Source: Amniculibacterium aquaticum | GTDB taxonomy: Bacteria > Bacteroidota > Bacteroidia > Flavobacteriales > Weeksellaceae | Assembly: GCF_003852705.1 (NCBI RefSeq) | Contig: NZ_REFA01000001.1 | Coordinates: 124,001-188,000 of the forward strand | Reading direction: 5' to 3' | DNA: 64,000 bases | Shown: piece by piece, positions 1 through 64,000 of the stretch | Layout: the number at the start of each line of letters is the position of its first letter | Numbering within the stretch: the stretch's first letter is position 1 | The notes under the pieces: model-generated | What the model was told of the DNA's origin: nothing | Seen by the model: the letters and a program-made list of their open reading frames with translations, nothing else | Databases searched by the model: none | Position numbers and translations under genes: made by a program

Positions 1-1
1 T

Positions 2-448
2 CGGACGGTTTGTTTGTCTAATCTGGATATGAATGCCGTTAGAATAGATCCGATATCTAAAGTTTTTTTAGCTAGAAAATCTCAATTTAGAAAGTACAAC
101 GAAGACGAGTTGTTGCAAGTGGCAGAAAAGTACGGTTTTCAAGCGGTTTATTTAGAAGACCTTAATATTCATGAACAAATGTACCTGATGCAAAATGCAG
201 ATTGTATAATCGGACCCAGCGGAGCTGCTTGGACCAATGTACTGTTTGCTCAACCCGGCAAAACAAAAGGATTGCTTTGGTTGGCCAATGTGTGGAAGGA
301 ATTTTCTATATTCTCAACTTTAGCCGAATTCTCAGGCTTTGATTTGTACCATTGGCGTTTTGGAGATGAAAGTTTAGGCTTTCATGAAGATTATGTTTTG
401 GATACAAATGAATTTGAACTTCAATTGAATCGATTATTGGCTTTATAA
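2..448 (+). CDS. Glycosyltransferase family 61 protein, C-terminal part (5' end outside window)
   Basis: The frame is open to the first base of the window, so this is the C-terminal ~148 residues of a longer protein. The visible part matches the end of the GT61 (DUF563) fold: an LARKSQFRKYNEDEL stretch (R-x-N-E-x-E region), then EDLNIHEQMYLMQNADCIIG and the GPSGAAWTNVLFAQPG segment, the family's G-x-x-G-A-x-x-T-N signature. GT61 enzymes transfer sugars onto surface polysaccharides or O-glycans in the cytoplasm. The gene precedes a sugar aminotransferase and a GT2 enzyme on the same strand, so capsule or O-antigen assembly is the likely context. The exact sugar cannot be told. Confidence 0.8.
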   Translation, partial: RTVCLSNLDMNAVRIDPISKVFLARKSQFRKYNEDELLQVAEKYGFQAVYLEDLNIHEQMYLMQNADCIIGPSGAAWTNVLFAQPGKTKGLLWLANVWKEFSIFSTLAEFSGFDLYHWRFGDESLGFHEDYVLDTNEFELQLNRLLAL

Positions 449-515
449 GGTGATTTAATTTTAAAAAATAATAGTATTTTTGTTGCTTATTCACGAAATA
501 ATACAACAAGAAAAT

Positions 516-1619
516 ATGGAAATTAAATTCCTTGACCTTCAGAAAATAAACCTTCAACATCAAGAAGAAATTGAAAACCAAATAGTAGAAACTTTCCGTA
601 GCGGTTGGTATCTTTTGGGTGATAAAACCAAAACTTTTGAAAAAAATCTTGCCGAATACATCGGTGCAAAACATGTAATTGGTGTTGCCAACGGTTTGGA
701 TGCGCTTCGTTTGATCATTCGTGGTTATTTAGAATTGGGAATTTTCCAAAAAAATGACGAAATCATTGTCCCTGCCAATACCTACATTGCTTCGCTTTTG
801 GCCATTTCGGACAACCAATTGATTCCGGTTTTGGTCGAGCCTAATCCAGAGAATCATAACATTGATGTGGATAAAATAGAAGCCGCCATCACCCCAAAAA
901 CCAAAGCCATAATGACGGTTCATTTGTACGGTCAGGTTTCCTACAACGAGCAACTAAAAGAGATTGCAGAAAAACACAATCTGAAAATTATCGAGGACAA
1001 TGCACAAGCAATCGGAGCTGAATGCAAAGGCATAAAAACCGGTAATTTGGGTGATGCATCGGGGTTTTCTTTTTATCCCGGAAAAAACTTGGGAGCCTTA
1101 GGCGATGGTGGTGCAGTATCAACCAGCGACGATGTTTTGGCAGCAACCATTAGAGCTTTGGCAAATTACGGATCTACAAAAAAATATGTGAATGATTATC
1201 TGGGGCTTAACTCTAGATTGGATGAAATACAAGCTGCCATTTTAGATGCTAAACTAAAATATTTGGACCTGGACAATCAAAAAAGAAGAGAGATTGCCAA
1301 AAGATATTCATCTGAAATTTCCAATCCAAAAATTGAACTTCCAACTCTTCCTCAAAATGAAAAATCTCATGTTTGGCATCTTTTTGTAGTGAAAACCAAA
1401 GATAGAGAGGCTCTACAAAAACATTTGGAAGCTCATGCTATTCAATCCATCATCCATTACCCAATCCCACCTCACAAGCAAACTTGTTACTCGGAGTTGA
1501 ACGGTTTGACTTTCCCGATCACGGAAAATCTTTGTCAAGAAGTTCTGAGTATTCCTATTTCACAAGTTATGACAGAGGAAGAAGTTTCTTTCGTAATCCA
1601 AGCTCTTAATCAGTTTTAA
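516..1619 (+). CDS. DegT/DnrJ/EryC1/StrS family sugar aminotransferase
   Basis: A 367-residue PLP-dependent aminotransferase that aminates a nucleotide-linked keto-deoxysugar, as FdtB and related enzymes do. I start at the ATG giving MEIKFLDL, not the upstream in-frame TTG, because family members begin with this strand. The [18 protein letters not shown] and EDNAQAIGA motifs are typical. The PLP Schiff-base lysine is in [15 protein letters not shown] at about residue 190. The C-terminal HVWHLFVV and [10 protein letters not shown] segments complete the fold. Its stop shares one base with the next gene's ATG (TAATG), so it is co-translated with the glycosyltransferase downstream. Closeness to FdtB-type enzymes suggests an amino-deoxyhexose for surface glycans, but the substrate is inference. 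Confidence 0.9.
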
Positions 1620-2533
1620 TGCACAACAATCTTCCCTTAGTTAGTGTATTAATTCTGACAATGAATCATGAGAGATTCATTCAACAAGCTTGTGCATCGG
1701 CTTTGGCGCAGACCTATCCCAATTTGGAAATTATTTTGTTGGATAACTTGTCAGAAGACAAAACCTTTCAATTGGCAAAAGAATGCCTTTCTGATACCCA
1801 TAGAAAAACGGAAGTTTACCAAAATGCCGAACCGTTGGGTGTTGCCAAAAATCTCAATTTCTTGTTGTCCAAGGCTTCGGGGAAATACATTGGGATTCTT
1901 TCCGGTGATGATTGGTGGGACGAAAAGATGATCGCCGAAAAAGTGAAATTTTTAGAAGAGTCCAATTGTGATTTCGCTTTGTCTGATGGATACAAATTTA
2001 TACAAGAAACTGCTGAGACTGTACCGGCGTATTCTGGAAAAGACAAAGAAAAAGTACAAAACATGTTGGCCGATTTTTTTCTGAAAAATGTTACAGAAAA
2101 TAGAACGGTGAATGTGGGGACTTTTGCAAAAAAAAACATCCTCGATCTCCATCCTTTTGATGAAAATATACAGACAGAAGATTGGGACATGAATTTGCGC
2201 TTGACTCGTTTGGGATACAAATTGGGTTTTTTAGATCAAAAATTATTCTATTACAGGGTTTTGGATAACAGTTTGTCCAGAAACTGGAAAGCAATGTCGG
2301 ATTCCTACAAAAAAGTAACCGATAAATATCTAGATGTCATACACTCCGACCCGGATTTGGCGAAAGACTACAAACAGCATTTGTTGAAATTTCAATATGA
2401 AATTTTACTTTCAGAAACCCAAGACAAGCAAAAAAGAAAATCTCTGAAAAAAGAATGGAAGAAAGAAAAGTATAAAATAAAATATACGCAGCCGTTGTTG
2501 TTTTTCAAATTACTTTTGCTTCATTTCAAATAA
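1619..2533 (+). CDS. Glycosyltransferase family 2 protein
   Basis: A 304-residue GT-A fold glycosyltransferase. The N terminus carries the GT2 nucleotide-sugar strand (PLVSVLILTMNHERFI), then NLEIILLDNLSEDKT and the DxD-like metal site in GILSGDDWWDEKM. A conserved acidic ED pair (TEDWDMNLRL) follows at the usual acceptor/base position. There are no membrane segments, so it acts at the inner face of the membrane. It overlaps the aminotransferase stop by one base and is the last gene of this polysaccharide operon. A bidirectional hairpin terminator follows directly. Donor and acceptor sugars are unknown. Confidence 0.9.
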   Translation: MHNNLPLVSVLILTMNHERFIQQACASALAQTYPNLEIILLDNLSEDKTFQLAKECLSDTHRKTEVYQNAEPLGVAKNLNFLLSKASGKYIGILSGDDWWDEKMIAEKVKFLEESNCDFALSDGYKFIQETAETVPAYSGKDKEKVQNMLADFFLKNVTENRTVNVGTFAKKNILDLHPFDENIQTEDWDMNLRLTRLGYKLGFLDQKLFYYRVLDNSLSRNWKAMSDSYKKVTDKYLDVIHSDPDLAKDYKQHLLKFQYEILLSETQDKQKRKSLKKEWKKEKYKIKYTQPLLFFKLLLLHFK

Positions 2534-2570
2534 AAAAAAGGTTGCTCAACTATGGGCAACCTTCTTATTC
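2532..2570. terminator. Bidirectional terminator between convergent GT2 and cupin genes
   Basis: AAGGTTGC (2538-2545) pairs perfectly with GCAACCTT (2556-2563). An A-run lies on the left and a T-rich tail on the right, so it can end transcription from both convergent genes. Confidence 0.8.
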
Positions 2571-2594
2571 TTATTCTTATTATTTCAGAATGGA

Positions 2595-2939
2595 TTAATT
2601 TCTGTCGTAATCGTCTTCCAACCTCACAATATCATCTTCCCCGAAATAAGTACCCGTTTGTACTTCTATAAAAACAACGGGCTTGTCAGAAAGATTCATC
2701 ATTCTGTGTTTTGCACCCAATGGGATAAAGATGCTTTCGCCGTAGTTCAAGGCAATTTCTTTTCCATCCAATACAACGGTTGCATTTCCTTCGATAACCG
2801 TCCATTGTTCTTGTCTTTTGTGGTGGTATTGATACGATAGTTTTTGTCCCGGATTTACTTCAATTCTTTTTAATTTATAATGAGGTTCATCGGCCAATAC
2901 AAAGTATTTTCCCCAAGGTCTTTCTCCTATTTCTAACAT
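2595..2939 (-). CDS. Stand-alone cupin, mannose-6-phosphate isomerase type II C-terminal-like
   Basis: A 114-residue single-domain beta-barrel cupin resembling the C-terminal domain of type II phosphomannose isomerase/GDP-mannose pyrophosphorylase. It starts with the family's RPWGKYFVL. Cupin motif 1 is seen around YQYHHKRQEQWTVIEG and motif 2 around FIPLGAKHRMMNL, giving the His/Glu metal ligands. The nucleotidyltransferase half is absent. In this family such proteins are annotated as phosphomannose isomerase-like cupins, and the neighbouring polysaccharide genes fit. It is transcribed alone from its own TATTTTTG box, divergent from gltX. Real isomerase activity is not shown. Confidence 0.8.
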   Translation of the reverse strand: MLEIGERPWGKYFVLADEPHYKLKRIEVNPGQKLSYQYHHKRQEQWTVIEGNATVVLDGKEIALNYGESIFIPLGAKHRMMNLSDKPVVFIEVQTGTYFGEDDIVRLEDDYDRN

Positions 2940-2956
2940 GGTTTTTTATTTTAATG

Positions 2957-2964
2957 CAAAAATA
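2957..2964 (-). promoter_or_regulatory. -7 promoter box for the cupin gene
   Basis: TATTTTTG on the minus strand matches the Bacteroidota TAnnTTTG box, 17 nt before the ATG. Confidence 0.6.
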
Positions 2965-3001
2965 GTGATTTATTGAAAGCAAAAAGAACCTCATTTTTCA
3001 T

Positions 3002-3009
3002 TAAATTTG
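3002..3009 (+). promoter_or_regulatory. -7 promoter box for gltX
   Basis: TAAATTTG, an exact TAnnTTTG match, lies 18 nt before the chosen gltX ATG. It overlaps the in-frame upstream start at 3007, which argues against that longer start. Confidence 0.7.
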
Positions 3010-3027
3010 CCGATTAAAATTTATAAA

Positions 3028-4539
3028 ATGAGCAAAGTAAGAGTGCGATTTGCACCCAGTCCAACAGGACCATTGCATTTAGGAGGAGCCAGAACGGCTC
3101 TTTACGATTATCTTTTTGCTAAAAATAAAGGCGGAGATTTTGTACTTAGGATAGAAGATACCGATACGACCAGATATGTAGATGGTGCAGAAGAGTACAT
3201 TATGGAAGCCATGGAATGGTTCGGAATTGTTCCGGACGAAAGTCCAAAACACGGTGGACCTTATGGGCCGTACAGACAAAGCGAAAGAAGAGATATCTAC
3301 GATCGTTATACCGAACAAATCCTAAAAACGGATTATGCGTACATCGCATTTGATACTCCTGAAGAATTGGACGCCATCCGTGCGGAATACGAAGCGAAAG
3401 GCGAAGTTTTCTCTTATGACAATAAAACCAGAAGTGCTCTTAGAAACAGCATTTCGCTATCAGAAGCTGAGGTGCAAGAATTGTTAGAGTCGAAAACTCC
3501 ATTCGTAGTGAGATTCAAGATGCCTTTTGATAGAGTACTCAATCTGGAAGACATCATTCGTGGAAAATTTTCTGTAAATACCAATACTTTGGACGATAAA
3601 GTCTTGGTGAAAAATGACGGAATGCCAACCTATCATTTTGCCAACATTATCGATGATCACGAAATGAAAATCTCGCATGTTATCCGCGGCGAAGAGTGGT
3701 TGCCGTCCATGGGACTTCATGTTTTGTTGTATGAAGCCATGGGTTGGGAGGCACCGGAATTTGCACACCTTTCTCTCATCCTAAAACCTGAAGGAAAAGG
3801 AAAACTAAGCAAAAGAGACGGGGACAAATTCGGATTCCCGGTTTTCCCACTAGATTTTAAAGATCCGCAAACGGGTGTGGTTTCTAACGGGTATAGAGAA
3901 CAAGGGTATTTGCCCGAAGCTTTTGCTAATTTCTTGGCTTTGTTAGGCTGGAGTCCTGCCGATGACAAAGAAATTTTATCATTGGACGACATGGCAAAAG
4001 AATTTGATCTGAACAAAGTGCACAAAGCCGGAGCTCGTTTTTCCAAAGAAAAAGCAGAATGGTTCAACCATCAATACCTTCAGCAGAAATCCAATGACGA
4101 ATTGGTGTCCTTGTTGAAAGCTTCTGTTCCGGAATTGTCCAATCATGATGAGGATAAATTAAATAGAATCGTTCAGTTGATGAAAGAACGAGCTACCTTC
4201 CCGAAAGACATTTTCGAAATGGGTAAATTTTTCTTTGTTGCACCAACTTCCTACGACGAAAAAGCTCTGAAAAAAGCATGGAATGAAGATACCCCAGCTG
4301 TTTTGACAGAGTTTGCCGATAAAATTTCGATTTTAGAAAAATTTGATGCTGAAAACATCAAAGAAAGCTTACATCAATTGGCCGAATCCAAAGGACTGGG
4401 CATGGGGAAAGTTATGATGCCGCTTCGATTGACTCTGGTGGGCGAATTAAAAGGTCCGGATGTCCCAGATATTATTGAAATACTTGGAAAAGAAGAGAGT
4501 ACGAACAGAATCTTAAATGCTGTAAAGAATATTAACTAA
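3028..4539 (+). CDS. gltX: Glutamate--tRNA ligase
   Basis: A 503-residue class I aminoacyl-tRNA synthetase that charges tRNA(Glu) with glutamate. The N terminus MSKVRVRFAPSPTGPLHLGG holds the HIGH-type motif (HLGG). RIEDTDTTRY, VIRGEEWLPS and the KMSKS-type loop KLSKRDGDKFGF follow at the expected spacing, then the anticodon-binding alpha-helical domain. Length is normal for bacterial GltX. I use the ATG at 3028 because the -7 box overlaps the alternative upstream start. Gln-tRNA formation would need GatCAB elsewhere. It is a monocistronic housekeeping gene. Confidence 0.97.
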   Translation: MSKVRVRFAPSPTGPLHLGGARTALYDYLFAKNKGGDFVLRIEDTDTTRYVDGAEEYIMEAMEWFGIVPDESPKHGGPYGPYRQSERRDIYDRYTEQILKTDYAYIAFDTPEELDAIRAEYEAKGEVFSYDNKTRSALRNSISLSEAEVQELLESKTPFVVRFKMPFDRVLNLEDIIRGKFSVNTNTLDDKVLVKNDGMPTYHFANIIDDHEMKISHVIRGEEWLPSMGLHVLLYEAMGWEAPEFAHLSLILKPEGKGKLSKRDGDKFGFPVFPLDFKDPQTGVVSNGYREQGYLPEAFANFLALLGWSPADDKEILSLDDMAKEFDLNKVHKAGARFSKEKAEWFNHQYLQQKSNDELVSLLKASVPELSNHDEDKLNRIVQLMKERATFPKDIFEMGKFFFVAPTSYDEKALKKAWNEDTPAVLTEFADKISILEKFDAENIKESLHQLAESKGLGMGKVMMPLRLTLVGELKGPDVPDIIEILGKEESTNRILNAVKNIN

Positions 4540-4556
4540 GATTGGGATAATTTTTT

Positions 4557-4564
4557 TACATTTG
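4557..4564 (+). promoter_or_regulatory. -7 promoter box for accA
   Basis: TACATTTG lies 23 nt before the accA ATG, in the short gltX-accA gap. Confidence 0.65.
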
Positions 4565-4587
4565 AGGATTAAAATTCTAACAACAAA

Positions 4588-5544
4588 ATGGAATACTTAA
4601 GTTTCGAAAAACCAATTGAAGAATTGATGGAACAATACCAAACTTGTTCATTGGTGGGAGAAGATGCCGGTGTAGATGTAAAGCTTGCCTGCAGCCAAAT
4701 TGAAGATAAAATAATTGAAAAGAAAAAAGAAATCTACGGAAACCTAACCCCATGGGAAAGGGTACAACTATCAAGACATCCGGACAGACCCTATACACTT
4801 GACTTTATAGCCGGTATTGTCGATAAAGATTCGTTCTTGGAAATGCACGGAGATAGAAATTTTGCCGACGATCCTGCAATGATTGGTGGTATGGCAAAAA
4901 TCGATGGACAAAGCGTAATGATCATCGGTACCCAAAAAGGAAGAACGACCAAAGAAAGACAACTCCGTCGTTTTGGTATGTCCAACCCCGAAGGCTATAG
5001 AAAAGCTTTGCGATTGATGAAGTTGGCAGAAAAATTTAACATTCCTGTAGTAACTTTAATCGATACACCAGGGGCTTATCCAGGTCTAGAGGCAGAAGAA
5101 AGAGGACAAGGTGAAGCCATTGCAAGAAATATTTTTGAAATGACCATGCTGAAAACTCCAATTTTCTGCTATGTAATTGGTGAAGGTGCCAGTGGTGGTG
5201 CTTTAGGAATTGGCGTTGGTAACAAAGTGTACATGTTGGAAAACACTTGGTACACCGTAATCGCACCAGAATCGTGCTCGTCAATCCTTTGGAGGAATTG
5301 GAATCATAAAGAAGATGCTGCCAATGCTTTGAAACTGACTCCAAAAGATGCTCTGAATGAAAAGTTTATCGATGGAATTATCGAAGAACCTCTTGGTGGA
5401 GCACACTACGAGCCGGAAGTGGCTTATGAAAATCTAAAACAATCCATACTACAAAACATCAAGGCTTTTTCTAAATTTACAGGAAAAGAATTGGAAGCTC
5501 AAAGGCAAGAGAAGTTTATTGCTATGGGAAAATTTAAAGGATAA
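4588..5544 (+). CDS. accA: Acetyl-CoA carboxylase carboxyltransferase subunit alpha
   Basis: A 318-residue alpha subunit of the carboxyltransferase that moves CO2 from biotin to acetyl-CoA, the first step of fatty acid synthesis. It pairs with AccD, which is not in this window. Typical segments are [20 protein letters not shown], the [16 protein letters not shown] stretch, the [13 protein letters not shown] substrate loop, and [12 protein letters not shown], which forms the oxyanion hole. The start at [13 protein letters not shown] matches the family N terminus. It has its own promoter and a strong hairpin terminator. Confidence 0.97.
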
Positions 5545-5561
5545 AAATAATTTTAAAAATA

Positions 5562-5597
5562 GAAAGCTGTCATCTGTTGGCGGCTTTCATTTTTTTT
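5562..5597 (+). terminator. Rho-independent terminator of accA
   Basis: GAAAGC (5562-5567) pairs with GCTTTC (5583-5588), followed by a run of eight T. Confidence 0.8.
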
Positions 5598-5613
5598 AGA
5601 CAACGAAACGAGA

Positions 5614-6798
5614 ATGATTTTAAAAAAAATACTTACAGCATCATTGTTGGGAGCATCTTTTATAGGATTGATGGCTCAGTCATTCATACCTGCTTACTCC
5701 ACCAGAGCCAATCAGGTGACACAGACCAATGTCAATACTCTTTTGCAAGAGTTTGAAGCCTTAGGTATAAAAAAAACAGGTACTGTTGCCAATGAAAATG
5801 CTTTGCAATGGATAAAAGCCAAGTATCTTAACTTCGGATATTCTGCAGGACAGATTGTCGAAGATGCCTTTTCTTACAACAACGGGATGTCTACGGTCAA
5901 TTCAAAAAATTTGGTCATCACCAAGACAGGGACCACATATCCCAACACTTTTGTGATTATCTGTGGGCATTTTGATACCATCAACGGGCCGGGTGTAGAC
6001 GACAACGGAAGTGGGACTGCAGCGATTTTGGAAGTTGCTAGGATACTGAAAGATGTTCCAACAGAATATTCGATAAAGTTCATTCATTTTTCTGGTGAAG
6101 AGCAAGGGCTAAAAGGAAGTGCCCATTATGTAAATTCTGTGGTGAATGCGACCAATCCTAAAATGAATATCAAGTTGGTTTTCAACTTGGACCAAGTTGG
6201 AGGCAAGATAGGAAATAATAACAATACCATCTATTGTGACCAAGATATGGGTGGGCTTTCGTCTAACAATGCGGCATCCCAAGCCATTACTTTGCAATTG
6301 GCCAATTGCACCACGCTGTATTCACCATTGCTAACCGCTTACGACCCTGCTGCCAATTCGGATTATATTCCTTTTGAACAAAATGGAGAAATTATTACCG
6401 GTTTTTACGAATATACCAGAGGATATCTGGAACATTCAGCCAACGATACCTTGGCCAATGTGGACAAAGTGTATGTCAAAAATGTAGCCATGGCATCTGT
6501 AGGAGCAGCGCAGCATTTTGCAGTAGCACAAAGTACTTTAGCAACCTCCGAGTCGTCTTTGGCAGATGATCAATTTCAAATATATCCAATCCCGACACAA
6601 AATGTATTGAATATTGATTTTGTTGAGGTTGGCAATGCTCAATTCATTTTCGACTTGATCGATGCTTCTGGTAGGTTGGTGATGACATCTCAAAACCAAA
6701 AACAAATAGATGTAACCGCTTTGGATACTGGGATATACATTGGAAGATTGAAAATAAAAGATAAAATTTTCCAAAAGAAAATCATCATTAAGAAATAA
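5614..6798 (+). CDS. Secreted M28 family zinc aminopeptidase with T9SS type A sorting domain
   Basis: A 394-residue exported metallopeptidase. A Sec signal peptide (about residues 1-21) ends near LMAQS. The M28 domain shows all expected ligands: His and Asp in GHFDTINGPG and VDDNGSGTAA, the catalytic Glu pair in FSGEEQGLKGS, Asp in FNLDQVGG, and the last His in LEHSANDTLANVD. The final ~75 residues (from about FQIYPIPTQNVLNID to KIIIKK) form a T9SS type A C-terminal sorting domain with the YP-x-P-x-x-x-x-LxI opening and GIYI-G-LK end. It should pass the outer membrane through T9SS and be released or anchored, cutting amino-terminal residues from peptides. It follows the accA terminator and ends in a bidirectional hairpin. 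Confidence 0.93.
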   Translation: MILKKILTASLLGASFIGLMAQSFIPAYSTRANQVTQTNVNTLLQEFEALGIKKTGTVANENALQWIKAKYLNFGYSAGQIVEDAFSYNNGMSTVNSKNLVITKTGTTYPNTFVIICGHFDTINGPGVDDNGSGTAAILEVARILKDVPTEYSIKFIHFSGEEQGLKGSAHYVNSVVNATNPKMNIKLVFNLDQVGGKIGNNNNTIYCDQDMGGLSSNNAASQAITLQLANCTTLYSPLLTAYDPAANSDYIPFEQNGEIITGFYEYTRGYLEHSANDTLANVDKVYVKNVAMASVGAAQHFAVAQSTLATSESSLADDQFQIYPIPTQNVLNIDFVEVGNAQFIFDLIDASGRLVMTSQNQKQIDVTALDTGIYIGRLKIKDKIFQKKIIIKK

Positions 6799-6836
6799 AC
6801 AAAAGCTATCCTAAAGAAAGGGTAGCTTTTGTTTTA
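6799..6836. terminator. Bidirectional terminator between M28 peptidase and small secreted protein
   Basis: A 14-bp stem (6799-6812 with 6819-6832, one G-U pair) with a 6-nt loop. The T-rich right tail and A-rich left flank suit both convergent genes. Confidence 0.85.
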
Positions 6837-6851
6837 TAAACTCTGAAAGGA

Positions 6852-7418
6852 TTATCGGTCGTTCAGCGCCAAAGAGATGTTGTTTTGAATTGTTTTGGTG
6901 GAAGAATAAATGGCATTGCAAACATTGGTGGTTAGTGTGTAGGTGCCTTTTGAGACTTCGATAAAGTTTTTTCCTCTTGCTGGGACTTCCAATTTATAGT
7001 TTTTGTTTCCACTGAATTTTAAAACAAAACTACACTTGGACTTATTTTCAACCAAAAGTACAGCACTTTTTGAACTGGGATCTGGGTTGAATAAGTTGTT
7101 GAGCATAGAAACTGTTTTACCATTTTTTTCAGATTTGAAAACTATATTTTCATTATGAACTGTTTTTACTTTAGGAGATTCGCTAGAAGTTGATGTGCTA
7201 GTGTTTTGACTGATAAGTCCGATTAGTTTAGATTTTAACACGCCAAGGTTGGGGTGATCGGGGTTGTTTTTTATAAAGCCGGCAATGGTTTTGGTATCGT
7301 TACTTGAAATAGCTTCTTCATAGGTGTGGCTTGTTGCTGTAGGGATATTCTTTTTTTTCTGGGCGAATGAAATGGTCCCAAAGCAGAAAATCAGATAGAT
7401 AATGAAACATCTCTTCAT
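6852..7418 (-). CDS. Small exported protein of unknown function, DUF6759-like
   Basis: A 188-residue protein. I choose the ATG at 7418 (MKRCFIIYLIFCFG) because it begins a clear signal peptide ending near SFAQ. The mature N terminus is short and low-complexity (Lys, Ser and Thr rich). The C-terminal half (about residues 90-188) is a compact beta-rich domain containing AVLLVENKSKCSFVLKFSG, VPARGKNFIEVSKGTYTL and YSSTKTI. This resembles a Chryseobacterium-group domain I know as DUF6759, but that assignment is from memory. No catalytic motif is visible. It is likely periplasmic or surface-located. It is a single gene convergent with the M28 peptidase, and I see no good -7 box upstream. Confidence 0.65.
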   Translation of the reverse strand: MKRCFIIYLIFCFGTISFAQKKKNIPTATSHTYEEAISSNDTKTIAGFIKNNPDHPNLGVLKSKLIGLISQNTSTSTSSESPKVKTVHNENIVFKSEKNGKTVSMLNNLFNPDPSSKSAVLLVENKSKCSFVLKFSGNKNYKLEVPARGKNFIEVSKGTYTLTTNVCNAIYSSTKTIQNNISLALNDR

Positions 7419-7500
7419 AATAATTAAATATTTGGCGGTTGTGAAATTAATATTTTTTCTATAACGCAGAAACATTATTTTTAGTTTGTTTGAAAATTAT

Positions 7501-7508
7501 TATCTTTG
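7501..7508 (+). promoter_or_regulatory. -7 promoter box for tsf
   Basis: TATCTTTG lies 55 nt before the tsf ATG, leaving an untranslated leader of about 50 nt. Confidence 0.7.
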
Positions 7509-7563
7509 CATCGCTCAAAATTGAGTAAAATAATGAAGTGTAATTAATAAACAAATAACAGAT

Positions 7564-8385
7564 ATGTACACACCAGTAGCGGCAGATGTAGCCAAACTAA
7601 GAAACACGACAGGTGCAGGAATGATGGACTGCAAAAAAGCTTTAGTAGAAGCAGAAGGCGATTTTGAAAAAGCAATTGAGATCCTTAGAAAAAAAGGTCA
7701 AAAAGTAGCTGCAAATAGAGCAGATAGAGAATCTACTGAAGGTGCTGTTATTGCAAAAGTAAACCAAGATAACACCGCAGGTGTAATTGTAACTTTAAGC
7801 TGCGAGACTGACTTCGTTGCAAAAAATGATGCATTCGTTGAGTTGGCTCACGAACTAGCAGAGCAAGCTTTGGCTTATGCTACAAAAGAAGAATTTTTGT
7901 CTTCTGACTTCCACGGACTTTCAGTTGCTGAAAAATTAATCGAGCAAACTGGCGTAATCGGTGAGAAAATTGAGATCGGAGCTTTCGAAAGAATCGAAGG
8001 TCCTTTCCTAGGAGCTTATATCCATGCAGGTAACAAAATCGCGTCCATTACTTCGCTTTCTGCAAATGTAGATGGCGCTATAGATGCTGCTAAAGCAGTT
8101 TCTATGCAAGTTGCTGCAATGAACCCAATCGCTTTGGACGAAACTCAGGTTTCTCAAGAAATTATTGAAAAAGAATTGGAAATCGAAAGAGAATTGCTTA
8201 CTAAAGAAGGTAAACCAGAAAACATCATCGAAAACATCTTGAAAGGTAAAATGCAAAGATTCTACAAAGACAATACTTTGGTACACCAAGCATTCATCAA
8301 AGATAACGCTGTTTCTGTTGCAGATTATGTTAAGTCTGTAAATGCAGATCTTAAAGTAGCTGGATTCAAGAGAGTTAGCTTGTAA
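7564..8385 (+). CDS. tsf: Translation elongation factor Ts
   Basis: A 273-residue guanine-nucleotide exchange factor for EF-Tu. The N-terminal UBA-like domain (VAKLRNTTGAGMMDCKKAL) is followed by the TDFVAKN core signature (SCETDFVAKNDAFVEL), which contacts EF-Tu. The core N and C subdomains and the coiled-coil/C-terminal module (KEGKPENIIENILKGKM) are complete. In most bacteria tsf directly follows rpsB; here the upstream gene is an unrelated one on the other strand and tsf has its own promoter. A strong terminator follows. Confidence 0.97.
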   Translation: MYTPVAADVAKLRNTTGAGMMDCKKALVEAEGDFEKAIEILRKKGQKVAANRADRESTEGAVIAKVNQDNTAGVIVTLSCETDFVAKNDAFVELAHELAEQALAYATKEEFLSSDFHGLSVAEKLIEQTGVIGEKIEIGAFERIEGPFLGAYIHAGNKIASITSLSANVDGAIDAAKAVSMQVAAMNPIALDETQVSQEIIEKELEIERELLTKEGKPENIIENILKGKMQRFYKDNTLVHQAFIKDNAVSVADYVKSVNADLKVAGFKRVSL

Positions 8386-8407
8386 TACTTTTTACAAAAC
8401 ATATTTC

Positions 8408-8437
8408 AAACTCCGCAATATTTTGCGGAGTTTTTTT
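8408..8437 (+). terminator. Rho-independent terminator of tsf
   Basis: A perfect 11-bp stem, AAACTCCGCAA with TTGCGGAGTTT, a 4-nt loop and a T-run to 8437. Confidence 0.9.
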
Positions 8438-8460
8438 GTATGTCTTTGATTATTAATAAC

Positions 8461-8468
8461 TACATTTG
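8461..8468 (+). promoter_or_regulatory. -7 promoter box for the first giant T9SS cargo gene
   Basis: TACATTTG lies 27 nt before the ATG at 8496. It overlaps the theoretical upstream start at 8466, which therefore is not used. Confidence 0.65.
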
Positions 8469-8495
8469 TCTCCCATTTTTTTTAACAACCCATCA

Positions 8496-11400
8496 ATGAG
8501 AAAGTTATTTTTACTGCTTTTTTTATCATTATTTAATTTTTCTTTTGCACAATTGGATACCGAACATTGGTTTGCACCCATGTCGGCACAGGCAGGAGCT
8601 GGGAATCTTCAAAGTTATTTGTACTTGTCAACCAACGAAACAACTCCCTTTTTGGTCGAGGTTTATAACGATAACATCCAGATTGCTACCGTCACCATCA
8701 GTAAAAATAACCCTCAGAAAGTTAATATTCCGGGGAGTTATATGGTGACCACCAATAGTGTTGATCTTTTCACACCCAATGGAATGGGACTTTATGTGAA
8801 AGGTGCTAAAAAATTCTATGCCAATTATCGTTTTTCGGTAACCAACCATGCCGAAATCATCACCTCCAAAGGGATGGCCGGTTTGGGAAAAAAATTCTAT
8901 GCAGCCATGGCTCCCAATACAACTTCATTGTATTATGTCAGTTCTATGATTGGTATTATTGCAACCGAAGACAATACGACGGTTACTCTGTCGGGGTACG
9001 ATGCCGGGGTTGTCTTTTCTAACGGCAGCACGACCATAACCCAGACCGTAACCCTCAATCGTGGGCAGTCGTACATTGCAGATGTCGTAAGTTCTTCGGC
9101 GAATGCCAATCTTACGGGGTTGGTTGGGACTAAAATTGTTGCCAACAAGCCCATCTCTGTTACCAATGGTAACTTCAACGGAATCTACACCATTTATAAC
9201 TCGTCCAATAACGATATTTTGATGGATCAGTCTGTGCCAGTGGATCGTTTGGGGAAAGATTTTGTACTGGTAAAAGGAAATGGGCCGCAAACTTCGGGGA
9301 TGGAAGCTGCTTTGGTGGTGGCTACAGAAAACGGAACAAAAATTACCGTGAACGGAGTGAACAATGGCCTCACCTTGAACGAAGGTGAATACGCTTTAAT
9401 TGATGGGGTGAATTATATCAACCAAGGGAATAACCATTACAACATGTCCATTTCTACCAATAAAAATGCCTATGTATATCAATTGTTAGCAGGTGCTGGG
9501 ACTGGATCTTATTATGCAACTGGAGGTTTTAATTATATCCCACCTGTTAGTTGTTTTTTACCAAACACAGTTGGAGAAATTGGTTTGATCAATCAAATTG
9601 GAAACGATAATTACAATACAAAACTCAATATCCTTACCCAAACCGGTGCATTGGTAACGGTAAATGGAGTGACGCCACCGTTGACTTATGGGCCTTATCC
9701 GGTTACAGGCAATCCGAATTGGGTTTCGTATTCGGTGCCCAATATGTCAGGAAATGTTTCTGTTCAATCTACAAAATCGGTAACGGCCGGTATTGCTGCC
9801 GGAAGCGGTGCTGTAGGTTATGGAGGTTATTTTGCTGGCTTTTCTTCGGTTCCGGCGATAACTAAAACTGGAAATTGCTTTTCCGGAGTCAAATTGCAAG
9901 TTGATAATTCTTTTGACGCTTACCAATGGTATCTAAATGGTGTTGCTATTCCCGGTGCTACCAATTATTTTATTGATCCTGAGTTGTACGGATCGGGAAA
10001 TTTTACCGTTTTGGTGACCAAAAATAATTGTGAATCTAAATTGACTGATGTTTATTCCTACACGGCTTGTCCGCCAATGCCAACAGTGACATACGACATG
10101 GGTTCTTGTCAAACGAAATCCATAACACCGGTATTTACCATTAATACAACACAAAATATTGATCCGACAAAAACTCAAATCGTGGGAATGGCTACCGTTG
10201 GAAATGCGGTGGTAAATACAACAACCGGCATCATTTCTTATACTCCCAATGCGGGTTTAACCAATAACACAACCGATTCTTTTGTTTATTATATTGAAGG
10301 AAATGGCAATCCGGCAGCAAGTCAGTATATAAAAGTGGTGCTGAATATCGATGTTCTAAAAACCAATAACGCAGGGCCTCTAACCTCTTGTGCAGATGCT
10401 AATGGAAATGGAATTTTCGATTTGACCGCAGCAAACATAACACCCCACACCGGAGTTACCATTCAGTATTATGCCAATGCCAATCTTACCAATCCCATTG
10501 CTACACCTGCAGCATATTCGGGGCCAGCAGGAAATGTTCATGCTCAAGTAACTTCAGCATTCGGTTGTACGGCAGTGGTGTTGATAACCTTAGAAACCAA
10601 TCCAAAACCGAATATTAATACTGCCAACTTTAACTCTGTATTTTGTGACGATGATTTGGATGGAAGTGTATCCATTAATTTTAATTCGATTACGCCACAA
10701 ATTGTGAACAATGCCGGGCAATTTTTAGTGAAATATTATTTGAACCAAGCCGATGCAACAACTGGCAATGCCAATGTGTTACCTGTCAATTGGAACTATA
10801 CAATGCCAACTACCGTTTTTGTGCGCGTTGAAGGTTTGGCAGGGAATTCTTGTCCTACGGTTTTTGGGCAAATAAATTTCAGCTTCGGAACGAAAATTCC
10901 TACGCTAAGCAATCAGGCTACCACTTCGGTTTGTGACAACAATTTGGATAATTCCGAAACGGTTAATTTGAATGATTATAAAAACCTATTTACAACAGAT
11001 CCCAATACCGTTCTAACATTTTACCAGTCTTTGGCAAATGCTCAAAATGGACAAAATCCGATTGCGGCAACTCAGATTGTAGGTGCTGGCGGTGGAATTT
11101 TTTATATTCGTTTGCAAAATGCTTCCGAATGTCCAACGGTGGTTGTGTTGAACATTCAGTTGAAACAACCAACGGCTTCTGCTGTGCTCACCAATCAGGT
11201 GGTCTGTGCAAATACCAATGCTACTTTGGATGTAGGACCGGGCTTTGATGCTGTACTTTGGAGTACGGGGGCTACAACTCAAACCGTATCGGTTGGGGTG
11301 GGAAATTATTTTGTAGATCTTACCAAAAACGGGTGTGTCTATCGTCAGAATGTGTCTGTGACTTCTGTTCCTGCTCCTAACCTCAACACCAATAATTTTA

Positions 11401-12617
11401 ACGGTACAATTTGCGACGATAATTTAGACGGGTCGGTAACCGTGAATTTTACAAACATCACCCCTCAAATTGTTAACAATCCAACATCGTTTAATGTTAG
11501 GTATTATTCAAATGTGGGCGATGCCAATGCCGGGAATAACAATACGCTGCCAAACAACTGGACTTTTAATGCGACAACTACTGTTTTTGTTCGTGTTGAT
11601 GGGCTAACCGGGAACTGTCCACCAGCAATTGGTCAGATACAATTGAGCATTGGTGGAAAGGTTCAGTTAATCACAGCAATTGTAGAAACTTCGGTATGCG
11701 ATAGCGATTTGAGTGGTTCAGAATCTGTGAGTCTTAACGATTACAAAAACTTTTTCACCATAGATCCTGCGGTATCTTTAACATTTTACACATCGCTTGC
11801 CAATGCGCAATCTGGTACAAATGCAATTCCTGCTGTTCAGAATATTTCTGGTGCTTCAGGTGTTTTTTATGTGAGATTTACCAGTGCTACAGCTTGTCCA
11901 GAAGTGGCGAAGCTGACAATAAATTTATCCAATCCAAAGTCATCAACCACCTTGCAGGATAAGGTTATTTGTGCCTCGGCAAGTACTCTTTTAGATGCGG
12001 GAGCCGGATTTACATCTTACCTTTGGAGCAACGGTGCGACTTCACAGTCCGTCACAGTTGGTGTTGGAAATTATTTTGTTGATTTAGGTTTTAACGGTTG
12101 TATCTATCGACAATATGTTAATGTTACGGCAGCAGAAATGCCGGTGATCGATAAGATAGATGTTAGCGGATTTAATGCTACAATTTATGTATCTGGAGGT
12201 ACGCAACCTTACCAATACTCTTTGGATGGGATGAATTGGCAATCGTCCAATGTATTTACGGGCTTAACCAGAGGTTTGCATAAGGTTTATGTGCTTTCGG
12301 CAGATCGTTGTAACCCTGTAACTAAGGAGTTTTTGGTTCTGAATCTGCAAAATTTTATCACTCCAAATGGAGATGGTATCAATGATGTTTTGGACTATTC
12401 CGATCTTAGGGTTAAGAAAGATGTTTCTATAGAAATTGTTGATCGTTATGGAAAAACGGTTTTCAAAAATCATGGAAATTATTACATTTGGGACGGAAAA
12501 GTGGGCGGAAGAGCCTTGAATACTGGGAATTATTGGTATCTTCTAAAATGGACAGATCCTGATACTCAGGAGAAAAAACAATATTCCGGGTGGGTCTTAT
12601 TGAAAAATAGAGATTAA
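8496..12617 (+). CDS. Giant T9SS type B cargo protein, IgGFc-binding-like N-terminal region (paralog 1)
   Basis: A 1373-residue surface protein. The signal peptide MRKLFLLLFLSLFNFSFAQ is followed by LDTEHWFAPM, an opening shared by three adjacent genes. About residues 20-460 form a beta-rich region with repeated VTNGNFNG, MDQSVPVDRLG-x-x-F, VVATENGTKI and GYGGYFAG motifs, resembling the IgGFc-binding N-terminal domain family (PF17517); that name is tentative. Then come an Ig-like/cadherin-like segment and two tandem copies of a ~255-residue module (about 705-960 and 961-1218). The last ~85 residues (ITPNGDGINDVLDY to the final KNRD, with DRYGK and YYIWDGKVGGR) are the gliding-associated CHU_C/type B sorting domain. 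It should be secreted by T9SS and stay on the surface, probably as an adhesin-like protein. The function is inferred only. Confidence 0.88.
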   Translation: MRKLFLLLFLSLFNFSFAQLDTEHWFAPMSAQAGAGNLQSYLYLSTNETTPFLVEVYNDNIQIATVTISKNNPQKVNIPGSYMVTTNSVDLFTPNGMGLYVKGAKKFYANYRFSVTNHAEIITSKGMAGLGKKFYAAMAPNTTSLYYVSSMIGIIATEDNTTVTLSGYDAGVVFSNGSTTITQTVTLNRGQSYIADVVSSSANANLTGLVGTKIVANKPISVTNGNFNGIYTIYNSSNNDILMDQSVPVDRLGKDFVLVKGNGPQTSGMEAALVVATENGTKITVNGVNNGLTLNEGEYALIDGVNYINQGNNHYNMSISTNKNAYVYQLLAGAGTGSYYATGGFNYIPPVSCFLPNTVGEIGLINQIGNDNYNTKLNILTQTGALVTVNGVTPPLTYGPYPVTGNPNWVSYSVPNMSGNVSVQSTKSVTAGIAAGSGAVGYGGYFAGFSSVPAITKTGNCFSGVKLQVDNSFDAYQWYLNGVAIPGATNYFIDPELYGSGNFTVLVTKNNCESKLTDVYSYTACPPMPTVTYDMGSCQTKSITPVFTINTTQNIDPTKTQIVGMATVGNAVVNTTTGIISYTPNAGLTNNTTDSFVYYIEGNGNPAASQYIKVVLNIDVLKTNNAGPLTSCADANGNGIFDLTAANITPHTGVTIQYYANANLTNPIATPAAYSGPAGNVHAQVTSAFGCTAVVLITLETNPKPNINTANFNSVFCDDDLDGSVSINFNSITPQIVNNAGQFLVKYYLNQADATTGNANVLPVNWNYTMPTTVFVRVEGLAGNSCPTVFGQINFSFGTKIPTLSNQATTSVCDNNLDNSETVNLNDYKNLFTTDPNTVLTFYQSLANAQNGQNPIAATQIVGAGGGIFYIRLQNASECPTVVVLNIQLKQPTASAVLTNQVVCANTNATLDVGPGFDAVLWSTGATTQTVSVGVGNYFVDLTKNGCVYRQNVSVTSVPAPNLNTNNFNGTICDDNLDGSVTVNFTNITPQIVNNPTSFNVRYYSNVGDANAGNNNTLPNNWTFNATTTVFVRVDGLTGNCPPAIGQIQLSIGGKVQLITAIVETSVCDSDLSGSESVSLNDYKNFFTIDPAVSLTFYTSLANAQSGTNAIPAVQNISGASGVFYVRFTSATACPEVAKLTINLSNPKSSTTLQDKVICASASTLLDAGAGFTSYLWSNGATSQSVTVGVGNYFVDLGFNGCIYRQYVNVTAAEMPVIDKIDVSGFNATIYVSGGTQPYQYSLDGMNWQSSNVFTGLTRGLHKVYVLSADRCNPVTKEFLVLNLQNFITPNGDGINDVLDYSDLRVKKDVSIEIVDRYGKTVFKNHGNYYIWDGKVGGRALNTGNYWYLLKWTDPDTQEKKQYSGWVLLKNRD
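10605..11372 (+). repeat. Internal ~255-residue module, copy 1
   Basis: This block encodes NxxNFNxVFCDDDLDGSV, VNLNDYKNLFTTDP, SLANAQNGQNPIAA and LWSTGATTQTVSVGVGNYFV. The same order recurs immediately downstream and once in the third paralog. Boundaries are approximate. Confidence 0.75.
11373..12148 (+). repeat. Internal ~255-residue module, copy 2
   Basis: It repeats copy 1 in order: NNFNGTICDDNLDGSV, VSLNDYKNFFTIDP, SLANAQSGTNAIPA, LWSNGATSQSVTVGVGNYFV. Copy 2 runs into the shared YQYSLDGMNWQSSNVF segment before the sorting domain. Confidence 0.75.
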
Positions 12618-12630
12618 TGTCTGAAATAAT

Positions 12631-12659
12631 AAAATGTCGAGATTTTCTCGACATTTTTT
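12631..12659 (+). terminator. Rho-independent terminator of paralog 1
   Basis: A 12-bp perfect stem (12631-12642 with 12646-12657), 3-nt loop and T-run. Confidence 0.85.
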
Positions 12660-12713
12660 CATATATGTCAAAATTTGCAGGTGTATTTTAGATGTTCTTT
12701 TTGTTTTTATTGT

Positions 12714-12721
12714 TATATTTG
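12714..12721 (+). promoter_or_regulatory. -7 promoter box for paralog 2
   Basis: TATATTTG lies 21 nt before the ATG at 12743. Confidence 0.7.
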
Positions 12722-12742
12722 GCAAATTAATAGTCAGTAATT

Positions 12743-15700
12743 ATGAAAAAATCTTTATTATTATTTTTTCTCTTGGTTGCCATGCAGGTATTTGCCCAAA
12801 GAGATACCGACCATTGGTTTGCTCCAATGGTAGAGAGACAATCAATTGGGACCAACAACCAAAATTTGTATTTATCTACCGATGTTACCACTCCTTTTGA
12901 TGTCAACATCTATAGCAATGCCAATTTTACAACACCTATTGCTACGGTAACAGGTTTGAGTAAAGGAAATCCCAAAACAGTAGTGATCCCAAAGGCAAAC
13001 ATTGTAACCACCGGGAATCCATCAGCAGAAATTTTTAACACCAATTGCAAAATGGGGATCTTCGTAAAAGGAGCAAGTCCATTTTTTGCAAGATTAGGTA
13101 TTACATCCAGTACCACCCATGCCGAGATTGTTACCTCGAAAGGTAGAGCGGGATTGGGGAACGAGTTTTTCTCCGTAAATACCGAGATGTATTACGATTC
13201 GACTGTCGCTAATTTTATGACTAGTATTATGGCTACGGAAGACAATACTCAAGTAACGGTTTCTGGATACAGTCCCATTGTTCAGTTTTCTAACGGAACA
13301 TCAGCACCAACAATGACATTCACCCTTAATAAAGGACATTCGTACATTATCGAAGGCTGGAATACAGGGAACAACTTTAACGCATTTATCGGGGCAAAAA
13401 TTGTTGCCAGCAAACCGGTATCCGTAACCAACGGTAACTATAACGGTAACTATGCCAGTACCGGAAATTTTGAAGGTTCGGACATCATCATGGATCAATC
13501 GGTTCCGACCAACAGATTGGGAGATACCTTTGCCATGATCAAAGGAAATGGTAATATTGGTGAAACCATGGAAGGAGCAATGGTCGTTGCAACCGAAGAC
13601 AACACCCAACTTTTTGTGAACGACGAAACGACTCCTTTAGCTACTCTGAATACAGGTCAGTATTATAGAATCCCAGAAACAAAGTACATCAACCAAGCCG
13701 GATCTGGACACTACAATATGTACATCCATACCACCAAAAATGTTTATGTGTATCAATTAATTGGTGGACAGTCGGATAGTAACGCAACGGAAGGGTTTAA
13801 CTACATACCGCCGTTGAACTGTTTCCTACCAAAGAAAATCGATGAACTAGGAAATATTAACTTGAACCCTGGAGTTGTGCCTACGAAACTAAATATCGTA
13901 ACTGAAACAGGTGCGACAGTAACAGCAACCAGCAACGGTACACCGTTGACATTAAGTGGACCTTTTCCTTTGACAGGAAATGCTGCTTGGGTAACTTACT
14001 CTGTACCTAATGTTCAAGGAACGATTGTGGTGAACTCGACCAGCGCAGTAACAGCGGGTATCTCTGCAGGATCCGGAACTTCAGGTTATGGAGGATATTT
14101 TGCAGGGGTTTCTACCATTCCGGTAATTACTAAAATGTCTGGCGAATGTATTCCGGGGATTGTTTTGGAAGTACCAGAAGGTTTTGATTATTATCAATGG
14201 AATCTAAATGGAAATCCAATACCAGGAGCCAATACACATACTTATACTCCAATGCAACCGGGCAATTATACCTGTACGGTAAATGTTGGAAACTGTACAC
14301 CCAAAACGACTCCTATTTTTAAAGTTTTCTCGTGTACAATTCAAAAAACAATAAATGTTAATGTTTGCGGATCGGCAATGTTTACGCCATCATTTGCAGG
14401 GACAATTTCAACACAAACGGTTAATCCAGGATCTGTAGTTATTACTACTCAACCGGCACACGGTACAGCTGTTGTAAATGCCAATGGAACCATTACTTAT
14501 ACCCCAACTCCAGGTTATTTAGGACCGGATACATTTGTGTATGAATTCCAAGGAAATGCGCCTGAGTTTTTCGATTCAATGCAAGTTACAGTAAACATTA
14601 ATGTGGTACAGTTGGAAACTTTAACGCCAACCATTAAAGCATGTAACAACAACGATGCTCAAACGGCAGAGTTTGATCTGACTTCAGCAGTTGTGACTAC
14701 CTATCCGGGAAATCATACCAAGAAATATTTCAAAACCATGGCAGATCTAACTGCTGGAACCAATCAAATAGCCAATCCAACAAATTATGTTTCTGGACCA
14801 ACGACGATTTATGTGAAAATTGAAACACCAGAGGGTTGTTCTGATGATACAACAATCAAACTAGAATTCTATCCTCTGCCAGAAGTTACTCCGGTAACAA
14901 TTTCATCATGCTTCTTGGATAATGACAATACCAAAGCTTCTTTTGACCTAACAACGGCCAATATCACGACAACGGCACCTGTAACTAAAAAATATTATCC
15001 AACTTTGGCCGATGCTACAGCAGTGGGTAATGGAACAAATGCCATCAACAATCCAACAGCATACATCAGTGGCGATGGTGCAGTTTATGTAAGGGTAATC
15101 AACGATAACCAATGCTATCGAGTGGTAAAAGTGACCTTGTTTGTCATCAAGCCAAAACCATCAGCCTTATTGGTGGATAAATACATTTGTATCGAAGATA
15201 CGACAACTTTGGATGCAGGTCCTGGATATACGGCTTATTTGTGGAGCAATGGTGCGACTACGCAGTCCATCTCGAATATGCCAGTAGGAGATTATTTTGT
15301 AACTCTATCTCATGACGGTTGTAATACAAAACAATTTGTTAGAGTTTTGGAAGCTCCGAAACCTATCATCTCTCAGGTGGATATTACCAACAATACCGTG
15401 ACACTTACGGTAACAAACGGTCAAGCTCCGTACCAATATTCACTAGACGGTATCAATTGGCAAGCGTCCAATGTATTTACAGGATTGCCAAGAGGTGAAA
15501 ATAAATTCTATGTAAAAGATGCTTTTGATTGTGAGCCGATCATGATCCAAGTAACCGTACCGAATTTCATCAATGCAATTACACCGAACAACGATGGTGT
15601 GAACGATTACATCGATTATACAGAGTTGGCTTATAAAGACAATTTCTCTTTTGTAATCTACGACCGTTATGGTAAAAAGATTGCTACGCTGGACAAAGCA

Positions 15701-15841
15701 AGTAACTACCATTGGGATGGTAAATTCCAAGGTAAGAGATTGAATACCGGTACATATTGGTATCATGTTACTTGGAATGAAAGAGATGCGAACCAAACTT
15801 TGGTGAACTATTCTGGATGGATCTTGTTGAAGAATTTTTAA
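12743..15841 (+). CDS. Giant T9SS type B cargo protein, IgGFc-binding-like N-terminal region (paralog 2)
   Basis: A 1032-residue protein with signal peptide MKKSLLLFFLLVAMQVFAQ and the shared RDTDHWFAPM opening. The N-terminal ~450 residues match paralogs 1 and 3 motif by motif (VTNGNYNGNY, MDQSVPTNRLGDTFAMIKG, VVATEDNTQL, GYGGYFAG, then QWNLNGNPIPGAN). A cadherin-like PAHGTAVVNANGTITYTP segment follows, then beta modules with TxKYxxTLADAT motifs. The YLWSNGATTQSIS and YQYSLDGINWQASNVFTG segments lead into the C-terminal type B sorting domain (AITPNNDGVNDYIDY, VIYDRYGKKI, YHWDGKFQGKRL). It lacks the 255-residue repeated module of paralog 1. It has its own promoter and terminator, so it can be regulated separately. 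Confidence 0.88.
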   Translation: MKKSLLLFFLLVAMQVFAQRDTDHWFAPMVERQSIGTNNQNLYLSTDVTTPFDVNIYSNANFTTPIATVTGLSKGNPKTVVIPKANIVTTGNPSAEIFNTNCKMGIFVKGASPFFARLGITSSTTHAEIVTSKGRAGLGNEFFSVNTEMYYDSTVANFMTSIMATEDNTQVTVSGYSPIVQFSNGTSAPTMTFTLNKGHSYIIEGWNTGNNFNAFIGAKIVASKPVSVTNGNYNGNYASTGNFEGSDIIMDQSVPTNRLGDTFAMIKGNGNIGETMEGAMVVATEDNTQLFVNDETTPLATLNTGQYYRIPETKYINQAGSGHYNMYIHTTKNVYVYQLIGGQSDSNATEGFNYIPPLNCFLPKKIDELGNINLNPGVVPTKLNIVTETGATVTATSNGTPLTLSGPFPLTGNAAWVTYSVPNVQGTIVVNSTSAVTAGISAGSGTSGYGGYFAGVSTIPVITKMSGECIPGIVLEVPEGFDYYQWNLNGNPIPGANTHTYTPMQPGNYTCTVNVGNCTPKTTPIFKVFSCTIQKTINVNVCGSAMFTPSFAGTISTQTVNPGSVVITTQPAHGTAVVNANGTITYTPTPGYLGPDTFVYEFQGNAPEFFDSMQVTVNINVVQLETLTPTIKACNNNDAQTAEFDLTSAVVTTYPGNHTKKYFKTMADLTAGTNQIANPTNYVSGPTTIYVKIETPEGCSDDTTIKLEFYPLPEVTPVTISSCFLDNDNTKASFDLTTANITTTAPVTKKYYPTLADATAVGNGTNAINNPTAYISGDGAVYVRVINDNQCYRVVKVTLFVIKPKPSALLVDKYICIEDTTTLDAGPGYTAYLWSNGATTQSISNMPVGDYFVTLSHDGCNTKQFVRVLEAPKPIISQVDITNNTVTLTVTNGQAPYQYSLDGINWQASNVFTGLPRGENKFYVKDAFDCEPIMIQVTVPNFINAITPNNDGVNDYIDYTELAYKDNFSFVIYDRYGKKIATLDKASNYHWDGKFQGKRLNTGTYWYHVTWNERDANQTLVNYSGWILLKNF

Positions 15842-15861
15842 TACTTCTTACTATTAATACG

Positions 15862-15893
15862 AAAGCACAGTCAATTTGGCTGTGCTTTTTTTA
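15862..15893 (+). terminator. Rho-independent terminator of paralog 2
   Basis: AAAGCACAG (15862-15870) pairs with CTGTGCTTT (15880-15888), followed by a T-run. Confidence 0.85.
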
Positions 15894-15900
15894 TTATTTT

Positions 15901-16093
15901 AGAGGATGTTTAAATTTTATATCTGGATTTTTTTATACCGATATTTAGATGGATTTTGAGTTATAAAATTGAAGTTTTAGTGGGCTAAAACAAAAATTTA
16001 AAATACAAAATATGCTAAATAGAATATAAAAAGGCAGATAAGAAAGATTAGAAATTACCGAACTATTATTTTGGTAAAATTTAAACGGGCTCT
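15901..16093. mobile_element. MITE-like element, 193 bp, with 18-bp terminal inverted repeats
   Basis: The left end (15901-15918, AGAGgatGTTTAAATTTT) and the reverse complement of the right end (16076-16093, AGAGcccGTTTAAATTTT) agree at 15 of 18 bases. Inside is a perfect 7-bp hairpin (15974-15980 with 15985-15991, 4-nt loop). There is no coding capacity. It fills the gap between paralogs 2 and 3. I found no clear target-site duplication, so a non-autonomous transposon is inference. Confidence 0.5.
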
Positions 16094-16117
16094 TAATATA
16101 AAGACAATATTTATTTA

Positions 16118-16125
16118 TAAATTTG
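16118..16125 (+). promoter_or_regulatory. -7 promoter box for paralog 3
   Basis: TAAATTTG lies 17 nt before the ATG at 16143, just outside the right end of the MITE-like element. Confidence 0.7.
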
Positions 16126-16142
16126 TTTGAAACCTATTGAAT

Positions 16143-19100
16143 ATGAGAAAACTGTATTTCCTTTGTTTTTTTATGTTGTTATCTTGTCTAACTTTTGCAC
16201 AGTTGGATAGAAAGCATTGGTTTGCTCCCATGGTGGATAGGACCGGAAATCCATTCCAACATCAGACTTTATACCTGTCAACCAACAGGACAACGCCTTT
16301 TCCGGTAAAGATTTTCAACAACAATGTTCAGATTGCAAGCGTAACAATCAGTAAAGGAAATCCTCAAAAATACAATGTGCCAAGGGATTTTATTATTACC
16401 ACAAACCAGAACGATTTGTTTACGCCCACTTCAAAAGGCCTCTATCTGGAAGCGGATTTTACCTATTATGCCAACCTTAGGTTTTCGGTCTATAATCATG
16501 CCGAAATCATCACTTCAAAAGGGATTCCCTCAACCGGCACTCTGTTTTATGCAGCCATGATGCCGGTGACAACGGATCCTGTGAGTCCTTACCTTAACTT
16601 TATGACCGGTATTTTGGCAACGGAAGACAATACTCAGGTTACGATTTCCGGTTACAGTCCTGCCGTACTGTTTTCCAACGGAATTAGCGGTGCAACACAA
16701 CCTACGATTACTTTTAACCTAAACAAAGGGCAGTCGTACATTATTGATGGTTTGGCTAATCTGTCCCAAAACACGGATGCTTTTATCGGGGCAAAAATTC
16801 AATCTACAAAACCAGTCAATGTCACTAATGGTAATTTTAACGGGCAATATGCAGGTAACATTACTTCCAGCTCGGACATTTTGATGGATCAATCGGTGCC
16901 GGTCAATCAGTTGGGAGATGAGTTTATCTTGGTGAAAGGAAATGGAACTTTGGGATCCAATATGGAAGGAGCAATAGTTGTGGCTACCCAAGACAATACT
17001 CAGATTTTTGTGAATAACGAAACTGTTCCTGTGGCGACCATCAATACAGGGAAGTATTTTGTTATTCCCGATAGCAAATATCAGCTTCAAGGGAATGGGC
17101 ATTACAATCTGTACATTCAAACCAGTAAAAATGCGTATGTCTATCAAATGCTTGCCGGTAGCGACGGTACTGCCGAGGCGGCAACCGGAGGATTTAATTT
17201 TATTCCGGCACTCAATTGTTATCTTCCAAAACAGATAAACGAGTTGGGTTTGATCGATGAAAATTTTGTGGTTTCTAATGCCAATTCAAACGGAATACTG
17301 AACATCCCGACAAAATTGAATTTGGTAACTGAAAAAAATGCAGTTGTAACGGTCAATGGAGTTGTGCCACCGGCAACAACTGGACCTTTTAGCATCACCG
17401 GGAACAACAATTGGGTTACTTATGGCATACCAAATGTCAGTGGGACATTAACCATAAATTCGACCAAAGCGATTACAGCCGGTATTACAGCCGGATCGGA
17501 TGCTGTAGGTTACGGTGGTTTTTTTGCGGGATTTCCCACTCAGCCCATAATTTTGTCTTCCGGTGGGACTTGTATTCCGGGAATTACTCTTTCTGTGGAT
17601 CCCGTAGTTTACGAACAGTACCAATGGTTTCTGAATGGTCAAGCAATACCTGGTGCTAATAGTCCTACTTTTTCCCCGACCGTACCTGGGAATTATACGG
17701 CTTCAGTAGTTATGGGATCGTGTGCACCTTTGGTTACTGAAAAATTTAAAGTTCAAAAATGTTTACTGAATTCTACAGCGGTATATTCCATTTGCACACC
17801 ACAAACCATACTTCCGGTTTTATCGTCACCAAGCATTCCGCAGTCAATCCTTCCGTCGTCGGTGTCGGTTGTTGGTCAGCCCACTTTAGGTACGGCAGTT
17901 GTAAATCCTACAACCGGACAGATCATTTACACACCAAATACGCCCAACAGTGTGGCAACCGATACATTTTCCTATACTTTTTGTGGAGACCATGCCGAGT
18001 TTCCAGAATGCGAAACGGTAACGGTCACCATTCATATTCAACAGATTGTGGTGAATAATGCATCGCTGCAAGTCTGTAATAACAACGGTTTTGGAGTTTT
18101 TAATCTTAGCAATGCGGTAGTTACATCTGCCAATCCTGTGACCTATTCTTACTATCCCACCTTGGCCGATGCTCAAAATGAAAATCCCGCGGCTTTAATT
18201 AACGGTTTTACCAATTATTCGGCACCTCACGGAACGCAAGTTTTTGTTGTGGTCAAAAATGCAAGCGGTTGCAAATCCATTGCGCAAATTACCTTGAATT
18301 TATTTAACTTGGCTGTTGTTTCTAACTACAACGGTGTTTTTTGTGATGATGATTTTGATGGCGATGCAGAGGTGAACTTGAACACCATTACCACTCAGGT
18401 ATTGAACAATCCAACCTATTTTACCAATGTAAGATACTATGCCAATCTGGTCGATGCTAACGCCGGAAATAACAATACGCTTCCGAATAATTGGTCTTTT
18501 GGCACAGCAACAACCATCTACATCAGAGTCGATTCTCCGGATGGCTGTCCTGCAGTGATTAAAGCTTTGAATTTTACGATAGGTGCAAAGGTAGCTTTAA
18601 CTCAGTCTTTGGCTACACAAACAATTTGTGATGATAATTTTGACGGTACCAAATCGGTGAATCTTAACGATTATATCCAACTTTTTACCACAGATTCTTC
18701 GGTAATTCCACAATTTTTTTCTACCCTAAATAACGCTCAATTGGGCACAAATCCCATCAGCAGTCAGACGGTCATTAACGGGTTGACCTCTGTATTTATT
18801 CGGTTTACGAAAACGGGACTCTGTCCAAATATAGCCACACTTCAGCTCGACATCAAAACCCCTAAAAAATCGGATGTTCTGCTCGATAAAGTGATCTGTT
18901 CGAATGAGAAAACCGACTTGGATGCCGGTTCGGGTTTTGAAAATTATCTTTGGAGTACGGGTGCTACGACACAACAGATATCCAATGTGGGACCTGGAAA
19001 CTATTGGGTCGAACTTACTTTTAACGGTTGCGTGTATAAACAATTGGTGGAGGTATCGACACTTCCGTTGCCGGAAATTACTGCGATAGACATCAAAGAT

Positions 19101-19571
19101 GGAGATGTTACGGTAATAGTTATTGGTGGGAATCCTCCGTATCAATATTCCTTGGATGGACAAAATTGGCAAAGTTCCAATGTGTTTTTGGATTTGGATT
19201 GGGGAAATTATACGGTGTATGTAAAAGACAGAACGGCATGCAACATCATCAACAAACCGTTTACCATCATCAATTTAATCAATGCCATAACTCCGAACGG
19301 CGATGGTGTGAATGAAACTTTAGACTATTCATCACTTTTGCAAAAGACAGATCCTTCACTGAAAATTTTTGACCGTTATGGAAACGAAATTTTTAGAGGG
19401 AATGCTTCCAACCGATTTATTTGGGACGGTAGGATCTACGGAAGGCCTGTGCCTACAGCAACTTATTGGTACATAATCGAATGGAAAGAACTGGGCAGTT
19501 CCATACAAATCCGACATACCAGTTGGCTGCTTGTGAAGCATAGAAATGATAATTATTTTAAAGGAAAGTGA
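16143..19571 (+). CDS. Giant T9SS type B cargo protein, IgGFc-binding-like N-terminal region (paralog 3)
   Basis: A 1142-residue protein. I start at the ATG giving MRKLYFLCFFMLLSCLTFAQ, a signal peptide, not the TTG two codons upstream. The LDRKHWFAPM opening and ~450-residue N-terminal region match paralogs 1 and 2 (NVTNGNFNG, MDQSVPVNQLGDEFILVKG, VVATQDNTQI, GYGGFFAGF). It then has one copy of the module that paralog 1 carries twice (VFCDDDFDGDAEVNL, VNLNDYIQLFTTDS, LWSTGATTQQIS). It ends in the type B sorting domain (AITPNGDGVNETLDY, FDRYGNEI, RFIWDGRIYGR, LLVKHRN plus a short DNYFKGK tail). No hairpin terminator is visible before ribE. Confidence 0.88.
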   Translation: MRKLYFLCFFMLLSCLTFAQLDRKHWFAPMVDRTGNPFQHQTLYLSTNRTTPFPVKIFNNNVQIASVTISKGNPQKYNVPRDFIITTNQNDLFTPTSKGLYLEADFTYYANLRFSVYNHAEIITSKGIPSTGTLFYAAMMPVTTDPVSPYLNFMTGILATEDNTQVTISGYSPAVLFSNGISGATQPTITFNLNKGQSYIIDGLANLSQNTDAFIGAKIQSTKPVNVTNGNFNGQYAGNITSSSDILMDQSVPVNQLGDEFILVKGNGTLGSNMEGAIVVATQDNTQIFVNNETVPVATINTGKYFVIPDSKYQLQGNGHYNLYIQTSKNAYVYQMLAGSDGTAEAATGGFNFIPALNCYLPKQINELGLIDENFVVSNANSNGILNIPTKLNLVTEKNAVVTVNGVVPPATTGPFSITGNNNWVTYGIPNVSGTLTINSTKAITAGITAGSDAVGYGGFFAGFPTQPIILSSGGTCIPGITLSVDPVVYEQYQWFLNGQAIPGANSPTFSPTVPGNYTASVVMGSCAPLVTEKFKVQKCLLNSTAVYSICTPQTILPVLSSPSIPQSILPSSVSVVGQPTLGTAVVNPTTGQIIYTPNTPNSVATDTFSYTFCGDHAEFPECETVTVTIHIQQIVVNNASLQVCNNNGFGVFNLSNAVVTSANPVTYSYYPTLADAQNENPAALINGFTNYSAPHGTQVFVVVKNASGCKSIAQITLNLFNLAVVSNYNGVFCDDDFDGDAEVNLNTITTQVLNNPTYFTNVRYYANLVDANAGNNNTLPNNWSFGTATTIYIRVDSPDGCPAVIKALNFTIGAKVALTQSLATQTICDDNFDGTKSVNLNDYIQLFTTDSSVIPQFFSTLNNAQLGTNPISSQTVINGLTSVFIRFTKTGLCPNIATLQLDIKTPKKSDVLLDKVICSNEKTDLDAGSGFENYLWSTGATTQQISNVGPGNYWVELTFNGCVYKQLVEVSTLPLPEITAIDIKDGDVTVIVIGGNPPYQYSLDGQNWQSSNVFLDLDWGNYTVYVKDRTACNIINKPFTIINLINAITPNGDGVNETLDYSSLLQKTDPSLKIFDRYGNEIFRGNASNRFIWDGRIYGRPVPTATYWYIIEWKELGSSIQIRHTSWLLVKHRNDNYFKGK

Positions 19572-19636
19572 AATTGATTTATTTTGTCAATGAGATTCTT
19601 GAAAATTACAAATTCAATTTTTTAATAGATTTATCA

Positions 19637-19644
19637 TACCTTTG
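19637..19644 (+). promoter_or_regulatory. -7 promoter box for ribE and the histidine kinase
   Basis: TACCTTTG lies 26 nt before the ribE ATG. Confidence 0.65.
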
Positions 19645-19670
19645 GCATTCAAAATAATTAAATAAAGACC

Positions 19671-20261
19671 ATGTTTACAGGAATTGTAGAAGCTACCGGG
19701 ATTGTAAAAAATATTCAAAAAAAAGGTAAAAATATAGACATTACCTTAACTTGTCTATTCACCCAAGAACTGAAAATAGACCAAAGCTTGGCCCACAACG
19801 GTACTTGCCTCACCGTGGTTGCAATAGAAGGAGATGACTATGTCGTAACCGCTATAGACGAAACTTTAGAGAAAACCAATCTCGGGTCTTGGGAAGTTGG
19901 AACGGTGGTCAATCTGGAGCGATGCATGAAAATGGACGGTCGATTGGACGGACATATTGTTCAAGGACATGTGGATACCACAGGAATTGTACAATCTATA
20001 GAAAATAGAGACGGAAGTTATTTTGTAACCGTAAGCTATCATTCCGATTTTGTAACCGTGCCACAAGGCTCCATCACACTGAACGGAATCAGTCTTACCG
20101 TCGCCCATAGCGGAAATTCGGATTTTTCTGTAGCCATTATTCCGTACACTTGGGAAAATACCAATATGAAGCAACTGATGGTAGGCGATGTGGTGAATTT
20201 GGAATTTGATATCGTAGGAAAATACATTGCAAAATTGTTGCAAAAACAAAATGGCTTCTAA
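19671..20261 (+). CDS. ribE: Riboflavin synthase, alpha subunit
   Basis: A 196-residue enzyme that dismutates two 6,7-dimethyl-8-ribityllumazine molecules to riboflavin. It has two lumazine-binding domains in tandem: the N-terminal one begins MFTGIVEATGIV with SLAHNGTCLTV, and the second carries GHIVQGHVDTTGIV and GSITLNGISLTV. Length is normal. No FMN riboswitch is visible in the 99-nt upstream gap. Its last 11 bases overlap the start of the histidine kinase gene, so the two are translationally coupled, although no functional link is known. Confidence 0.95.
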   Translation: MFTGIVEATGIVKNIQKKGKNIDITLTCLFTQELKIDQSLAHNGTCLTVVAIEGDDYVVTAIDETLEKTNLGSWEVGTVVNLERCMKMDGRLDGHIVQGHVDTTGIVQSIENRDGSYFVTVSYHSDFVTVPQGSITLNGISLTVAHSGNSDFSVAIIPYTWENTNMKQLMVGDVVNLEFDIVGKYIAKLLQKQNGF

Positions 20262-21705
20262 AAAAAGATACAAAGGGTACAGTCTCAGAAATAGAATATT
20301 TCTGGGATTTTTACTCATCTGTTTACTCAGTATGTTTGGGACAGGGTTACTGTCTTATTTCATTTTGAAAGACCATTTGGACGAAGAAAATCGTACCGAA
20401 CTCCAAAGGGGATCCGACGAGATTATGGGGGCCTTCGATTATGCACTCAGTCACAGCGAAATTCATACTCGGGATATTCCTCAGCTTTTGGGAAATAAAA
20501 TCATGGAAATTTCAGACATCAACAAGCAAGATTTGGTGGTTTTTGATCTGAATGGAAATTTCTTACTTTCCAACCGTGATGCCGATCCCAATTCTCAGAA
20601 AAATGTCCCAAATACGGTCATTACCCAACTTTTGAATACCGGAAAAAGAGTCGATATCCAATCCTACGATGCCAAAACCCAAAGCAACATCACTTCGTCC
20701 TATATGTTGATGAAAAACAACATGTTAGAGCCAATTGCGGTTTTGTACCTTCCGTACTATCATAACGATTCCAAGTACATGGATTTTTTTGATAAATATC
20801 TGAAATTCATCGTGTTGGTAGGGTTGGTGATCATCCTGTTGAGTATGTGGATTTCTTGGCAAATTTCTAAAAACCTAACCAATACCCTAACCAACTTCTC
20901 GTCCAGAATTAGAAGGTTAACTTTGTTCAATGAAAGCATCGATCCCATACCGTATTATCACAACGATGAGTTAGGAGCCTTGGTAAAGGCATACAATAAA
21001 ATGATTTTGCAAATCCAAGATCAGAAAGATCGTTTGGCACAAGTACAAAAAGAAGCCGCTTGGAAGGAAATGGCTAAGCAAGTGGCTCACGAAGTGAAAA
21101 ATCCACTGACTCCGATGAGGTTAAGGATACAAAATTTTGAAAGAAAATTCGATCCTCAAGACCCTGAAATTTCAACCAAAGTGCATGAGCTTAGCAAAGC
21201 TGTTATCGAGCAAATCGATTTGATTGCTACTGTGGCAACGGCGTTTTCACAATTTGCACAACTGCCAGCTAGGCACGACGAGACATTTAGTTTAAATGCC
21301 GAAGTTAAAAATATTTTACAAATTTTTAACGACGATAAAATCTACATCCATGCCAATAAGGAAATAGAAATGAAGATGGATAAAATCTATCTGAACAGGA
21401 TTATTACCAACTTGGTGACCAATGCCAAGCAAGCAAAAAGCGAGGATAGAGACATCATTATCAATGTCGATTTAGAGCAAAACAACAAAAGAATTACCTT
21501 GTCGATTGTAGATAACGGCGTTGGAATACCGGAAGAAATGTATGACAAAATTTTTGAACCCAATTTTACTTCTAAAAGTTCGGGAATGGGATTGGGATTG
21601 ACCATGGTAAAAAGAATGATACAGGATTATCATGGCGAGATACAAGTGTCTTCTGTGGTCGGAAAAGGGACTAAATTTACCATTACCATGCCGTCTAATC
21701 TATAA
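20251..21705 (+). CDS. Membrane sensor histidine kinase, NtrY-like, without adjacent regulator
   Basis: A 484-residue membrane kinase starting MASKKRYKGYS. TM1 is about residues 15-38, an extracytoplasmic sensing domain about 40-182, and TM2 about 184-204. A HAMP-like linker follows, then HisKA with the phosphoacceptor His280 in VAHEVKNPLTPMRLR. The HATPase_c part has the N box (IITNLVTNAKQA), G1 (IVDNGVGIP), F (EPNFTSKSSGMGLGL) and G2 boxes intact. The HEVKNPLTPM form of the H box is typical of NtrY-like kinases. It overlaps ribE by 11 bp and is followed by a tRNA methyltransferase. No response-regulator gene lies in the window, so the partner is encoded elsewhere and the signal is unknown. 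Confidence 0.9.
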   Translation: MASKKRYKGYSLRNRIFLGFLLICLLSMFGTGLLSYFILKDHLDEENRTELQRGSDEIMGAFDYALSHSEIHTRDIPQLLGNKIMEISDINKQDLVVFDLNGNFLLSNRDADPNSQKNVPNTVITQLLNTGKRVDIQSYDAKTQSNITSSYMLMKNNMLEPIAVLYLPYYHNDSKYMDFFDKYLKFIVLVGLVIILLSMWISWQISKNLTNTLTNFSSRIRRLTLFNESIDPIPYYHNDELGALVKAYNKMILQIQDQKDRLAQVQKEAAWKEMAKQVAHEVKNPLTPMRLRIQNFERKFDPQDPEISTKVHELSKAVIEQIDLIATVATAFSQFAQLPARHDETFSLNAEVKNILQIFNDDKIYIHANKEIEMKMDKIYLNRIITNLVTNAKQAKSEDRDIIINVDLEQNNKRITLSIVDNGVGIPEEMYDKIFEPNFTSKSSGMGLGLTMVKRMIQDYHGEIQVSSVVGKGTKFTITMPSNL

Positions 21706-21712
21706 AATTTTG

Positions 21713-22411
21713 ATGAAAGCATTTCAGTTTAAAAAATTCAAAATTCAACAATCGTCAGCTGTATTTCGTGTGGGTACCGATGGCGTTTTGTTGGGAGCTT
21801 TATCTACGGTGGTCGGAGCCGAAAAAGTTTTAGAAGTGGGAACCGGTACGGGGCTCATCTCCTTGATGGTGGCTCAGAGAAACGAAAAAGCTGAAATTTT
21901 GGCTTTGGATATCGATGCTAATGCCAAAAATCTGGCTCAAGAAAATTTTGAAACCTCTATTTTTTCAGAGAGACTGACTTGTCAACTTCAAGATTTTAAA
22001 GACTTTTTCACCGATCAACGCTTTGATTTGATTCTTTCCAACCCGCCCTATTTTGAAGAAAACGATTCTAAAAAAGATGTGCTTGCAAGACAATTGATCA
22101 CTTTGGATTTTCTATCGTTAATGGAAAAAGCGGCTTCATTGTTATCGGAGAAAGGAAAAATTTCTATCATTATTCCTTTTGATCGAGGCGCAGAAGTCAT
22201 GGGCTATGCAGACAGGATGGACTTGTATTTGATCAAACAAATAAACATTCGAGGGATTGAAGGAAGCGATTTTAAAAGGGTAATTTTAGAGTTTTCCAAA
22301 ACCGAATCTCCAACAGAAATGGTAGAGTTTACCATAGAAAAAAGTCCGAGAATCTACTCGGACCAATATCTTGAACAGACCAAAGATTTCCATGTCTTTG
22401 GCAAAAAATAA
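21713..22411 (+). CDS. trmN6: tRNA1(Val) (adenine(37)-N6)-methyltransferase
   Basis: A 232-residue SAM-dependent methyltransferase of the YfiC/TrmN6 family. I use the ATG at 21713 (MKAFQFKKFKIQQSS) because this is the family N terminus. Motif I is VLEVGTGTGLISLMVAQR. The base-amino methylation motif IV, NPPY, sits in LILSNPPYFEEND. The FRVGTDGVLLGAL stretch before motif I is characteristic. The enzyme N6-methylates A37 of one tRNA(Val) isoacceptor. It lies 7 nt after the kinase gene and is probably in the same transcript, and its end is only 3 nt from the convergent ftsE. Confidence 0.88.
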   Translation: MKAFQFKKFKIQQSSAVFRVGTDGVLLGALSTVVGAEKVLEVGTGTGLISLMVAQRNEKAEILALDIDANAKNLAQENFETSIFSERLTCQLQDFKDFFTDQRFDLILSNPPYFEENDSKKDVLARQLITLDFLSLMEKAASLLSEKGKISIIIPFDRGAEVMGYADRMDLYLIKQINIRGIEGSDFKRVILEFSKTESPTEMVEFTIEKSPRIYSDQYLEQTKDFHVFGKK

Positions 22412-22414
22412 GTT

Positions 22415-23125
22415 TTAAACAAATAAGTCTGAAGATTGCAAAACGGTGATTTTGCCGTCTTCGCAACGGATGGCATCGCCAGGGTAGTTTTGTATCATGT
22501 GGTAGTCGTGGGTAGCCATAACTACGGCACAATGATTTTCGAAGGCCACTCTTTTTAGTAGGCTCATGATGTCGTTAGAAGTTTCAGGATCCAAGTTTCC
22601 GGTGGGTTCGTCGGCAAGGATCAGTTCCGGATGGTTCAGTAGAGCTCTTGCAATGGCAATTCTCTGTTGTTCGCCACCAGAAAGTTCGTGCGGCATTTTG
22701 TGTTTTTTGGTTTTCATGCCCACGCTTTCCAACACTTCGTTGATGCGGATGTCTATGCCTTTTTCGTCCGACCAGCCTGTTGCTTTTAGTACAAAAGACA
22801 AATTTTTCTCCACACTTCTGTCGCTTAGCAATTGGAAATCCTGGAAAACGATGCCCAATTTTCTTCTCAGTCCTGGTATTTCAGAAGATTTCAATTTGGC
22901 CAAATCGTATCCGGCAACCGTACCTTTTCCTCCGGCCAATGGGATGTGGGCATAAAGAGTTTTTAGCAAAGAACTTTTCCCGCTTCCGGTTTTACCAATC
23001 AGGTAGCAAAAAGATCCTTTTTGGATGTGTAGGTCTACTTGGCTCAGGATGGTTAGTTTTTTCTGAGCGATGGTGGCTTGTTGGAGGCTGATGATGTTGT
23101 CTCCGGTTTCGTTTCTATTTGGCAT
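22415..23125 (-). CDS. ftsE: Cell division ATP-binding protein FtsE
   Basis: A 236-residue ABC ATPase. Walker A is GKTGSGKSS, the Q loop FQDFQLL, the signature [15 protein letters not shown], Walker [14 protein letters not shown], and the H loop MATHDYHM. Length and the [14 protein letters not shown] form fit FtsE, which with FtsX couples the division ring to peptidoglycan hydrolase activation. No ftsX is adjacent, which weakens the name slightly; a LolD-type ATPase is the main alternative. It is transcribed alone from a -7 box 66 nt upstream and converges on trmN6 with a 3-nt gap. Confidence 0.82.
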
Positions 23126-23191
23126 TTGATGGATGTAAAATGTTAAATCATTTTTTGGACTTCAGGATCTGAAGCTTAAAATATGATTTTT

Positions 23192-23199
23192 CAAAAATA
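23192..23199 (-). promoter_or_regulatory. Probable -7 promoter box for ftsE
   Basis: TATTTTTG on the minus strand, 66 nt upstream of the ftsE ATG. Confidence 0.45.
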
Positions 23200-23239
23200 G
23201 GAAAAAGCATTAGAAAAGCCTAAAATTTAGCATAATTTT

Positions 23240-23278
23240 AACAACAAAAAGTGCTTGAAATTTGCATCTCAAGCACTT
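23240..23278 (-). terminator. Rho-independent terminator of rpmH
   Basis: A perfect 10-bp stem (23249-23258 with 23269-23278) followed on the minus strand by TTTTTGTTG. Confidence 0.85.
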
Positions 23279-23299
23279 GATTTGTATGTTGGAAAAGAA

Positions 23300-23458
23300 T
23301 TATCTCTTAGCGCGAGCTGCACTAACAGTTAAACTTTTTCTTCCTTTAGCTCTTCTTGCTGCCAATACTCTTCTACCGTTTGGTGTTGACATTCTTTCAC
23401 GGAAACCATGTTTGTTTCTCTTTTTTCTTTCTGATGGCTGGAATGTTCTCTTGCTCAT
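23300..23458 (-). CDS. rpmH: 50S ribosomal protein L34
   Basis: A 52-residue very basic protein, easily missed because of its size. The minus-strand translation begins [20 protein letters not shown], continues [20 protein letters not shown], and ends with a [12 protein letters not shown] tail. The KRTxQPSxRKRxxxHGFRxRM core is the L34 signature. L34 is a late-assembled component of the large ribosomal subunit. In many bacteria rpmH sits next to dnaA or rnpA; neither is nearby. It has a well-formed promoter with a -33 TTTG and a strong terminator, so it is monocistronic. Confidence 0.97.
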
Positions 23459-23503
23459 TTTTGTATATCTTTAGTGTATGACTATTTAATATTTTTCAGG
23501 TTG

Positions 23504-23534
23504 CAAAGATATATATAATTTTTACAAATACAAA
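23504..23534 (-). promoter_or_regulatory. rpmH promoter with -33 TTTG and -7 TATCTTTG
   Basis: On the minus strand TTTG (23534-23531) is followed after 19 nt by TATCTTTG (23511-23504), the full Bacteroidota sigma-ABfr type arrangement, 45 nt before the ATG. Confidence 0.75.
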
Positions 23535-23587
23535 TTTTTAATCATCTTTATTTTTTTGCTTTTCTAGGGCTTAGCAATTTTTAATCT

Positions 23588-23595
23588 TATCTTTG
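23588..23595 (+). promoter_or_regulatory. -7 promoter box for the DHH phosphoesterase
   Basis: TATCTTTG lies 23 nt before the ATG, divergent from the rpmH promoter. Confidence 0.7.
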
Positions 23596-23618
23596 CCGTT
23601 CATTTAATAATCTGTCCT

Positions 23619-24626
23619 ATGTTTAGTCCTAAAGAATTATCAGAAATCAATAACCTGTTGCAGGTCAATTCCAAAATTGTAATCATTACCCATTACAATC
23701 CGGACGGAGATGCCATTGGTTCTTCTCTAGGTTTAAAACATTTTTTGATGGCTAAAGGTCTATCGCCAGAGGTTGTGGTACCCAACGATTATCCCAAATT
23801 TTTGAAGTGGATGCCCGAGGCAAAAAAAAATACCATAGCCGATTATAAAAGAAAAAAAGCAGCCGAACTGATCGAGTCTGCCGATGTTATTTTCATCCTG
23901 GATTTCAATGCGCCCCATCGTGCTGGAGATATGGTAGGAAAATGGATAGAAAATTCTAAAGCCAAAAAAATATTAATTGACCACCACCAACAACCCGATA
24001 CTTTTGATTATGTCTATTCGGACACTACCGTTCCGGCAACCTGCCAAATGGTTTATCATTTTATTGAAGCTTTGGGCGAGGAAAATTTGGTAAACAAAGA
24101 AATAGCCGAATGCTTGTATTGTGGGATCATGACGGATACCGGAGGTTTTAGGTTCCGATCGACCTCTGCAGCAACACACAGAATTACAGCAAAATTAATA
24201 GAAGCCGGTGCCGATCCTGCTTTTATTTCGTCCAGTACTTGGGATACCAATACCGTGTCCAGACTTCATTTGCTATCCTTGGTCCTTAGCCGTTTAGAAG
24301 TGGTAGCCGATGGTAAAGTAGCCATCCTAAACCTGAAAAGAGACGAGCTGAAAGCCTATGGCTTCGAAAAAGGCGATACAGAAGGTTTTGTGAATTACGG
24401 CTTAAGTGTTGGAGGCGTGAAGATGTCTGCCTTTTTCATGGAAGATTTGTACGAAGATTTTATAAAGATTTCTTTCAGAAGTAAGGACAACATCGACTGC
24501 AATGCCTTTTCTAGAAAACACTTTAACGGAGGTGGCCACATCAATGCTGCAGGTGGTAAATATCTGAAATCCATGGAAGAAACCATCGCCGATTTCAAAG
24601 TAAAAGTGCTGGAGGTCGAGTTTTAG
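23619..24626 (+). CDS. nrnA: DHH-family phosphoesterase, NrnA-like oligoribonuclease/pAp phosphatase
   Basis: A 335-residue DHH-DHHA1 protein. Metal-binding motifs are in order: ITHYNPDGDAIGSSLG (motif I, DxD), VIFILDFNAPHRAG (motif II), LIDHHQQPD (the DHH motif), and GIMTDTGGFRF (motif IV). The C-terminal DHHA1 domain has the nucleotide-binding GGGHINAAGG. NrnA proteins degrade 2-5 nt oligoribonucleotides and may dephosphorylate 3'-phosphoadenosine 5'-phosphate. It is a single gene. A scar with a pseudogene and an IS relic begins just downstream. Confidence 0.9.
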   Translation: MFSPKELSEINNLLQVNSKIVIITHYNPDGDAIGSSLGLKHFLMAKGLSPEVVVPNDYPKFLKWMPEAKKNTIADYKRKKAAELIESADVIFILDFNAPHRAGDMVGKWIENSKAKKILIDHHQQPDTFDYVYSDTTVPATCQMVYHFIEALGEENLVNKEIAECLYCGIMTDTGGFRFRSTSAATHRITAKLIEAGADPAFISSSTWDTNTVSRLHLLSLVLSRLEVVADGKVAILNLKRDELKAYGFEKGDTEGFVNYGLSVGGVKMSAFFMEDLYEDFIKISFRSKDNIDCNAFSRKHFNGGGHINAAGGKYLKSMEETIADFKVKVLEVEF

Positions 24627-24641
24627 AAATTCAAAAAAACA

Positions 24642-24989
24642 TTATAAACTTAAATTTACACCGAACAGAAAGCTGCGACTTAACAATTTTGTTTTGTAGG
24701 TAAGTGTCATGTAGTCGTGTGTGTATTTTGAGTAAATGTACTCTTCATTTAGGATGTTGTTTGCTGTAAAATTGTATTTCAACCTGCTGTTTTTCGGACT
24801 GTAATACAGGTTGAAATTGGTGAAAAGAAAAGCAACACTTTACTTGGTATCCGGTTTGTAATACTCGTTGGAAAGGTTTGTACTAACCTTGTTGTTGAGA
24901 AAAGTGTACGAAATGGTATTCTTAAAACTCATGATGTTTAGCTCGCTGTTGTTTCCTAATTCTGAACTAAAATTGGTCATGGAATAATC
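24642..24989 (-). pseudogene. 3' remnant of a TonB-receptor-like outer membrane protein gene
   Basis: Reverse-strand translation gives a beta-barrel C terminus: MSFKNTISYTF, LSNEYYKPDTK, an in-frame TAA at 24842-24840, then SVAFLFTNFNLYYSPKNSR, NNILNEEYIYSKY and FLFGVNLSL before the natural stop. It aligns end-to-end with the C terminus of the intact barrel protein at 32071-34695 (INFKNTVSYSW, FTNEYYKHDL, VNFSVHFSPKKS, SNLLNEAFFYQTY, LLQFGIQINF). Everything upstream of about residue 115 from the C terminus is missing, and the break lies next to a deleted IS30-family element. It is a dead paralog. Confidence 0.8.
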
Positions 24990-25005
24990 AAATAGATTTT
25001 TTAAT

Positions 25006-25163
25006 TCTTAGATTCAACTGATAAATGCAACAGGATGTATGAGTTGAATCTAAGTTTTAAATAACAGGCCGCAAAAGAGATTTTGTTTTTAAACGCCCAA
25101 TGAAGTTTTCGCTCAAAAATTGTATGAAAACTGTGATGTTGCATTTGTAACTTGAATCTAAGA
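25006..25163 (+). mobile_element. Internally deleted IS30-family element (158 bp) with transposase C-terminal relic
   Basis: The left end (from 25006) and the reverse complement of the right end (to 25163) both read TCTTAGATTCAA, and after ~7 variable bases both reach AATGCAACA, matching the AGATTCAA...GCAACA pattern of IS30 terminal repeats. Between them, + strand 25060-25155 encodes NNRPQKRFCF-stop-TPNEVFAQKLYENC and ends in the right repeat. This is the conserved IS30 transposase C terminus (NNRPRKRLGFKTPNEVF-like) with one nonsense codon (TAA at 25090-25092). Most of the transposase gene is gone. TTTTTAA occurs just outside both ends, a possible target duplication. An extra copy of the outer repeat motif (AGTTGAATCTAAG, 25042-25054) lies inside the left end. 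Confidence 0.75.
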
Positions 25164-25218
25164 TTTTTAAACTGTTTATTTTGTGAAAGTGTTTAAAAAA
25201 AAACAATAGTTAGGCAAC

Positions 25219-26001
25219 TTACAATACCAATTTTTTAGGCAAATGGTGCAGCAGCTCCGTGTTGATGATGGCTGTGCATATTTCCGGTTTTTCCCAATGT
25301 CCACTGTGTCCACAATCCAAGACATAGGATTTTATATTGCTTCTGTCGGGTAAGGCTTGGATTGTTTTTTTTGTATGTACCGCTGTGTCGTGTTTGCCAC
25401 AAATCACCAAAATACGACCTTCATATTCTTCCAAAACAATCGTTTTGTCCACTCTTGCCACCATGCCTTTTGCACAGGCCAAAGCTCCCAATGGGTCGGT
25501 TTCCAAGGCTATGGTTTTGGCGTGGTTTATTTTTCCTTCCAAGCTGTCCCATTCATAACTGTTAAAGTAATTCGGGATTCCTGCCCTAACATAATGGGCA
25601 AAAGCCTCTTCTATAATGCGGTAGCTCTTTCTTCTCTGTTCTTTTTTTTCCTCGCTGTCCGCAAAAAAAGTGGAGAAAAATAAAGTTAAACTTTTTACCT
25701 TTTCTGCAAACAGATCCGTGTAGGCCAAAGCAACATAACCGCCCATGGAATGTCCCAAAAGATGAAAGTGTGTGATGTTTAGTTGCTCCAAAGTTTCGTT
25801 CACTTTTTCAGCCATAAGATCCATCGTTTGTACCTCTGCGATTTTCGGACTTTTGCCGTGCCCCGGAAGGTCTATTTTTATAAGTTTGAAATCCTGAGAA
25901 AAATGCTTCTCCATTTCTACCCACATGTTGGAGTTTTCCAAAAAACCGTGCAGTAAGACCAGATTTTCTGTTCCAGAACCGCAAATTTCGTAATGTAACA
26001 T
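25219..26001 (-). CDS. Alpha/beta hydrolase
   Basis: A 260-residue alpha/beta-hydrolase fold enzyme. I use the ATG at 26001 (MLHYEICGSG) because the -7 box overlaps the longer TTG start. Features in order are the oxyanion-hole strand NLVLLHGFLENSNMW, DLPGHGKSP, the nucleophile elbow GHSMGGY with the catalytic Ser, the acid-strand ILVICGKHDTAVH with Asp, and the catalytic His in CGHSGHWEKPE. There is no signal peptide, so it is cytoplasmic. The family includes esterases, haloperoxidase-like and MhpC/MenH-like enzymes; nothing here decides the substrate. It stands alone between an IS relic and an intergenic repeat. Confidence 0.85.
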   Translation of the reverse strand: MLHYEICGSGTENLVLLHGFLENSNMWVEMEKHFSQDFKLIKIDLPGHGKSPKIAEVQTMDLMAEKVNETLEQLNITHFHLLGHSMGGYVALAYTDLFAEKVKSLTLFFSTFFADSEEKKEQRRKSYRIIEEAFAHYVRAGIPNYFNSYEWDSLEGKINHAKTIALETDPLGALACAKGMVARVDKTIVLEEYEGRILVICGKHDTAVHTKKTIQALPDRSNIKSYVLDCGHSGHWEKPEICTAIINTELLHHLPKKLVL

Positions 26002-26016
26002 CGCTGTTGTTTTGCA

Positions 26017-26024
26017 CAAATTTA
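26017..26024 (-). promoter_or_regulatory. -7 promoter box for the alpha/beta hydrolase
   Basis: TAAATTTG on the minus strand, 15 nt before the ATG at 26001. Confidence 0.65.
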
Positions 26025-26087
26025 ATAAAAGTCATCTACCCAACCTATTTGTTTTGCTTTTAGGAGCTTCCGTTGCAGATATTCTTA

Positions 26088-26176
26088 CAACACCAGTCCA
26101 GCTTTTCGCTCTATCTTTTGCTTGCCACCCACCTCCCAAGGCTTAGCAAAAGGATGCCGCTGCAATCTGGGCTAAG
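26088..26176. repeat. Flavobacterial intergenic repeat with internal hairpin
   Basis: On the minus strand it reads AGCCCAGATTGCAGCGGCAT, then an 8-bp hairpin arm (CTTTTGCT, 26145-26152), a C/T-rich loop, the other arm AGCAAAAG (26115-26122), and AGAGCGAAAAGCTGGACTGG. I recognise this layout (AGCCC-GATtG-AGCGGcATCC, CTTTTG...CAAAAGAtaGAGCG, AaAGCtGGACTGG) from many non-coding gaps in flavobacterial genomes. It has no ORF support on either strand and lies in the 400-bp gap between the hydrolase and the OmpA lipoprotein. Its role is unknown. Confidence 0.6.
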
Positions 26177-26343
26177 ATTTCAGGACTTGCCTTTTTTCAT
26201 AGTTGTTTTATTCCTTACCTGAGTTCGATTAATGTTTTGTATGAAAAAGGTTATTCGAAACAGCTTTGTAAATATTCCGTATTCTCCATATTTTTTATGT
26301 GTATCAAAGTTTATATTTCAAATTTTTTTTTCACTTACATCAC

Positions 26344-26385
26344 AAAAAAAAACCTTGCTCTACACATTCGAGCAAGGTTTCTTTT
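26344..26385. terminator. Terminator of the OmpA-like lipoprotein gene
   Basis: AAACCTTGCTC pairs with GAGCAAGGTTT (26350-26380). On the minus strand a run of nine T follows, and a T-rich tail is also present on the plus strand. Confidence 0.85.
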
Positions 26386-26409
26386 TAAGTGTATTTCGAA
26401 AAATAGTTT

Positions 26410-27246
26410 TTATTTCTTAACCGGAGCAATGTCCATCAGTTTCATAAACTCATCCAACTTCGGCATGATGATGATTTCCGTTCTTCTGTTTTCGGCTCTA
26501 CCGGAAATGGAAGCATTGGTTGTTTTAGGATTGTACTCACTTCTACCTCCTGCAGTAATTCTGCTCGGGTTTACCCCAAACTCGGTTTGCAAAACCTTTG
26601 CCATAGAGGTCGCTCTCAGTGCAGAAAGATCCCAGTTGTCTTTTGGTAAGTTGTTGGAGTTCAACGGTACATTGTCCGTGTTTCCTTCAATTAATACAGA
26701 ATAAGTGTCATAATCGTTGATCACTTTTGCAACTTTGCCCAAAACTTCTTTCGCGGTTGACTGGATGTTGTAGTCGCCGGTTTTGTACAGCATATTGTCG
26801 GAAAGCGAGATCATTACCACGCCTTTCAGTACTTTTACATCCACATCTTTATCCTGTACATTGTCCAAAGATCTTTTCAATTTGTTGGAAAGAGCCAAGT
26901 TCAGGCTGTCGTTTTTCGTTTTTCCGGCAATCAATTCTTTAATGTAAGAGTTGGATGCATTGATCTCTCCGATCAACTTGTCGATGTTTGCAGATCCTTT
27001 TCCGGTGTTGGTAAGACAAGCATCCAAAGAAGTTTTCAACGCGTTGTTTTGATCTTTTAACAAGTTGTTTTCACTTTTTAATCCGGAATTAGCCGATTTC
27101 AGATCTTGGATTTCTCTTTGTCTTTCGGCAACATTGTCTATGCATTGTTTGTAGTTGGAGTTCAGAGCGTCAAATTGTTTTTTAGAAACGCAACTTGTAA
27201 GAGATAAAGCGGCAATTCCTATTGCAAAAATTTTTACAATTTTCAT
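26410..27246 (-). CDS. OmpA family lipoprotein
   Basis: A 278-residue outer-membrane lipoprotein. The signal peptide MKIVKIFAIGIAALS ends in the lipobox LTSC, with lipidation at about Cys19. A long coiled coil (about residues 25-110, NVAERQREIQDLKSANSGL) follows. The C-terminal OmpA/peptidoglycan-binding domain has VLIEGNTDNVPLNS, NWDLSALRATSMAKVL, the R-x-T-A-x-G motif in NPSRITAGGRSEYNP, and SGRAENRRTEIIIMP. It should tether the outer membrane to peptidoglycan. It is a single gene with its own promoter, divergent from tilS. Confidence 0.92.
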   Translation of the reverse strand: MKIVKIFAIGIAALSLTSCVSKKQFDALNSNYKQCIDNVAERQREIQDLKSANSGLKSENNLLKDQNNALKTSLDACLTNTGKGSANIDKLIGEINASNSYIKELIAGKTKNDSLNLALSNKLKRSLDNVQDKDVDVKVLKGVVMISLSDNMLYKTGDYNIQSTAKEVLGKVAKVINDYDTYSVLIEGNTDNVPLNSNNLPKDNWDLSALRATSMAKVLQTEFGVNPSRITAGGRSEYNPKTTNASISGRAENRRTEIIIMPKLDEFMKLMDIAPVKK

Positions 27247-27284
27247 TATGATTATTTTTAATGGTTTGTTTGTGATGTAGTGAC

Positions 27285-27292
27285 CAAAGTTA
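27285..27292 (-). promoter_or_regulatory. -7 promoter box for the OmpA-like gene
   Basis: TAACTTTG on the minus strand, 38 nt before the ATG. Confidence 0.65.
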
Positions 27293-27314
27293 CTAAAAGG
27301 TTCTGTAGAAACCG

Positions 27315-27322
27315 TATCTTTG
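27315..27322 (+). promoter_or_regulatory. -7 promoter box for tilS
   Basis: TATCTTTG lies 29 nt before the TTG start and 22 bp from the divergent OmpA box. Confidence 0.65.
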
Positions 27323-27351
27323 TCCGGAATTTTCTTTAAGTATCAAAAACC

Positions 27352-28683
27352 TTGCTAAACTTAGATTCCTTCACTAAAAATTTAGAAAAACTTCTCCCGA
27401 ACTTCAAGGAGAAGCAATTTTTGTTGGCGGTTAGCGGTGGAGCTGATTCCATGGTGTTGGCTTTTTTGATGCAAGTGCTTGGAGCCCATTTTCAGGTGGC
27501 TCATGTCAATTACAAACTTCGTGGCGAAGCTTCGGATCTTGATAGGGAAGTGGTTGGCGATTTTTGCAGAACCAACAACATCCCGCTTCATGTCTATGAG
27601 GTGAGCGCAAAAGATGAAAAGCCGGAAAAGTCGATACAACTTTGGGCAAGAGACCTCCGATATTGCTTTTTCAGTGAAATTATTCTCGAAGAAAATCTTT
27701 TTGGTTTGATGACGGCTCATCATCTGAATGACGATTTGGAGTCGTTTCTCATCAATCTTTCCAGAGGTTCTGGACTGAAGGGGCTTTCCGGAATTCCGAA
27801 AAATGAAAATTCCATCTACAGACCGCTGCTTAAATTTACCAAAAACGAAATCTACGAATTTGCAAAACTGAACAACATCGTTTTTCGAGAAGATGCATCC
27901 AACCAAAAAAACGATTACCTGAGAAATAAACTCCGAAATACAATTGTCCCCGAATTGGAAAAGATAGAACCCAAATTCGTTCAAAATTTTTCCAAAAGCG
28001 TACAGTATTTGTCGGATGCCCAAGATTTTGTAAGCCAACAATTGGAGGTTATTTTCTCTGAAAATGTACTTGAAAAAGACGGGTGCAAAGTCATCAACAA
28101 AAAATGGTTGAAAGCGCAATCCGATTTTGTGAAATTTAACTTGCTGCATCGTTTTGGGTTTTCGTCTCCGCAGGAAATGGATAAGATTTTTACGGCTCAA
28201 GTGGGAGCTGTATTTTACACTCAAGATTTCCAACTAACCATCGATCGAGAATTGCTTTTGATTTCTGAAACGACAAACGAAATTTTGGTAGATTCTTCTG
28301 AAATTATTTTGATCCGTACATTTCAGGAACTTCAACACCTCGGTTTTCAGATTTCTTTAGAAAAGTATATCGATCCCATTTTTATTTTGGAAAGACAAAA
28401 TTTGTTTTCAGATTATTGGTCATTAGATGCTTCAAAAATTACCTTTCCGCTCCGGTTGAGAAAGATGAAATCCGACGATGTCTTTTTCCCAAAAGGAATG
28501 AAAGGAAAAAAGAAAGTTTCTAAATTTTTTAAAGACGAAAAAATCTCTATTTTAGCGAAGTCAAAAATTTGGCTTCTGTCGGACGCAAGTGATTGTGTAT
28601 TAGGTGTTTTGCCTTTAAGGCAAGATGCGAGATTTCTGGCGAATTGCAAAAATGCTAAAGAATTGAAGCTTTTCTTGGGGTAA
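27352..28683 (+). CDS. tilS: tRNA(Ile)-lysidine synthase
   Basis: A 443-residue PP-loop ATPase that adds lysine to C34 of tRNA(Ile2), changing AUG decoding to AUA. The PP-loop SGGADSMVL is near residue 27, followed by VAHVNYKLRGEASD, MTAHHLNDDLESFL and the LSRGSGLKGLSGI segment. The C-terminal TilS domain (FFPKGMKGKKKVSKFFKD) is complete. The start must be the TTG at 27352 or something very close, because no in-frame ATG lies between the -7 box and the PP-loop. The product is essential where AUA codons are used. Confidence 0.93.
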   Translation: MLNLDSFTKNLEKLLPNFKEKQFLLAVSGGADSMVLAFLMQVLGAHFQVAHVNYKLRGEASDLDREVVGDFCRTNNIPLHVYEVSAKDEKPEKSIQLWARDLRYCFFSEIILEENLFGLMTAHHLNDDLESFLINLSRGSGLKGLSGIPKNENSIYRPLLKFTKNEIYEFAKLNNIVFREDASNQKNDYLRNKLRNTIVPELEKIEPKFVQNFSKSVQYLSDAQDFVSQQLEVIFSENVLEKDGCKVINKKWLKAQSDFVKFNLLHRFGFSSPQEMDKIFTAQVGAVFYTQDFQLTIDRELLLISETTNEILVDSSEIILIRTFQELQHLGFQISLEKYIDPIFILERQNLFSDYWSLDASKITFPLRLRKMKSDDVFFPKGMKGKKKVSKFFKDEKISILAKSKIWLLSDASDCVLGVLPLRQDARFLANCKNAKELKLFLG

Positions 28684-28761
28684 AATCCCTTTTAAGCGTT
28701 TGGTTTTAAGCAAAAATTAACCGTATAAAATTATCATAACAAAGTAATAAATAGTTCTATA

Positions 28762-30840
28762 ATGAAATTGAAGCAATTTTTTATGCTTATTTTATCGTTT
28801 GCTTTTTCCTTGCTGTTGGCTCAGGGGAAAGATCCGGTAAAAATGTCGTATAAAGTAAATGATTTGGGGAATAACCAATACGAAGCGGTTTTAACTGCTG
28901 TTATCGACAAGGGTTTTCACATCAACTCCAAGGACAATTCTCCCGATACGGTAATCCCAACCGAGATGAAGGTGACCTCAAAAGAAGGTATAATCTTGGT
29001 GGGCGGTATTGTCGAAGTGGGAAAATTACACAAAGAATTTTCTGAAGCTTTCGGTGGCGAAGTGGCCAATTACTCCGGAACGGTAGCGTTCAAACAGAAA
29101 TTTAAACTGAAAAACGAAACCAAACCGGCAAATATAGTTTCGGAAATCACCTATCAATCTTGTGACGATAAAGTTTGTTTTGCACCCAAAACTTTAGAAT
29201 TCGAACAAAAAATTAGTCCAAAAGGAGGCGAAACGCTTGCCGATAATAAAGTAGAAAATACCGACTCGTTGGCGGCAGTTGCAGCTACCAAAATTGTTGC
29301 AGATTCCTCTGCTCAGGACAGTCTTGCTGTGGCTACTGCACCTGCGGAAGCCAACAATCCTAAAGATCTAAAAATATCTTCCATCGATTTGGAAAATCCT
29401 TTGACCAATTGCGGTGTGGCAAAAGAAGAAAAATCCCAAAGCAACATCATGTATTTGTTTTTAGGATTCTTGGGCGGATTGATTGCGTTGCTTACGCCTT
29501 GTGTTTTCCCAATGATTCCGCTGACGGTTTCTTTCTTTACCAAAGGGACAAAAAACAAAGCAAAAGGTAGGAGAGATGCCCTGTTGTACGGATTGTTCAT
29601 CTTGTTGATTTTCGTATTGCTTTCTGTGCCGTTCCACATTATTGATGGAATTGCGGGGAATATTTTCAACCAAATATCAACTTCTGTTGGGTTGAATATT
29701 TTCTTCTTCATCATCTTTATTTTCTTTGCAGGATCGTTCTTCGGATATTACGAAATTACCCTTCCTAGTTCTATTGCAAATAAATCTGCAAAGGCAGAAG
29801 AAGCAGGTGGTATCATCGGGATTTTCTTCATGGCTCTTACTTTGGTAATTGTTTCGTTCTCGTGTACGGGTCCAATTTTGGGGAGCTTGTTGGGTACGGC
29901 AGTTTCAGGATCGTCGGATGTACCGATGATGCTTACTTTTGCATTGGCCGGTTTCGGCTTGGCATGGGCCATAATTTTCGGAGCGTTGGCGCTTTTCCCA
30001 CAAGCCTTGCAAAGCCTTCCAAAATCGGGTGGTTGGATGAATACCGTAAAAGTAGTATTAGGGTTTATCGAGTTGGGATTGGCACTGAAATTCCTTTCCA
30101 AAGCGGATTTGGTTTCTAAAACTTTCTTGTTGAAGAGAGAATTGTTCATTGCCATTTGGATCGTGATCGCTCTCGGTTTAGCATTGTATCTTTTGGGTAA
30201 AATTAAATTTCCACACGATGATAAAAATGCAAAAATTTCCACTACCAGAAAGGTTTTAGGCTTTTTAGGTCTTGGTTTTGTTGTGTATTTGGTACAAGGT
30301 TTGGTGCCTTCGGACAGACCAAAATTACAAATGCTTTCAGGGATTTTGCCTCCGCTTAATGTAAGTTATTTCCACAAAGAAGGCGATGGAATTTTAGGAA
30401 TGCACCCGGAACATGATTATTTCAAAGCATTGGAAATTGCGAAAAAAGAAAACAAACCTTTATTGATAGACTTTACCGGTTACGGTTGCGAAAATTGTAG
30501 AAAAATGGAAGAGTTTGTTTGGTCCGAACCGGACATCTTGCCTATCCTTCAAAACGAAGTGGTTTTGGCTTCGCTTTATGTAGATGACAAGGAAGAATTG
30601 CCTGAAAACGAACAAGTCTCTATCGACCTTGGTGGTGGTCAAAAACAAAAAATTAAGACCATTGGAGATCGTTGGTCCCAATTCCAAAAAGTGAATTTCC
30701 AAGAATATACCCAACCTCATTATGTATTGGTAACTCCGGACGGACAACTGATCAACACGCCGGTTGGAGGATATATGGACAAAGAGAAATTTAAAAACTT
30801 CTTGGAATGTGCAGTGAATTTTTATAAAAACAAAAAATAG
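28762..30840 (+). CDS. dsbD: DsbD-family thiol:disulfide interchange protein
   Basis: A 692-residue inner-membrane electron carrier. The signal peptide ends near LLLAQG. The periplasmic alpha domain has the Cys pair C134/C139 in SCDDKVCFAP. The membrane core of about eight TM segments carries Cys247 (LLTPCVFPMIPL) and Cys368 (SFSCTGPILGS). The C-terminal thioredoxin-like gamma domain has the CENC motif (C576/C579) in DFTGYGCENCRKM. All three redox pairs are present, so it should pass cytoplasmic reducing power to periplasmic disulfides or cytochrome c maturation factors. Length is slightly above the E. coli protein. A hairpin terminator follows. Confidence 0.93.
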   Translation: MKLKQFFMLILSFAFSLLLAQGKDPVKMSYKVNDLGNNQYEAVLTAVIDKGFHINSKDNSPDTVIPTEMKVTSKEGIILVGGIVEVGKLHKEFSEAFGGEVANYSGTVAFKQKFKLKNETKPANIVSEITYQSCDDKVCFAPKTLEFEQKISPKGGETLADNKVENTDSLAAVAATKIVADSSAQDSLAVATAPAEANNPKDLKISSIDLENPLTNCGVAKEEKSQSNIMYLFLGFLGGLIALLTPCVFPMIPLTVSFFTKGTKNKAKGRRDALLYGLFILLIFVLLSVPFHIIDGIAGNIFNQISTSVGLNIFFFIIFIFFAGSFFGYYEITLPSSIANKSAKAEEAGGIIGIFFMALTLVIVSFSCTGPILGSLLGTAVSGSSDVPMMLTFALAGFGLAWAIIFGALALFPQALQSLPKSGGWMNTVKVVLGFIELGLALKFLSKADLVSKTFLLKRELFIAIWIVIALGLALYLLGKIKFPHDDKNAKISTTRKVLGFLGLGFVVYLVQGLVPSDRPKLQMLSGILPPLNVSYFHKEGDGILGMHPEHDYFKALEIAKKENKPLLIDFTGYGCENCRKMEEFVWSEPDILPILQNEVVLASLYVDDKEELPENEQVSIDLGGGQKQKIKTIGDRWSQFQKVNFQEYTQPHYVLVTPDGQLINTPVGGYMDKEKFKNFLECAVNFYKNKK

Positions 30841-30863
30841 AAATTTCTATTAAATGAATATCC

Positions 30864-30899
30864 ATCAGGATTGTACGAAAGTGCAATCCTGATTTTTTT
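30864..30899 (+). terminator. Rho-independent terminator of dsbD
   Basis: ATCAGGATTG (30864-30873) pairs with CAATCCTGAT (30884-30893), followed by a T-run. Confidence 0.85.
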
Positions 30900-30940
30900 A
30901 TCTATAACCGGTCTAAATTACGGGGTAGAATTTGTTTTTA

Positions 30941-31273
30941 ATGGATTTTATTTGCTTAATTTTAATTTTAGCGCAAATAATTTTAAATGAACTCATTAAG
31001 AAAAAGATTTGTTTTACATTTGTGCTAACAACGGCTTCCATTTTATCTTTTGCGAACAACAATGTGCAGTCAAAAGAAAATTCTGCATTAGAAACTTGTA
31101 CAGTAACGGTAAGCAGGTGTTGTTACGAAACCGGGAAAGAAGTTGTGGGTACTGCAACATCGACCGATGGTAATTGTGCAAATGCTACTATTGCTGCTGA
31201 ACAAGACAGTAAGAATAAATGTTTGAAATCTGCTGTACAAATAGCAATAAAAGAAGTTCAGAATTTAGAATAA
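30941..31273 (+). CDS. Small Cys-rich exported protein of unknown function
   Basis: Up to 110 residues. Hydrophobic residues then KKKICFTFVLTTASILSFA look like a signal peptide, so the true start may be internal; the ATG at 30941 is the first ATG of the frame and gives an unusually long leader. The mature part (~70 residues) has five cysteines (TCTV, SRCCYE, GNCAN, NKCLK), many Thr/Ser/Ala, and an acidic/basic C-terminal helix (KSAVQIAIKEVQNLE). I do not recognise the family. It ends 5 nt before the GLPGLI gene and is the first gene of an operon with a TonB-receptor-like protein, so it is possibly a secreted or transported small protein. Confidence 0.6.
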   Translation: MDFICLILILAQIILNELIKKKICFTFVLTTASILSFANNNVQSKENSALETCTVTVSRCCYETGKEVVGTATSTDGNCANATIAAEQDSKNKCLKSAVQIAIKEVQNLE

Positions 31274-31278
31274 AATTT

Positions 31279-32070
31279 ATGATTAGAAATTTATTTATCT
31301 TTTCAATGTTGGTTTTTTCATTTGGCCGTATTTATGGGCAAATGAACGGTGGAATAGTTGCAAATTACATCCTTGAAATTCGATACAACAACACGCATCA
31401 GATCGAGGAGACTCCGAAAGTGGATTGTAAATTATTTATAGAAAATGGAGTTTCTCGATTTACAATATATTACGATAAGGCTCAAGAAAAATATCCTGGA
31501 CGGGTGTATAACGATAGAATGTCTGTCTATAAAGATTTTAATAAAAACGAAATTTACGGGCGGGCTGTTGGATATAAAGGTGGAGAATATGTTGTGAAAG
31601 ATTCGGTGGATATCATCCCTTGGAATTTGGAAAAAGAAACCAAAATCGTAAATAACAAAACATATAAATTGGCAAAAGCGCATTGGCGGGATTTTGATTG
31701 GGAAGCTTGGTACGACGAGACCATCCCCATCTCCGAAGGGCCATATAAATTGCACGGTCTTCCGGGCTTAATTGTAGAAGGGAAAGCCACTTCTTGCACC
31801 AAGACGGTTTATGAATTCAAGTTGAACTCGATGGAATATTCGGAAAAATCTTTGAAAGATAAATTGTATTTTCCTTTTTCAAGACCCGAATTTAAGTTTA
31901 TTTCCTACGATGAAATGTATCGTAATGTATCAAAAACCGAAATGAACTTTTTGAAAAATTCTTATTTGGAAAATAAAGAAAAGAATACCGACCCTACGAT
32001 AATTAACGGCCCTTCTTGTACAGCAAGCTTGTCCTTCGACTTTTGTTTTTGCTATCCTGAAAATAAGTAA
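31279..32070 (+). CDS. GLPGLI family protein
   Basis: A 263-residue exported protein. The signal peptide MIRNLFIFSMLVFSFGRIYG ends before QMNGG. The family-naming motif appears as YKLHGLPGLIVEGKA at about residues 158-172, preceded by the typical WYDETIPISEGP. The family is known only from Bacteroidota and its function is unestablished; members commonly sit beside TonB-dependent-receptor-like barrels, as here. The stop is directly followed by the ATG of the barrel gene, so the two are co-translated. It is probably periplasmic. Confidence 0.9.
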   Translation: MIRNLFIFSMLVFSFGRIYGQMNGGIVANYILEIRYNNTHQIEETPKVDCKLFIENGVSRFTIYYDKAQEKYPGRVYNDRMSVYKDFNKNEIYGRAVGYKGGEYVVKDSVDIIPWNLEKETKIVNNKTYKLAKAHWRDFDWEAWYDETIPISEGPYKLHGLPGLIVEGKATSCTKTVYEFKLNSMEYSEKSLKDKLYFPFSRPEFKFISYDEMYRNVSKTEMNFLKNSYLENKEKNTDPTIINGPSCTASLSFDFCFCYPENK

Positions 32071-34695
32071 ATGCCGAGATTTTTAATCTACATACTCTGT
32101 TTTATGGTTTCAATTGCTCAATGTTATGGGCAATTTTCTTTTGTGGGATATGTAAAAGATGAACAAAACAAACCAATAAATAGAGCACGGCTATTGTTGA
32201 AATTCGATGATCAGTTAAGTTATGCTTTTACGAATGCAAATGGAAAATATACTTTCCAAGTTTCTAATTCGAAATTTGAAAAAGTACAATTGACGGCATC
32301 TGCGGTTGGTTGCAAGTCGGACAGTGTTTTTATTAATTTCACAAAGGATAAATCTGAATATTTTGCAGATTTCAAATTGGTGCAAAAGACGAAAGCAATA
32401 GAAGAGGTGGTGATAAAATCTCTGAGAAAACCAGTGGTCATAAAAAAAGATACAGTGGTCTATAATACTGAAAACTTTATGGACGGCACCGAGTCCAATG
32501 TAGAAGAGGTATTGAAAAAACTACCGGGCATAAAAGTAAATGAATCTGGAGCTGTCGAATTCAAAGGAAAAACGGTGGTCGCAGTTATGCTGGACGGTAC
32601 CAATCTGTTCAATTCTAATTATATGACCGGTACCAGAAACATCAACCCCAAAGTGATTGATCAGATTGAAGCCATTGAAAATTGGTCGGAAAACCCGATA
32701 CTGAAAGAACAGAACATGGATCGGAAAGTTGCTCTAAATTTAAAACTGAAAAAAGATAAAGCGAGCTTTTCTTCAACGCTCAATATTTCTACTGATTTTG
32801 ATAAAAAATACAATCTTGGAGGGTACGGGTTATTGGTAAATTCCAACATTAAAAGTTTTCTTACGGCAAATGCCAATAATGTTGCAGAAAACAAATCCCC
32901 AATAAATGTTGGAGGAAATTCTTTTAGCTATGAAGAATACCTGAACCAAGCCTTTCAAGCTCCAAATGTTATTAGCAACCCAAGCATCAATACTCAATTT
33001 GGTTTGGACAAAGTGTATAGAAATCAACAAAAATTTGGAAGCTACAATTCCGTTTTCAAGATCAATAAAAACATTAATTTAAAATTAATATCAACCTTGG
33101 TACAAGACAAGGTGAGGATTAATAATTTAACTGAAAATAACTACAGAACCGACCAACAAATTGTACACACCGTAGATGAGAATGCGATCACCAAAGAGCC
33201 TCTCAATTTTCTGAATACCGTTGAGCTGAAGTGGTATAAATCTAAAAATGAATTTGTAGAATTGATCACTGACTTTAGTTTTATAGATGATCGTGCATTG
33301 AATAAGCTTTATTCCAATATTAATAACAATCTTGATGTAGAAAATAAAATCAAAAGTATATTTACTAAAAACCAATTGGTCTATACATTTAAATTAGACA
33401 AAAATGCAATTCAACTGAAAGCTTTATACGCATACAATGAAAAGCCACAACAGGTATTAATTAGCCCATCAAATACAGGTTTTGTAAACAGCTTTCAAAG
33501 TGTTGATAATTCCAAAACCGTTTATGGACTAGAGGGTATCTTGCATCACGCCTTCTCCGTAACTGAAAAATTAACAACGAAGCTAGGATTTTCAAATGAA
33601 AAATACGCTTTTTCGAGTGCTTTGCTATCCGATGAATATTTTAAAGATTTAGAGATAAGCAACCGTCTTTTTTTTAATAAAAGCATCTATTATGTCGGGG
33701 TAGATTATACAATTGAAAAACCAAAATGGAGTCTTTCTGTTCGGCAAAAAAGCCAAATGCAATACCAAGAATTAATGAATGATTTGGAGCTGGGCAAAGC
33801 GATTTATCTTAACAATACCGGTGTGTATTTCACCAAAAATTTCCTAAAAAGATTTTCAATGTTTATCAATGGAAACTATTACACAACTCCGTTAGAGAGC
33901 AAAAATATTTACAAAAACCCGATACTGATTTCCAATAGAAATATAGTAAGTAACACCGTTTCTTTGGATGTGCAACATTCAGAAAATTATTCACTGGGCT
34001 TTGGTTTTGATGATACTTTTCTCAGTTTGTTCAAAGTGATTCTGTCTGCCGGCTACACCAAGACAAGCAACGCGTTTGCCTCGCAATTTACAATTGATCC
34101 CAATGTGATTTATACCCAATATTCGAGGCTTAACCGTCCTTTAGAATCGTATAATTTCATGTTGGATTTAGAAAAATTTGTACCATTTCTTTCCAGTAGA
34201 TTTACCTTGAAAACACAATACCAGTTGTCGGACTCTTTCACACGGGTCAATGGCAATGATTGGCAAAAAACCGAATTAGAAACTTTACAATTTAATATTA
34301 TTCATCAAGTTGCTTTGGATTTCCCTTTTAGATTAAAAAACGAATTTACCTATCAACAAGCCCATAGCAACACCGCATTCAATTCAGATTATTCTTTTCG
34401 CTCCATTAATTTTAAGAATACCGTTTCCTATTCGTGGAAAACCAATATTTGGTCAGCAAATTTCACCAATGAATATTACAAGCACGATTTGCAACAAGAA
34501 AAAGGTTTTTGGTTTGTGAATTTTTCTGTTCACTTTTCTCCTAAAAAATCCCATTTCAAATACTTTTTGTCCGGCAGCAACCTCCTGAACGAGGCATTTT
34601 TTTACCAAACTTATATTCAAGATTACGGTTCTACGATTTCAAAAACAGAAATAAATCCTCGATTGTTACAGTTTGGGATTCAAATTAATTTTTAA
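32071..34695 (+). CDS. TonB-dependent-receptor-like outer membrane protein with carboxypeptidase-regulatory-like domain
   Basis: An 874-residue outer-membrane barrel. The signal peptide ends near YGQFSF. Residues ~22-100 form a carboxypeptidase-D regulatory-like beta sandwich (FVGYVKDEQNKPINRARLL, TNANGKYTF). A plug-like domain follows (EEVLKKLPGIKVNESG, VMLDGTNLF). The rest is a large beta-barrel ending in aromatic LLQFGIQINF, the usual outer-membrane insertion signal. Together with GLPGLI and the small Cys-rich protein it forms a tight operon (gaps of 5 and 0 nt). Whether it imports something through TonB or serves export is unknown. A broken paralog lies at 24642-24989. Confidence 0.88.
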   Translation: MPRFLIYILCFMVSIAQCYGQFSFVGYVKDEQNKPINRARLLLKFDDQLSYAFTNANGKYTFQVSNSKFEKVQLTASAVGCKSDSVFINFTKDKSEYFADFKLVQKTKAIEEVVIKSLRKPVVIKKDTVVYNTENFMDGTESNVEEVLKKLPGIKVNESGAVEFKGKTVVAVMLDGTNLFNSNYMTGTRNINPKVIDQIEAIENWSENPILKEQNMDRKVALNLKLKKDKASFSSTLNISTDFDKKYNLGGYGLLVNSNIKSFLTANANNVAENKSPINVGGNSFSYEEYLNQAFQAPNVISNPSINTQFGLDKVYRNQQKFGSYNSVFKINKNINLKLISTLVQDKVRINNLTENNYRTDQQIVHTVDENAITKEPLNFLNTVELKWYKSKNEFVELITDFSFIDDRALNKLYSNINNNLDVENKIKSIFTKNQLVYTFKLDKNAIQLKALYAYNEKPQQVLISPSNTGFVNSFQSVDNSKTVYGLEGILHHAFSVTEKLTTKLGFSNEKYAFSSALLSDEYFKDLEISNRLFFNKSIYYVGVDYTIEKPKWSLSVRQKSQMQYQELMNDLELGKAIYLNNTGVYFTKNFLKRFSMFINGNYYTTPLESKNIYKNPILISNRNIVSNTVSLDVQHSENYSLGFGFDDTFLSLFKVILSAGYTKTSNAFASQFTIDPNVIYTQYSRLNRPLESYNFMLDLEKFVPFLSSRFTLKTQYQLSDSFTRVNGNDWQKTELETLQFNIIHQVALDFPFRLKNEFTYQQAHSNTAFNSDYSFRSINFKNTVSYSWKTNIWSANFTNEYYKHDLQQEKGFWFVNFSVHFSPKKSHFKYFLSGSNLLNEAFFYQTYIQDYGSTISKTEINPRLLQFGIQINF

Positions 34696-34708
34696 AATTA
34701 AATTTTAC

Positions 34709-34716
34709 TAATTTTG
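34709..34716 (+). promoter_or_regulatory. -7 promoter box for the O-methyltransferase operon
   Basis: TAATTTTG lies 25 nt before the ATG at 34742. Confidence 0.6.
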
Positions 34717-34741
34717 TTTCTTTAAACAATAATCTACCACA

Positions 34742-35389
34742 ATGAGTTTTTTTGAAGAAACCTCTCCGGCAATGGATCGCTATCTGGAAAATCATTGCTC
34801 AGAAGAACCTGAACTTTTAAGAAAATTGAGAAGAGAAACTTTTCAAAAAACGACTCAACCTCACATGATTTCCGGATACCAACAAGGACGGTTGTTGTCC
34901 GTGATTTCTAAGCTGAAACAGCCCAAAAGAATTTTGGAAATAGGCACCTTTACAGGATACGCAACCCTTTGTTTGGCAGAAGGATTGTCTGCCGATGGCA
35001 AAATAACCACCTTGGATGTGAACGAAGATTTGGCGTACCTACCGCAAAAATATTTTGCACAAAGCGACTTTTCTTCTCAAATCGAATTCAAACTTCAAAA
35101 GGCTTTGGATTATTTGGACGATTGCCAAGAGACATTTGACCTGGTTTTTGTAGATGCCGATAAAGAAAATTACCTCAATTACTTCGAAAAAATAAAATCC
35201 AAACTGCACCAAGGATCTGTGGTGATGTTTGATAATGTCCTTTGGTACGGAAAGGTGTTAGAAGAAAATCCCAAACAAAAATCGACCCAAGTCATTAAAG
35301 AACTCAATGATAAAATAGCCAAAGACCCGGATTTCGAAAGCCTGATTTTACCTCTTCGAGATGGGGTTCATCTTTTAATAAAACTATAA
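34742..35389 (+). CDS. SAM-dependent O-methyltransferase (COMT-like, family 3)
   Basis: A 215-residue class I methyltransferase. The SAM motif is ILEIGTFTGYATLCLAEGL, with the acidic ribose-binding position in ITTLDVNEDL. The metal-binding Asp/Asn set is in FDLVFVDADKENY and MFDNVLWYGKV. The C terminus DPDFESLILPLRDGVHLLIK is typical. Bacterial members methylate catechol-type or other hydroxyls with a divalent metal, but the substrate cannot be named. It is the first gene of a four-gene run ending in waaA (gaps 18, 1 and 0 nt). Confidence 0.9.
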   Translation: MSFFEETSPAMDRYLENHCSEEPELLRKLRRETFQKTTQPHMISGYQQGRLLSVISKLKQPKRILEIGTFTGYATLCLAEGLSADGKITTLDVNEDLAYLPQKYFAQSDFSSQIEFKLQKALDYLDDCQETFDLVFVDADKENYLNYFEKIKSKLHQGSVVMFDNVLWYGKVLEENPKQKSTQVIKELNDKIAKDPDFESLILPLRDGVHLLIKL

Positions 35390-35407
35390 CTTCACAACAT
35401 CTACTTT

Positions 35408-36112
35408 ATGCTTGCAGACTGTACGGTTTCTTTGTCGCCAATCTATTCCGAGCCCAACCCTCAATCCACCATGGTTTCTCAAATTCTTTTTGGCGAATTG
35501 TGCGAAATTTTAGATAGAGAAAACGATTTTTATAAAATAAAATTGTCTTTTGATGGTACAGAAGGCTGGGTGTCTGCTCTTATTTTAAACGATTTGGAGG
35601 TGCCTCCTGCCAAAAATACAGTTACAGAACCTTGTGTTAGGTACGCTACCAAGTCCGGAACGCATTTGCTCTCCCTAGGATCTGAAGTAACTGAAGAGAC
35701 GGATTCGAATTTTAAAAATGAAAATTTAAAAGAAAATATTTCTTCCCTTGCGAATGTTTTGCAAAACATACCCTATGTTTTTGGTGGTCGATCGGTTTTT
35801 GGTTGCGATGCCGATGGTTTTGTGCAATTGGTTTTCAAGGCAAATGCCATCTTTTTGCCAAGACAAGCAAAAGATCAAGCTTTGTTAGGAGATGTCTTGG
35901 ATTTTTTAGGAGAAAGCGATGCCGGAGATTTGGCTTTTTTCGAAAACGAATTGGGGCAGATCAACCATGTAGGCATCATGCTCAACAATTACCAAGTGAT
36001 TCATTGTTTTGGAAAAGTGAGGATAGACAGTCTGGACAGCTCCGGAATTTACAATGTCGATTTGAAAAAACACACCCACAAACTTCGTTTTGTAAAAAGA
36101 ATTCTGAACTGA
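35408..36112 (+). CDS. SH3 plus NlpC/P60 (C40) protein with altered catalytic Cys
   Basis: A 234-residue protein without a signal peptide. The N-terminal SH3b-like domain (SLSPIYSEPNPQ, GTEGWVSALIL) is followed by an NlpC/P60 fold from about residue 117 (PYVFGGRSVFG). The family's D-C-S-G-F helix start is D-A-D-G-F here (Ala135), with a Cys two residues earlier (Cys133), so the nucleophile is missing or displaced. The two His positions remain (His187 in INHVGIML, His199 in VIHCFGKVRID). C40 enzymes cut D-Glu to diamino acid bonds in peptidoglycan stem peptides; this copy may be inactive or act as a binding protein. It sits in the waaA operon. Confidence 0.82.
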   Translation: MLADCTVSLSPIYSEPNPQSTMVSQILFGELCEILDRENDFYKIKLSFDGTEGWVSALILNDLEVPPAKNTVTEPCVRYATKSGTHLLSLGSEVTEETDSNFKNENLKENISSLANVLQNIPYVFGGRSVFGCDADGFVQLVFKANAIFLPRQAKDQALLGDVLDFLGESDAGDLAFFENELGQINHVGIMLNNYQVIHCFGKVRIDSLDSSGIYNVDLKKHTHKLRFVKRILN

Positions 36113-36113
36113 A

Positions 36114-36578
36114 ATGAAAGGTACTGCTAAATTCTTTTTTATTCTGAATATTCTCATATTAATTGCGAACTGGGGATTTGTAATCTACAATTACTTTTCT
36201 CTCCCAGAGATTGTGCCCACTCATTTTGGGGTTTCGGGAGAAGCCGATGGCTTTGGGGATAAAAAAATGTATTTTATCCTCTTGGGGATTGCCACGGCGT
36301 TGTTTGTTTTGATGAATTACTTGTCCCAAAATCCGTACGCTCCAGGTCTTAATATTCCGGATAAAATGCGAGAAAACAAAGATCTTACAGCACTTTTTGT
36401 ACAGGTTCTGAATTTCTTTTGCATGGTTTTGTTTGTCAACATTTCCTATGAAAGTTTCAGTGTTGCTTTAGAAAAGCAACAGGACTTGTCGTTGTTCACA
36501 CCCATTTGCTTGGGACTGATGTTTGTGGTCATGTTTGCTTTTATAATTTATGCCAATAAACAAAAAACGAACGATTAA
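36114..36578 (+). CDS. DUF1648 membrane protein
   Basis: A 154-residue protein with about four TM segments (roughly 8-28, 56-76, 95-113, 130-147). After TM1 comes the DUF1648 signature LPEIVPTHFGVSGEADGFGD, as in the N-terminal part of SdpI-type immunity proteins. Charged GLNIPDKMRENKD lies between TM2 and TM3. It starts 1 nt after the C40 gene and ends directly against waaA. The family's role is unknown outside a few immunity examples, and I make no functional claim. Confidence 0.85.
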   Translation: MKGTAKFFFILNILILIANWGFVIYNYFSLPEIVPTHFGVSGEADGFGDKKMYFILLGIATALFVLMNYLSQNPYAPGLNIPDKMRENKDLTALFVQVLNFFCMVLFVNISYESFSVALEKQQDLSLFTPICLGLMFVVMFAFIIYANKQKTND

Positions 36579-37814
36579 ATGATGATGAAATTTCTTTACA
36601 ACAGCTCCGTTTTTGCTCTGGCTTTGATCATGAAGCTTGGTTCTTTTTTTAATGAAAAACTGAAGAAAGGATGTTTGGGTCGGAAGAAATCTTTAGAAAT
36701 TGTAAAGAATGTATTTTCGCAAAACGATCAGGTGATTTGGATGCATGCCGCCAGCCTCGGTGAGTACGAACAAGGTCTTCCTGTTTTGGAAAAGTTGAGA
36801 GAAAAATACCCGAATTATAAAATTTTAATAACCTTTTTCTCTCCCTCGGGGTTTGAAAATGTGAAGAATAAACCCCATTTGGCAGATGCAATCTGTTACC
36901 TTCCTTTCGATTTCGAAAAGGAAATTTCACGATTTGTAAGAACCGTAAATCCCAAGATTTTTTTTACCGTAAAATACGATTATTGGTACAACCTTTTGCG
37001 TGAACTAAAAAAAGTAAATTGCAAAACCTTTGTCGTTTCGGCGTTGTTTTATGAAAAGCAGGTTTTCTTTCAACCGTACGGAAAGTTTTTTGTAGATGAG
37101 CTTAAAAAAAACATCGACTGCTTTTTTCATCAAAACGAAAAATCGTTGGAATTGGCTAAAAAGATAGGACTGGATAACGGAATTATAACAGGCGACACCC
37201 GTTTCGATAGGGTCAGACAAATTCGTGAACGAGACCTTTTTGTGAAGTACATTTCGGAGTTTAAAAAGGATAATTTATTGTTGGTTTTTGGAAGTTCTTG
37301 GGAAGCTGAAGAAAAAATTGCTGAAAGTATTTTTGTGAAATCAAAAAACACCAAGATCATCATTGCTCCTCACGATATGAAAAGGGGGCCTGCTCTGGAA
37401 CAGCTTTTCCCATCGGCAATAAAATATACAGAAATTGACGAGCGCGATACCCAGTTAGACGCACAAATCCTTATCATAGATTGCATTGGACTTTTGTCCA
37501 AGTTGTATTCTTATGCCGATATTGCAGTTGTCGGCGGTGGTTTCCACGACAAGGGACTGCACAATATTTTAGAAGCTGCTGTCTTTGGTATTCCCGTTGT
37601 TTTTGGAAATAAATACAGTAAAAATCCAGAGGCAGATGGTTTGATCGCATTTGATGGAGCTAAATCATTTTATGATGAGCATCAAGCATCAGAATTTATT
37701 TTGAATTTGATTGAAAATGAAAAATACAGAAAAGAGATGGGGCAAAATTCCAATAACTTCATCCACCAACAGCCCAATTCTTCAGAATTAATTGTAGAAA
37801 AAATAAGTTCTTAG
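36579..37814 (+). CDS. waaA: 3-deoxy-D-manno-octulosonic acid transferase
   Basis: A 411-residue GT30 enzyme that transfers Kdo from CMP-Kdo to lipid IVA at the inner face of the membrane, an essential LPS step. The N-terminal membrane anchor is followed by IWMHAASLGEYEQGLPVL (catalytic Glu in the ASLGE motif), ILITFFSPSG, KIFFTVKYDYWYNLL and GDTRFDRV. The CMP-binding C-terminal half has VVGGGFHDKGLHNILEAAVF and PVVFGNKYSKNPEA. The start is one of three near-consecutive ATGs, the first touching the previous stop. It is the last gene of its operon. Confidence 0.95.
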   Translation: MMMKFLYNSSVFALALIMKLGSFFNEKLKKGCLGRKKSLEIVKNVFSQNDQVIWMHAASLGEYEQGLPVLEKLREKYPNYKILITFFSPSGFENVKNKPHLADAICYLPFDFEKEISRFVRTVNPKIFFTVKYDYWYNLLRELKKVNCKTFVVSALFYEKQVFFQPYGKFFVDELKKNIDCFFHQNEKSLELAKKIGLDNGIITGDTRFDRVRQIRERDLFVKYISEFKKDNLLLVFGSSWEAEEKIAESIFVKSKNTKIIIAPHDMKRGPALEQLFPSAIKYTEIDERDTQLDAQILIIDCIGLLSKLYSYADIAVVGGGFHDKGLHNILEAAVFGIPVVFGNKYSKNPEADGLIAFDGAKSFYDEHQASEFILNLIENEKYRKEMGQNSNNFIHQQPNSSELIVEKISS

Positions 37815-37894
37815 CGCCTGTTAGTTTTTATTCAGATAGAATAAAAAAACGCTGAAATGTTATTTTCTGTAAAACTAAAAACGGGGTCTTGCTT

Positions 37895-38656
37895 TCAATT
37901 AAAAATTTTAGAGTACTTCATAAAGCCATTCAGGGCCCAGTTAGCGGTGTAATACATGGATTTTAGGGTAGAGAATTTCATGTGTTCTTTATAAACCAAA
38001 TACTGATCCATCATGATGTTGGTTTTTTTTCTGGAAACACTGCTGGGGTGCATTCTGTATTTTGCTAAAGTCTTGTTTAGGGGTTTTCCTTCCGGGATTT
38101 CCTTCAACAAGTTCAGCCACATCACATGATCTTCTCTTTTGCTGCCTTTTGGAAAATAAAATTTGCCAACTCTTTCGCAATCGTACATAGAGCTGAGAAG
38201 GGACAATCTGCAGGTTTTAAGTAGATTTCCAAAAGTGACCACCGTGTCTGCTTGGAAATCTGCGAGATTGGGATTGAGGTTTTCATCACAACGAGCATAG
38301 CTGGTGTAGGCCAATTCGGTATTTTCGTTTTGCATAAAAGCGGTTATTTCCTCTAAAAAATGAGGCATCCAAAAGTCATCGGCATCTAAAAAGGTAATGT
38401 ATTTTCCTGTTGCTTTTTCTAAGGCAAGATTTCTGGCATGTCCCGCGCCTCCATTTTCTTTGGATTCTATCAATTGAATTCTTGCATCTTGTGTAGCTTT
38501 TATAATTTGTACGGAATGATCCTTGGATCCGTCATCCGTGATGATCCATTCCCAATCTTTAAAGGTTTGAGAAAGAACAGAATCGATGGTTTCCTGCAAG
38601 AATTTTTCAGAATTGTAACAAGGGGTTATGATAGAAACTAAGGGCATCAGAGGCAT
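37895..38656 (-). CDS. Glycosyltransferase family 2 protein
   Basis: A 253-residue GT2 enzyme. PLVSIITPCYNSEKFLQETI opens the GT-A fold, followed by WEWIITDDGSKDHS, GGAGHARNLALEKA and the DxD metal site in YITFLDADDFWMP; KREDHVMWLNLL is the usual ED acceptor region. The ATG at 38656 lies only 5 nt after a TATATTTG box and a second in-frame ATG is at 38647, so the mRNA is probably leaderless. It is convergent with waaA and likely acts in LPS or surface glycan assembly, though the sugar is unknown. Confidence 0.9.
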   Translation of the reverse strand: MPLMPLVSIITPCYNSEKFLQETIDSVLSQTFKDWEWIITDDGSKDHSVQIIKATQDARIQLIESKENGGAGHARNLALEKATGKYITFLDADDFWMPHFLEEITAFMQNENTELAYTSYARCDENLNPNLADFQADTVVTFGNLLKTCRLSLLSSMYDCERVGKFYFPKGSKREDHVMWLNLLKEIPEGKPLNKTLAKYRMHPSSVSRKKTNIMMDQYLVYKEHMKFSTLKSMYYTANWALNGFMKYSKIFN

Positions 38657-38661
38657 TTTTG

Positions 38662-38669
38662 CAAATATA
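38662..38669 (-). promoter_or_regulatory. -7 promoter box giving a leaderless GT2 mRNA
   Basis: TATATTTG on the minus strand ends 5 nt before the ATG at 38656. Confidence 0.65.
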
Positions 38670-38774
38670 AAATAATAATTTCACAACGGTTGTCGTTAAT
38701 ATTTCATGCTTTTATGAAAATCATTGCCGATTTTATAAAAAAAATTAATAATTTTAGCCCGATAAAAATTTGAT

Positions 38775-39224
38775 ATGAAAAAACTAGCTTTATATTTTGG
38801 AGTTTTAATGCTGTCGGTAGCTGTTGGATGTAAGCAAGAAGCTGAAGAGTCTGTACAGTATTCTGTTGAAGGAACTTGGCAACCTTTTAAAATTGTAGAA
38901 ACCACCGTAACCAATGGAGTTTCGGATTCTCAAATTTATAATTTTTCTGCTTGCCAGTTAGAGTCCAGATGGACATTTAACCCAGACAATACAGGAAACC
39001 AAATGACCAAAGACGAGGTAGGAACCAATTGCGATGTTATTTTGAACGATAACATTACCTACACCTACGATAATATAGCCAATGCATTGGTAATCACTCA
39101 TCAAAACGGTGATGTAGAATACGGAAGAGTGATTTCTCAAAACGATACCAAGATGAATGTGGTTTTAGAAACCAATACCGGTACGGTGTATCATTCATTG
39201 ACCTATTCATTTAATAAAAAATAA
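38775..39224 (+). CDS. Lipocalin-like lipoprotein of unknown function
   Basis: A 149-residue lipoprotein: signal MKKLALYFGVLMLSVAVGC with lipidation at Cys19, then KQEAEES. The mature part has the lipocalin-like opening GTWQPFKIVETTV and alternating beta strands (SRWTFNPDNTGNQ, ITYTYDNIANALVIT, KMNVVLETNTG). Two Cys (ACQLES and TNCDVI) may form a disulfide. Many short proteins of this kind are encoded in Bacteroidota and their ligands are unknown. It is a single gene with a clear terminator; only a weak TAATTTTA box is seen upstream. Confidence 0.75.
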   Translation: MKKLALYFGVLMLSVAVGCKQEAEESVQYSVEGTWQPFKIVETTVTNGVSDSQIYNFSACQLESRWTFNPDNTGNQMTKDEVGTNCDVILNDNITYTYDNIANALVITHQNGDVEYGRVISQNDTKMNVVLETNTGTVYHSLTYSFNKK

Positions 39225-39248
39225 TTTTTATTATCATAAAGACGAAAG

Positions 39249-39273
39249 CGACCAATATTTTGGTCGTTTTTTT
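39249..39273 (+). terminator. Rho-independent terminator of the lipocalin-like gene
   Basis: CGACCAA (39249-39255) pairs with TTGGTCG (39260-39266), with a 4-nt loop and a T-run. Confidence 0.85.
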
Positions 39274-39365
39274 ATTCTTTTCATTCAGCTTGATAAATAA
39301 AGTCATTTAGCGTTTATAATATCATTGAAATTAACAATAATGGTTAAATATATAAATTAAAAAGC

Positions 39366-39373
39366 TAAATTTG
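39366..39373 (+). promoter_or_regulatory. -7 promoter box for the DUF1800/DUF1501 pair
   Basis: TAAATTTG lies 16 nt before the ATG at 39390, so the promoter is intact although both genes are interrupted. Confidence 0.65.
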
Positions 39374-39389
39374 TGTAACAAAACACAAA

Positions 39390-41018
39390 ATGATGAGCTT
39401 ATCCAAGAAAACTACAGTTTTAGGATACAGTAATGCCTATCATTTATTACGGAGATCAACTTATAACATTACAAAAGCTAAGATACTTAGTTTTTCAACA
39501 ATGACTCCAGATGATGCAGTTACTGTATTGTTTAATTTTACGCCTCCTAATCCACCAAGTCCCCTGAACAATAGTGGAGAGACAATTGTTCCGACCTACG
39601 ATGCACCAACAATTACAGATAGTCAAAATACGACTTCCGGTAGTTTTGATTTGTTTTGGTGGATGTATCATGCCATGAAGGATCCCTCGATGCAGTACAA
39701 GATTATATACTTACTGCATTTATTTTTTGTAACCGATGATGGTGGAAATTACTGGACTAATTATGATTACAAAGAGTTGTTGAGGTTCTATTCTAGTGGA
39801 AGTTTGAAAGATTTGGCGATTAAAGTTACTACAGATCCTAGAATGCTTTCGTATCTTAATAACAATGTCAATAAGAAAAACAGTCCCAATCAGAACTACG
39901 CGCGTGAGTTTTTAGAATTGTTTACCATATTAAAAGGGCCTCAGGTCGATACAGGAAATTATACCAATTATACAGAGTTGGATGTGCAACAAGCAGCTAA
40001 AGTGTTAACTGGATTTACAAACAATAGCAATACATATAATAAAGTCAATCGATTATTAAATGTAGATCCTGTGACTCATTTGCCAAAAGGAGTGATTTCT
40101 ACAACAAATCATGATACTGGAAATAAAACATTTAGTTCTGCCTTTAATAATGCGGTAATCACAGGTGCAAATACCGAAGCTGCCATCCAAACAGAAATGG
40201 AGACTTTTATTTCTATGGTCTTTGATCAGAATGAGACATCCAAAGCCTATTGCAGAAAACTATACCATTATTTTGTAGGTAGAGAAATTACACCCGCGAT
40301 AGAACAAGATATTATAGCACCTCTGTCGGTTATGTTGAAATCAAATAATTACAATATTTTACCGGTCATTAGAGAATTGTTGACAAGTTCTCATTTCTAT
40401 GATGAAGACGACTCTATAATTGGCGATGAGGTTATAGGAGCATTGGTGAGAAGTCCTATGGAGATGTTTTTTCATATGTTTAGTTTGCTTCATCTTCAAA
40501 CTCCTTTGTATGAGGTTAATCCTTCATCAATGCATTCTTTTTTAAGTGTTGTTTTTAGTTATAGTTATAATTCTGGTTTGCCTGTTTTTAGACCTTAATC
40601 GGTCAATGGATATGCGGGTTATTCTAGTAGTCCGCATTTTGATAAAAATTTTATTACAACATCTTCACTAAGAATCCGATACAATTATAGTATTGATTTT
40701 ATTATTAATGGCTTAACATATAACGGATTTGTATTTAAATTGAATAATCCTGATTTTGTAAAGAATTCTGGTAATTTTTCAAACCCAGGAAATGTAGATG
40801 TATTGGTGTCTGAGTTTTGTGCTTTGTTGCATATCGAGATCCCACCTAGCGACCGTTTGCTTTATTTTAAAACTGTTTTCTTAAACGGTTTGAGTCCAAC
40901 AAATTGGCTCAATGAATGGAATAATTATGTTAATACAGGAACTGCAACCAATGTTAAGATTCCATTAGATAGATTGGTGAAAGCCTTAATTAAATCTCCA
41001 GAATTTCAAATTTTTTAG
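39390..41018 (+). pseudogene. DUF1800 family gene interrupted by one in-frame TAA
   Basis: A 542-codon frame broken only by TAA at 40596-40598. Before the stop: NAYHLLRRSTYNITKAK, the conserved NQNYAREFLELFTI, ARG-like KAYCRKLYHYFVGRE and SGLPVFRP. After it the same frame continues SVNGYAGYSSSPHFDKNF and ends LVKALIKSPEFQIF, the normal DUF1800 C terminus. There is no frameshift, so a single C-to-T change of CAA would explain it. DUF1800 proteins are usually encoded beside DUF1501 proteins and are of unknown function. A 402-residue truncated product is the alternative. The region looks more A+T-rich than its neighbours. Confidence 0.8.
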
Positions 41019-41020
41019 CT

Positions 41021-42655
41021 ATGGATCGTAAAGAATTTTTAAAAACAATGACTTTGGCGGGTATTGGTACACCTTTTTTATTGAATGGAATGCCGTCTAG
41101 GGTTATGAATCGCTTTGCTGATTTTAGCATCAGTTGCGATGAAGTGAATGAACGATCTTTGGTAATCTTGAGATTGGCCGGAGCTAACGATGGTTTGAAT
41201 ACAGTAATTCCCATTAGTCAGTACGATACTTACGCGAATCTAAGACCCAATATTAAAATTGCCAATACGGGTGCAGGGGGTTATATTAGTTTGGACTCAA
41301 CGGTGAGTCAAGAGAAGTTGGTGGGTTTAAATCCAAGTATGACTGGGTTTAAGTCTTTGTACGATTCAGGAAAATTAACTTTATTCAACGGTGTAGGATA
41401 TCCGAACCCAAACTACTCTCATTTTCGTTCCGAAAATTTGATGTTCTCGGGTAAAGATGGGGCTAATAATCAAGATTTGTTTGATGGGATTTTTGGACGA
41501 TATCTTGGTGCATTGAATCCTGGTCTAGGTGGTAATCCAACAGTGCTTAATCCTGATCCTTTAGCCATGCAGTTTGGTAATCTTAATCCTTGTCTATTTT
41601 ATGAGCATGCTGTGGAAAAAAGCATTGAGTATAATGCAACGGGATTTCAAAATACATTGTTTAATAGTCTAAAAAGTGCTAATGCTCAGTAACTTGTTTC
41701 ACCTTCAGAGTATAATGATTTATTGAATTATGTAAAAGGAGTAGCTGCAAGTATGGACAGTTATTACAACCGTGTAATGTCTGTTTTTAATGCCGGAAAC
41801 AACTCTACGGTAACCTATCCAAACTCAAGTCTTGGAAAGCAATTGAAAACAGTAGCAAGGTTAATAAAAGGTGGTAGTAAAACCAAAATATTCCAAGTTA
41901 ATATAACAGGATTTGATACCCATGTGAATCAAGTTCAAACCGGAAGTACCAATCTGGGAAGTCATGCTAATTTACTAGGTGATATATCCAATTCAATATT
42001 GGCTTTTCAATCCGATCTTGAGAATTTGGGATTGGTAAATCGTGTGTTAACGGTGACATTCAGTGAGTTTGGAAGACAGGTGAGGGAAAATGCAAGCCTT
42101 GGAACCGACCATGGAGATCTCGCTCCATTTTTTGTTGTCGGGAACAACATCTCTAGTGGTATAAGAGGGGATCATCCTGTTTTCACGAATTCAACAAATT
42201 ATTATTATAATCAAAGTCAAAGACGATTTGATTATCGACAGATTTTTGCTTCTATTATTCAAGACTGGTTGGGAGCAGATTCGGGCTTGATGGATACTGT
42301 TGACTTGCAAAGTTTTGTTACACCATCTCAAAAAGTGGAGATTGTAGTACCCAACAAGTCGGCTAATGTAGTTTGTGCTGCATCTCTTTTTACTGAAGAA
42401 AAAGCGTCAATTAAAAAAATGAAAATTTATCCAAATCCCGCAGATATTTTTATAACCCTTGATTTTGGCCTTGAAGATTGTGTGAAATCACATATTCAAA
42501 TTTTTGATTCTTCTGGAAGACAAATTCTAGAACTTCATAATTCTGAACAGGTTTTGAGAATACCTATAGAAAATTTTAAAAATGGACTTTATGTGTTAAC
42601 GGTATTGTGTGAAAATGGTAAACGATTTTCTGAGAAGTTCCTTGTAAAACATTGA
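41021..42655 (+). pseudogene. DUF1501 family gene with T9SS type A domain, interrupted by one in-frame TAA
   Basis: A 544-codon frame broken only by TAA at 41690-41692. The N terminus MDRKEFLKTMTLAGIGTPFL resembles a Tat-type leader with a weak RK pair. DUF1501 motifs follow: LVILRLAGANDGLNTV, YPNPNYSHFRSENLMFSG, and after the stop the same frame continues LVSPSEYNDLLNYV, ITGFDTHVNQV, VTFSEFGRQVREN and GTDHGDLAPFFVVG. The last ~80 residues (MKIYPNPADIFITLDF to FSEKFLVKH) are a T9SS type A sorting domain. It starts 2 nt after the DUF1800 frame. The upstream 223-residue fragment lacks the sorting domain, so full-length export needs readthrough or reversion. Confidence 0.82.
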
Positions 42656-42701
42656 TATTTATTGATGTGATAATTCTTAAAAAGTTTCATCTAAAAAATC
42701 T

Positions 42702-42709
42702 TAAATTTG
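42702..42709 (+). promoter_or_regulatory. -7 promoter box for leuS
   Basis: TAAATTTG lies 19 nt before the leuS ATG. Confidence 0.65.
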
Positions 42710-42728
42710 TAGCTCAAAAATATTAACA

Positions 42729-45587
42729 ATGTTCTATAATCATCAGCAGATCGAAAAAAAATGGCAGCAAATTTGGGAAGAAAAACAAACTTTCAAAACC
42801 GATAGCAAAAGCAATAAAGCAAAGTACTATGTTCTGGATATGTTTCCTTATCCATCCGGAGCAGGTCTGCATGTAGGGCATCCGTTAGGATATATTGCCT
42901 CCGATATTTATGCAAGGTTCAAAAGACATCAGGGATTTAATGTTTTACATCCTGTGGGTTACGATTCTTTTGGTCTTCCCGCGGAGCAATATGCTATACA
43001 AACAGGGCAACATCCGGCAGTTACAACGGAGCAAAATATCAATCGATACGAAGTGCAGCTTCGTCGTCTTGGCTTTTCTTTCGATTGGTCCAAAGAACTT
43101 AGAACTTCCGATTCTTCATATTATAAATGGACTCAGTGGATTTTTATAGAGCTTTTCCATTCTTGGTACAACAAATCAACCGATAGGGCAGAGTCAATTG
43201 AAACTTTAATTGAGCATTTTAAAAAATTTGGAACTAAAAATCTGAACGCCTCTCAAACCGAAGATTTGGATTTTGATGCATCCGAATGGAATGCAGCGAC
43301 TGACTTGGACAAGCAAGATATCTTGCTTAACTATCGTTTGGCTTTCCGTGCAGAAACCACCGTGAATTGGTGTCCAGAATTGGGAACGGTTTTGGCAAAC
43401 GATGAGGTGAAAGACGGGAAGTCTGAAAGGGGTGGTTATCCAGTTTTTCAGAAAAAAATGATGCAGTGGAGCATGAGAATTACCGCCTATTCTGAGCGTT
43501 TATTGCAAGGACTTCAGACCCTAGATTGGCCACAACCCTTGAAAGATGCACAAGAATATTGGATCGGTAAATCTCAAGGAGCTTCTGTGAAATTCTTAAT
43601 AGATGGATTCTCAATAGAAAATGATTTAGAAGCCAACAACCAACAACCAATTTTCGACAACTTTATAGAAGTGTTCACAACAAGGCCGGATACCATTTTC
43701 GGTGCGACATTCATGGTTTTGGCTCCTGAACATCCATTGGTTGAGAAAATTACATCTGCTGATCAAAAAATAGAAGTAGAAAAGTATATTGCAGAAACTT
43801 CCAAAAAATCCGAAAGAGATCGTATGGCCGATGTAAAAACCGTTTCTGGTGCTTTCACAGGAAGTTATGCCATCAACCCTTTTACGGAAAAGAAAATTCC
43901 AATTTACATCTCGGATTATGTATTGATGGGCTACGGGACAGGAGCGGTTATGGCGGTTCCTGCACACGACGAGAGGGATCATCGTTTTGCGAAAAAATTC
44001 AGTTTGCCCATTTTGAAAGTAGTCGATACGGAAGTGGATGTGCTGGAAGAAGCATTTGATTCTAAAGACAGCACTTGCGTAAATTCAGATTTCTTAAACG
44101 GGTTGAAGTACGATGAAGCGAAAGAGAAAATGATATTAGAAATAGAAAACAGGAATCTTGGAAAAAGAACAGTAAATTACAAACAAAGAGATGCGATCTT
44201 CTCCAGACAAAGGTATTGGGGAGAGCCTGTACCGGTATATTTTAAAGACGGTATGCCGTACACTTTGCCAACTTCTGCTTTGCCATTGGAGTTGCCGGAA
44301 GTGGAAAAATATTTGCCAACACAGGATGGAGATCCACCTTTGGGAAATGCAAAAAAATACGCTTGGGACGAAACGAATAATAAAATTGTAGATATCGATT
44401 TGATCGATGAAAAAACGGTTTATCCTTTAGAATTGTCCACCATGCCGGGATGGGCAGGGAGTTCTTGGTATTTCTTGAGATACATGGATTCTCAAAATTC
44501 CGAAGCTTTTTGCAATAAAGAATTTTCTGATTATTGGGGACAGGTCGATTTGTATATTGGCGGTAGCGAACATGCTACGGGACATCTACTTTATTCTAGA
44601 TTTTGGAACATGTTCCTAAAAGACAGAGGGTACATTAACCAGGAAGAACCGTTCAAGAAACTCATCAATCAAGGGATGATTTTGGGAATGTCAGCTTTTG
44701 TTTATAGAATAGAGGGTACCCAAAAATTTGTTTCTAAAAATTTGGCGAAAGAATACCAAACACAAAAAATCCATGTCGATGTATCGTTGTTAAAAGGGAC
44801 ATCGGATGAGTTGGATACCGAAGCATTTAAAAGTTGGAGAAAAGAATTTGAAAACGCAGAATTTATATTAGAAGACGGAAAATACATCACCGAAAGAGAG
44901 GTCGAGAAAATGTCCAAATCCAAATACAATGTGGTGAATCCCGATGATATTTGTGAAGAATACGGCGCCGACTGTCTTCGTCTGTACGAAATGTTTCTGG
45001 GTCCATTGGAGCAAAGCAAACCGTGGAATACCCAAGGCTTAACCGGCGTTTACGGTTTCTTGAAAAAATTCTATAACCTTTATTTTGATGGTGATGTTTT
45101 CTCGGTGTCCGATGAAGAGCCTACAAAGGAAGAATACAAGATTTTGCATCAATTGATAAAGAAATTTACATACGACATCGAGAATTTTTCGTTTAATACC
45201 TCAGTTTCTCAGTTTATGATTGCAGTGAATGAATTGCAAAAGCTGAAATGTAATAAAAAGAAAATCCTTGAAGCTCTGGCAGTTATCGTTTCGCCTTATG
45301 CACCGCATGTTTGTGAAGAGCTTTGGCAACAATTAGGGCACGATAATTGTATAGAATTTCAAACTTTTCCAGAATTTAATGAGGATTATTTAAAAGAATC
45401 CGATTTTGATTATCCGGTTAGCATCAACGGTAAAGTGAAAATAAAATTGAGTCTTTCAACCGATTTAGATGCTAAAGCCATCGAGGAAATAGTAAAACAA
45501 GAAGAGAAAATAGTACAGCTTTTAGACGGGAAATCGTATAAAAAATTAATAATTGTACCTAAAAAGATTATTAATATAGTCGTATAG
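42729..45587 (+). CDS. leuS: Leucine--tRNA ligase
   Basis: A 952-residue class I synthetase for tRNA(Leu). The HIGH motif is in GAGLHVGHPLGY and the KMSKS loop in EKMSKSKYNVVNPDDI. The CP1 editing domain shows VFTTRPDTIFGATFM (threonine-rich) and MAVPAHDERDHRFAKKF, with the universally conserved editing Asp. FSRQRYWGEPVP and MPGWAGSSWYFLRYMD are family signatures. It is longer than the ~860-residue E. coli enzyme, as is common in Bacteroidota; part of the extra length lies just before the KMSKS loop. It is monocistronic. Confidence 0.97.
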   Translation: MFYNHQQIEKKWQQIWEEKQTFKTDSKSNKAKYYVLDMFPYPSGAGLHVGHPLGYIASDIYARFKRHQGFNVLHPVGYDSFGLPAEQYAIQTGQHPAVTTEQNINRYEVQLRRLGFSFDWSKELRTSDSSYYKWTQWIFIELFHSWYNKSTDRAESIETLIEHFKKFGTKNLNASQTEDLDFDASEWNAATDLDKQDILLNYRLAFRAETTVNWCPELGTVLANDEVKDGKSERGGYPVFQKKMMQWSMRITAYSERLLQGLQTLDWPQPLKDAQEYWIGKSQGASVKFLIDGFSIENDLEANNQQPIFDNFIEVFTTRPDTIFGATFMVLAPEHPLVEKITSADQKIEVEKYIAETSKKSERDRMADVKTVSGAFTGSYAINPFTEKKIPIYISDYVLMGYGTGAVMAVPAHDERDHRFAKKFSLPILKVVDTEVDVLEEAFDSKDSTCVNSDFLNGLKYDEAKEKMILEIENRNLGKRTVNYKQRDAIFSRQRYWGEPVPVYFKDGMPYTLPTSALPLELPEVEKYLPTQDGDPPLGNAKKYAWDETNNKIVDIDLIDEKTVYPLELSTMPGWAGSSWYFLRYMDSQNSEAFCNKEFSDYWGQVDLYIGGSEHATGHLLYSRFWNMFLKDRGYINQEEPFKKLINQGMILGMSAFVYRIEGTQKFVSKNLAKEYQTQKIHVDVSLLKGTSDELDTEAFKSWRKEFENAEFILEDGKYITEREVEKMSKSKYNVVNPDDICEEYGADCLRLYEMFLGPLEQSKPWNTQGLTGVYGFLKKFYNLYFDGDVFSVSDEEPTKEEYKILHQLIKKFTYDIENFSFNTSVSQFMIAVNELQKLKCNKKKILEALAVIVSPYAPHVCEELWQQLGHDNCIEFQTFPEFNEDYLKESDFDYPVSINGKVKIKLSLSTDLDAKAIEEIVKQEEKIVQLLDGKSYKKLIIVPKKIINIVV

Positions 45588-45840
45588 TGTAGTTTTTAAT
45601 CTAAAATCAACATTAAATGATTGTTTGGTAAAGTATAGGTTTTTCATTATTATGTTAAAAGAACTTAAAATTTTGGTTAAAGTATATAATTTTATCAATT
45701 ATTTTTAAGGAAAATACAATGCTTGTACCGGTTTTGTTTTTGTAAAAAATGTTAAGATTTGTTCAAAGTCTTGCATGAAAGAAAAATTTAACTTTATTTT
45801 ACGCTCTCAAATTTTTAAAAACAATATAATTTAGTTTAAT

Positions 45841-46704
45841 ATGGAAATGAATGTTTCAAACACAGACGAGCAATTAGTTGCTAAAAAAGCAGGAGGTCTT
45901 AACCCAGCTTTCATTATCCCGGTTATCCTAGGGGTAGGGATTTTAATTTATTTATTCGTGCTTGGTGCACCGGGTAACTTTAAAGATGCAGATAAATTAG
46001 GTTCTGGATCCGTAGCTTTTTCAGATGTAGAAGGTAAAGACATTCATCCGGATGGTTTCCTAGGTATCATCTATAAAGGTGGGGTAATTGTACCGGTTTT
46101 GATTACTTTCTTGATTACAGTAATCGTGTTCTCTTTCGAAAGAGCTTTGGTGTTGAGCAAAGCAGCAGGTAAAGGAAACTTGGATAACTTCGTGTTGAAA
46201 GTAAGAAACTTGTTGAATAGCAACAAAGTAGATGCTGCAATCGAAGAGTGCGACGGTCAAGAAGGATCGGTTGGTAATGTTGTAAAAGAAGGTCTTACAA
46301 CTTACAAAGCATTGTCTAAAGACAACAACCTGAATAAAGAACAAAAAATGGTTGCATTGAACAAAGCAATCGAAGAAGCTACAACTCTAGAAATGCCAAT
46401 GTTGGAAAAGAACATGATGATTCTTTCAACTTTAGGTACCGTTGCAACATTGGTAGCACTATTAGGAACCGTAATCGGGATGATCAAGGCGTTCTTCGCT
46501 TTAGGTTCTGGTGGTGGTACTCCGGATGCAGCTGCTCTATCTACAGGTATCTCCGAAGCCTTGATTAACACAGCTTTGGGTATTGGTACTTCTGCAGTAG
46601 CGATCATTTTGTACAACTATTTTACTTCTAAAATCGACGGATTAACTTATAAAATCGATGAGATTTCTATGAGTATCCAACAATCTTTCGCTGAATTCCA
46701 CTAA
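45841..46704 (+). CDS. exbB: MotA/TolQ/ExbB proton channel family protein
   Basis: A 287-residue inner-membrane protein of the TonB energy complex. TM1 is near residues 20-40 (FIIPVILGVGILIYLFV). After a periplasmic stretch TM2 is about 75-97 (GGVIVPVLITFLITVIVF), and the pore helices come after the cytoplasmic loop (LSTLGTVATLVALLGTVIGM and ALINTALGIGTSAVAI). Conserved pore Thr and Gly positions are kept. It forms the pentameric proton channel around ExbD. It is the first gene of a run exbB-exbD-exbD-tonB; the 253-bp upstream gap has only a variant box (TAACTTTA). Confidence 0.92.
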   Translation: MEMNVSNTDEQLVAKKAGGLNPAFIIPVILGVGILIYLFVLGAPGNFKDADKLGSGSVAFSDVEGKDIHPDGFLGIIYKGGVIVPVLITFLITVIVFSFERALVLSKAAGKGNLDNFVLKVRNLLNSNKVDAAIEECDGQEGSVGNVVKEGLTTYKALSKDNNLNKEQKMVALNKAIEEATTLEMPMLEKNMMILSTLGTVATLVALLGTVIGMIKAFFALGSGGGTPDAAALSTGISEALINTALGIGTSAVAIILYNYFTSKIDGLTYKIDEISMSIQQSFAEFH

Positions 46705-46766
46705 GAATTAGGCAAGATTATTGCAATAAGATTTTATAGAAGTTTAATTTAAAATATTTGTAACAA

Positions 46767-47372
46767 ATGGCGAAAGTCAAACCAAAAAGACATGGTGTAT
46801 TAGTAGACATGACCGCAATGACCGATGTTGCGTTCCTACTACTTACATTCTTTATCTTGACTACCCAGTTCAAAAAACCGGATGTCGAGCAGATTAAACC
46901 GCCATCTTCCATATCGGAAAAATTATTGCCAGATACGAGTCTGATGACCATTAACGCTACACCAGATGGGAAATTTTATTTCCAACCGGTAGAAAATGCT
47001 TCAGAAAGACTTCAGCTGTTGGACAATATGGGACAGAAGTACGGACTTACCTTCAACAATGAAGAAAAAGCCGCTTTCCAAAAAGTTCAAGCGATTGGCG
47101 TTCCGATGTCACAATTGAAAGGCTATCTTGATTTGTCAGGAGATGAGCAAAAGAATTTTAAAAGTCCAACCGGAATTCCGATGGACAGTACGCATAAAGA
47201 ATTGATCGACTGGGTACAACAAAGTTTAGCCGTTAATCCCGATTATAAATTGGCGATTAAAGGCGATGTAAACACAAAGTATCCAAAAATCAAAAATTTA
47301 TTCGAAGGTTTAAGAGATATCGAGTTTCTTAAATTCTGGCTGATAACATCACAAGAAAGTAAACCACAATAA
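46767..47372 (+). CDS. exbD: ExbD/TolR biopolymer transport protein, long form
   Basis: A 201-residue single-span protein. Basic KPKRHG is followed by VDMTAMTDVAFLLLTFFILT, containing the conserved membrane Asp needed for proton flow (about residue 20). The periplasmic part is longer than in classical ExbD (~140 residues) and contains an extra stretch (about 80-130, GLTFNNEEKAAFQ to SGDEQKNFKSP) before the usual KLAIKGDVNTKYPKIKNL fold. It lies between exbB and a second exbD, a layout typical of Bacteroidota. Confidence 0.9.
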   Translation: MAKVKPKRHGVLVDMTAMTDVAFLLLTFFILTTQFKKPDVEQIKPPSSISEKLLPDTSLMTINATPDGKFYFQPVENASERLQLLDNMGQKYGLTFNNEEKAAFQKVQAIGVPMSQLKGYLDLSGDEQKNFKSPTGIPMDSTHKELIDWVQQSLAVNPDYKLAIKGDVNTKYPKIKNLFEGLRDIEFLKFWLITSQESKPQ

Positions 47373-47384
47373 CCACAAGTAGAA

Positions 47385-47951
47385 ATGGCAGAAGTACAAG
47401 TACAAGAAAAAGGTGGAAAAGGCGGCAAAGTCCGTTCTAAGAAGCAGAGTACAAGGGTAGACATGACTCCGATGGTGGATTTGGGTTTCCTTTTGATTAC
47501 ATTCTTCATGTTTACCACAACTTTTAGTAAACCGAATGTATTAGATCTTGGTCTTCCGGCAAAACCGAAAAAAGACCAAAAAGCTCCAGATACGGAGATT
47601 AAACTTTCTAACTCCATCTCCATTATTATTGGAAAGGACAATCGTGTATTTTGGCATCAACAAGACAATACCTCTCTTACCGATGCTAACCTTCACGAAA
47701 CCACTTTCGATAGAGAAGGAATTAGAAAAGTAGTAGAGCAAGCAAAAGCCAATGCGGCAGATCAAAAAATGTTTACAGTGATCATCAAGCCAACGGACGA
47801 TGCAGTATTTAAAAACTTTGTTGACTTACTGGATGAAATGGCCATCACCAAGAACGAACAATACGGGGTAACCGATATTAAGCCTTGGGAAAAAGCGATT
47901 TATGATAAGAAAGTAGGTGCGGCAGCTCCAGCAGCTCCCACAACCAAGTAA
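47385..47951 (+). CDS. exbD: ExbD/TolR biopolymer transport protein, second copy
   Basis: A 188-residue second ExbD. The N terminus is very basic (KGGKGGKVRSKKQS), then VDMTPMVDLGFLLITFFMF with the conserved membrane Asp. The periplasmic domain contains FTVIIKPTDDAVFKNFVDLL and ends in an Ala/Pro tail (AAPAAPTTK). It starts 12 nt after the first exbD and 25 nt before tonB. Two different ExbD proteins suggest a heteromeric rotor plug in this complex. Confidence 0.9.
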   Translation: MAEVQVQEKGGKGGKVRSKKQSTRVDMTPMVDLGFLLITFFMFTTTFSKPNVLDLGLPAKPKKDQKAPDTEIKLSNSISIIIGKDNRVFWHQQDNTSLTDANLHETTFDREGIRKVVEQAKANAADQKMFTVIIKPTDDAVFKNFVDLLDEMAITKNEQYGVTDIKPWEKAIYDKKVGAAAPAAPTTK

Positions 47952-47976
47952 TCATTAATTTTTAATTAATATTAAA

Positions 47977-48798
47977 ATGGCTAACGAGTATAACATAGAC
48001 GAAATTGTTTTTGAACACAGAAATAAGGAATACGGAGCTTATGATCTAAGAACGACCTATCCTAAAATCTTGACAAAAGCTTTCTTAATAGGAACTTCTC
48101 TGTTTGCGATAGTTGCATTTTCTCCTTTGATCTACATCACCATCAAGAATTTAACAAAACCTGCAAAGGTTGAGGTTAAAGCGGATATGATGAACATCAT
48201 ACAAGAAGATAAAATTATTGAGCAACCAGAAGAAAAAGCACCGCCACCACCGCCACCACCAAAAGTAGAACCTCCAAAACAAGAGGTAATACAAAATGTG
48301 GTTCCGGAACCGAAAAAGGCACCAAAAGTGGAAACACCACCTCCACCGATTACCAAACAGTTAGAAACTACTACAGGTTTGCAAAATCAGGAAGGGGTGA
48401 CGACTCCAACTTATGCACCACCACCAGCACCACCTTCAACAGGTAAAGGTAATACCGTAGAGGTAAAACCTCAGGTGAGTGATACCCAAGTTTATTCTGA
48501 AGTTGAACAGTTGGCAGAATTCCCAGGAGGTATTAACTCTTTTAGAACCAAGGTGAATAACAATTTCGATACTTCCGTAATGGATGGTGATGAAGGAACT
48601 TTGAAAACCGAAATTACTTTCGTAGTAGAAAGAGATGGTAGTATTACCGATGTGAAAGCGTCTGGGTCTAATAAAACCTTCAACGAAGAAGCAATCAGAA
48701 CGGTGAAAAGTATTAAAAACAAATGGACACCGGCAAAAATTAACGGTCAATCGGTAAGATACCGTTTCCGTATGCCACTTACCATGATGTTTGAATAA
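47977..48798 (+). CDS. tonB: Energy transducer TonB
   Basis: A 273-residue TonB. The cytoplasmic N terminus ends in the Bacteroidota motif FEHRNKEYGAYDLRTTYP, then one TM segment (about 34-56). A periplasmic Pro-rich arm follows (six or more consecutive Pro near residues 88-95, then KVEPPKQE repeats, about 85-155). The C-terminal TonB domain (about 175-273) has EFPGGINSFRTKV, ITFVVERDGSITDVKASG and WTPAKINGQSVRYRFRMP. It couples the ExbBD proton channel to outer-membrane receptors such as those in this window. A terminator follows. Confidence 0.95.
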   Translation: MANEYNIDEIVFEHRNKEYGAYDLRTTYPKILTKAFLIGTSLFAIVAFSPLIYITIKNLTKPAKVEVKADMMNIIQEDKIIEQPEEKAPPPPPPPKVEPPKQEVIQNVVPEPKKAPKVETPPPPITKQLETTTGLQNQEGVTTPTYAPPPAPPSTGKGNTVEVKPQVSDTQVYSEVEQLAEFPGGINSFRTKVNNNFDTSVMDGDEGTLKTEITFVVERDGSITDVKASGSNKTFNEEAIRTVKSIKNKWTPAKINGQSVRYRFRMPLTMMFE

Positions 48799-48820
48799 TT
48801 TTCATTACCAAACTTTAACA

Positions 48821-48850
48821 AAGAGAAGTCTTTTAGGCTTCTCTTTTTTT
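48821..48850 (+). terminator. Rho-independent terminator of the exbB-tonB unit
   Basis: AAGAGAAG (48821-48828) pairs with CTTCTCTT (48838-48845) and a T-run to 48850. It lies directly against the next promoter box. Confidence 0.8.
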
Positions 48851-48852
48851 TG

Positions 48853-48860
48853 TATTTTTG
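48853..48860 (+). promoter_or_regulatory. -7 promoter box giving a leaderless mRNA
   Basis: TATTTTTG ends 5 nt before the ATG at 48866, just after the tonB terminator. Confidence 0.65.
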
Positions 48861-48865
48861 CTTTT

Positions 48866-49060
48866 ATGTTCAATTGGTTATCATTAGTCACCGGATTTTT
48901 TTATGTCGTTTTAGGCATAGTTGTTATCGTTTATAAATTTCTAATCGTTACATTAGAACCCAATATCGCTTATGCGATGGGCAGTTTGTTAATTGTTTAT
49001 GGCGTGTTTAGGATGTATCGTGCAGTGCGAGGTATTAAAGAAAACAAGAGCAATGACTAG
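48866..49060 (+). CDS. Small membrane protein of unknown function (64 residues)
   Basis: A 64-residue protein with two probable TM segments (about 1-26, MFNWLSLVTGFFYVVLGIVV, and 33-53, ending IVYGVFRMYR) and a basic tail RAVRGIKENKSND. I start at 48866 because the -7 box and the tonB terminator exclude longer forms. It overlaps the following PstS-like gene by 8 bp and so is coupled to it. I do not recognise a family. Being placed between tonB and the PstS-like lipoprotein, it may belong to the same functional unit. Confidence 0.7.
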   Translation: MFNWLSLVTGFFYVVLGIVVIVYKFLIVTLEPNIAYAMGSLLIVYGVFRMYRAVRGIKENKSND

Positions 49061-49919
49061 ATTTTTATTCGTAAGTTTATTTTTCCTTTTTTTTTCATGT
49101 AAGAAAAAGGAAGAGTCCAAGACTCCCTCGTACCATAAAGGCAGCATGACCATCTTGACGGACGATGCATACAAGTCTGTTGTAGAAGCATTGGCAGACG
49201 GTTATGAAACGCATTATCCAGAAACAAAAATTACGGTGCAATCTGAAAAAGAAGATTTGGCTTTGCTCAGTCTGTTGCAAGGTAAGGTAAAGATAATTGC
49301 CATGTCCAGAGATCTTTCCCCTGAAGAGAAAAAAGAATACGAAAGAATTATAGAGCTTAAATATCAACCGGCCAAATTCGCTGCAGATGCTGTGGTTTTT
49401 ATCGTATCCAAAGACTCGCCCCTTCAGAAGATTTCTTATGATGAAATTAAAAACGGCTTGAACTCGGACAAAAAACCTTTTGTATTTGACGGAGCCAATT
49501 CTGGGAACATTAATTTCGTAGCTCAGAAAATAGGAGCTCAACAAAAAGATTTGAAGTTTTCAGTAATCACAGGAAATAAAAATGTAGCCGACCAAATCCA
49601 AAAATACCCAGATCGAATCGGTGTTATCGGTCTAAACACTTTCAGCAGAGAGTATAACAAGGAGGCCATACGATTAAGAGAAGAGTTTAAAATTCTACCG
49701 GTAGAATATCAAGGGAAAACCTATTTTCCAGACATCAACAATCTGAAAAACATGTCTTATCCATTCACCAGGGTTCTCTATTTCTTGGCCAACGAAGGCA
49801 ATTTTAACCTTGCCAATGGCATTATTCGTTTCTCGTGTACCCAGCTGGGACAGATGATTGTAGAAAAAGAAGGACTACAGCCCTATAATATTTACAAAAG
49901 AGAAGTGCAAATGCGCTAA
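49053..49919 (+). CDS. PstS-like substrate-binding lipoprotein
   Basis: A 288-residue lipoprotein. I start at the ATG giving MTRFLFVSLFFLFFSC, a short lipoprotein signal with lipidation at about Cys16. The rest is a PBP-like fold resembling PstS phosphate-binding proteins: GSMTILTDDAYKSVVEALAD, ITVQSEKEDLALLSLLQGKV, AVVFIVSKDSPLQKISYDEI, GANSGNINFVAQKI and IGVIGLNTFSREYNK. No PstCAB ABC genes are near; it follows tonB and precedes a TPR protein. A binding role on the periplasmic side of the TonB pathway, not ABC import, is inferred. Confidence 0.8.
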   Translation: MTRFLFVSLFFLFFSCKKKEESKTPSYHKGSMTILTDDAYKSVVEALADGYETHYPETKITVQSEKEDLALLSLLQGKVKIIAMSRDLSPEEKKEYERIIELKYQPAKFAADAVVFIVSKDSPLQKISYDEIKNGLNSDKKPFVFDGANSGNINFVAQKIGAQQKDLKFSVITGNKNVADQIQKYPDRIGVIGLNTFSREYNKEAIRLREEFKILPVEYQGKTYFPDINNLKNMSYPFTRVLYFLANEGNFNLANGIIRFSCTQLGQMIVEKEGLQPYNIYKREVQMR

Positions 49920-49997
49920 TTTTTAATCTAAATTTAATATTTTGGTCTGATTATTGAGGACTATTTTAATAACTTATTAAACATAAATCTTTATAAA

Positions 49998-51650
49998 ATG
50001 AATAGTACAAAAAAACTTGTTCTTGGTGTTGCAGTAGGCTTTTTGTCTAATATGGCTTTCGCACAGTCGCTTCAAGAAGGTATTAATTATATCGATGCCA
50101 ATAAATATGCTTTGGCTAAAAAGAATTTTGAAGATATGATTGCCAAATCTCCTTCAGCCGATAATTATTTTTATTTGGGAAATACTTTTTTGAGTCAAAA
50201 TGAACCAAATTTTGATCAAGCTCACGAATTTTTTAATAAAGGTTTAGCTGTTGATAAGAGATCTTATCTTAACAAAATCGGTTTGGCATCTGTAAAGTTG
50301 GGCAAAGGTGATAAGTCTGCAGTTGCAGAAATCCAAGCTGTTGTCGCAGATTCTAGAGAAAAAGATCCTGAGGTTTTATACAGAGCCGGTGAAGCATTAA
50401 CTTTATTTGAAAAGAATAATTCTCCTGAATTGGCAATCGATTACTTGGTAAAAGCCATTGATAAAGCAACCAAAAATGGGGTGCCTGCACATTATTACTA
50501 CACTTTGGGCGACGCCTATCGTTTGAAAAGAGATCCGGGATCTGCCATGACGGCTTATGACAAAGCATCTGTTGTAGCCAAAAATAAAGCATCTGTGTTT
50601 ACCAGAATGGGAACACTTTGGATGGCAGCACAACAATGGCCGCAAGCGATTGAAAAAATTAATGCCGCAATTGCTGTTGATCCATCGTATGCACCGGCTT
50701 ACAAGGCAAAAGCGAGTTACGATATTCGTTATCAAAAAAATGAATTGGCAACACAAGACTTGATCAACTATTCTAAATATGCCGATGAAGATCCGTACAC
50801 ACAATTGGAAATTGCTAAATTGTATTTTACAAACGACGATTTTGCGAATTCTAAAGCGACTTTAGATAAGGTTTTTGATAAAGTAGATGACCCGATTAAA
50901 TATAAACTAAAAGCATATCTGGATTATCAGGCAGACAACAACTATGCTGCAGCTAAAGCTAATTTGGATAAATTTATGTCAACGGTAAAAGAGAAGAATA
51001 GAATCTTACCTGCAGATCAAGGATTGATGGGGCTTATCATGGCTGGACTTGCGCAGTCCGAAAAGGATGCCGCGCTTAAGAGCCAACTCATTGCTGAGGC
51101 GACACAAAAAATTGCTATCGCTAATGCTGCGAAAGACACCACAATGGACTGGAGTGCAGAAATGGCAAAAATTCAAAGTGGAGGAGGCATCTCTGAAGAA
51201 GCGGTGAATGCAGGACCTACCAACCCAACAATTGAAGGTCTGAAAGCAAAAGTAAAAGCCAATCCAAAAGACGCTGATGCTTTGGTAAAATTGGGAACAG
51301 CTTATACAGAAGCCAAAAACTGGAGCGGAGCAGTAGTTACCTGGGACAAAATGATTTCCTTGGCTCCGGATTGGGTGTACTCTTATTACGCAAAAGGATC
51401 TGCTTATCAGCAATTGGGCAACAACGATATGGCTGAAAATTCTTATCAAAAATTCATTGATATGGTGTTGAAAAAGCCTCAAGCAGAGCAAGATCAGAAT
51501 AAAGACTCTCTATCCTATGCGTATTATTTAGTCGCTTATTTCAATCAAACTAAAGATTTGGCAAAAGCGAAAGAGTATGCCGCAAAAGCAGTTCAGTTGA
51601 ATCCTACATTTGAAGATGCTGTGAACTTCAACAAACAAATTAATAAATAA
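49998..51650 (+). CDS. Exported TPR-repeat protein
   Basis: A 550-residue protein. The signal peptide MNSTKKLVLGVAVGFLSNMAFA is cut before QSLQEG. The mature chain is tetratricopeptide repeats throughout: ADNYFYLGNTFLSQN, KAIDKATKNG, VFTRMGTLWMAAQQWPQAI, INAAIAVDPSYAPAYKAKA, then after a linker (about 385-415) ADALVKLGTAYTEAKNWSGA and SYYAKGSAYQQLG. TPR solenoids bind proteins. It is the last gene after tonB and the PstS-like lipoprotein, and may be a periplasmic scaffold of the same system. A strong terminator follows. Confidence 0.88.
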   Translation: MNSTKKLVLGVAVGFLSNMAFAQSLQEGINYIDANKYALAKKNFEDMIAKSPSADNYFYLGNTFLSQNEPNFDQAHEFFNKGLAVDKRSYLNKIGLASVKLGKGDKSAVAEIQAVVADSREKDPEVLYRAGEALTLFEKNNSPELAIDYLVKAIDKATKNGVPAHYYYTLGDAYRLKRDPGSAMTAYDKASVVAKNKASVFTRMGTLWMAAQQWPQAIEKINAAIAVDPSYAPAYKAKASYDIRYQKNELATQDLINYSKYADEDPYTQLEIAKLYFTNDDFANSKATLDKVFDKVDDPIKYKLKAYLDYQADNNYAAAKANLDKFMSTVKEKNRILPADQGLMGLIMAGLAQSEKDAALKSQLIAEATQKIAIANAAKDTTMDWSAEMAKIQSGGGISEEAVNAGPTNPTIEGLKAKVKANPKDADALVKLGTAYTEAKNWSGAVVTWDKMISLAPDWVYSYYAKGSAYQQLGNNDMAENSYQKFIDMVLKKPQAEQDQNKDSLSYAYYLVAYFNQTKDLAKAKEYAAKAVQLNPTFEDAVNFNKQINK

Positions 51651-51663
51651 TTCGAAAAATATT

Positions 51664-51698
51664 CTTTGTCAAGGCACTTGTCTTGACAAAGTTTTTTT
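51664..51698 (+). terminator. Rho-independent terminator of the TPR gene
   Basis: CTTTGTCAAG (51664-51673) pairs with CTTGACAAAG (51682-51691), followed by seven T. Confidence 0.9.
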
Positions 51699-51716
51699 AT
51701 AATGAAATTAAGTACC

Positions 51717-52436
51717 ATGAAAGTTGATATATTGGCTTTTGGAGCCCATCCTGACGATGTAGAGTTGGGTTGTGGCGGAACATTGGCAAAGTTGATAAAA
51801 GAAGGAAAAAAAGTGGTTATTGTGGACTTAACTCGTGGTGAGTTGGGTACGCGTGGGACTGCCGAAACAAGACGAGGAGAAGCGCAATTGGCCGCCGAAA
51901 TATTGGGAATTGTCGGAAGAGAAAATCTTGAAATGAAAGACGGTTTTTTGGTCAATTCTGAAGAATACCAAATGAAGATCGTAGAGATGGTGAGAAAGTA
52001 TCAGCCTGAAATTGTTTTTTCCAATTCAATTGATGATCGACATCCGGATCATGCCAAAGCGTGTAAACTGGTTTCTGATGCGTGTTTTTTATCGGGTTTG
52101 GTGAAGATAGAAACAAAATCACAAGGCCAGATTCAAAATGCTTGGCGACCAAAGCAAATCTATAATTATATACAATGGAAGTCCGTAACTCCGGATTTCG
52201 TAATTGATATTTCGGATAGTATGGATCAAAAAATAAAAGCGTGTTTGGCGTATTCCACACAGTTTTATAATCCCGAATCCAACGAACCTCTTACTCCCAT
52301 TGCAACAAAAGACTTTTTAGAGAGCCTAACTTACCGCGCTCAGGATCTTGGTAGGTTGTCGGGAGTGGCTTATGCTGAGGGTTTTACCACAGAAAAACTT
52401 ATGGCATTGAAAAATTTTGATGGAATTGTTTTGTAG
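51717..52436 (+). CDS. bshB1: Bacillithiol biosynthesis deacetylase BshB1
   Basis: A 239-residue LmbE/PIG-L family zinc deacetylase. It removes acetyl from GlcNAc-malate to give GlcN-malate in bacillithiol synthesis. The zinc motif AHPDDVELGCGGTL is at the N terminus, then DLTRGELGTRGTAETR and the third ligand region DDRHPDHAKACKL; ACLAYSTQFYNP and YRAQDLGRLSGVAYAEGF are BshB1-specific. I prefer the ATG at 51717 (MKVDILAFG) as the family start; an in-frame ATG at 51702 would add five residues. bshA and bshC are not in the window. Confidence 0.93.
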   Translation: MKVDILAFGAHPDDVELGCGGTLAKLIKEGKKVVIVDLTRGELGTRGTAETRRGEAQLAAEILGIVGRENLEMKDGFLVNSEEYQMKIVEMVRKYQPEIVFSNSIDDRHPDHAKACKLVSDACFLSGLVKIETKSQGQIQNAWRPKQIYNYIQWKSVTPDFVIDISDSMDQKIKACLAYSTQFYNPESNEPLTPIATKDFLESLTYRAQDLGRLSGVAYAEGFTTEKLMALKNFDGIVL

Positions 52437-52451
52437 TTTAAAACAATTTCT

Positions 52452-52459
52452 TATATTTG
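52452..52459 (+). promoter_or_regulatory. -7 promoter box for tRNA-His
   Basis: TATATTTG lies 14 nt before the tRNA 5' end. Confidence 0.65.
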
Positions 52460-52472
52460 CACCACTGAAAAC

Positions 52473-52547
<75 letters not shown>

Positions 52548-52551
52548 CTAT

Positions 52552-52580
52552 AAGCATCCATTTTTGGATGCTTTTTTTTT
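52552..52580 (+). terminator. Rho-independent terminator of tRNA-His
   Basis: AAGCATCCA (52552-52560) pairs with TGGATGCTT (52565-52573), followed by a long T-run. Confidence 0.9.
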
Positions 52581-52661
52581 GTTTTATAATGAAGAATGTG
52601 TGCAATAAAAAACCACTTGCACAAAATGGTGAAGTGGTTTATGTTGTTGGTAGAAGTTGTA

Positions 52662-52997
52662 TTAAACTTCGTCTTGACTTTCTATGGTATAGGTCTTACT
52701 TTTATAGTCCTTTTCATGTCTTTCAGAAATTACATCTTCGCCTTTTTGGCTGATGATATAATCGGTAGATTCATTGAATAAGTCCTGAAAGTTTTTGAAA
52801 TCTTCTTTGTAAAGATAGATTTTGTGTTTTTCAAATGTAGCCTCTCCACTGTCATTAAAGTTTTTTTTACTTTCGGTAATGGTTAGGTAATAATCTCCTG
52901 CTTTAGTCTCGCGTACATCAAAGAAATAAGTTCTTCTTCCTGCCTTCAACACCTTGGTGAAAATTTCATTCTCTTGGCGTTCCTTATAATCACTCAT
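52662..52997 (-). CDS. DUF3276 (PUR-domain-like) protein
   Basis: A 111-residue cytoplasmic protein of the DUF3276 family, which adopts the PUR-alpha-like nucleic-acid-binding fold. Visible core: EIFTKVLKAGRRTYFFDVRE, AGDYYLTITESKK and KHKIYLYKEDFKNFQDLF, with an acidic C-terminal tail. PUR-type proteins bind single-stranded DNA or RNA (Borrelia BpuR is the studied relative), so a nucleic-acid-binding regulator is plausible. It is a single gene with a TATATTTG promoter 25 nt upstream of the ATG. Confidence 0.88.
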   Translation of the reverse strand: MSDYKERQENEIFTKVLKAGRRTYFFDVRETKAGDYYLTITESKKNFNDSGEATFEKHKIYLYKEDFKNFQDLFNESTDYIISQKGEDVISERHEKDYKSKTYTIESQDEV

Positions 52998-53022
52998 CGT
53001 TATTGTTTTAATACTTATCTAA

Positions 53023-53030
53023 CAAATATA
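53023..53030 (-). promoter_or_regulatory. -7 promoter box for the DUF3276 gene
   Basis: TATATTTG on the minus strand, 25 nt before the ATG. Confidence 0.65.
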
Positions 53031-53065
53031 ATGGATTTCTTTGAACTGCAAAATATTTTTTTTAT

Positions 53066-54745
53066 TTAATCGTTATCTAAACTTGTGTTTTGTATTGATT
53101 TTTTTAATTTACTGAGGTTCAGTATTTTATTTGCGTACTTGGTGCTGGATTTACGATGTGAGATAATTATCGAGGTCTTTTTTTCCAATTCAGACTCAAT
53201 GTTTTGTAATATATTTTCTTCAGTTTCTGTATCCAATGCCGAAAGAGCATCGTCAAAAAGTAATATTGCAGGTTCTTTTATAAAAGCTCTGGCTATGCAT
53301 ATCCTTTGTTTTTGGCCACCTGAGAGCATGCCCCCTCTTTCACCAACCTTGGTGTTGTATTGGTCTTTAAAGTGGATGATGTTTTTATGAACATCTGCTT
53401 TTTTAGCATATTCTACAACTTTTTCAGAATCCGGATGGTCAATTGGGAAACCTATATTGTTGGCAATGGTGTCGGAGAACAAGAAACTTTCTTGTGGGAT
53501 GTAACCGATGTGTTTTCTGTAAAGATCCAGGTTGTGTTCTCTCAGGTCTTTACCATCGATTAAAATTTGACCGGAACTCGGGTCTATTAATCGACACAAT
53601 AAAAGTGCAATGGTCGTTTTGCCGCTGCCGGTTTTTCCCATTATGGCAAGACTTTCGCCAGCATTTACTTTGAAACTAAGGTTGGAGATCGCTTCAATGC
53701 CTGTGTTGGGGTAGGTGTAGGATACATTTCTAAATTCGATATCACCCGTAATCGGGTATATTTCATTGTTTTTATTTACGATTTCTGGTTTTTTGTCTAG
53801 AAATTCATTGATTCTTTGCATGGCGGCTTCTGCTCTTTGGTTTACAGAAGTTACCCAACCCACCATGGAGAAAGGCCAAATGAGGATATTGACATACATA
53901 AAGAAATCCACAATGGCACCTACTTTCAATTCTCCAGAAATGTATTTTTCGCCCCCGATGTACAAGATTACAACATTCAACAATCCGATAACAAAAAGGA
54001 TAATGGTATAGAAATAGGCTTCGACACTTGCCAGGTCAAGAGCTTTTTTCTGGTATTCGGCAACTTTTTCACCGTAGTTTTTTTCAATGTAATTTTCTTT
54101 CGCAAAAAATTTAATAACACGGATACCTGAAAAACTATCTTGGACAAAGGTAGAAATGGCAGCCTGACTTTTCTGTACGATTTTGGATTTTCTGTTGATG
54201 ATGGAGCTTACTTTGTAAATGGCATAGGACAGAATGGGGAGTGGTACCAAAGTCCAAAGCATGATGGCAACATTGGTTTTCATCATATAAATTGCTGTGA
54301 TGATGACCAAGATGATCAAATTAACTACATACATAACCCCCGGTCCCAAATACATTCTCACGGCAACAACATCTTCGCTTAACCGGTTCATCAGGTCGCC
54401 AATGGTGGTGTTTTTATATTCGGTGAACGATAAGGTTTGGTAGTGGTTGTAGATTTTATTTTTCAGTTCATATTCTATTCTTCTGGAGCTCACGATGATG
54501 GTTTGTCGCATCATAAAAGTGAAAACTCCGGTAAGTATTGAAGATCCAATGATGATGGCCACATTCGTAAGGACGGTGGTATTGGTTCCGTTGAGTAAAT
54601 TTTTGGATAATTCATCAACCGATTTTCCAATAAACTGTACTTTGTAAATGTTGAAGAAATTACTGGCAACAATAAATAAGAATCCCCAAAACAACATGAC
54701 TCTGTGTTTCCAGAAATAGGGATTCAAAGTTTTTAATGCGTTCAT
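53066..54745 (-). CDS. ABC transporter, fused permease and ATPase (exporter type)
   Basis: A 559-residue half-exporter. Residues ~1-310 form a six-TM type I ABC membrane domain (FWGFLFIVASNFFNIYKVQF, LILVIITAIYMM, FSMVGWVTSVNQRAEAAMQR). The ATPase has Walker A GKTGSGKTT, Q loop IPQESFLFSDT, signature LSGGQKQRICIARA, Walker B LLFDDALSALD (DD-A form) and H loop IISHRKSS. It should homodimerise in the inner membrane, as MsbA or MdlA/B-type pumps do. The substrate, lipid or drug, is unknown. It is monocistronic. Confidence 0.92.
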   Translation of the reverse strand: MNALKTLNPYFWKHRVMLFWGFLFIVASNFFNIYKVQFIGKSVDELSKNLLNGTNTTVLTNVAIIIGSSILTGVFTFMMRQTIIVSSRRIEYELKNKIYNHYQTLSFTEYKNTTIGDLMNRLSEDVVAVRMYLGPGVMYVVNLIILVIITAIYMMKTNVAIMLWTLVPLPILSYAIYKVSSIINRKSKIVQKSQAAISTFVQDSFSGIRVIKFFAKENYIEKNYGEKVAEYQKKALDLASVEAYFYTIILFVIGLLNVVILYIGGEKYISGELKVGAIVDFFMYVNILIWPFSMVGWVTSVNQRAEAAMQRINEFLDKKPEIVNKNNEIYPITGDIEFRNVSYTYPNTGIEAISNLSFKVNAGESLAIMGKTGSGKTTIALLLCRLIDPSSGQILIDGKDLREHNLDLYRKHIGYIPQESFLFSDTIANNIGFPIDHPDSEKVVEYAKKADVHKNIIHFKDQYNTKVGERGGMLSGGQKQRICIARAFIKEPAILLFDDALSALDTETEENILQNIESELEKKTSIIISHRKSSTKYANKILNLSKLKKSIQNTSLDND

Positions 54746-54809
54746 TTTTTATTGTAAAAAGAAGATTTTCAGGTTTAAATTTTGGGTATTGATCAAAAAT
54801 TTTGTCATG

Positions 54810-54817
54810 CAAAAGTA
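54810..54817 (-). promoter_or_regulatory. -7 promoter box for the ABC exporter
   Basis: TACTTTTG on the minus strand, 64 nt before the ATG. Confidence 0.5.
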
Positions 54818-54981
54818 AGGATATTATCTGTGTTTTTAATCGTATTTTGGGCGAATTGATGGAATCAATAACACGGTTTGTAACTTGTATTACGGGGTTT
54901 CCGTTCTTTTCTTAAAGCTTTTTTTTCGTCTTAAAGTAAAGATCCATGAAATCGTTGTTTAAAATTAAAATAAAAATTTGT

Positions 54982-54989
54982 TATCTTTG
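54982..54989 (+). promoter_or_regulatory. -7 promoter box for the nusB operon
   Basis: TATCTTTG lies 21 nt before the nusB ATG. Confidence 0.7.
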
Positions 54990-55010
54990 CACCCACTAAA
55001 AGCTCTTTGA

Positions 55011-55916
55011 ATGTTAGGAAGACGACAAATCCGCGAAAAGGTAGTAGAGACACTATACTCCTACCACCAAAACCCAATTAAATTTGAGGCACTGGAAAGA
55101 CAAATGTTCTCCGGTATCGAAAAAATTTATCATTTGTACATTTATCAGCTCAATTTCTTGATTGCTTTGAAAGATATGGCTGAAAGACAAATTGAGATTG
55201 GTAAAAATAAATTTATCAAGACCGATCATGAGCTTAATCCTAATCAAAAATTTATCCGAAACCAAGTTCTTATCAAGTTGGATGAGAATGTAGAGAGACG
55301 CAGTTTTACTTCAAAATATAAAGAATTGAAGTGGGACATGCACGATGAACTCTTGGTGAAAACTTTCCAAAGGATGACTGCTGGAAAAAGATACCAAGAT
55401 TTTATGAAAGAAGATGGGATCAGTTTTGTAGAAGATCAAAAATTCATAGGCAAACTGTTCCTGAGGTATGTTGCGGAAAATGAAGATTTCCATGCCAGAT
55501 TGGAGGATAAAGAAATTGGTTGGGCAGATGATTTTCATATTGCCAATTCCATGGTTCAGAAAACCCTTGGGTTCATGAAGGAAGACGGGCCAAACGATAC
55601 CCTAATCCGAATGATAAAGGACGAAGAGGATAGACAATTTGCAACCAAACTTCTAAAAGAAACCCTGAACAATTGGGAAGAAACCGAGAAAAAACTTCAA
55701 GAAAGATTGCAAAACTGGGATCTGGAAAGGGTTTCTCTAATGGATAAGCTTATTCTTATCGCCGCCATTTCCGAGTTGGATCATTTCCCATTCACCCCAT
55801 CCCGAGTGATTATTAACGAATATATTGAGATTGCAAAAGTATTTGCTACCGAAAAATCCAATATTTTTGTAAACGGTATTTTGGATAAATACATCAAAGA
55901 TCTGAATAGAAATTAA
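55011..55916 (+). CDS. nusB: Transcription antitermination factor NusB, long Bacteroidota form
   Basis: A 301-residue protein. The N terminus MLGRRQIREKVVETLYSYHQ and the C-terminal all-alpha domain (MDKLILIAAISELDHFPFTP, INEYIEIAKVFATEKSNIFVNG) are NusB signatures. It is about twice the E. coli length because of an inserted helical middle region (about 60-190), as is usual in Flavobacteriia. NusB with NusE binds boxA and supports rRNA antitermination. It heads an operon with a DUF1573 lipoprotein (24-nt gap) and yajC (8-nt gap). Confidence 0.92.
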   Translation: MLGRRQIREKVVETLYSYHQNPIKFEALERQMFSGIEKIYHLYIYQLNFLIALKDMAERQIEIGKNKFIKTDHELNPNQKFIRNQVLIKLDENVERRSFTSKYKELKWDMHDELLVKTFQRMTAGKRYQDFMKEDGISFVEDQKFIGKLFLRYVAENEDFHARLEDKEIGWADDFHIANSMVQKTLGFMKEDGPNDTLIRMIKDEEDRQFATKLLKETLNNWEETEKKLQERLQNWDLERVSLMDKLILIAAISELDHFPFTPSRVIINEYIEIAKVFATEKSNIFVNGILDKYIKDLNRN

Positions 55917-55940
55917 TCCAATTTGAACTAAAATAATATT

Positions 55941-56480
55941 ATGAAAAACAAATTTTTTGCTTCTGTTATTTTTACATCTCTCGCTTTGGTAGGGTGTAAA
56001 GAAGAAAAAAAAGAAGTGGCAACGGAAGTTTCTCCTGAAACTGAAGTGGTGGATCATCAGCTGGAGTTGAAACCGGAATTGGCAGCTAAATCTGCAGAAA
56101 TGCCACAGGAAGAAAGTCCTGTGTATAAACCGGAAGATTTGGCAAAGGATGTCAAAGATAAGCCCATCACCAATTTGGTGCTTTCTGAAAGCAATTTTAA
56201 TTTTGGAAAAATTACCAAAGGACAAGTGGTTGAACATACTTATGAAGTGACCAATACAGGGAAAAATCCTTTGATAATTGCTCATGTAAAACCGGCTTGC
56301 GGCTGTACAGCACCGGACTATACCAAAGAGCCCATTTTACCTGGAAAAAAAGGTAAGATTACTTTAAAATTCGATTCTGCACAATTTGACGGAATGGTGC
56401 AAAAGCAAGCTGAAGTCTATGCCAATGTAAATGCTGTGCCTATTTTGTTAACTTTCACAGCAGATATTCAACCTAAATAA
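55941..56480 (+). CDS. DUF1573 lipoprotein
   Basis: A 179-residue lipoprotein: signal MKNKFFASVIFTSLALVGC with lipidation at about Cys19, then a Glu-rich linker (about 20-75). The Ig-like DUF1573 domain opens at SNFNFGKITKGQVVEHTYEV and carries the family motif ACGCTAPDYTKEPI plus GKKGKITLKFDSAQFDG. Function is unknown; the C-G-C motif is strongly conserved in the family. It is encoded between nusB and yajC, an arrangement common in this phylum. Confidence 0.9.
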   Translation: MKNKFFASVIFTSLALVGCKEEKKEVATEVSPETEVVDHQLELKPELAAKSAEMPQEESPVYKPEDLAKDVKDKPITNLVLSESNFNFGKITKGQVVEHTYEVTNTGKNPLIIAHVKPACGCTAPDYTKEPILPGKKGKITLKFDSAQFDGMVQKQAEVYANVNAVPILLTFTADIQPK

Positions 56481-56488
56481 TACAGAGT

Positions 56489-56806
56489 ATGATTACGATA
56501 TTACAAGCACAAGGTAGCAATACAACCATGATTTTGATGATGGTGGTGATGTTTGCGGGTTTTTATTTCCTAATGATTCGTCCACAAGTGCGTAAGCAAA
56601 ATCAAGAAAAGAAATTTCAAGAAAATCTAAAAGTCGGACAACGAGTAGTCACAACATCAGGGATGCACGCTAGAATCGCTCAAATCGCAGAAGACGGTGT
56701 GGTCTTGGAAACACTTTCTGGTAAATTGAAATTCGAAAAGTCAGCTATTTCTAGAGAATACACTCAGGCAAGATTCCCAGAAGGAACTGAAGAAAAGAAA
56801 TCATAA
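56489..56806 (+). CDS. yajC: Preprotein translocase subunit YajC
   Basis: A 105-residue accessory protein of the SecDF-YajC complex. One N-terminal TM segment (about 12-31, MILMMVVMFAGFYFLMIRPQ) ends in the signature FYFLMIRPQ-K, followed by the YajC domain (VGQRVVTTSGMHARI, DGVVLETLSGKLKFEKSAI). It is the last gene of the nusB operon and has a strong hairpin terminator. Confidence 0.93.
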   Translation: MITILQAQGSNTTMILMMVVMFAGFYFLMIRPQVRKQNQEKKFQENLKVGQRVVTTSGMHARIAQIAEDGVVLETLSGKLKFEKSAISREYTQARFPEGTEEKKS

Positions 56807-56823
56807 TTATCTTGTATAATGTT

Positions 56824-56861
56824 AAAGCATCCATCTTTTTCAAAAGCTGGATGCTTTTTTT
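56824..56861 (+). terminator. Rho-independent terminator of the nusB-yajC operon
   Basis: AAAGCATCCA (56824-56833) pairs with TGGATGCTTT (56848-56857), plus a T-run. Confidence 0.9.
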
Positions 56862-56880
56862 AGACCTATGAAAGCATAAA

Positions 56881-56915
56881 AAAAATCGGCTGCAAATTTT
56901 TGCAACCGATTTTTT
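56881..56915 (-). terminator. Rho-independent terminator of the type B T9SS cargo gene
   Basis: AAAAATCGG and TGCAAA on the left pair with TTTGCA and CCGATTTTT on the right, with one bulge or G-U position. A T-run lies on the minus-strand side. Confidence 0.75.
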
Positions 56916-56932
56916 GTACTTGTAGCTTTGGT

Positions 56933-58999
56933 TTAATCTCGGTTTTTAACCATGATCCAACCGCTGAATTTTATTGGAGTTTTGTTGGCGTCTTTTTCCT
57001 TCCAAGTGATGACATACCAATAAGTGCCTGTTGACAATTTACGACCGCCAAGTTTTCCGTCCCATTGGTAGTTGTTGTTTTTGTTGGCTTGGTGCAATAC
57101 GCTTCCGTATCGGTCAAATACCGTGAATGTAAGATCGTCTTTCATGGAAAGTGCAGAGTAATCCACAACATCATTTACACCATCATCATTTGGAGTGATT
57201 AGGTTGATGATGTTCGGTACAGTAACTTCAGTGATGATGGGTTCGCAATTGCTCTCGTCTTTTACATAGATTTTCGTAACACCCCTTGGTACTGCTGTGA
57301 AAACATTGGAGTCTTGCCAAGTGATATTGTCCAATGAATATTTATAAGGTGCTTTGCCTCCATATACCGTTACGGCAAGGGTTCCGTTTCCAATTTCAAC
57401 ATTGGTAATGGATGGGACATCAACCGGTAGAATTTTTACCTTTTGTAAGGTTTCGCAACCGTCTTTGGTTAGCTTTACCCAATAATCTCCAACTCCAACA
57501 TTGGAAATACTCGGCGTGGTCTCTCCTGTGCTCCATAGATATTCTAGATAACCGGGACCGGCATCCAAAGTCGTTGTTTTTTCGGTACAAATAACCTGAT
57601 CCTTCAAGATTGGAGATGGATCCGGAGGCGTAACTTCCAGAGTAATCTTTGCGATATTATAACATCCTTGATTGGTAATTAATTTAACAAAAACAACACC
57701 GTTAGGAGCGTTATATGCAGTAGGATTTAGGATTTCATTGGTTTCGTTTACAGCATCAGTTGGTGATGGATAATATTTTTTTACAATACCCGCAGTACCG
57801 GTAACATTGGCTTGGGTTAAGTTGAATATTCCGTTAGACGGTAGGTTTTCCAAATGACACATTTTCATGGTTTGGTCATTTTTAATTGCCAATGGATGAA
57901 ATTTTAAAGTGATTTTTGCAATGCTGGTACAGCCAAAAGGACTTGTAGCTTTTACAAATACTTCACCTTCGGCAGAGGTGTACAAAAATGGATTTGCAAT
58001 CTCTATTCCTGCATTTAGTTCGGCCATGCTGGCGTAATATTTCTTGACAACCGCTGGGTCGTTGTTGACATTAGCAGTTGTCAGATCGTAAGAGGCAACT
58101 CCAACATCGTTACTGCTGCATTCGGTGAGTACCGCATCCATGGTGGTGATGGCTCTTTGGTCAAAAGTGATGGTGCCAAATTGCTTACACTTGCTCAGTA
58201 CTCCATTGTTTGGGTTGTTGGGGTCGGTAAAATAAATGGCATAAATATAGGTTGCCGCTGTATTTACATTGACCATACCTATGATAGGATTGTTTCCTGT
58301 AAGAGCATCGTTGTTGGAAAGATGGTAGCTAACATGGAAGTTAGGGTTTCCATTGATGATGCCGTCAGTAAGTGTGCTGAAATCAAATTGTGCAGGGTTG
58401 GTACAGATGACTACTTCTCCATCTTGATTAGGTCCTGGAGCGATGAATGGGTTGGGTTGAAGTTGTTGATTAAATGGGTTAGAAAGGATTGCAGTTCCTC
58501 CCCAAGTTAGGACAAAACCGTTTGCATTTTGGGAGAAGTTGTCCACAACTAAATAATAAGTTTGTCCCGGAAGTACATCTAAGTATCTGCAGTATCCCGT
58601 ACCGCCAGCGGGATCGGTTAGGTTGGCTGCGGTTAAGCTAAGTCCGGTATTGTATAGGCCGTTGTTGCTGGGTGGTGCATCATAAGAACATCGGATAGGT
58701 GCTCCTAGATTACCGCATGGTTTGTTGGGACCATAAACTGCCCAGTCGTAATCGGCATTTCCGTTTGGTACAATTTCAAAAGTTAAAGTTCCGGCGGTAG
58801 CAGCAGTAAAAGTGTACCAAACGGAATAGTGTTCGTCTGAAGATAAGCAACCGCCCAAGTCTTCTAAAATCTGACCTGGTCCAGTTGGAGTGTACGAAAT
58901 CTGAGAATTTCCACAAGCCGGTAAAGCAGAGACGCAATCGGACTGCGCCCAGAGTATTTGTGATATTGTTAGTAGTAAAGGAAATAGAATTTTTTTCAT
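56933..58999 (-). CDS. T9SS type B sorting domain protein (fourth cargo of this class)
   Basis: A 688-residue exported protein. Signal MKKILFPLLLTISQILWAQ is followed by an N-terminal ~170-residue domain unlike the three big paralogs: SDCVSALPACGNSQISY, SVWYTFTAATAGTLTFEI, QTYYLVVDNFSQNANGFVLTW, resembling pre-peptidase/galactose-binding-like beta sandwiches. The C-terminal ~400 residues do match the big paralogs (KKYYASMAELNAG, YLWSTGETTPSISNVG, YKYSLDNITWQDSNVF). It ends in the type B sorting domain (LITPNDDGVNDVVDY, VFDRYGSVL, YQWDGKLGGRKL, MVKNRD). It is likely a surface protein secreted by T9SS; its partner or ligand is unknown. Confidence 0.88.
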   Translation of the reverse strand: MKKILFPLLLTISQILWAQSDCVSALPACGNSQISYTPTGPGQILEDLGGCLSSDEHYSVWYTFTAATAGTLTFEIVPNGNADYDWAVYGPNKPCGNLGAPIRCSYDAPPSNNGLYNTGLSLTAANLTDPAGGTGYCRYLDVLPGQTYYLVVDNFSQNANGFVLTWGGTAILSNPFNQQLQPNPFIAPGPNQDGEVVICTNPAQFDFSTLTDGIINGNPNFHVSYHLSNNDALTGNNPIIGMVNVNTAATYIYAIYFTDPNNPNNGVLSKCKQFGTITFDQRAITTMDAVLTECSSNDVGVASYDLTTANVNNDPAVVKKYYASMAELNAGIEIANPFLYTSAEGEVFVKATSPFGCTSIAKITLKFHPLAIKNDQTMKMCHLENLPSNGIFNLTQANVTGTAGIVKKYYPSPTDAVNETNEILNPTAYNAPNGVVFVKLITNQGCYNIAKITLEVTPPDPSPILKDQVICTEKTTTLDAGPGYLEYLWSTGETTPSISNVGVGDYWVKLTKDGCETLQKVKILPVDVPSITNVEIGNGTLAVTVYGGKAPYKYSLDNITWQDSNVFTAVPRGVTKIYVKDESNCEPIITEVTVPNIINLITPNDDGVNDVVDYSALSMKDDLTFTVFDRYGSVLHQANKNNNYQWDGKLGGRKLSTGTYWYVITWKEKDANKTPIKFSGWIMVKNRD

Positions 59000-59236
59000 G
59001 TTAATAAAATATCAACAAAAATATAAATAAATCGTTGTTGATACAAGGTTTTTTTTGTTAATATTTTATATGTTTCTATCTCTTTTTGATGAATTGTCCT
59101 GAAGGTGTCGTTGTTTTCTTTTACAGACTGCTTTAGTTTTGATTGTTTTTGTTTAACCCAATAAGTATAATGATGAAAAATGTGAAAAAAATTAATTTAG
59201 GAGTCGGCTTTTTTTGCAAAGAAAATTAAACGGACT
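59000..59236. other. Non-coding gap between the type B cargo gene and the MFS gene
   Basis: It holds the cargo-gene promoter at 59016-59023. A weak GAGTC/GACTC inverted repeat (59201-59237) near the MFS stop may act as its terminator. I see no gene. Confidence 0.5.
59016..59023 (-). promoter_or_regulatory. -7 promoter box for the type B T9SS cargo gene
   Basis: TATTTTTG on the minus strand, 16 nt before the ATG. Confidence 0.6.
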
Positions 59237-60472
59237 CTAATACTGCATTTTTCTGAGTTTTGAATTGGTGAGACCAACAATACTAACTACTGCAACGGTC
59301 ATTATACCACCAAACACAACGGATCTCACTACACCCAAAAGTTTTGCGGCAACTCCACTTTCAAATTGTCCCATCTCGTTACTGCTCATAATGAAGATGG
59401 AGTTGGTGCTCAGTACTCTGCCACGGATGTGATCTGGTGTTTTTAATTGAACAATGGTCCCACGAATGACTACCGAAATGCCATCCAACATACCACTTAG
59501 CACCAAGAATCCAAACGAAAGCCAATACCATTTGGAAAGACCAAACCCGATGATGCACAGTCCAAAACCAGTAACAACCGCCAATAATATTTTTCCTTGA
59601 TTCTTTTTTAGAGGGAAGAAGGAAAGCGTTATGATCACGCACATGGACCCAATGTCCGAAGCAGCGTTCAGGATTCCAAATCCCTCAGCGCCTACTTTTA
59701 AAATGTCGCTCGCAAATACCGGAATCATGGCGACAGCTCCACCAAACAAGACCGCAAACATATCCAAGCAAAGTGCGCCTAATATTTCTTTGGTTTTGTA
59801 GATGTAGGAAATTCCTGTTTTTATACTTTCAAAGACTTCTGGTCTTTCGTTTTTGTATTCAGAATGTTGTGGGTTTAGTTGCCAGAACATTAGTGAAGCA
59901 AATAAAATAAGACTGACAATAATAACTAAAGTCCGGTCTATGCCTATAAAAGCAATTAAGAAACCTCCCAATGCATGTCCCATTACCGATGAACTTAAGA
60001 AAGTTGCTTGGTTAAGTGTTACTGCTCCGGCAAGTTTTTCTTTGCCAACAATTTTTGGAATCATCGACGGAACGATGGGGCCTAAAAAAGCTCTGGCGAT
60101 TCCCGTGAAAAAGATGACTCCATAAATAAAGTAGGTAATCTGATGCCCTGACATGTCCAATTTGTGGCCAAAAAATGCGGGTATTAACAGCAGGCCGATC
60201 AACAATATATAAGCATAATTGCAGATTAAAAGCAATCGTTTTTTTTCATTCATATCTATGACATGTCCTGCAAACAGGGCGCAACTCACAGCGGGTATCA
60301 CTTCCGACAATCCGATAAGACCAATGGAAAATGGGTCTTTGGTAAGCTGATAGACCCACCATCCCAACAAAGTGGCAAGCATTCTAAAAGCAAGGATAAT
60401 TAAAAATCTTCCGGTTAATAAATTTCTAAATTCAACAATAGAAAGGGTTTGTAGTGGGGATGTTTTTGACAT
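59237..60472 (-). CDS. MFS transporter (EntS/MFS_3-like efflux)
   Basis: A 411-residue major-facilitator protein with about 12 TM segments. The N-terminal half has FRNLLTGRFLIILAFRMLAT and the loop 2-3 signature region SIGLIGLSEVIPAVSCALFAGHVID; the FLGPIVPSMIPKIVGKEKLAGA segment is typical of MFS_3 (EntS-like) exporters, as is DHIRGRVLSTNSIFI near TM10. The substrate (siderophore, drug or other) cannot be told. The start codon lies 4 nt after a TATTTTTG box, so the mRNA should be leaderless. It is divergent from an SMR pump. Confidence 0.88.
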   Translation of the reverse strand: MSKTSPLQTLSIVEFRNLLTGRFLIILAFRMLATLLGWWVYQLTKDPFSIGLIGLSEVIPAVSCALFAGHVIDMNEKKRLLLICNYAYILLIGLLLIPAFFGHKLDMSGHQITYFIYGVIFFTGIARAFLGPIVPSMIPKIVGKEKLAGAVTLNQATFLSSSVMGHALGGFLIAFIGIDRTLVIIVSLILFASLMFWQLNPQHSEYKNERPEVFESIKTGISYIYKTKEILGALCLDMFAVLFGGAVAMIPVFASDILKVGAEGFGILNAASDIGSMCVIITLSFFPLKKNQGKILLAVVTGFGLCIIGFGLSKWYWLSFGFLVLSGMLDGISVVIRGTIVQLKTPDHIRGRVLSTNSIFIMSSNEMGQFESGVAAKLLGVVRSVVFGGIMTVAVVSIVGLTNSKLRKMQY

Positions 60473-60476
60473 GTTA

Positions 60477-60484
60477 CAAAAATA
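60477..60484 (-). promoter_or_regulatory. -7 promoter box giving a leaderless MFS mRNA
   Basis: TATTTTTG on the minus strand ends 4 nt before the ATG at 60472. Confidence 0.65.
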
Positions 60485-60521
60485 AAATATTTTAATGGTC
60501 TAAGATTGAATTTAGTCTTCT

Positions 60522-60529
60522 TATTTTTG
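60522..60529 (+). promoter_or_regulatory. -7 promoter box giving a leaderless SMR mRNA
   Basis: TATTTTTG ends 5 nt before the ATG at 60535 and faces away from the MFS box across 37 bp. Confidence 0.65.
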
Positions 60530-60534
60530 CAACC

Positions 60535-60873
60535 ATGAATTGGATTATACTCATTATTGCAGGATTGTTTGAAACGGGATTTGCCATTTGTCTTGGAAAA
60601 GCACAACAGTCCGAAGGGCGCGAAAGTCTATTTTGGTGGTTGGGATTTGTGATCAGCCTATCGATGTCTATGTTTCTTATGTACAAAGCGATTTCTGGTG
60701 AAAATGCAATTCCCATCGGCACAGCTTATGCTGTTTGGACGGGAATTGGTGCTGTGGGAGGTGTGCTCTCCGGAATTATTTTGTTCAAAGAACCCATTGT
60801 TTTTTGGAGGATGTTCTTTGTGACGACATTAATTATTTCTGTTGTCGGGCTGAAAGCGGTTAGCGAACATTAA
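60535..60873 (+). CDS. SMR family efflux protein, SugE/Gdx-like
   Basis: A 112-residue four-TM small multidrug resistance protein. MNWIILIIAGLFETGFAI holds the membrane Glu (about residue 13) that binds substrate and proton. The GTAYAVWTGIGAVGGVLSGI block in TM3 is the SMR signature and is closest to SugE/Gdx proteins, many of which export guanidinium. No guanidine riboswitch can fit in the 5-nt leader. It is convergent with the lipoprotein gene, with 1 nt between the stops. Confidence 0.9.
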   Translation: MNWIILIIAGLFETGFAICLGKAQQSEGRESLFWWLGFVISLSMSMFLMYKAISGENAIPIGTAYAVWTGIGAVGGVLSGIILFKEPIVFWRMFFVTTLIISVVGLKAVSEH

Positions 60874-60874
60874 T

Positions 60875-61231
60875 TTATCTCGCTGCACTGATGCCAATTA
60901 GTATAGCGCCTGCAGCTCCAATTACGGTACCAACCGTAGTAACAGTTGCTTTGGTATTGTCCCTCACTCCGGTCACATTGCCTTTAGCTAAAGAAATTTG
61001 GATGCTGTCTTTTTTCCCTGTAAAACCAATAATGCTGTCGTTTTTTATTTTGTGAAATCTCATTTTTTGCTTTAACTTGCTGTCTCTTAGTGAGAATGAG
61101 TATGACTTTCCACTTTGTAATTGCGAATAATCGTTTTTGCTAAGATCATCGGAATATTTGGTCGTTGCACAAGAGGAGGCAACGAATAAACTTGCAAATA
61201 AAATTGATTTTAAAGGTAAATGTTTTTTCAT
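60875..61231 (-). CDS. Small lipoprotein of unknown function
   Basis: A 118-residue lipoprotein: signal MKKHLPLKSILFASLFVASSC with lipidation at Cys21, then ATTKYSDD. The mature part is charged (SLRDSKLKQKMRFHKIKNDS, IIGFTGKKDSIQISLAKG). The C terminus is a hydrophobic Gly/Ala/Val helix (VTTVGTVIGAAGAILIGISA) that could insert in or lie on a membrane. I do not recognise a family. It has a TACATTTG promoter 19 nt upstream. Confidence 0.75.
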   Translation of the reverse strand: MKKHLPLKSILFASLFVASSCATTKYSDDLSKNDYSQLQSGKSYSFSLRDSKLKQKMRFHKIKNDSIIGFTGKKDSIQISLAKGNVTGVRDNTKATVTTVGTVIGAAGAILIGISAAR

Positions 61232-61250
61232 TTTTAAAATATTTATCGTT

Positions 61251-61258
61251 CAAATGTA
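61251..61258 (-). promoter_or_regulatory. -7 promoter box for the small lipoprotein gene
   Basis: TACATTTG on the minus strand, 19 nt before the ATG. Confidence 0.65.
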
Positions 61259-61290
61259 TTATAATTTTGAATAATATCCTAATAGAGATG

Positions 61291-62793
61291 CTACTTCTTT
61301 AATTTATCTAAGAAATCAGCAATTTTTCTATCATTGGATAATCTCGGGATTTTGTTTTGTCCTCCCAATTTCCCTTCCGATTTTGCGTAATCCTGAAAAG
61401 CATTTTTTTGCAACCTCGTTATTTTTAGGGTTTGAAGGATATTTCCAGAGATTAAATCGTCATAATACGAATTTCTTTTTCTCAGCTCAAGATCCAATTT
61501 TTGCCTAAAATCTTCCAAGTTTTCCGGTTCTTTTTCAAATTCAAAAAACCATTCGTGATACGGCAAAGATTGATTTTCTGGATTCACTTGTGGAGCCAGA
61601 TGAAACTCGGTTATCTGGGCAGGAAAAGTTTCCACGGTATCTTTTAGTGCGGCTTCAACCTCACCGGCAATCACATGTTCTCCAAACGCCGAGGTATAAT
61701 GAGAAGTCCTTCCGGTAACCAAGATTCGGTACGGTTTTTTAGAAATAAATTTGATGACATCTCCAATCGAATAAGCCCAAAGTCCGGAATTGGTGGTCAG
61801 GATCAGGGCATAATCTTTATTCAGTTCTACTTCTTTCAGGGTCAGTCTTCTGGCATTTTCTTTTCCAAATTCTTCTAACGGAATAAATTCATAGAAAATC
61901 CCGTGATGGGTGAGCAGCAAAAGCCCTTCTTCTTTATAATGGTCTTGGAAGGCAAAAAAGCCTTCGCTGGCAGGGAAGGTCTGTACAACATCTACCTCAG
62001 CGCCCAAAAGTTCCTGCATTTTTTGTCGGTACGGCTCATAATTGACCCCTCCGGTGATGATGAGTTGAAGGTTGGGGAAGAGTTCTTTTATTTTTTTACC
62101 ATTCCTTTCGATGAGTTTTTCAAAATACATGATGAGCCAAGGCGGTATGCCCGAGATCAGGGTCATGTTTTCTTTTTCGGTTTCCTTTACGATCGTGTCC
62201 ACTTTGGTCTCCCAATCATCAATGATGTTGGTTTCGTATTTTGGGAGTCTGTTTTTTTGTAAATACTGCGGGATGTGGTGGGCAACAATTCCGGAAAGTC
62301 GTCCGGTTTTTATGTCGGCAATTTCCTCCAATTCTGGACTTCCCTGCAAGAAAATCATTTTCCCACACACAAAATCGGCGTTATTTTTTTGTGAAATATA
62401 ATGGAAGATGGCACTTTGTGCGGCTTTTACCTGACAGTCGATGCCTTCTTTGGTTAGTGGGATGTACTTGGTGCCCGAAGTGGTGCCGGAAGTTTTTGCA
62501 AAATATTCCGGTTTCTCGGGATACAAGATGTTTCGGTCTCCATGTTTTATTTTTTCAATGTACGGCTTCAGTCCTTCGTAGTCGGTGATGGGTACAGATT
62601 TTTGAAAATCTTCTATGGTTTTTATTTGTCCAAATTGATGGGCAATGCCAAAGAGTGTTTTTTCGGATCTTTTCACCAAGTCCAACAAGAGTTGCTCTTG
62701 CAATTGAACTCCGTTTTGTTTGAAGTTTTCACAATCGGAAAGGTGTTTTTTAGCCCAAACTTTGGCTGCTTTTTTCTTGAAGAATTTTAACAT
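61291..62793 (-). CDS. GH3 auxin-responsive promoter family protein (acyl-acid-amide ligase-like)
   Basis: A 500-residue protein of the GH3 branch of the adenylating (ANL) enzymes. The ATP-binding loop is FAKTSGTTSGTKYIPLT. Later come TFPASEGFFAFQDH (the acyl-substrate/adenylate region) and YALILTTNSGLWAYSIGDVIKF, ending in ILVTGRTSHYTSAFGEHV, the GH3-typical hinge. Plant GH3 enzymes conjugate amino acids to hormone carboxylates; the bacterial substrate is not established. It is cytoplasmic. The ATG lies 4 nt after a TAATTTTG box, predicting a leaderless mRNA. Confidence 0.9.
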   Translation of the reverse strand: MLKFFKKKAAKVWAKKHLSDCENFKQNGVQLQEQLLLDLVKRSEKTLFGIAHQFGQIKTIEDFQKSVPITDYEGLKPYIEKIKHGDRNILYPEKPEYFAKTSGTTSGTKYIPLTKEGIDCQVKAAQSAIFHYISQKNNADFVCGKMIFLQGSPELEEIADIKTGRLSGIVAHHIPQYLQKNRLPKYETNIIDDWETKVDTIVKETEKENMTLISGIPPWLIMYFEKLIERNGKKIKELFPNLQLIITGGVNYEPYRQKMQELLGAEVDVVQTFPASEGFFAFQDHYKEEGLLLLTHHGIFYEFIPLEEFGKENARRLTLKEVELNKDYALILTTNSGLWAYSIGDVIKFISKKPYRILVTGRTSHYTSAFGEHVIAGEVEAALKDTVETFPAQITEFHLAPQVNPENQSLPYHEWFFEFEKEPENLEDFRQKLDLELRKRNSYYDDLISGNILQTLKITRLQKNAFQDYAKSEGKLGGQNKIPRLSNDRKIADFLDKLKK

Positions 62794-62797
62794 GTAA

Positions 62798-62805
62798 CAA
62801 AATTA
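62798..62805 (-). promoter_or_regulatory. -7 promoter box giving a leaderless GH3 mRNA
   Basis: TAATTTTG on the minus strand ends 4 nt before the ATG at 62793, immediately after the terminator of the upstream gene. Confidence 0.65.
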
Positions 62806-62806
62806 C

Positions 62807-62837
62807 AAAAGCCTACAAAATAATCTGTAGGCTTTTT
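62807..62837. terminator. Terminator of the Lys-rich exported protein gene
   Basis: AAAAGCCTACA (62807-62817) pairs with TGTAGGCTTTT (62826-62836). On the minus strand the stem's own T-run ends the transcript. Confidence 0.75.
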
Positions 62838-62862
62838 GAGAAAAATGAAAAGTTATGATTTT

Positions 62863-63177
62863 TTATTTTTTGTGCTCTTTGTATCTTTTATCCGGAGTGC
62901 CGTCTTTTTTCAAGTGCTTGTTTTCCTTGAATCGTTTGTCCACGGTGCCGTCTTTTTTAAGTTTGAGCCCTGTTTTGTTTGTCGACTCTTTAACTTTAGC
63001 AGCCTCTTTTTTAGCTGAAGTTTCTATTTTGGCTGCTTTTTTTTCAACTTTTTGTTTTTCAACTTTCAAAGCCTTTGTAGGAGGTGGGGTAGTAACGGTT
63101 GTTGCTGCCTGTGTGTGTTGTGCTTGTGCCAGTCCCAATCCTAAAATGATGGACATTGCAGTAAGAAATTTTTTCAT
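62863..63177 (-). CDS. Lys-rich exported protein with C-terminal repeat
   Basis: A 104-residue protein. I start at the ATG giving MKKFLTAMSIILGLGLAQAQ, a signal peptide. The mature chain is Ala/Lys/Thr-rich and probably helical (about 38-68, KALKVEKQKVEKKAAKIETS). A two-copy repeat LKKDGT-x-DKR-x-KE-x-K follows (LKKDGTVDKRFKENK, LKKDGTPDKRYKEHK) and forms the C terminus. I know similar short proteins in this group but not a function. High charge suggests binding to cell wall, LPS or nucleic acid; this is speculation. Confidence 0.75.
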   Translation of the reverse strand: MKKFLTAMSIILGLGLAQAQHTQAATTVTTPPPTKALKVEKQKVEKKAAKIETSAKKEAAKVKESTNKTGLKLKKDGTVDKRFKENKHLKKDGTPDKRYKEHKK

Positions 63178-63240
63178 TATTTTATTATTTTGATGTTGTA
63201 AATGTAGGAAATATTTAAAATGGGCAAAATCTTTTTTCAC

Positions 63241-63459
63241 AAATTAACCAATTTTTATAAATTCTTAAAATAAACTTAAGGTTGGCCCAAGAATCAGTCA
63301 CGATGAAGGAACATTAAGAGCTTAGAACATCTATAAAATTCCTTTCTAAATTCCGCTTACCCGTTTTTCATTCTTTGTATAATGTTTACCTTTGCTGAGC
63401 TCTAACGATTTCGGACTTTGTTCCCAAATCGTGTTTGGCGTTTATGCAAAATACAGTTT
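63241..63459. other. Non-coding gap between the Lys-rich gene and mfd
   Basis: Only the mfd -7 box at 63387-63394 and a 65-nt leader are recognisable. No ORF or repeat is supported. Confidence 0.5.
63387..63394 (+). promoter_or_regulatory. -7 promoter box for mfd
   Basis: TACCTTTG lies 65 nt before the ATG. Confidence 0.55.
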
Positions 63460-64000
63460 ATGTCTCTTAAAACCATCAACCAAACCCTAATCCCATCTTT
63501 GTTGAAACAAGGATTTGGACAGGAAATTTTTGATCTTTCCGAAAAAAATCAACATGTTTTTATTAAAGGAACGGCCGGATCCTTCTCCACAATTTTTGTT
63601 GCCGAACTTTTTCTTAGCTCAGGTTTGGATGTTCTTTTTGTTTTGGATGACAAAGAAACTGCGTTTTATGCCACAACAGAATTGGAAGAAATGTTGGGCG
63701 AGGATAAAGTCCTGTACTTCCCAGAAACTTTGGTACAGCCCTACCAAATCGAGAAAACCCAAAATGCCAATATCGTACTGAGAACAGAAGTCTTGAACCG
63801 ATTGAACACGGACAAAAACCCGAAAGTCATCGTAACTCATGCACTTGCACTTTCGGAAAAAGTGATTAAAAAAGAAGATTTTAAAGCCATCACGCATCAG
63901 ATAAAAGTGGGTGAGCGGTTGGATTTTGATTTCACGGAAGAATTGCTGCGCCAGTTTTCCTTCAATTTTGTAGATTTTGTCTCCCAACCTGGAGAGTTTT
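63460..64000 (+). CDS. mfd: Transcription-repair coupling factor Mfd, N-terminal part (cut by window end)
   Basis: The first ~180 residues of a long protein, open to the last base. It begins MSLKTINQTLIPSLLKQGFG. The UvrB-like N-terminal domain of Mfd is recognisable: VFIKGTAGSFSTIFVAELFL (degenerate Walker A position), LFVLDDKETAFYATTELEEM, VLYFPETLVQPYQIEKTQNA, NIVLRTEVLNRLN, and FVDFVSQPGEF near the window end. Mfd removes RNA polymerase stalled at DNA damage and recruits UvrA. The helicase motors lie outside the window. Confidence 0.88.
   Translation, partial: MSLKTINQTLIPSLLKQGFGQEIFDLSEKNQHVFIKGTAGSFSTIFVAELFLSSGLDVLFVLDDKETAFYATTELEEMLGEDKVLYFPETLVQPYQIEKTQNANIVLRTEVLNRLNTDKNPKVIVTHALALSEKVIKKEDFKAITHQIKVGERLDFDFTEELLRQFSFNFVDFVSQPGEF

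What the first reader, a model, noticed from the sequence alone, without database searches (positions are those of the whole stretch)
39390..42655. Two adjacent, co-transcribed genes (DUF1800 and DUF1501-T9SS) are each broken by exactly one in-frame TAA
Seen directly: both frames run full length with conserved motifs on both sides of a single TAA (40596-40598 and 41690-41692), with no frameshift and an intact promoter. CAA or CAG fits before the change (RP-Q-SVNGYAGY; Q or another residue in NAQ-x-LVSPSEY). Twin nonsense changes in a functional pair suggest either recent co-inactivation, once one partner was lost, or stop-codon readthrough. A hairpin (ATGCGG 40612-40617 with CCGCAT 40632-40637) sits 13 nt after the first TAA; the second TAA has none that I can see. 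Readthrough would put the T9SS sorting domain on the DUF1501 protein only in a fraction of molecules.
Basis: partly seen in the sequence, partly recalled or inferred. Interest (0 to 1): 0.6.

Follow-up and report, generated by a model that had tools for sequence, protein, structure and literature searches.

The report
Recently broken DUF1800–DUF1501 gene pair
A two-gene operon in a Chryseobacterium-like bacterium carries one premature stop codon in each gene; comparison with 28 intact relatives and one relative that has lost the pair points to ordinary, recent loss of a dispensable function, not to a special decoding trick.

Summary
A DUF1800 gene (39390-41018) and a DUF1501 gene with a type IX secretion tail (41021-42655) are each interrupted by exactly one in-frame TAA (40596-40598; 41690-41692), with no frameshift. 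The genome is Weeksellaceae, near Chryseobacterium. The same pair occurs in 28 of 319 other family genomes searched, and no other copy has a stop. The first TAA replaces a glutamine present in all 23 aligned orthologues. The second falls in a loop of variable length, so its ancestral residue cannot be read. In a 644 kb sample (546 gene models) these are the only two genes found split this way, and they are neighbours. TAA is the ordinary stop here, both release factors are present, and none of 42 tRNAs reads TAA. A same-genus species keeps both flanking genes but lacks the pair. The regions after each stop are as conserved as those of intact relatives, so the stops are probably young. Best reading: recent co-inactivation of a functionally linked pair that is lost often in this family. 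The hairpin after the first TAA is real (11 bp) but occurs in this genome only, and the second TAA has none. Readthrough is not excluded by sequence alone, but nothing favours it. Low interest.

The parts
39366..39373 (+). candidate -7 promoter element TAAATTTG upstream of the DUF1800 gene
   Evidence: match to TANNTTTG (consensus from PMC6847099); weak, expected by chance
39390..41018 (+). DUF1800 gene (542 codons), one in-frame TAA; pseudogene in the best reading
   Evidence: PF08811 E 5e-58 over 18-541 when read through; 28 intact orthologues
40596..40598 (+). in-frame TAA no. 1 (codon 403), at a position that is Gln in 23/23 orthologues
40611..40637 (+). 11-bp hairpin starting about 13 nt after TAA no. 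1; found in this genome only
41021..42655 (+). DUF1501 gene with C-terminal T9SS sorting domain (544 codons), one in-frame TAA; pseudogene in the best reading
   Evidence: PF07394 and PF18962 / TIGR04183 when read through; 27 full-length intact orthologues plus one cut by a contig end
41690..41692 (+). in-frame TAA no. 2 (codon 224), in a loop of variable length
42425..42646 (+). T9SS type A sorting domain of the DUF1501 protein, downstream of the stop
   Evidence: PF18962 hit G000:C1:166425-166646
38775..39224 (+). upstream neighbour, lipocalin-like protein; syntenic in relatives
   Evidence: PF13648; synteny
42729..45587 (+). downstream neighbour, leucyl-tRNA synthetase; directly follows the lipocalin gene in same-genus G002

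Best explanation
The pair is a recently and jointly inactivated two-gene unit. Shown: the two proteins occur together, adjacent, across Weeksellaceae; all other copies are intact; this genome has one premature TAA in each; a same-genus species has lost both genes at the same place. Inferred: one nonsense change (at TAA-1 one C-to-T change in a Gln codon would do) removed the function of one protein, which removed selection on its partner, and a second nonsense change followed before frameshifts, deletions or detectable excess substitutions built up. The truncated DUF1501 product would lack its C-terminal conserved motifs (FDTH, SEFGR, TDHGD) and its T9SS sorting domain, so it could not be exported by T9SS.
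For: 28 of 28 other family orthologues of the DUF1800 gene have no stop, and 27 full-length plus one partial DUF1501 orthologue have none. The pair always occurs together, in only 29 of 320 family genomes, so it is dispensable and lost often. Same-genus G002 has lipocalin then leuS with only a 161-bp spacer where the pair lies in this genome, in G013 and in three Chryseobacterium genomes. No other in-frame-stop split was found in 546 gene models, and the two are adjacent (chance about 0.004). No relaxed constraint: DUF1800 changes at otherwise invariant sites are 6/221 here against 5/220 in intact same-genus G001, and post/pre-stop divergence lies within or near the range of intact pairs, as expected if the stops are young. 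Both genes have low codon scores (5th-24th percentile), as for poorly expressed genes. Decay concentrated within operons is described for Shigella (PMC3218036).
Against: No frameshift or other damage in 3.26 kb. About 4-5% of single changes in these genes make a stop, so two stops reached by purely neutral drift would usually come with tens of other changes and some indels. That is mild tension, eased if the first stop was quickly followed by the second or if either was selected. No conspecific strain or raw reads could be examined.
Confidence: 0.85

Rival explanations
1. Regulated stop-codon readthrough: both TAAs are read through at low frequency, giving a little full-length DUF1800 protein and T9SS-tagged DUF1501 protein.
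For: Both frames stay open and conserved past the stops. A stable 11-bp hairpin starts about 13 nt after TAA-1, which is uncommon in coding windows (0.7%).
Against: No relative has a stop at either place. The hairpin is absent in 23 orthologues and absent at TAA-2. None of 42 tRNAs has a TTA anticodon. RF1 and RF2 are present. None of the 33 T9SS sorting-domain matches in the genome has a stop inside the matched stretch, so T9SS cargo in general is not regulated this way.
Confidence: 0.05
2. Assembly or sequencing error at both sites.
For: Draft assembly in 74 contigs; raw reads were not available.
Against: Two independent base substitutions, each making a stop, in adjacent genes, with no other in-frame-stop split found in 546 gene models. 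Completeness 99.79%, contamination 0.16%.
Confidence: 0.06
3. The halves work as separate proteins (gene fission), with the downstream parts translated from internal starts.
For: For DUF1501 a TTG start lies 10 codons after the stop.
Against: The DUF1800 tail has no ATG and its first alternative start is 48 codons in; the DUF1501 tail would lack an export signal; no relative is split.
Confidence: 0.02
4. TAA is reassigned or ambiguous in this genome.
For: Only that both frames are interrupted by the same codon.
Against: TAA ends 225 of 292 long ORFs in the sample; the genome has standard tRNAs and both release factors.
Confidence: 0.005

Closest known systems
Nonsense pseudogenes clustered in operons, as in Shigella (PMC3218036)
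   Same: Neighbouring, functionally linked genes decay together after one is lost; genes without close relatives' damage show little sequence erosion when recent
   Different: Here only two genes, each with a single nonsense change and no frameshift; shown from one genome, not several strains
DUF1800-DUF1501 gene pairs (PF08811/PF07394), e.g. next to bacterial chitin synthase genes (PMC5122149)
   Same: Same two families, adjacent, same order and strand, predicted one operon
   Different: The Weeksellaceae pair is a divergent subfamily (about 540 aa each) with a T9SS tail on the DUF1501 protein, next to leuS rather than a chitin synthase gene; broken in this genome
Bacterial stop-codon readthrough with a downstream hairpin (e.g. 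selenocysteine UGA, general knowledge)
   Same: A hairpin follows the first stop at a short distance
   Different: Codon is TAA, no dedicated tRNA, hairpin not conserved and absent at the second stop

Membership tests
Recent nonsense pseudogene pair | premature stop against intact orthologues | tested here: met
Recent nonsense pseudogene pair | function dispensable: gene absent or lost in relatives | tested here: met
   pair in 29/320 family genomes; clean absence in same-genus G002 at the syntenic site
Recent nonsense pseudogene pair | relaxed selection after the inactivation | tested here: inconclusive
   no excess change seen; nearest relatives are about 79-87% identical in these proteins and synonymous sites are saturated
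Recent nonsense pseudogene pair | no full-length protein made | not testable with these tools
   needs proteomics or ribosome profiling
Programmed stop-codon readthrough | stop codon conserved in relatives | tested here: not met
   0 of 28 orthologues have either stop
Programmed stop-codon readthrough | conserved stimulatory element or suppressor tRNA | tested here: not met
   hairpin only in this genome; no TTA-anticodon tRNA among 42
Programmed stop-codon readthrough | purifying selection downstream of the stop, after the stop arose | tested here: inconclusive
   tails are conserved, but this may predate the stops
Variant genetic code (TAA as sense) | TAA frequent inside conserved genes, release factor changes | tested here: not met
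DUF1800 (PF08811) | Pfam score over the curated cut-off | tested here: met
   197.7 bits against 26.1 when read through
DUF1501 (PF07394) with T9SS type A sorting domain | Pfam/NCBIfam scores over cut-off | tested here: met
   63.3 against 27 bits; PF18962 43 against 27; TIGR04183 39.2 against 23

The most novel reading that the evidence does not exclude
Low-level readthrough of both TAAs, helped at the first by a newly arisen hairpin, keeps a trace of full-length DUF1800 protein and of exported DUF1501 protein.
Probability: 0.04. Interest if true: 0.6.

Novelty: new member of a known kind. Interest (0 to 1): 0.12.

Why it matters
As pseudogenes the pair is ordinary, but it is a clean snapshot of a functionally linked pair being lost together, and it supports the view that DUF1800 and DUF1501 proteins work only as a unit: in 320 genomes this subfamily of DUF1800 was never found without its DUF1501 partner. 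If readthrough of TAA were shown, it would be an unusual case in bacteria, but nothing here points that way.

Tried and rejected
Pairwise dN/dS on each side of the stops: synonymous sites are saturated even against the same-genus genome (pS 0.83-0.88), so it says only that both parts were constrained before. Reading the residue at TAA-2 from the same-genus genome G001: its contig ends at codon 153 of that gene. A leuS/exbB/lipocalin/glycosyltransferase comparison to order the three same-genus genomes gave conflicting trees, so I do not claim that G002 is the sister. Suppressor tRNA, variant code and missing release factor were tested and rejected. Repeats and consensus terminators around the stops: nothing. 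Structure prediction of the DUF1501 protein was poor (mean pLDDT 42.6), so no fold search was run. No solved structure of either DUF domain matched by sequence.

Full report
What is there. The window lies in a 2.55 Mb draft genome (74 contigs, 99.79% complete) whose closest named relatives for these proteins are Chryseobacterium and other Weeksellaceae. At 39390-41018 a 542-codon frame matches DUF1800 (PF08811) over its whole length, and at 41021-42655 a 544-codon frame matches DUF1501 (PF07394) and ends in a T9SS type A sorting domain. Each is interrupted by exactly one TAA, at 40596-40598 and 41690-41692, and by nothing else.

What the relatives show. Among 320 genomes of the family, 28 others hold the orthologous DUF1800 gene and the same 28 hold the DUF1501 gene; none has a stop inside (one DUF1501 copy, in same-genus G001, is cut by a contig end). 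At the first TAA all 23 aligned orthologues have glutamine. The second TAA falls in a loop of variable length in which this protein is longer than the others, so the replaced residue cannot be inferred. The order lipocalin - DUF1800 - DUF1501 - leuS - exbB is the same in three Chryseobacterium genomes and in G013. In same-genus G002 the lipocalin gene is followed directly by leuS after 161 bp, and no DUF1800 or DUF1501 match remains. The pair is therefore dispensable and has been lost, whole, at the same place in a congener.

Is it special in its own genome? I looked at 644 kb (546 gene models) for genes split by an in-frame stop. Every other candidate whose second part starts late was read by eye and is a normal junction between two different genes. 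These two are the only splits found, and they are adjacent, which by chance has a probability of about 0.004. The sample does not cover the whole genome and does not count frameshift pseudogenes.

Could the stops be read through? TAA ends 225 of 292 long ORFs. RF1 and RF2 are both present (two full-length PF00472 proteins of about 370 aa). The 42 tRNA genes found include no TTA anticodon. The RNA after TAA-1 forms an 11-bp hairpin (MFE -17.9 kcal/mol over 61 nt, z -3.8). Only 26 of 3504 coding windows are as stable, but the region was singled out after it had been seen, and none of the 23 orthologues folds as stably there, although the peptide there is well conserved. TAA-2 has no structure. 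Of 33 T9SS sorting-domain matches in the genome none has a stop inside the matched stretch, and the DUF1501 one is the only sorting domain known here to sit behind a premature stop.

Selection. Against G001 the DUF1800 part before the stop has pN 0.15 and the part after it 0.09; synonymous sites are saturated (pS above 0.8), so both parts have been strongly constrained over the divergence of the genus. Changes at sites invariant in all other sequences are 6/221 here and 5/220 in intact G001 for DUF1800; for DUF1501 the window has 7/263, somewhat more than most, but no same-genus sequence is there to compare. Post/pre ratios resemble those of intact pairs. This fits very recent stops; it would also fit readthrough, and without a close strain the two cannot be separated by sequence.

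Mechanism proposed. One nonsense change disabled one partner; the other, useless alone, followed. Which came first is unknown. Decay concentrated in operons for this reason is documented in Shigella (PMC3218036), and DUF1800-DUF1501 pairs are known as co-transferred, operon-like partners elsewhere (PMC5122149). The low codon scores of both genes (5th to 24th percentile) fit weakly expressed, expendable genes. The truncated DUF1501 product (223 aa) would lack the invariant FDTH, SEFGR and TDHGD motifs and the sorting domain.

Verdict. A recent, joint pseudogenisation of a known gene pair; confidence 0.85. Readthrough about 0.05, assembly error about 0.06. Interest low.

Noticed in passing
L141:1371-5021 (-) (G013, contig of the same length as JAPUEB010000035.1, Chryseobacterium sp. 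labscale reactor MAG14): The leucyl-tRNA synthetase gene is 1216 codons long and carries, in frame, a DUF559 nuclease-like domain (PF04480, E 6.6e-34, residues 348-452) between the catalytic part and the editing domain, bounded by SPKGE / SPLGERG-type peptides; a second short insertion (PPPSPLERVGERI) follows. It looks like a palindromic mobile element living inside an essential gene; the window's own leuS (952 aa) lacks it.
   Followed up: partly
window 40611-40637: An 11-bp hairpin inside the DUF1800 gene, specific to this genome and as stable as only 0.7% of coding windows; probably chance.
   Followed up: yes
G000 whole genome: 33 matches to the T9SS sorting domain PF18962, so type IX secretion has many other cargo proteins in this genome.
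   Followed up: no
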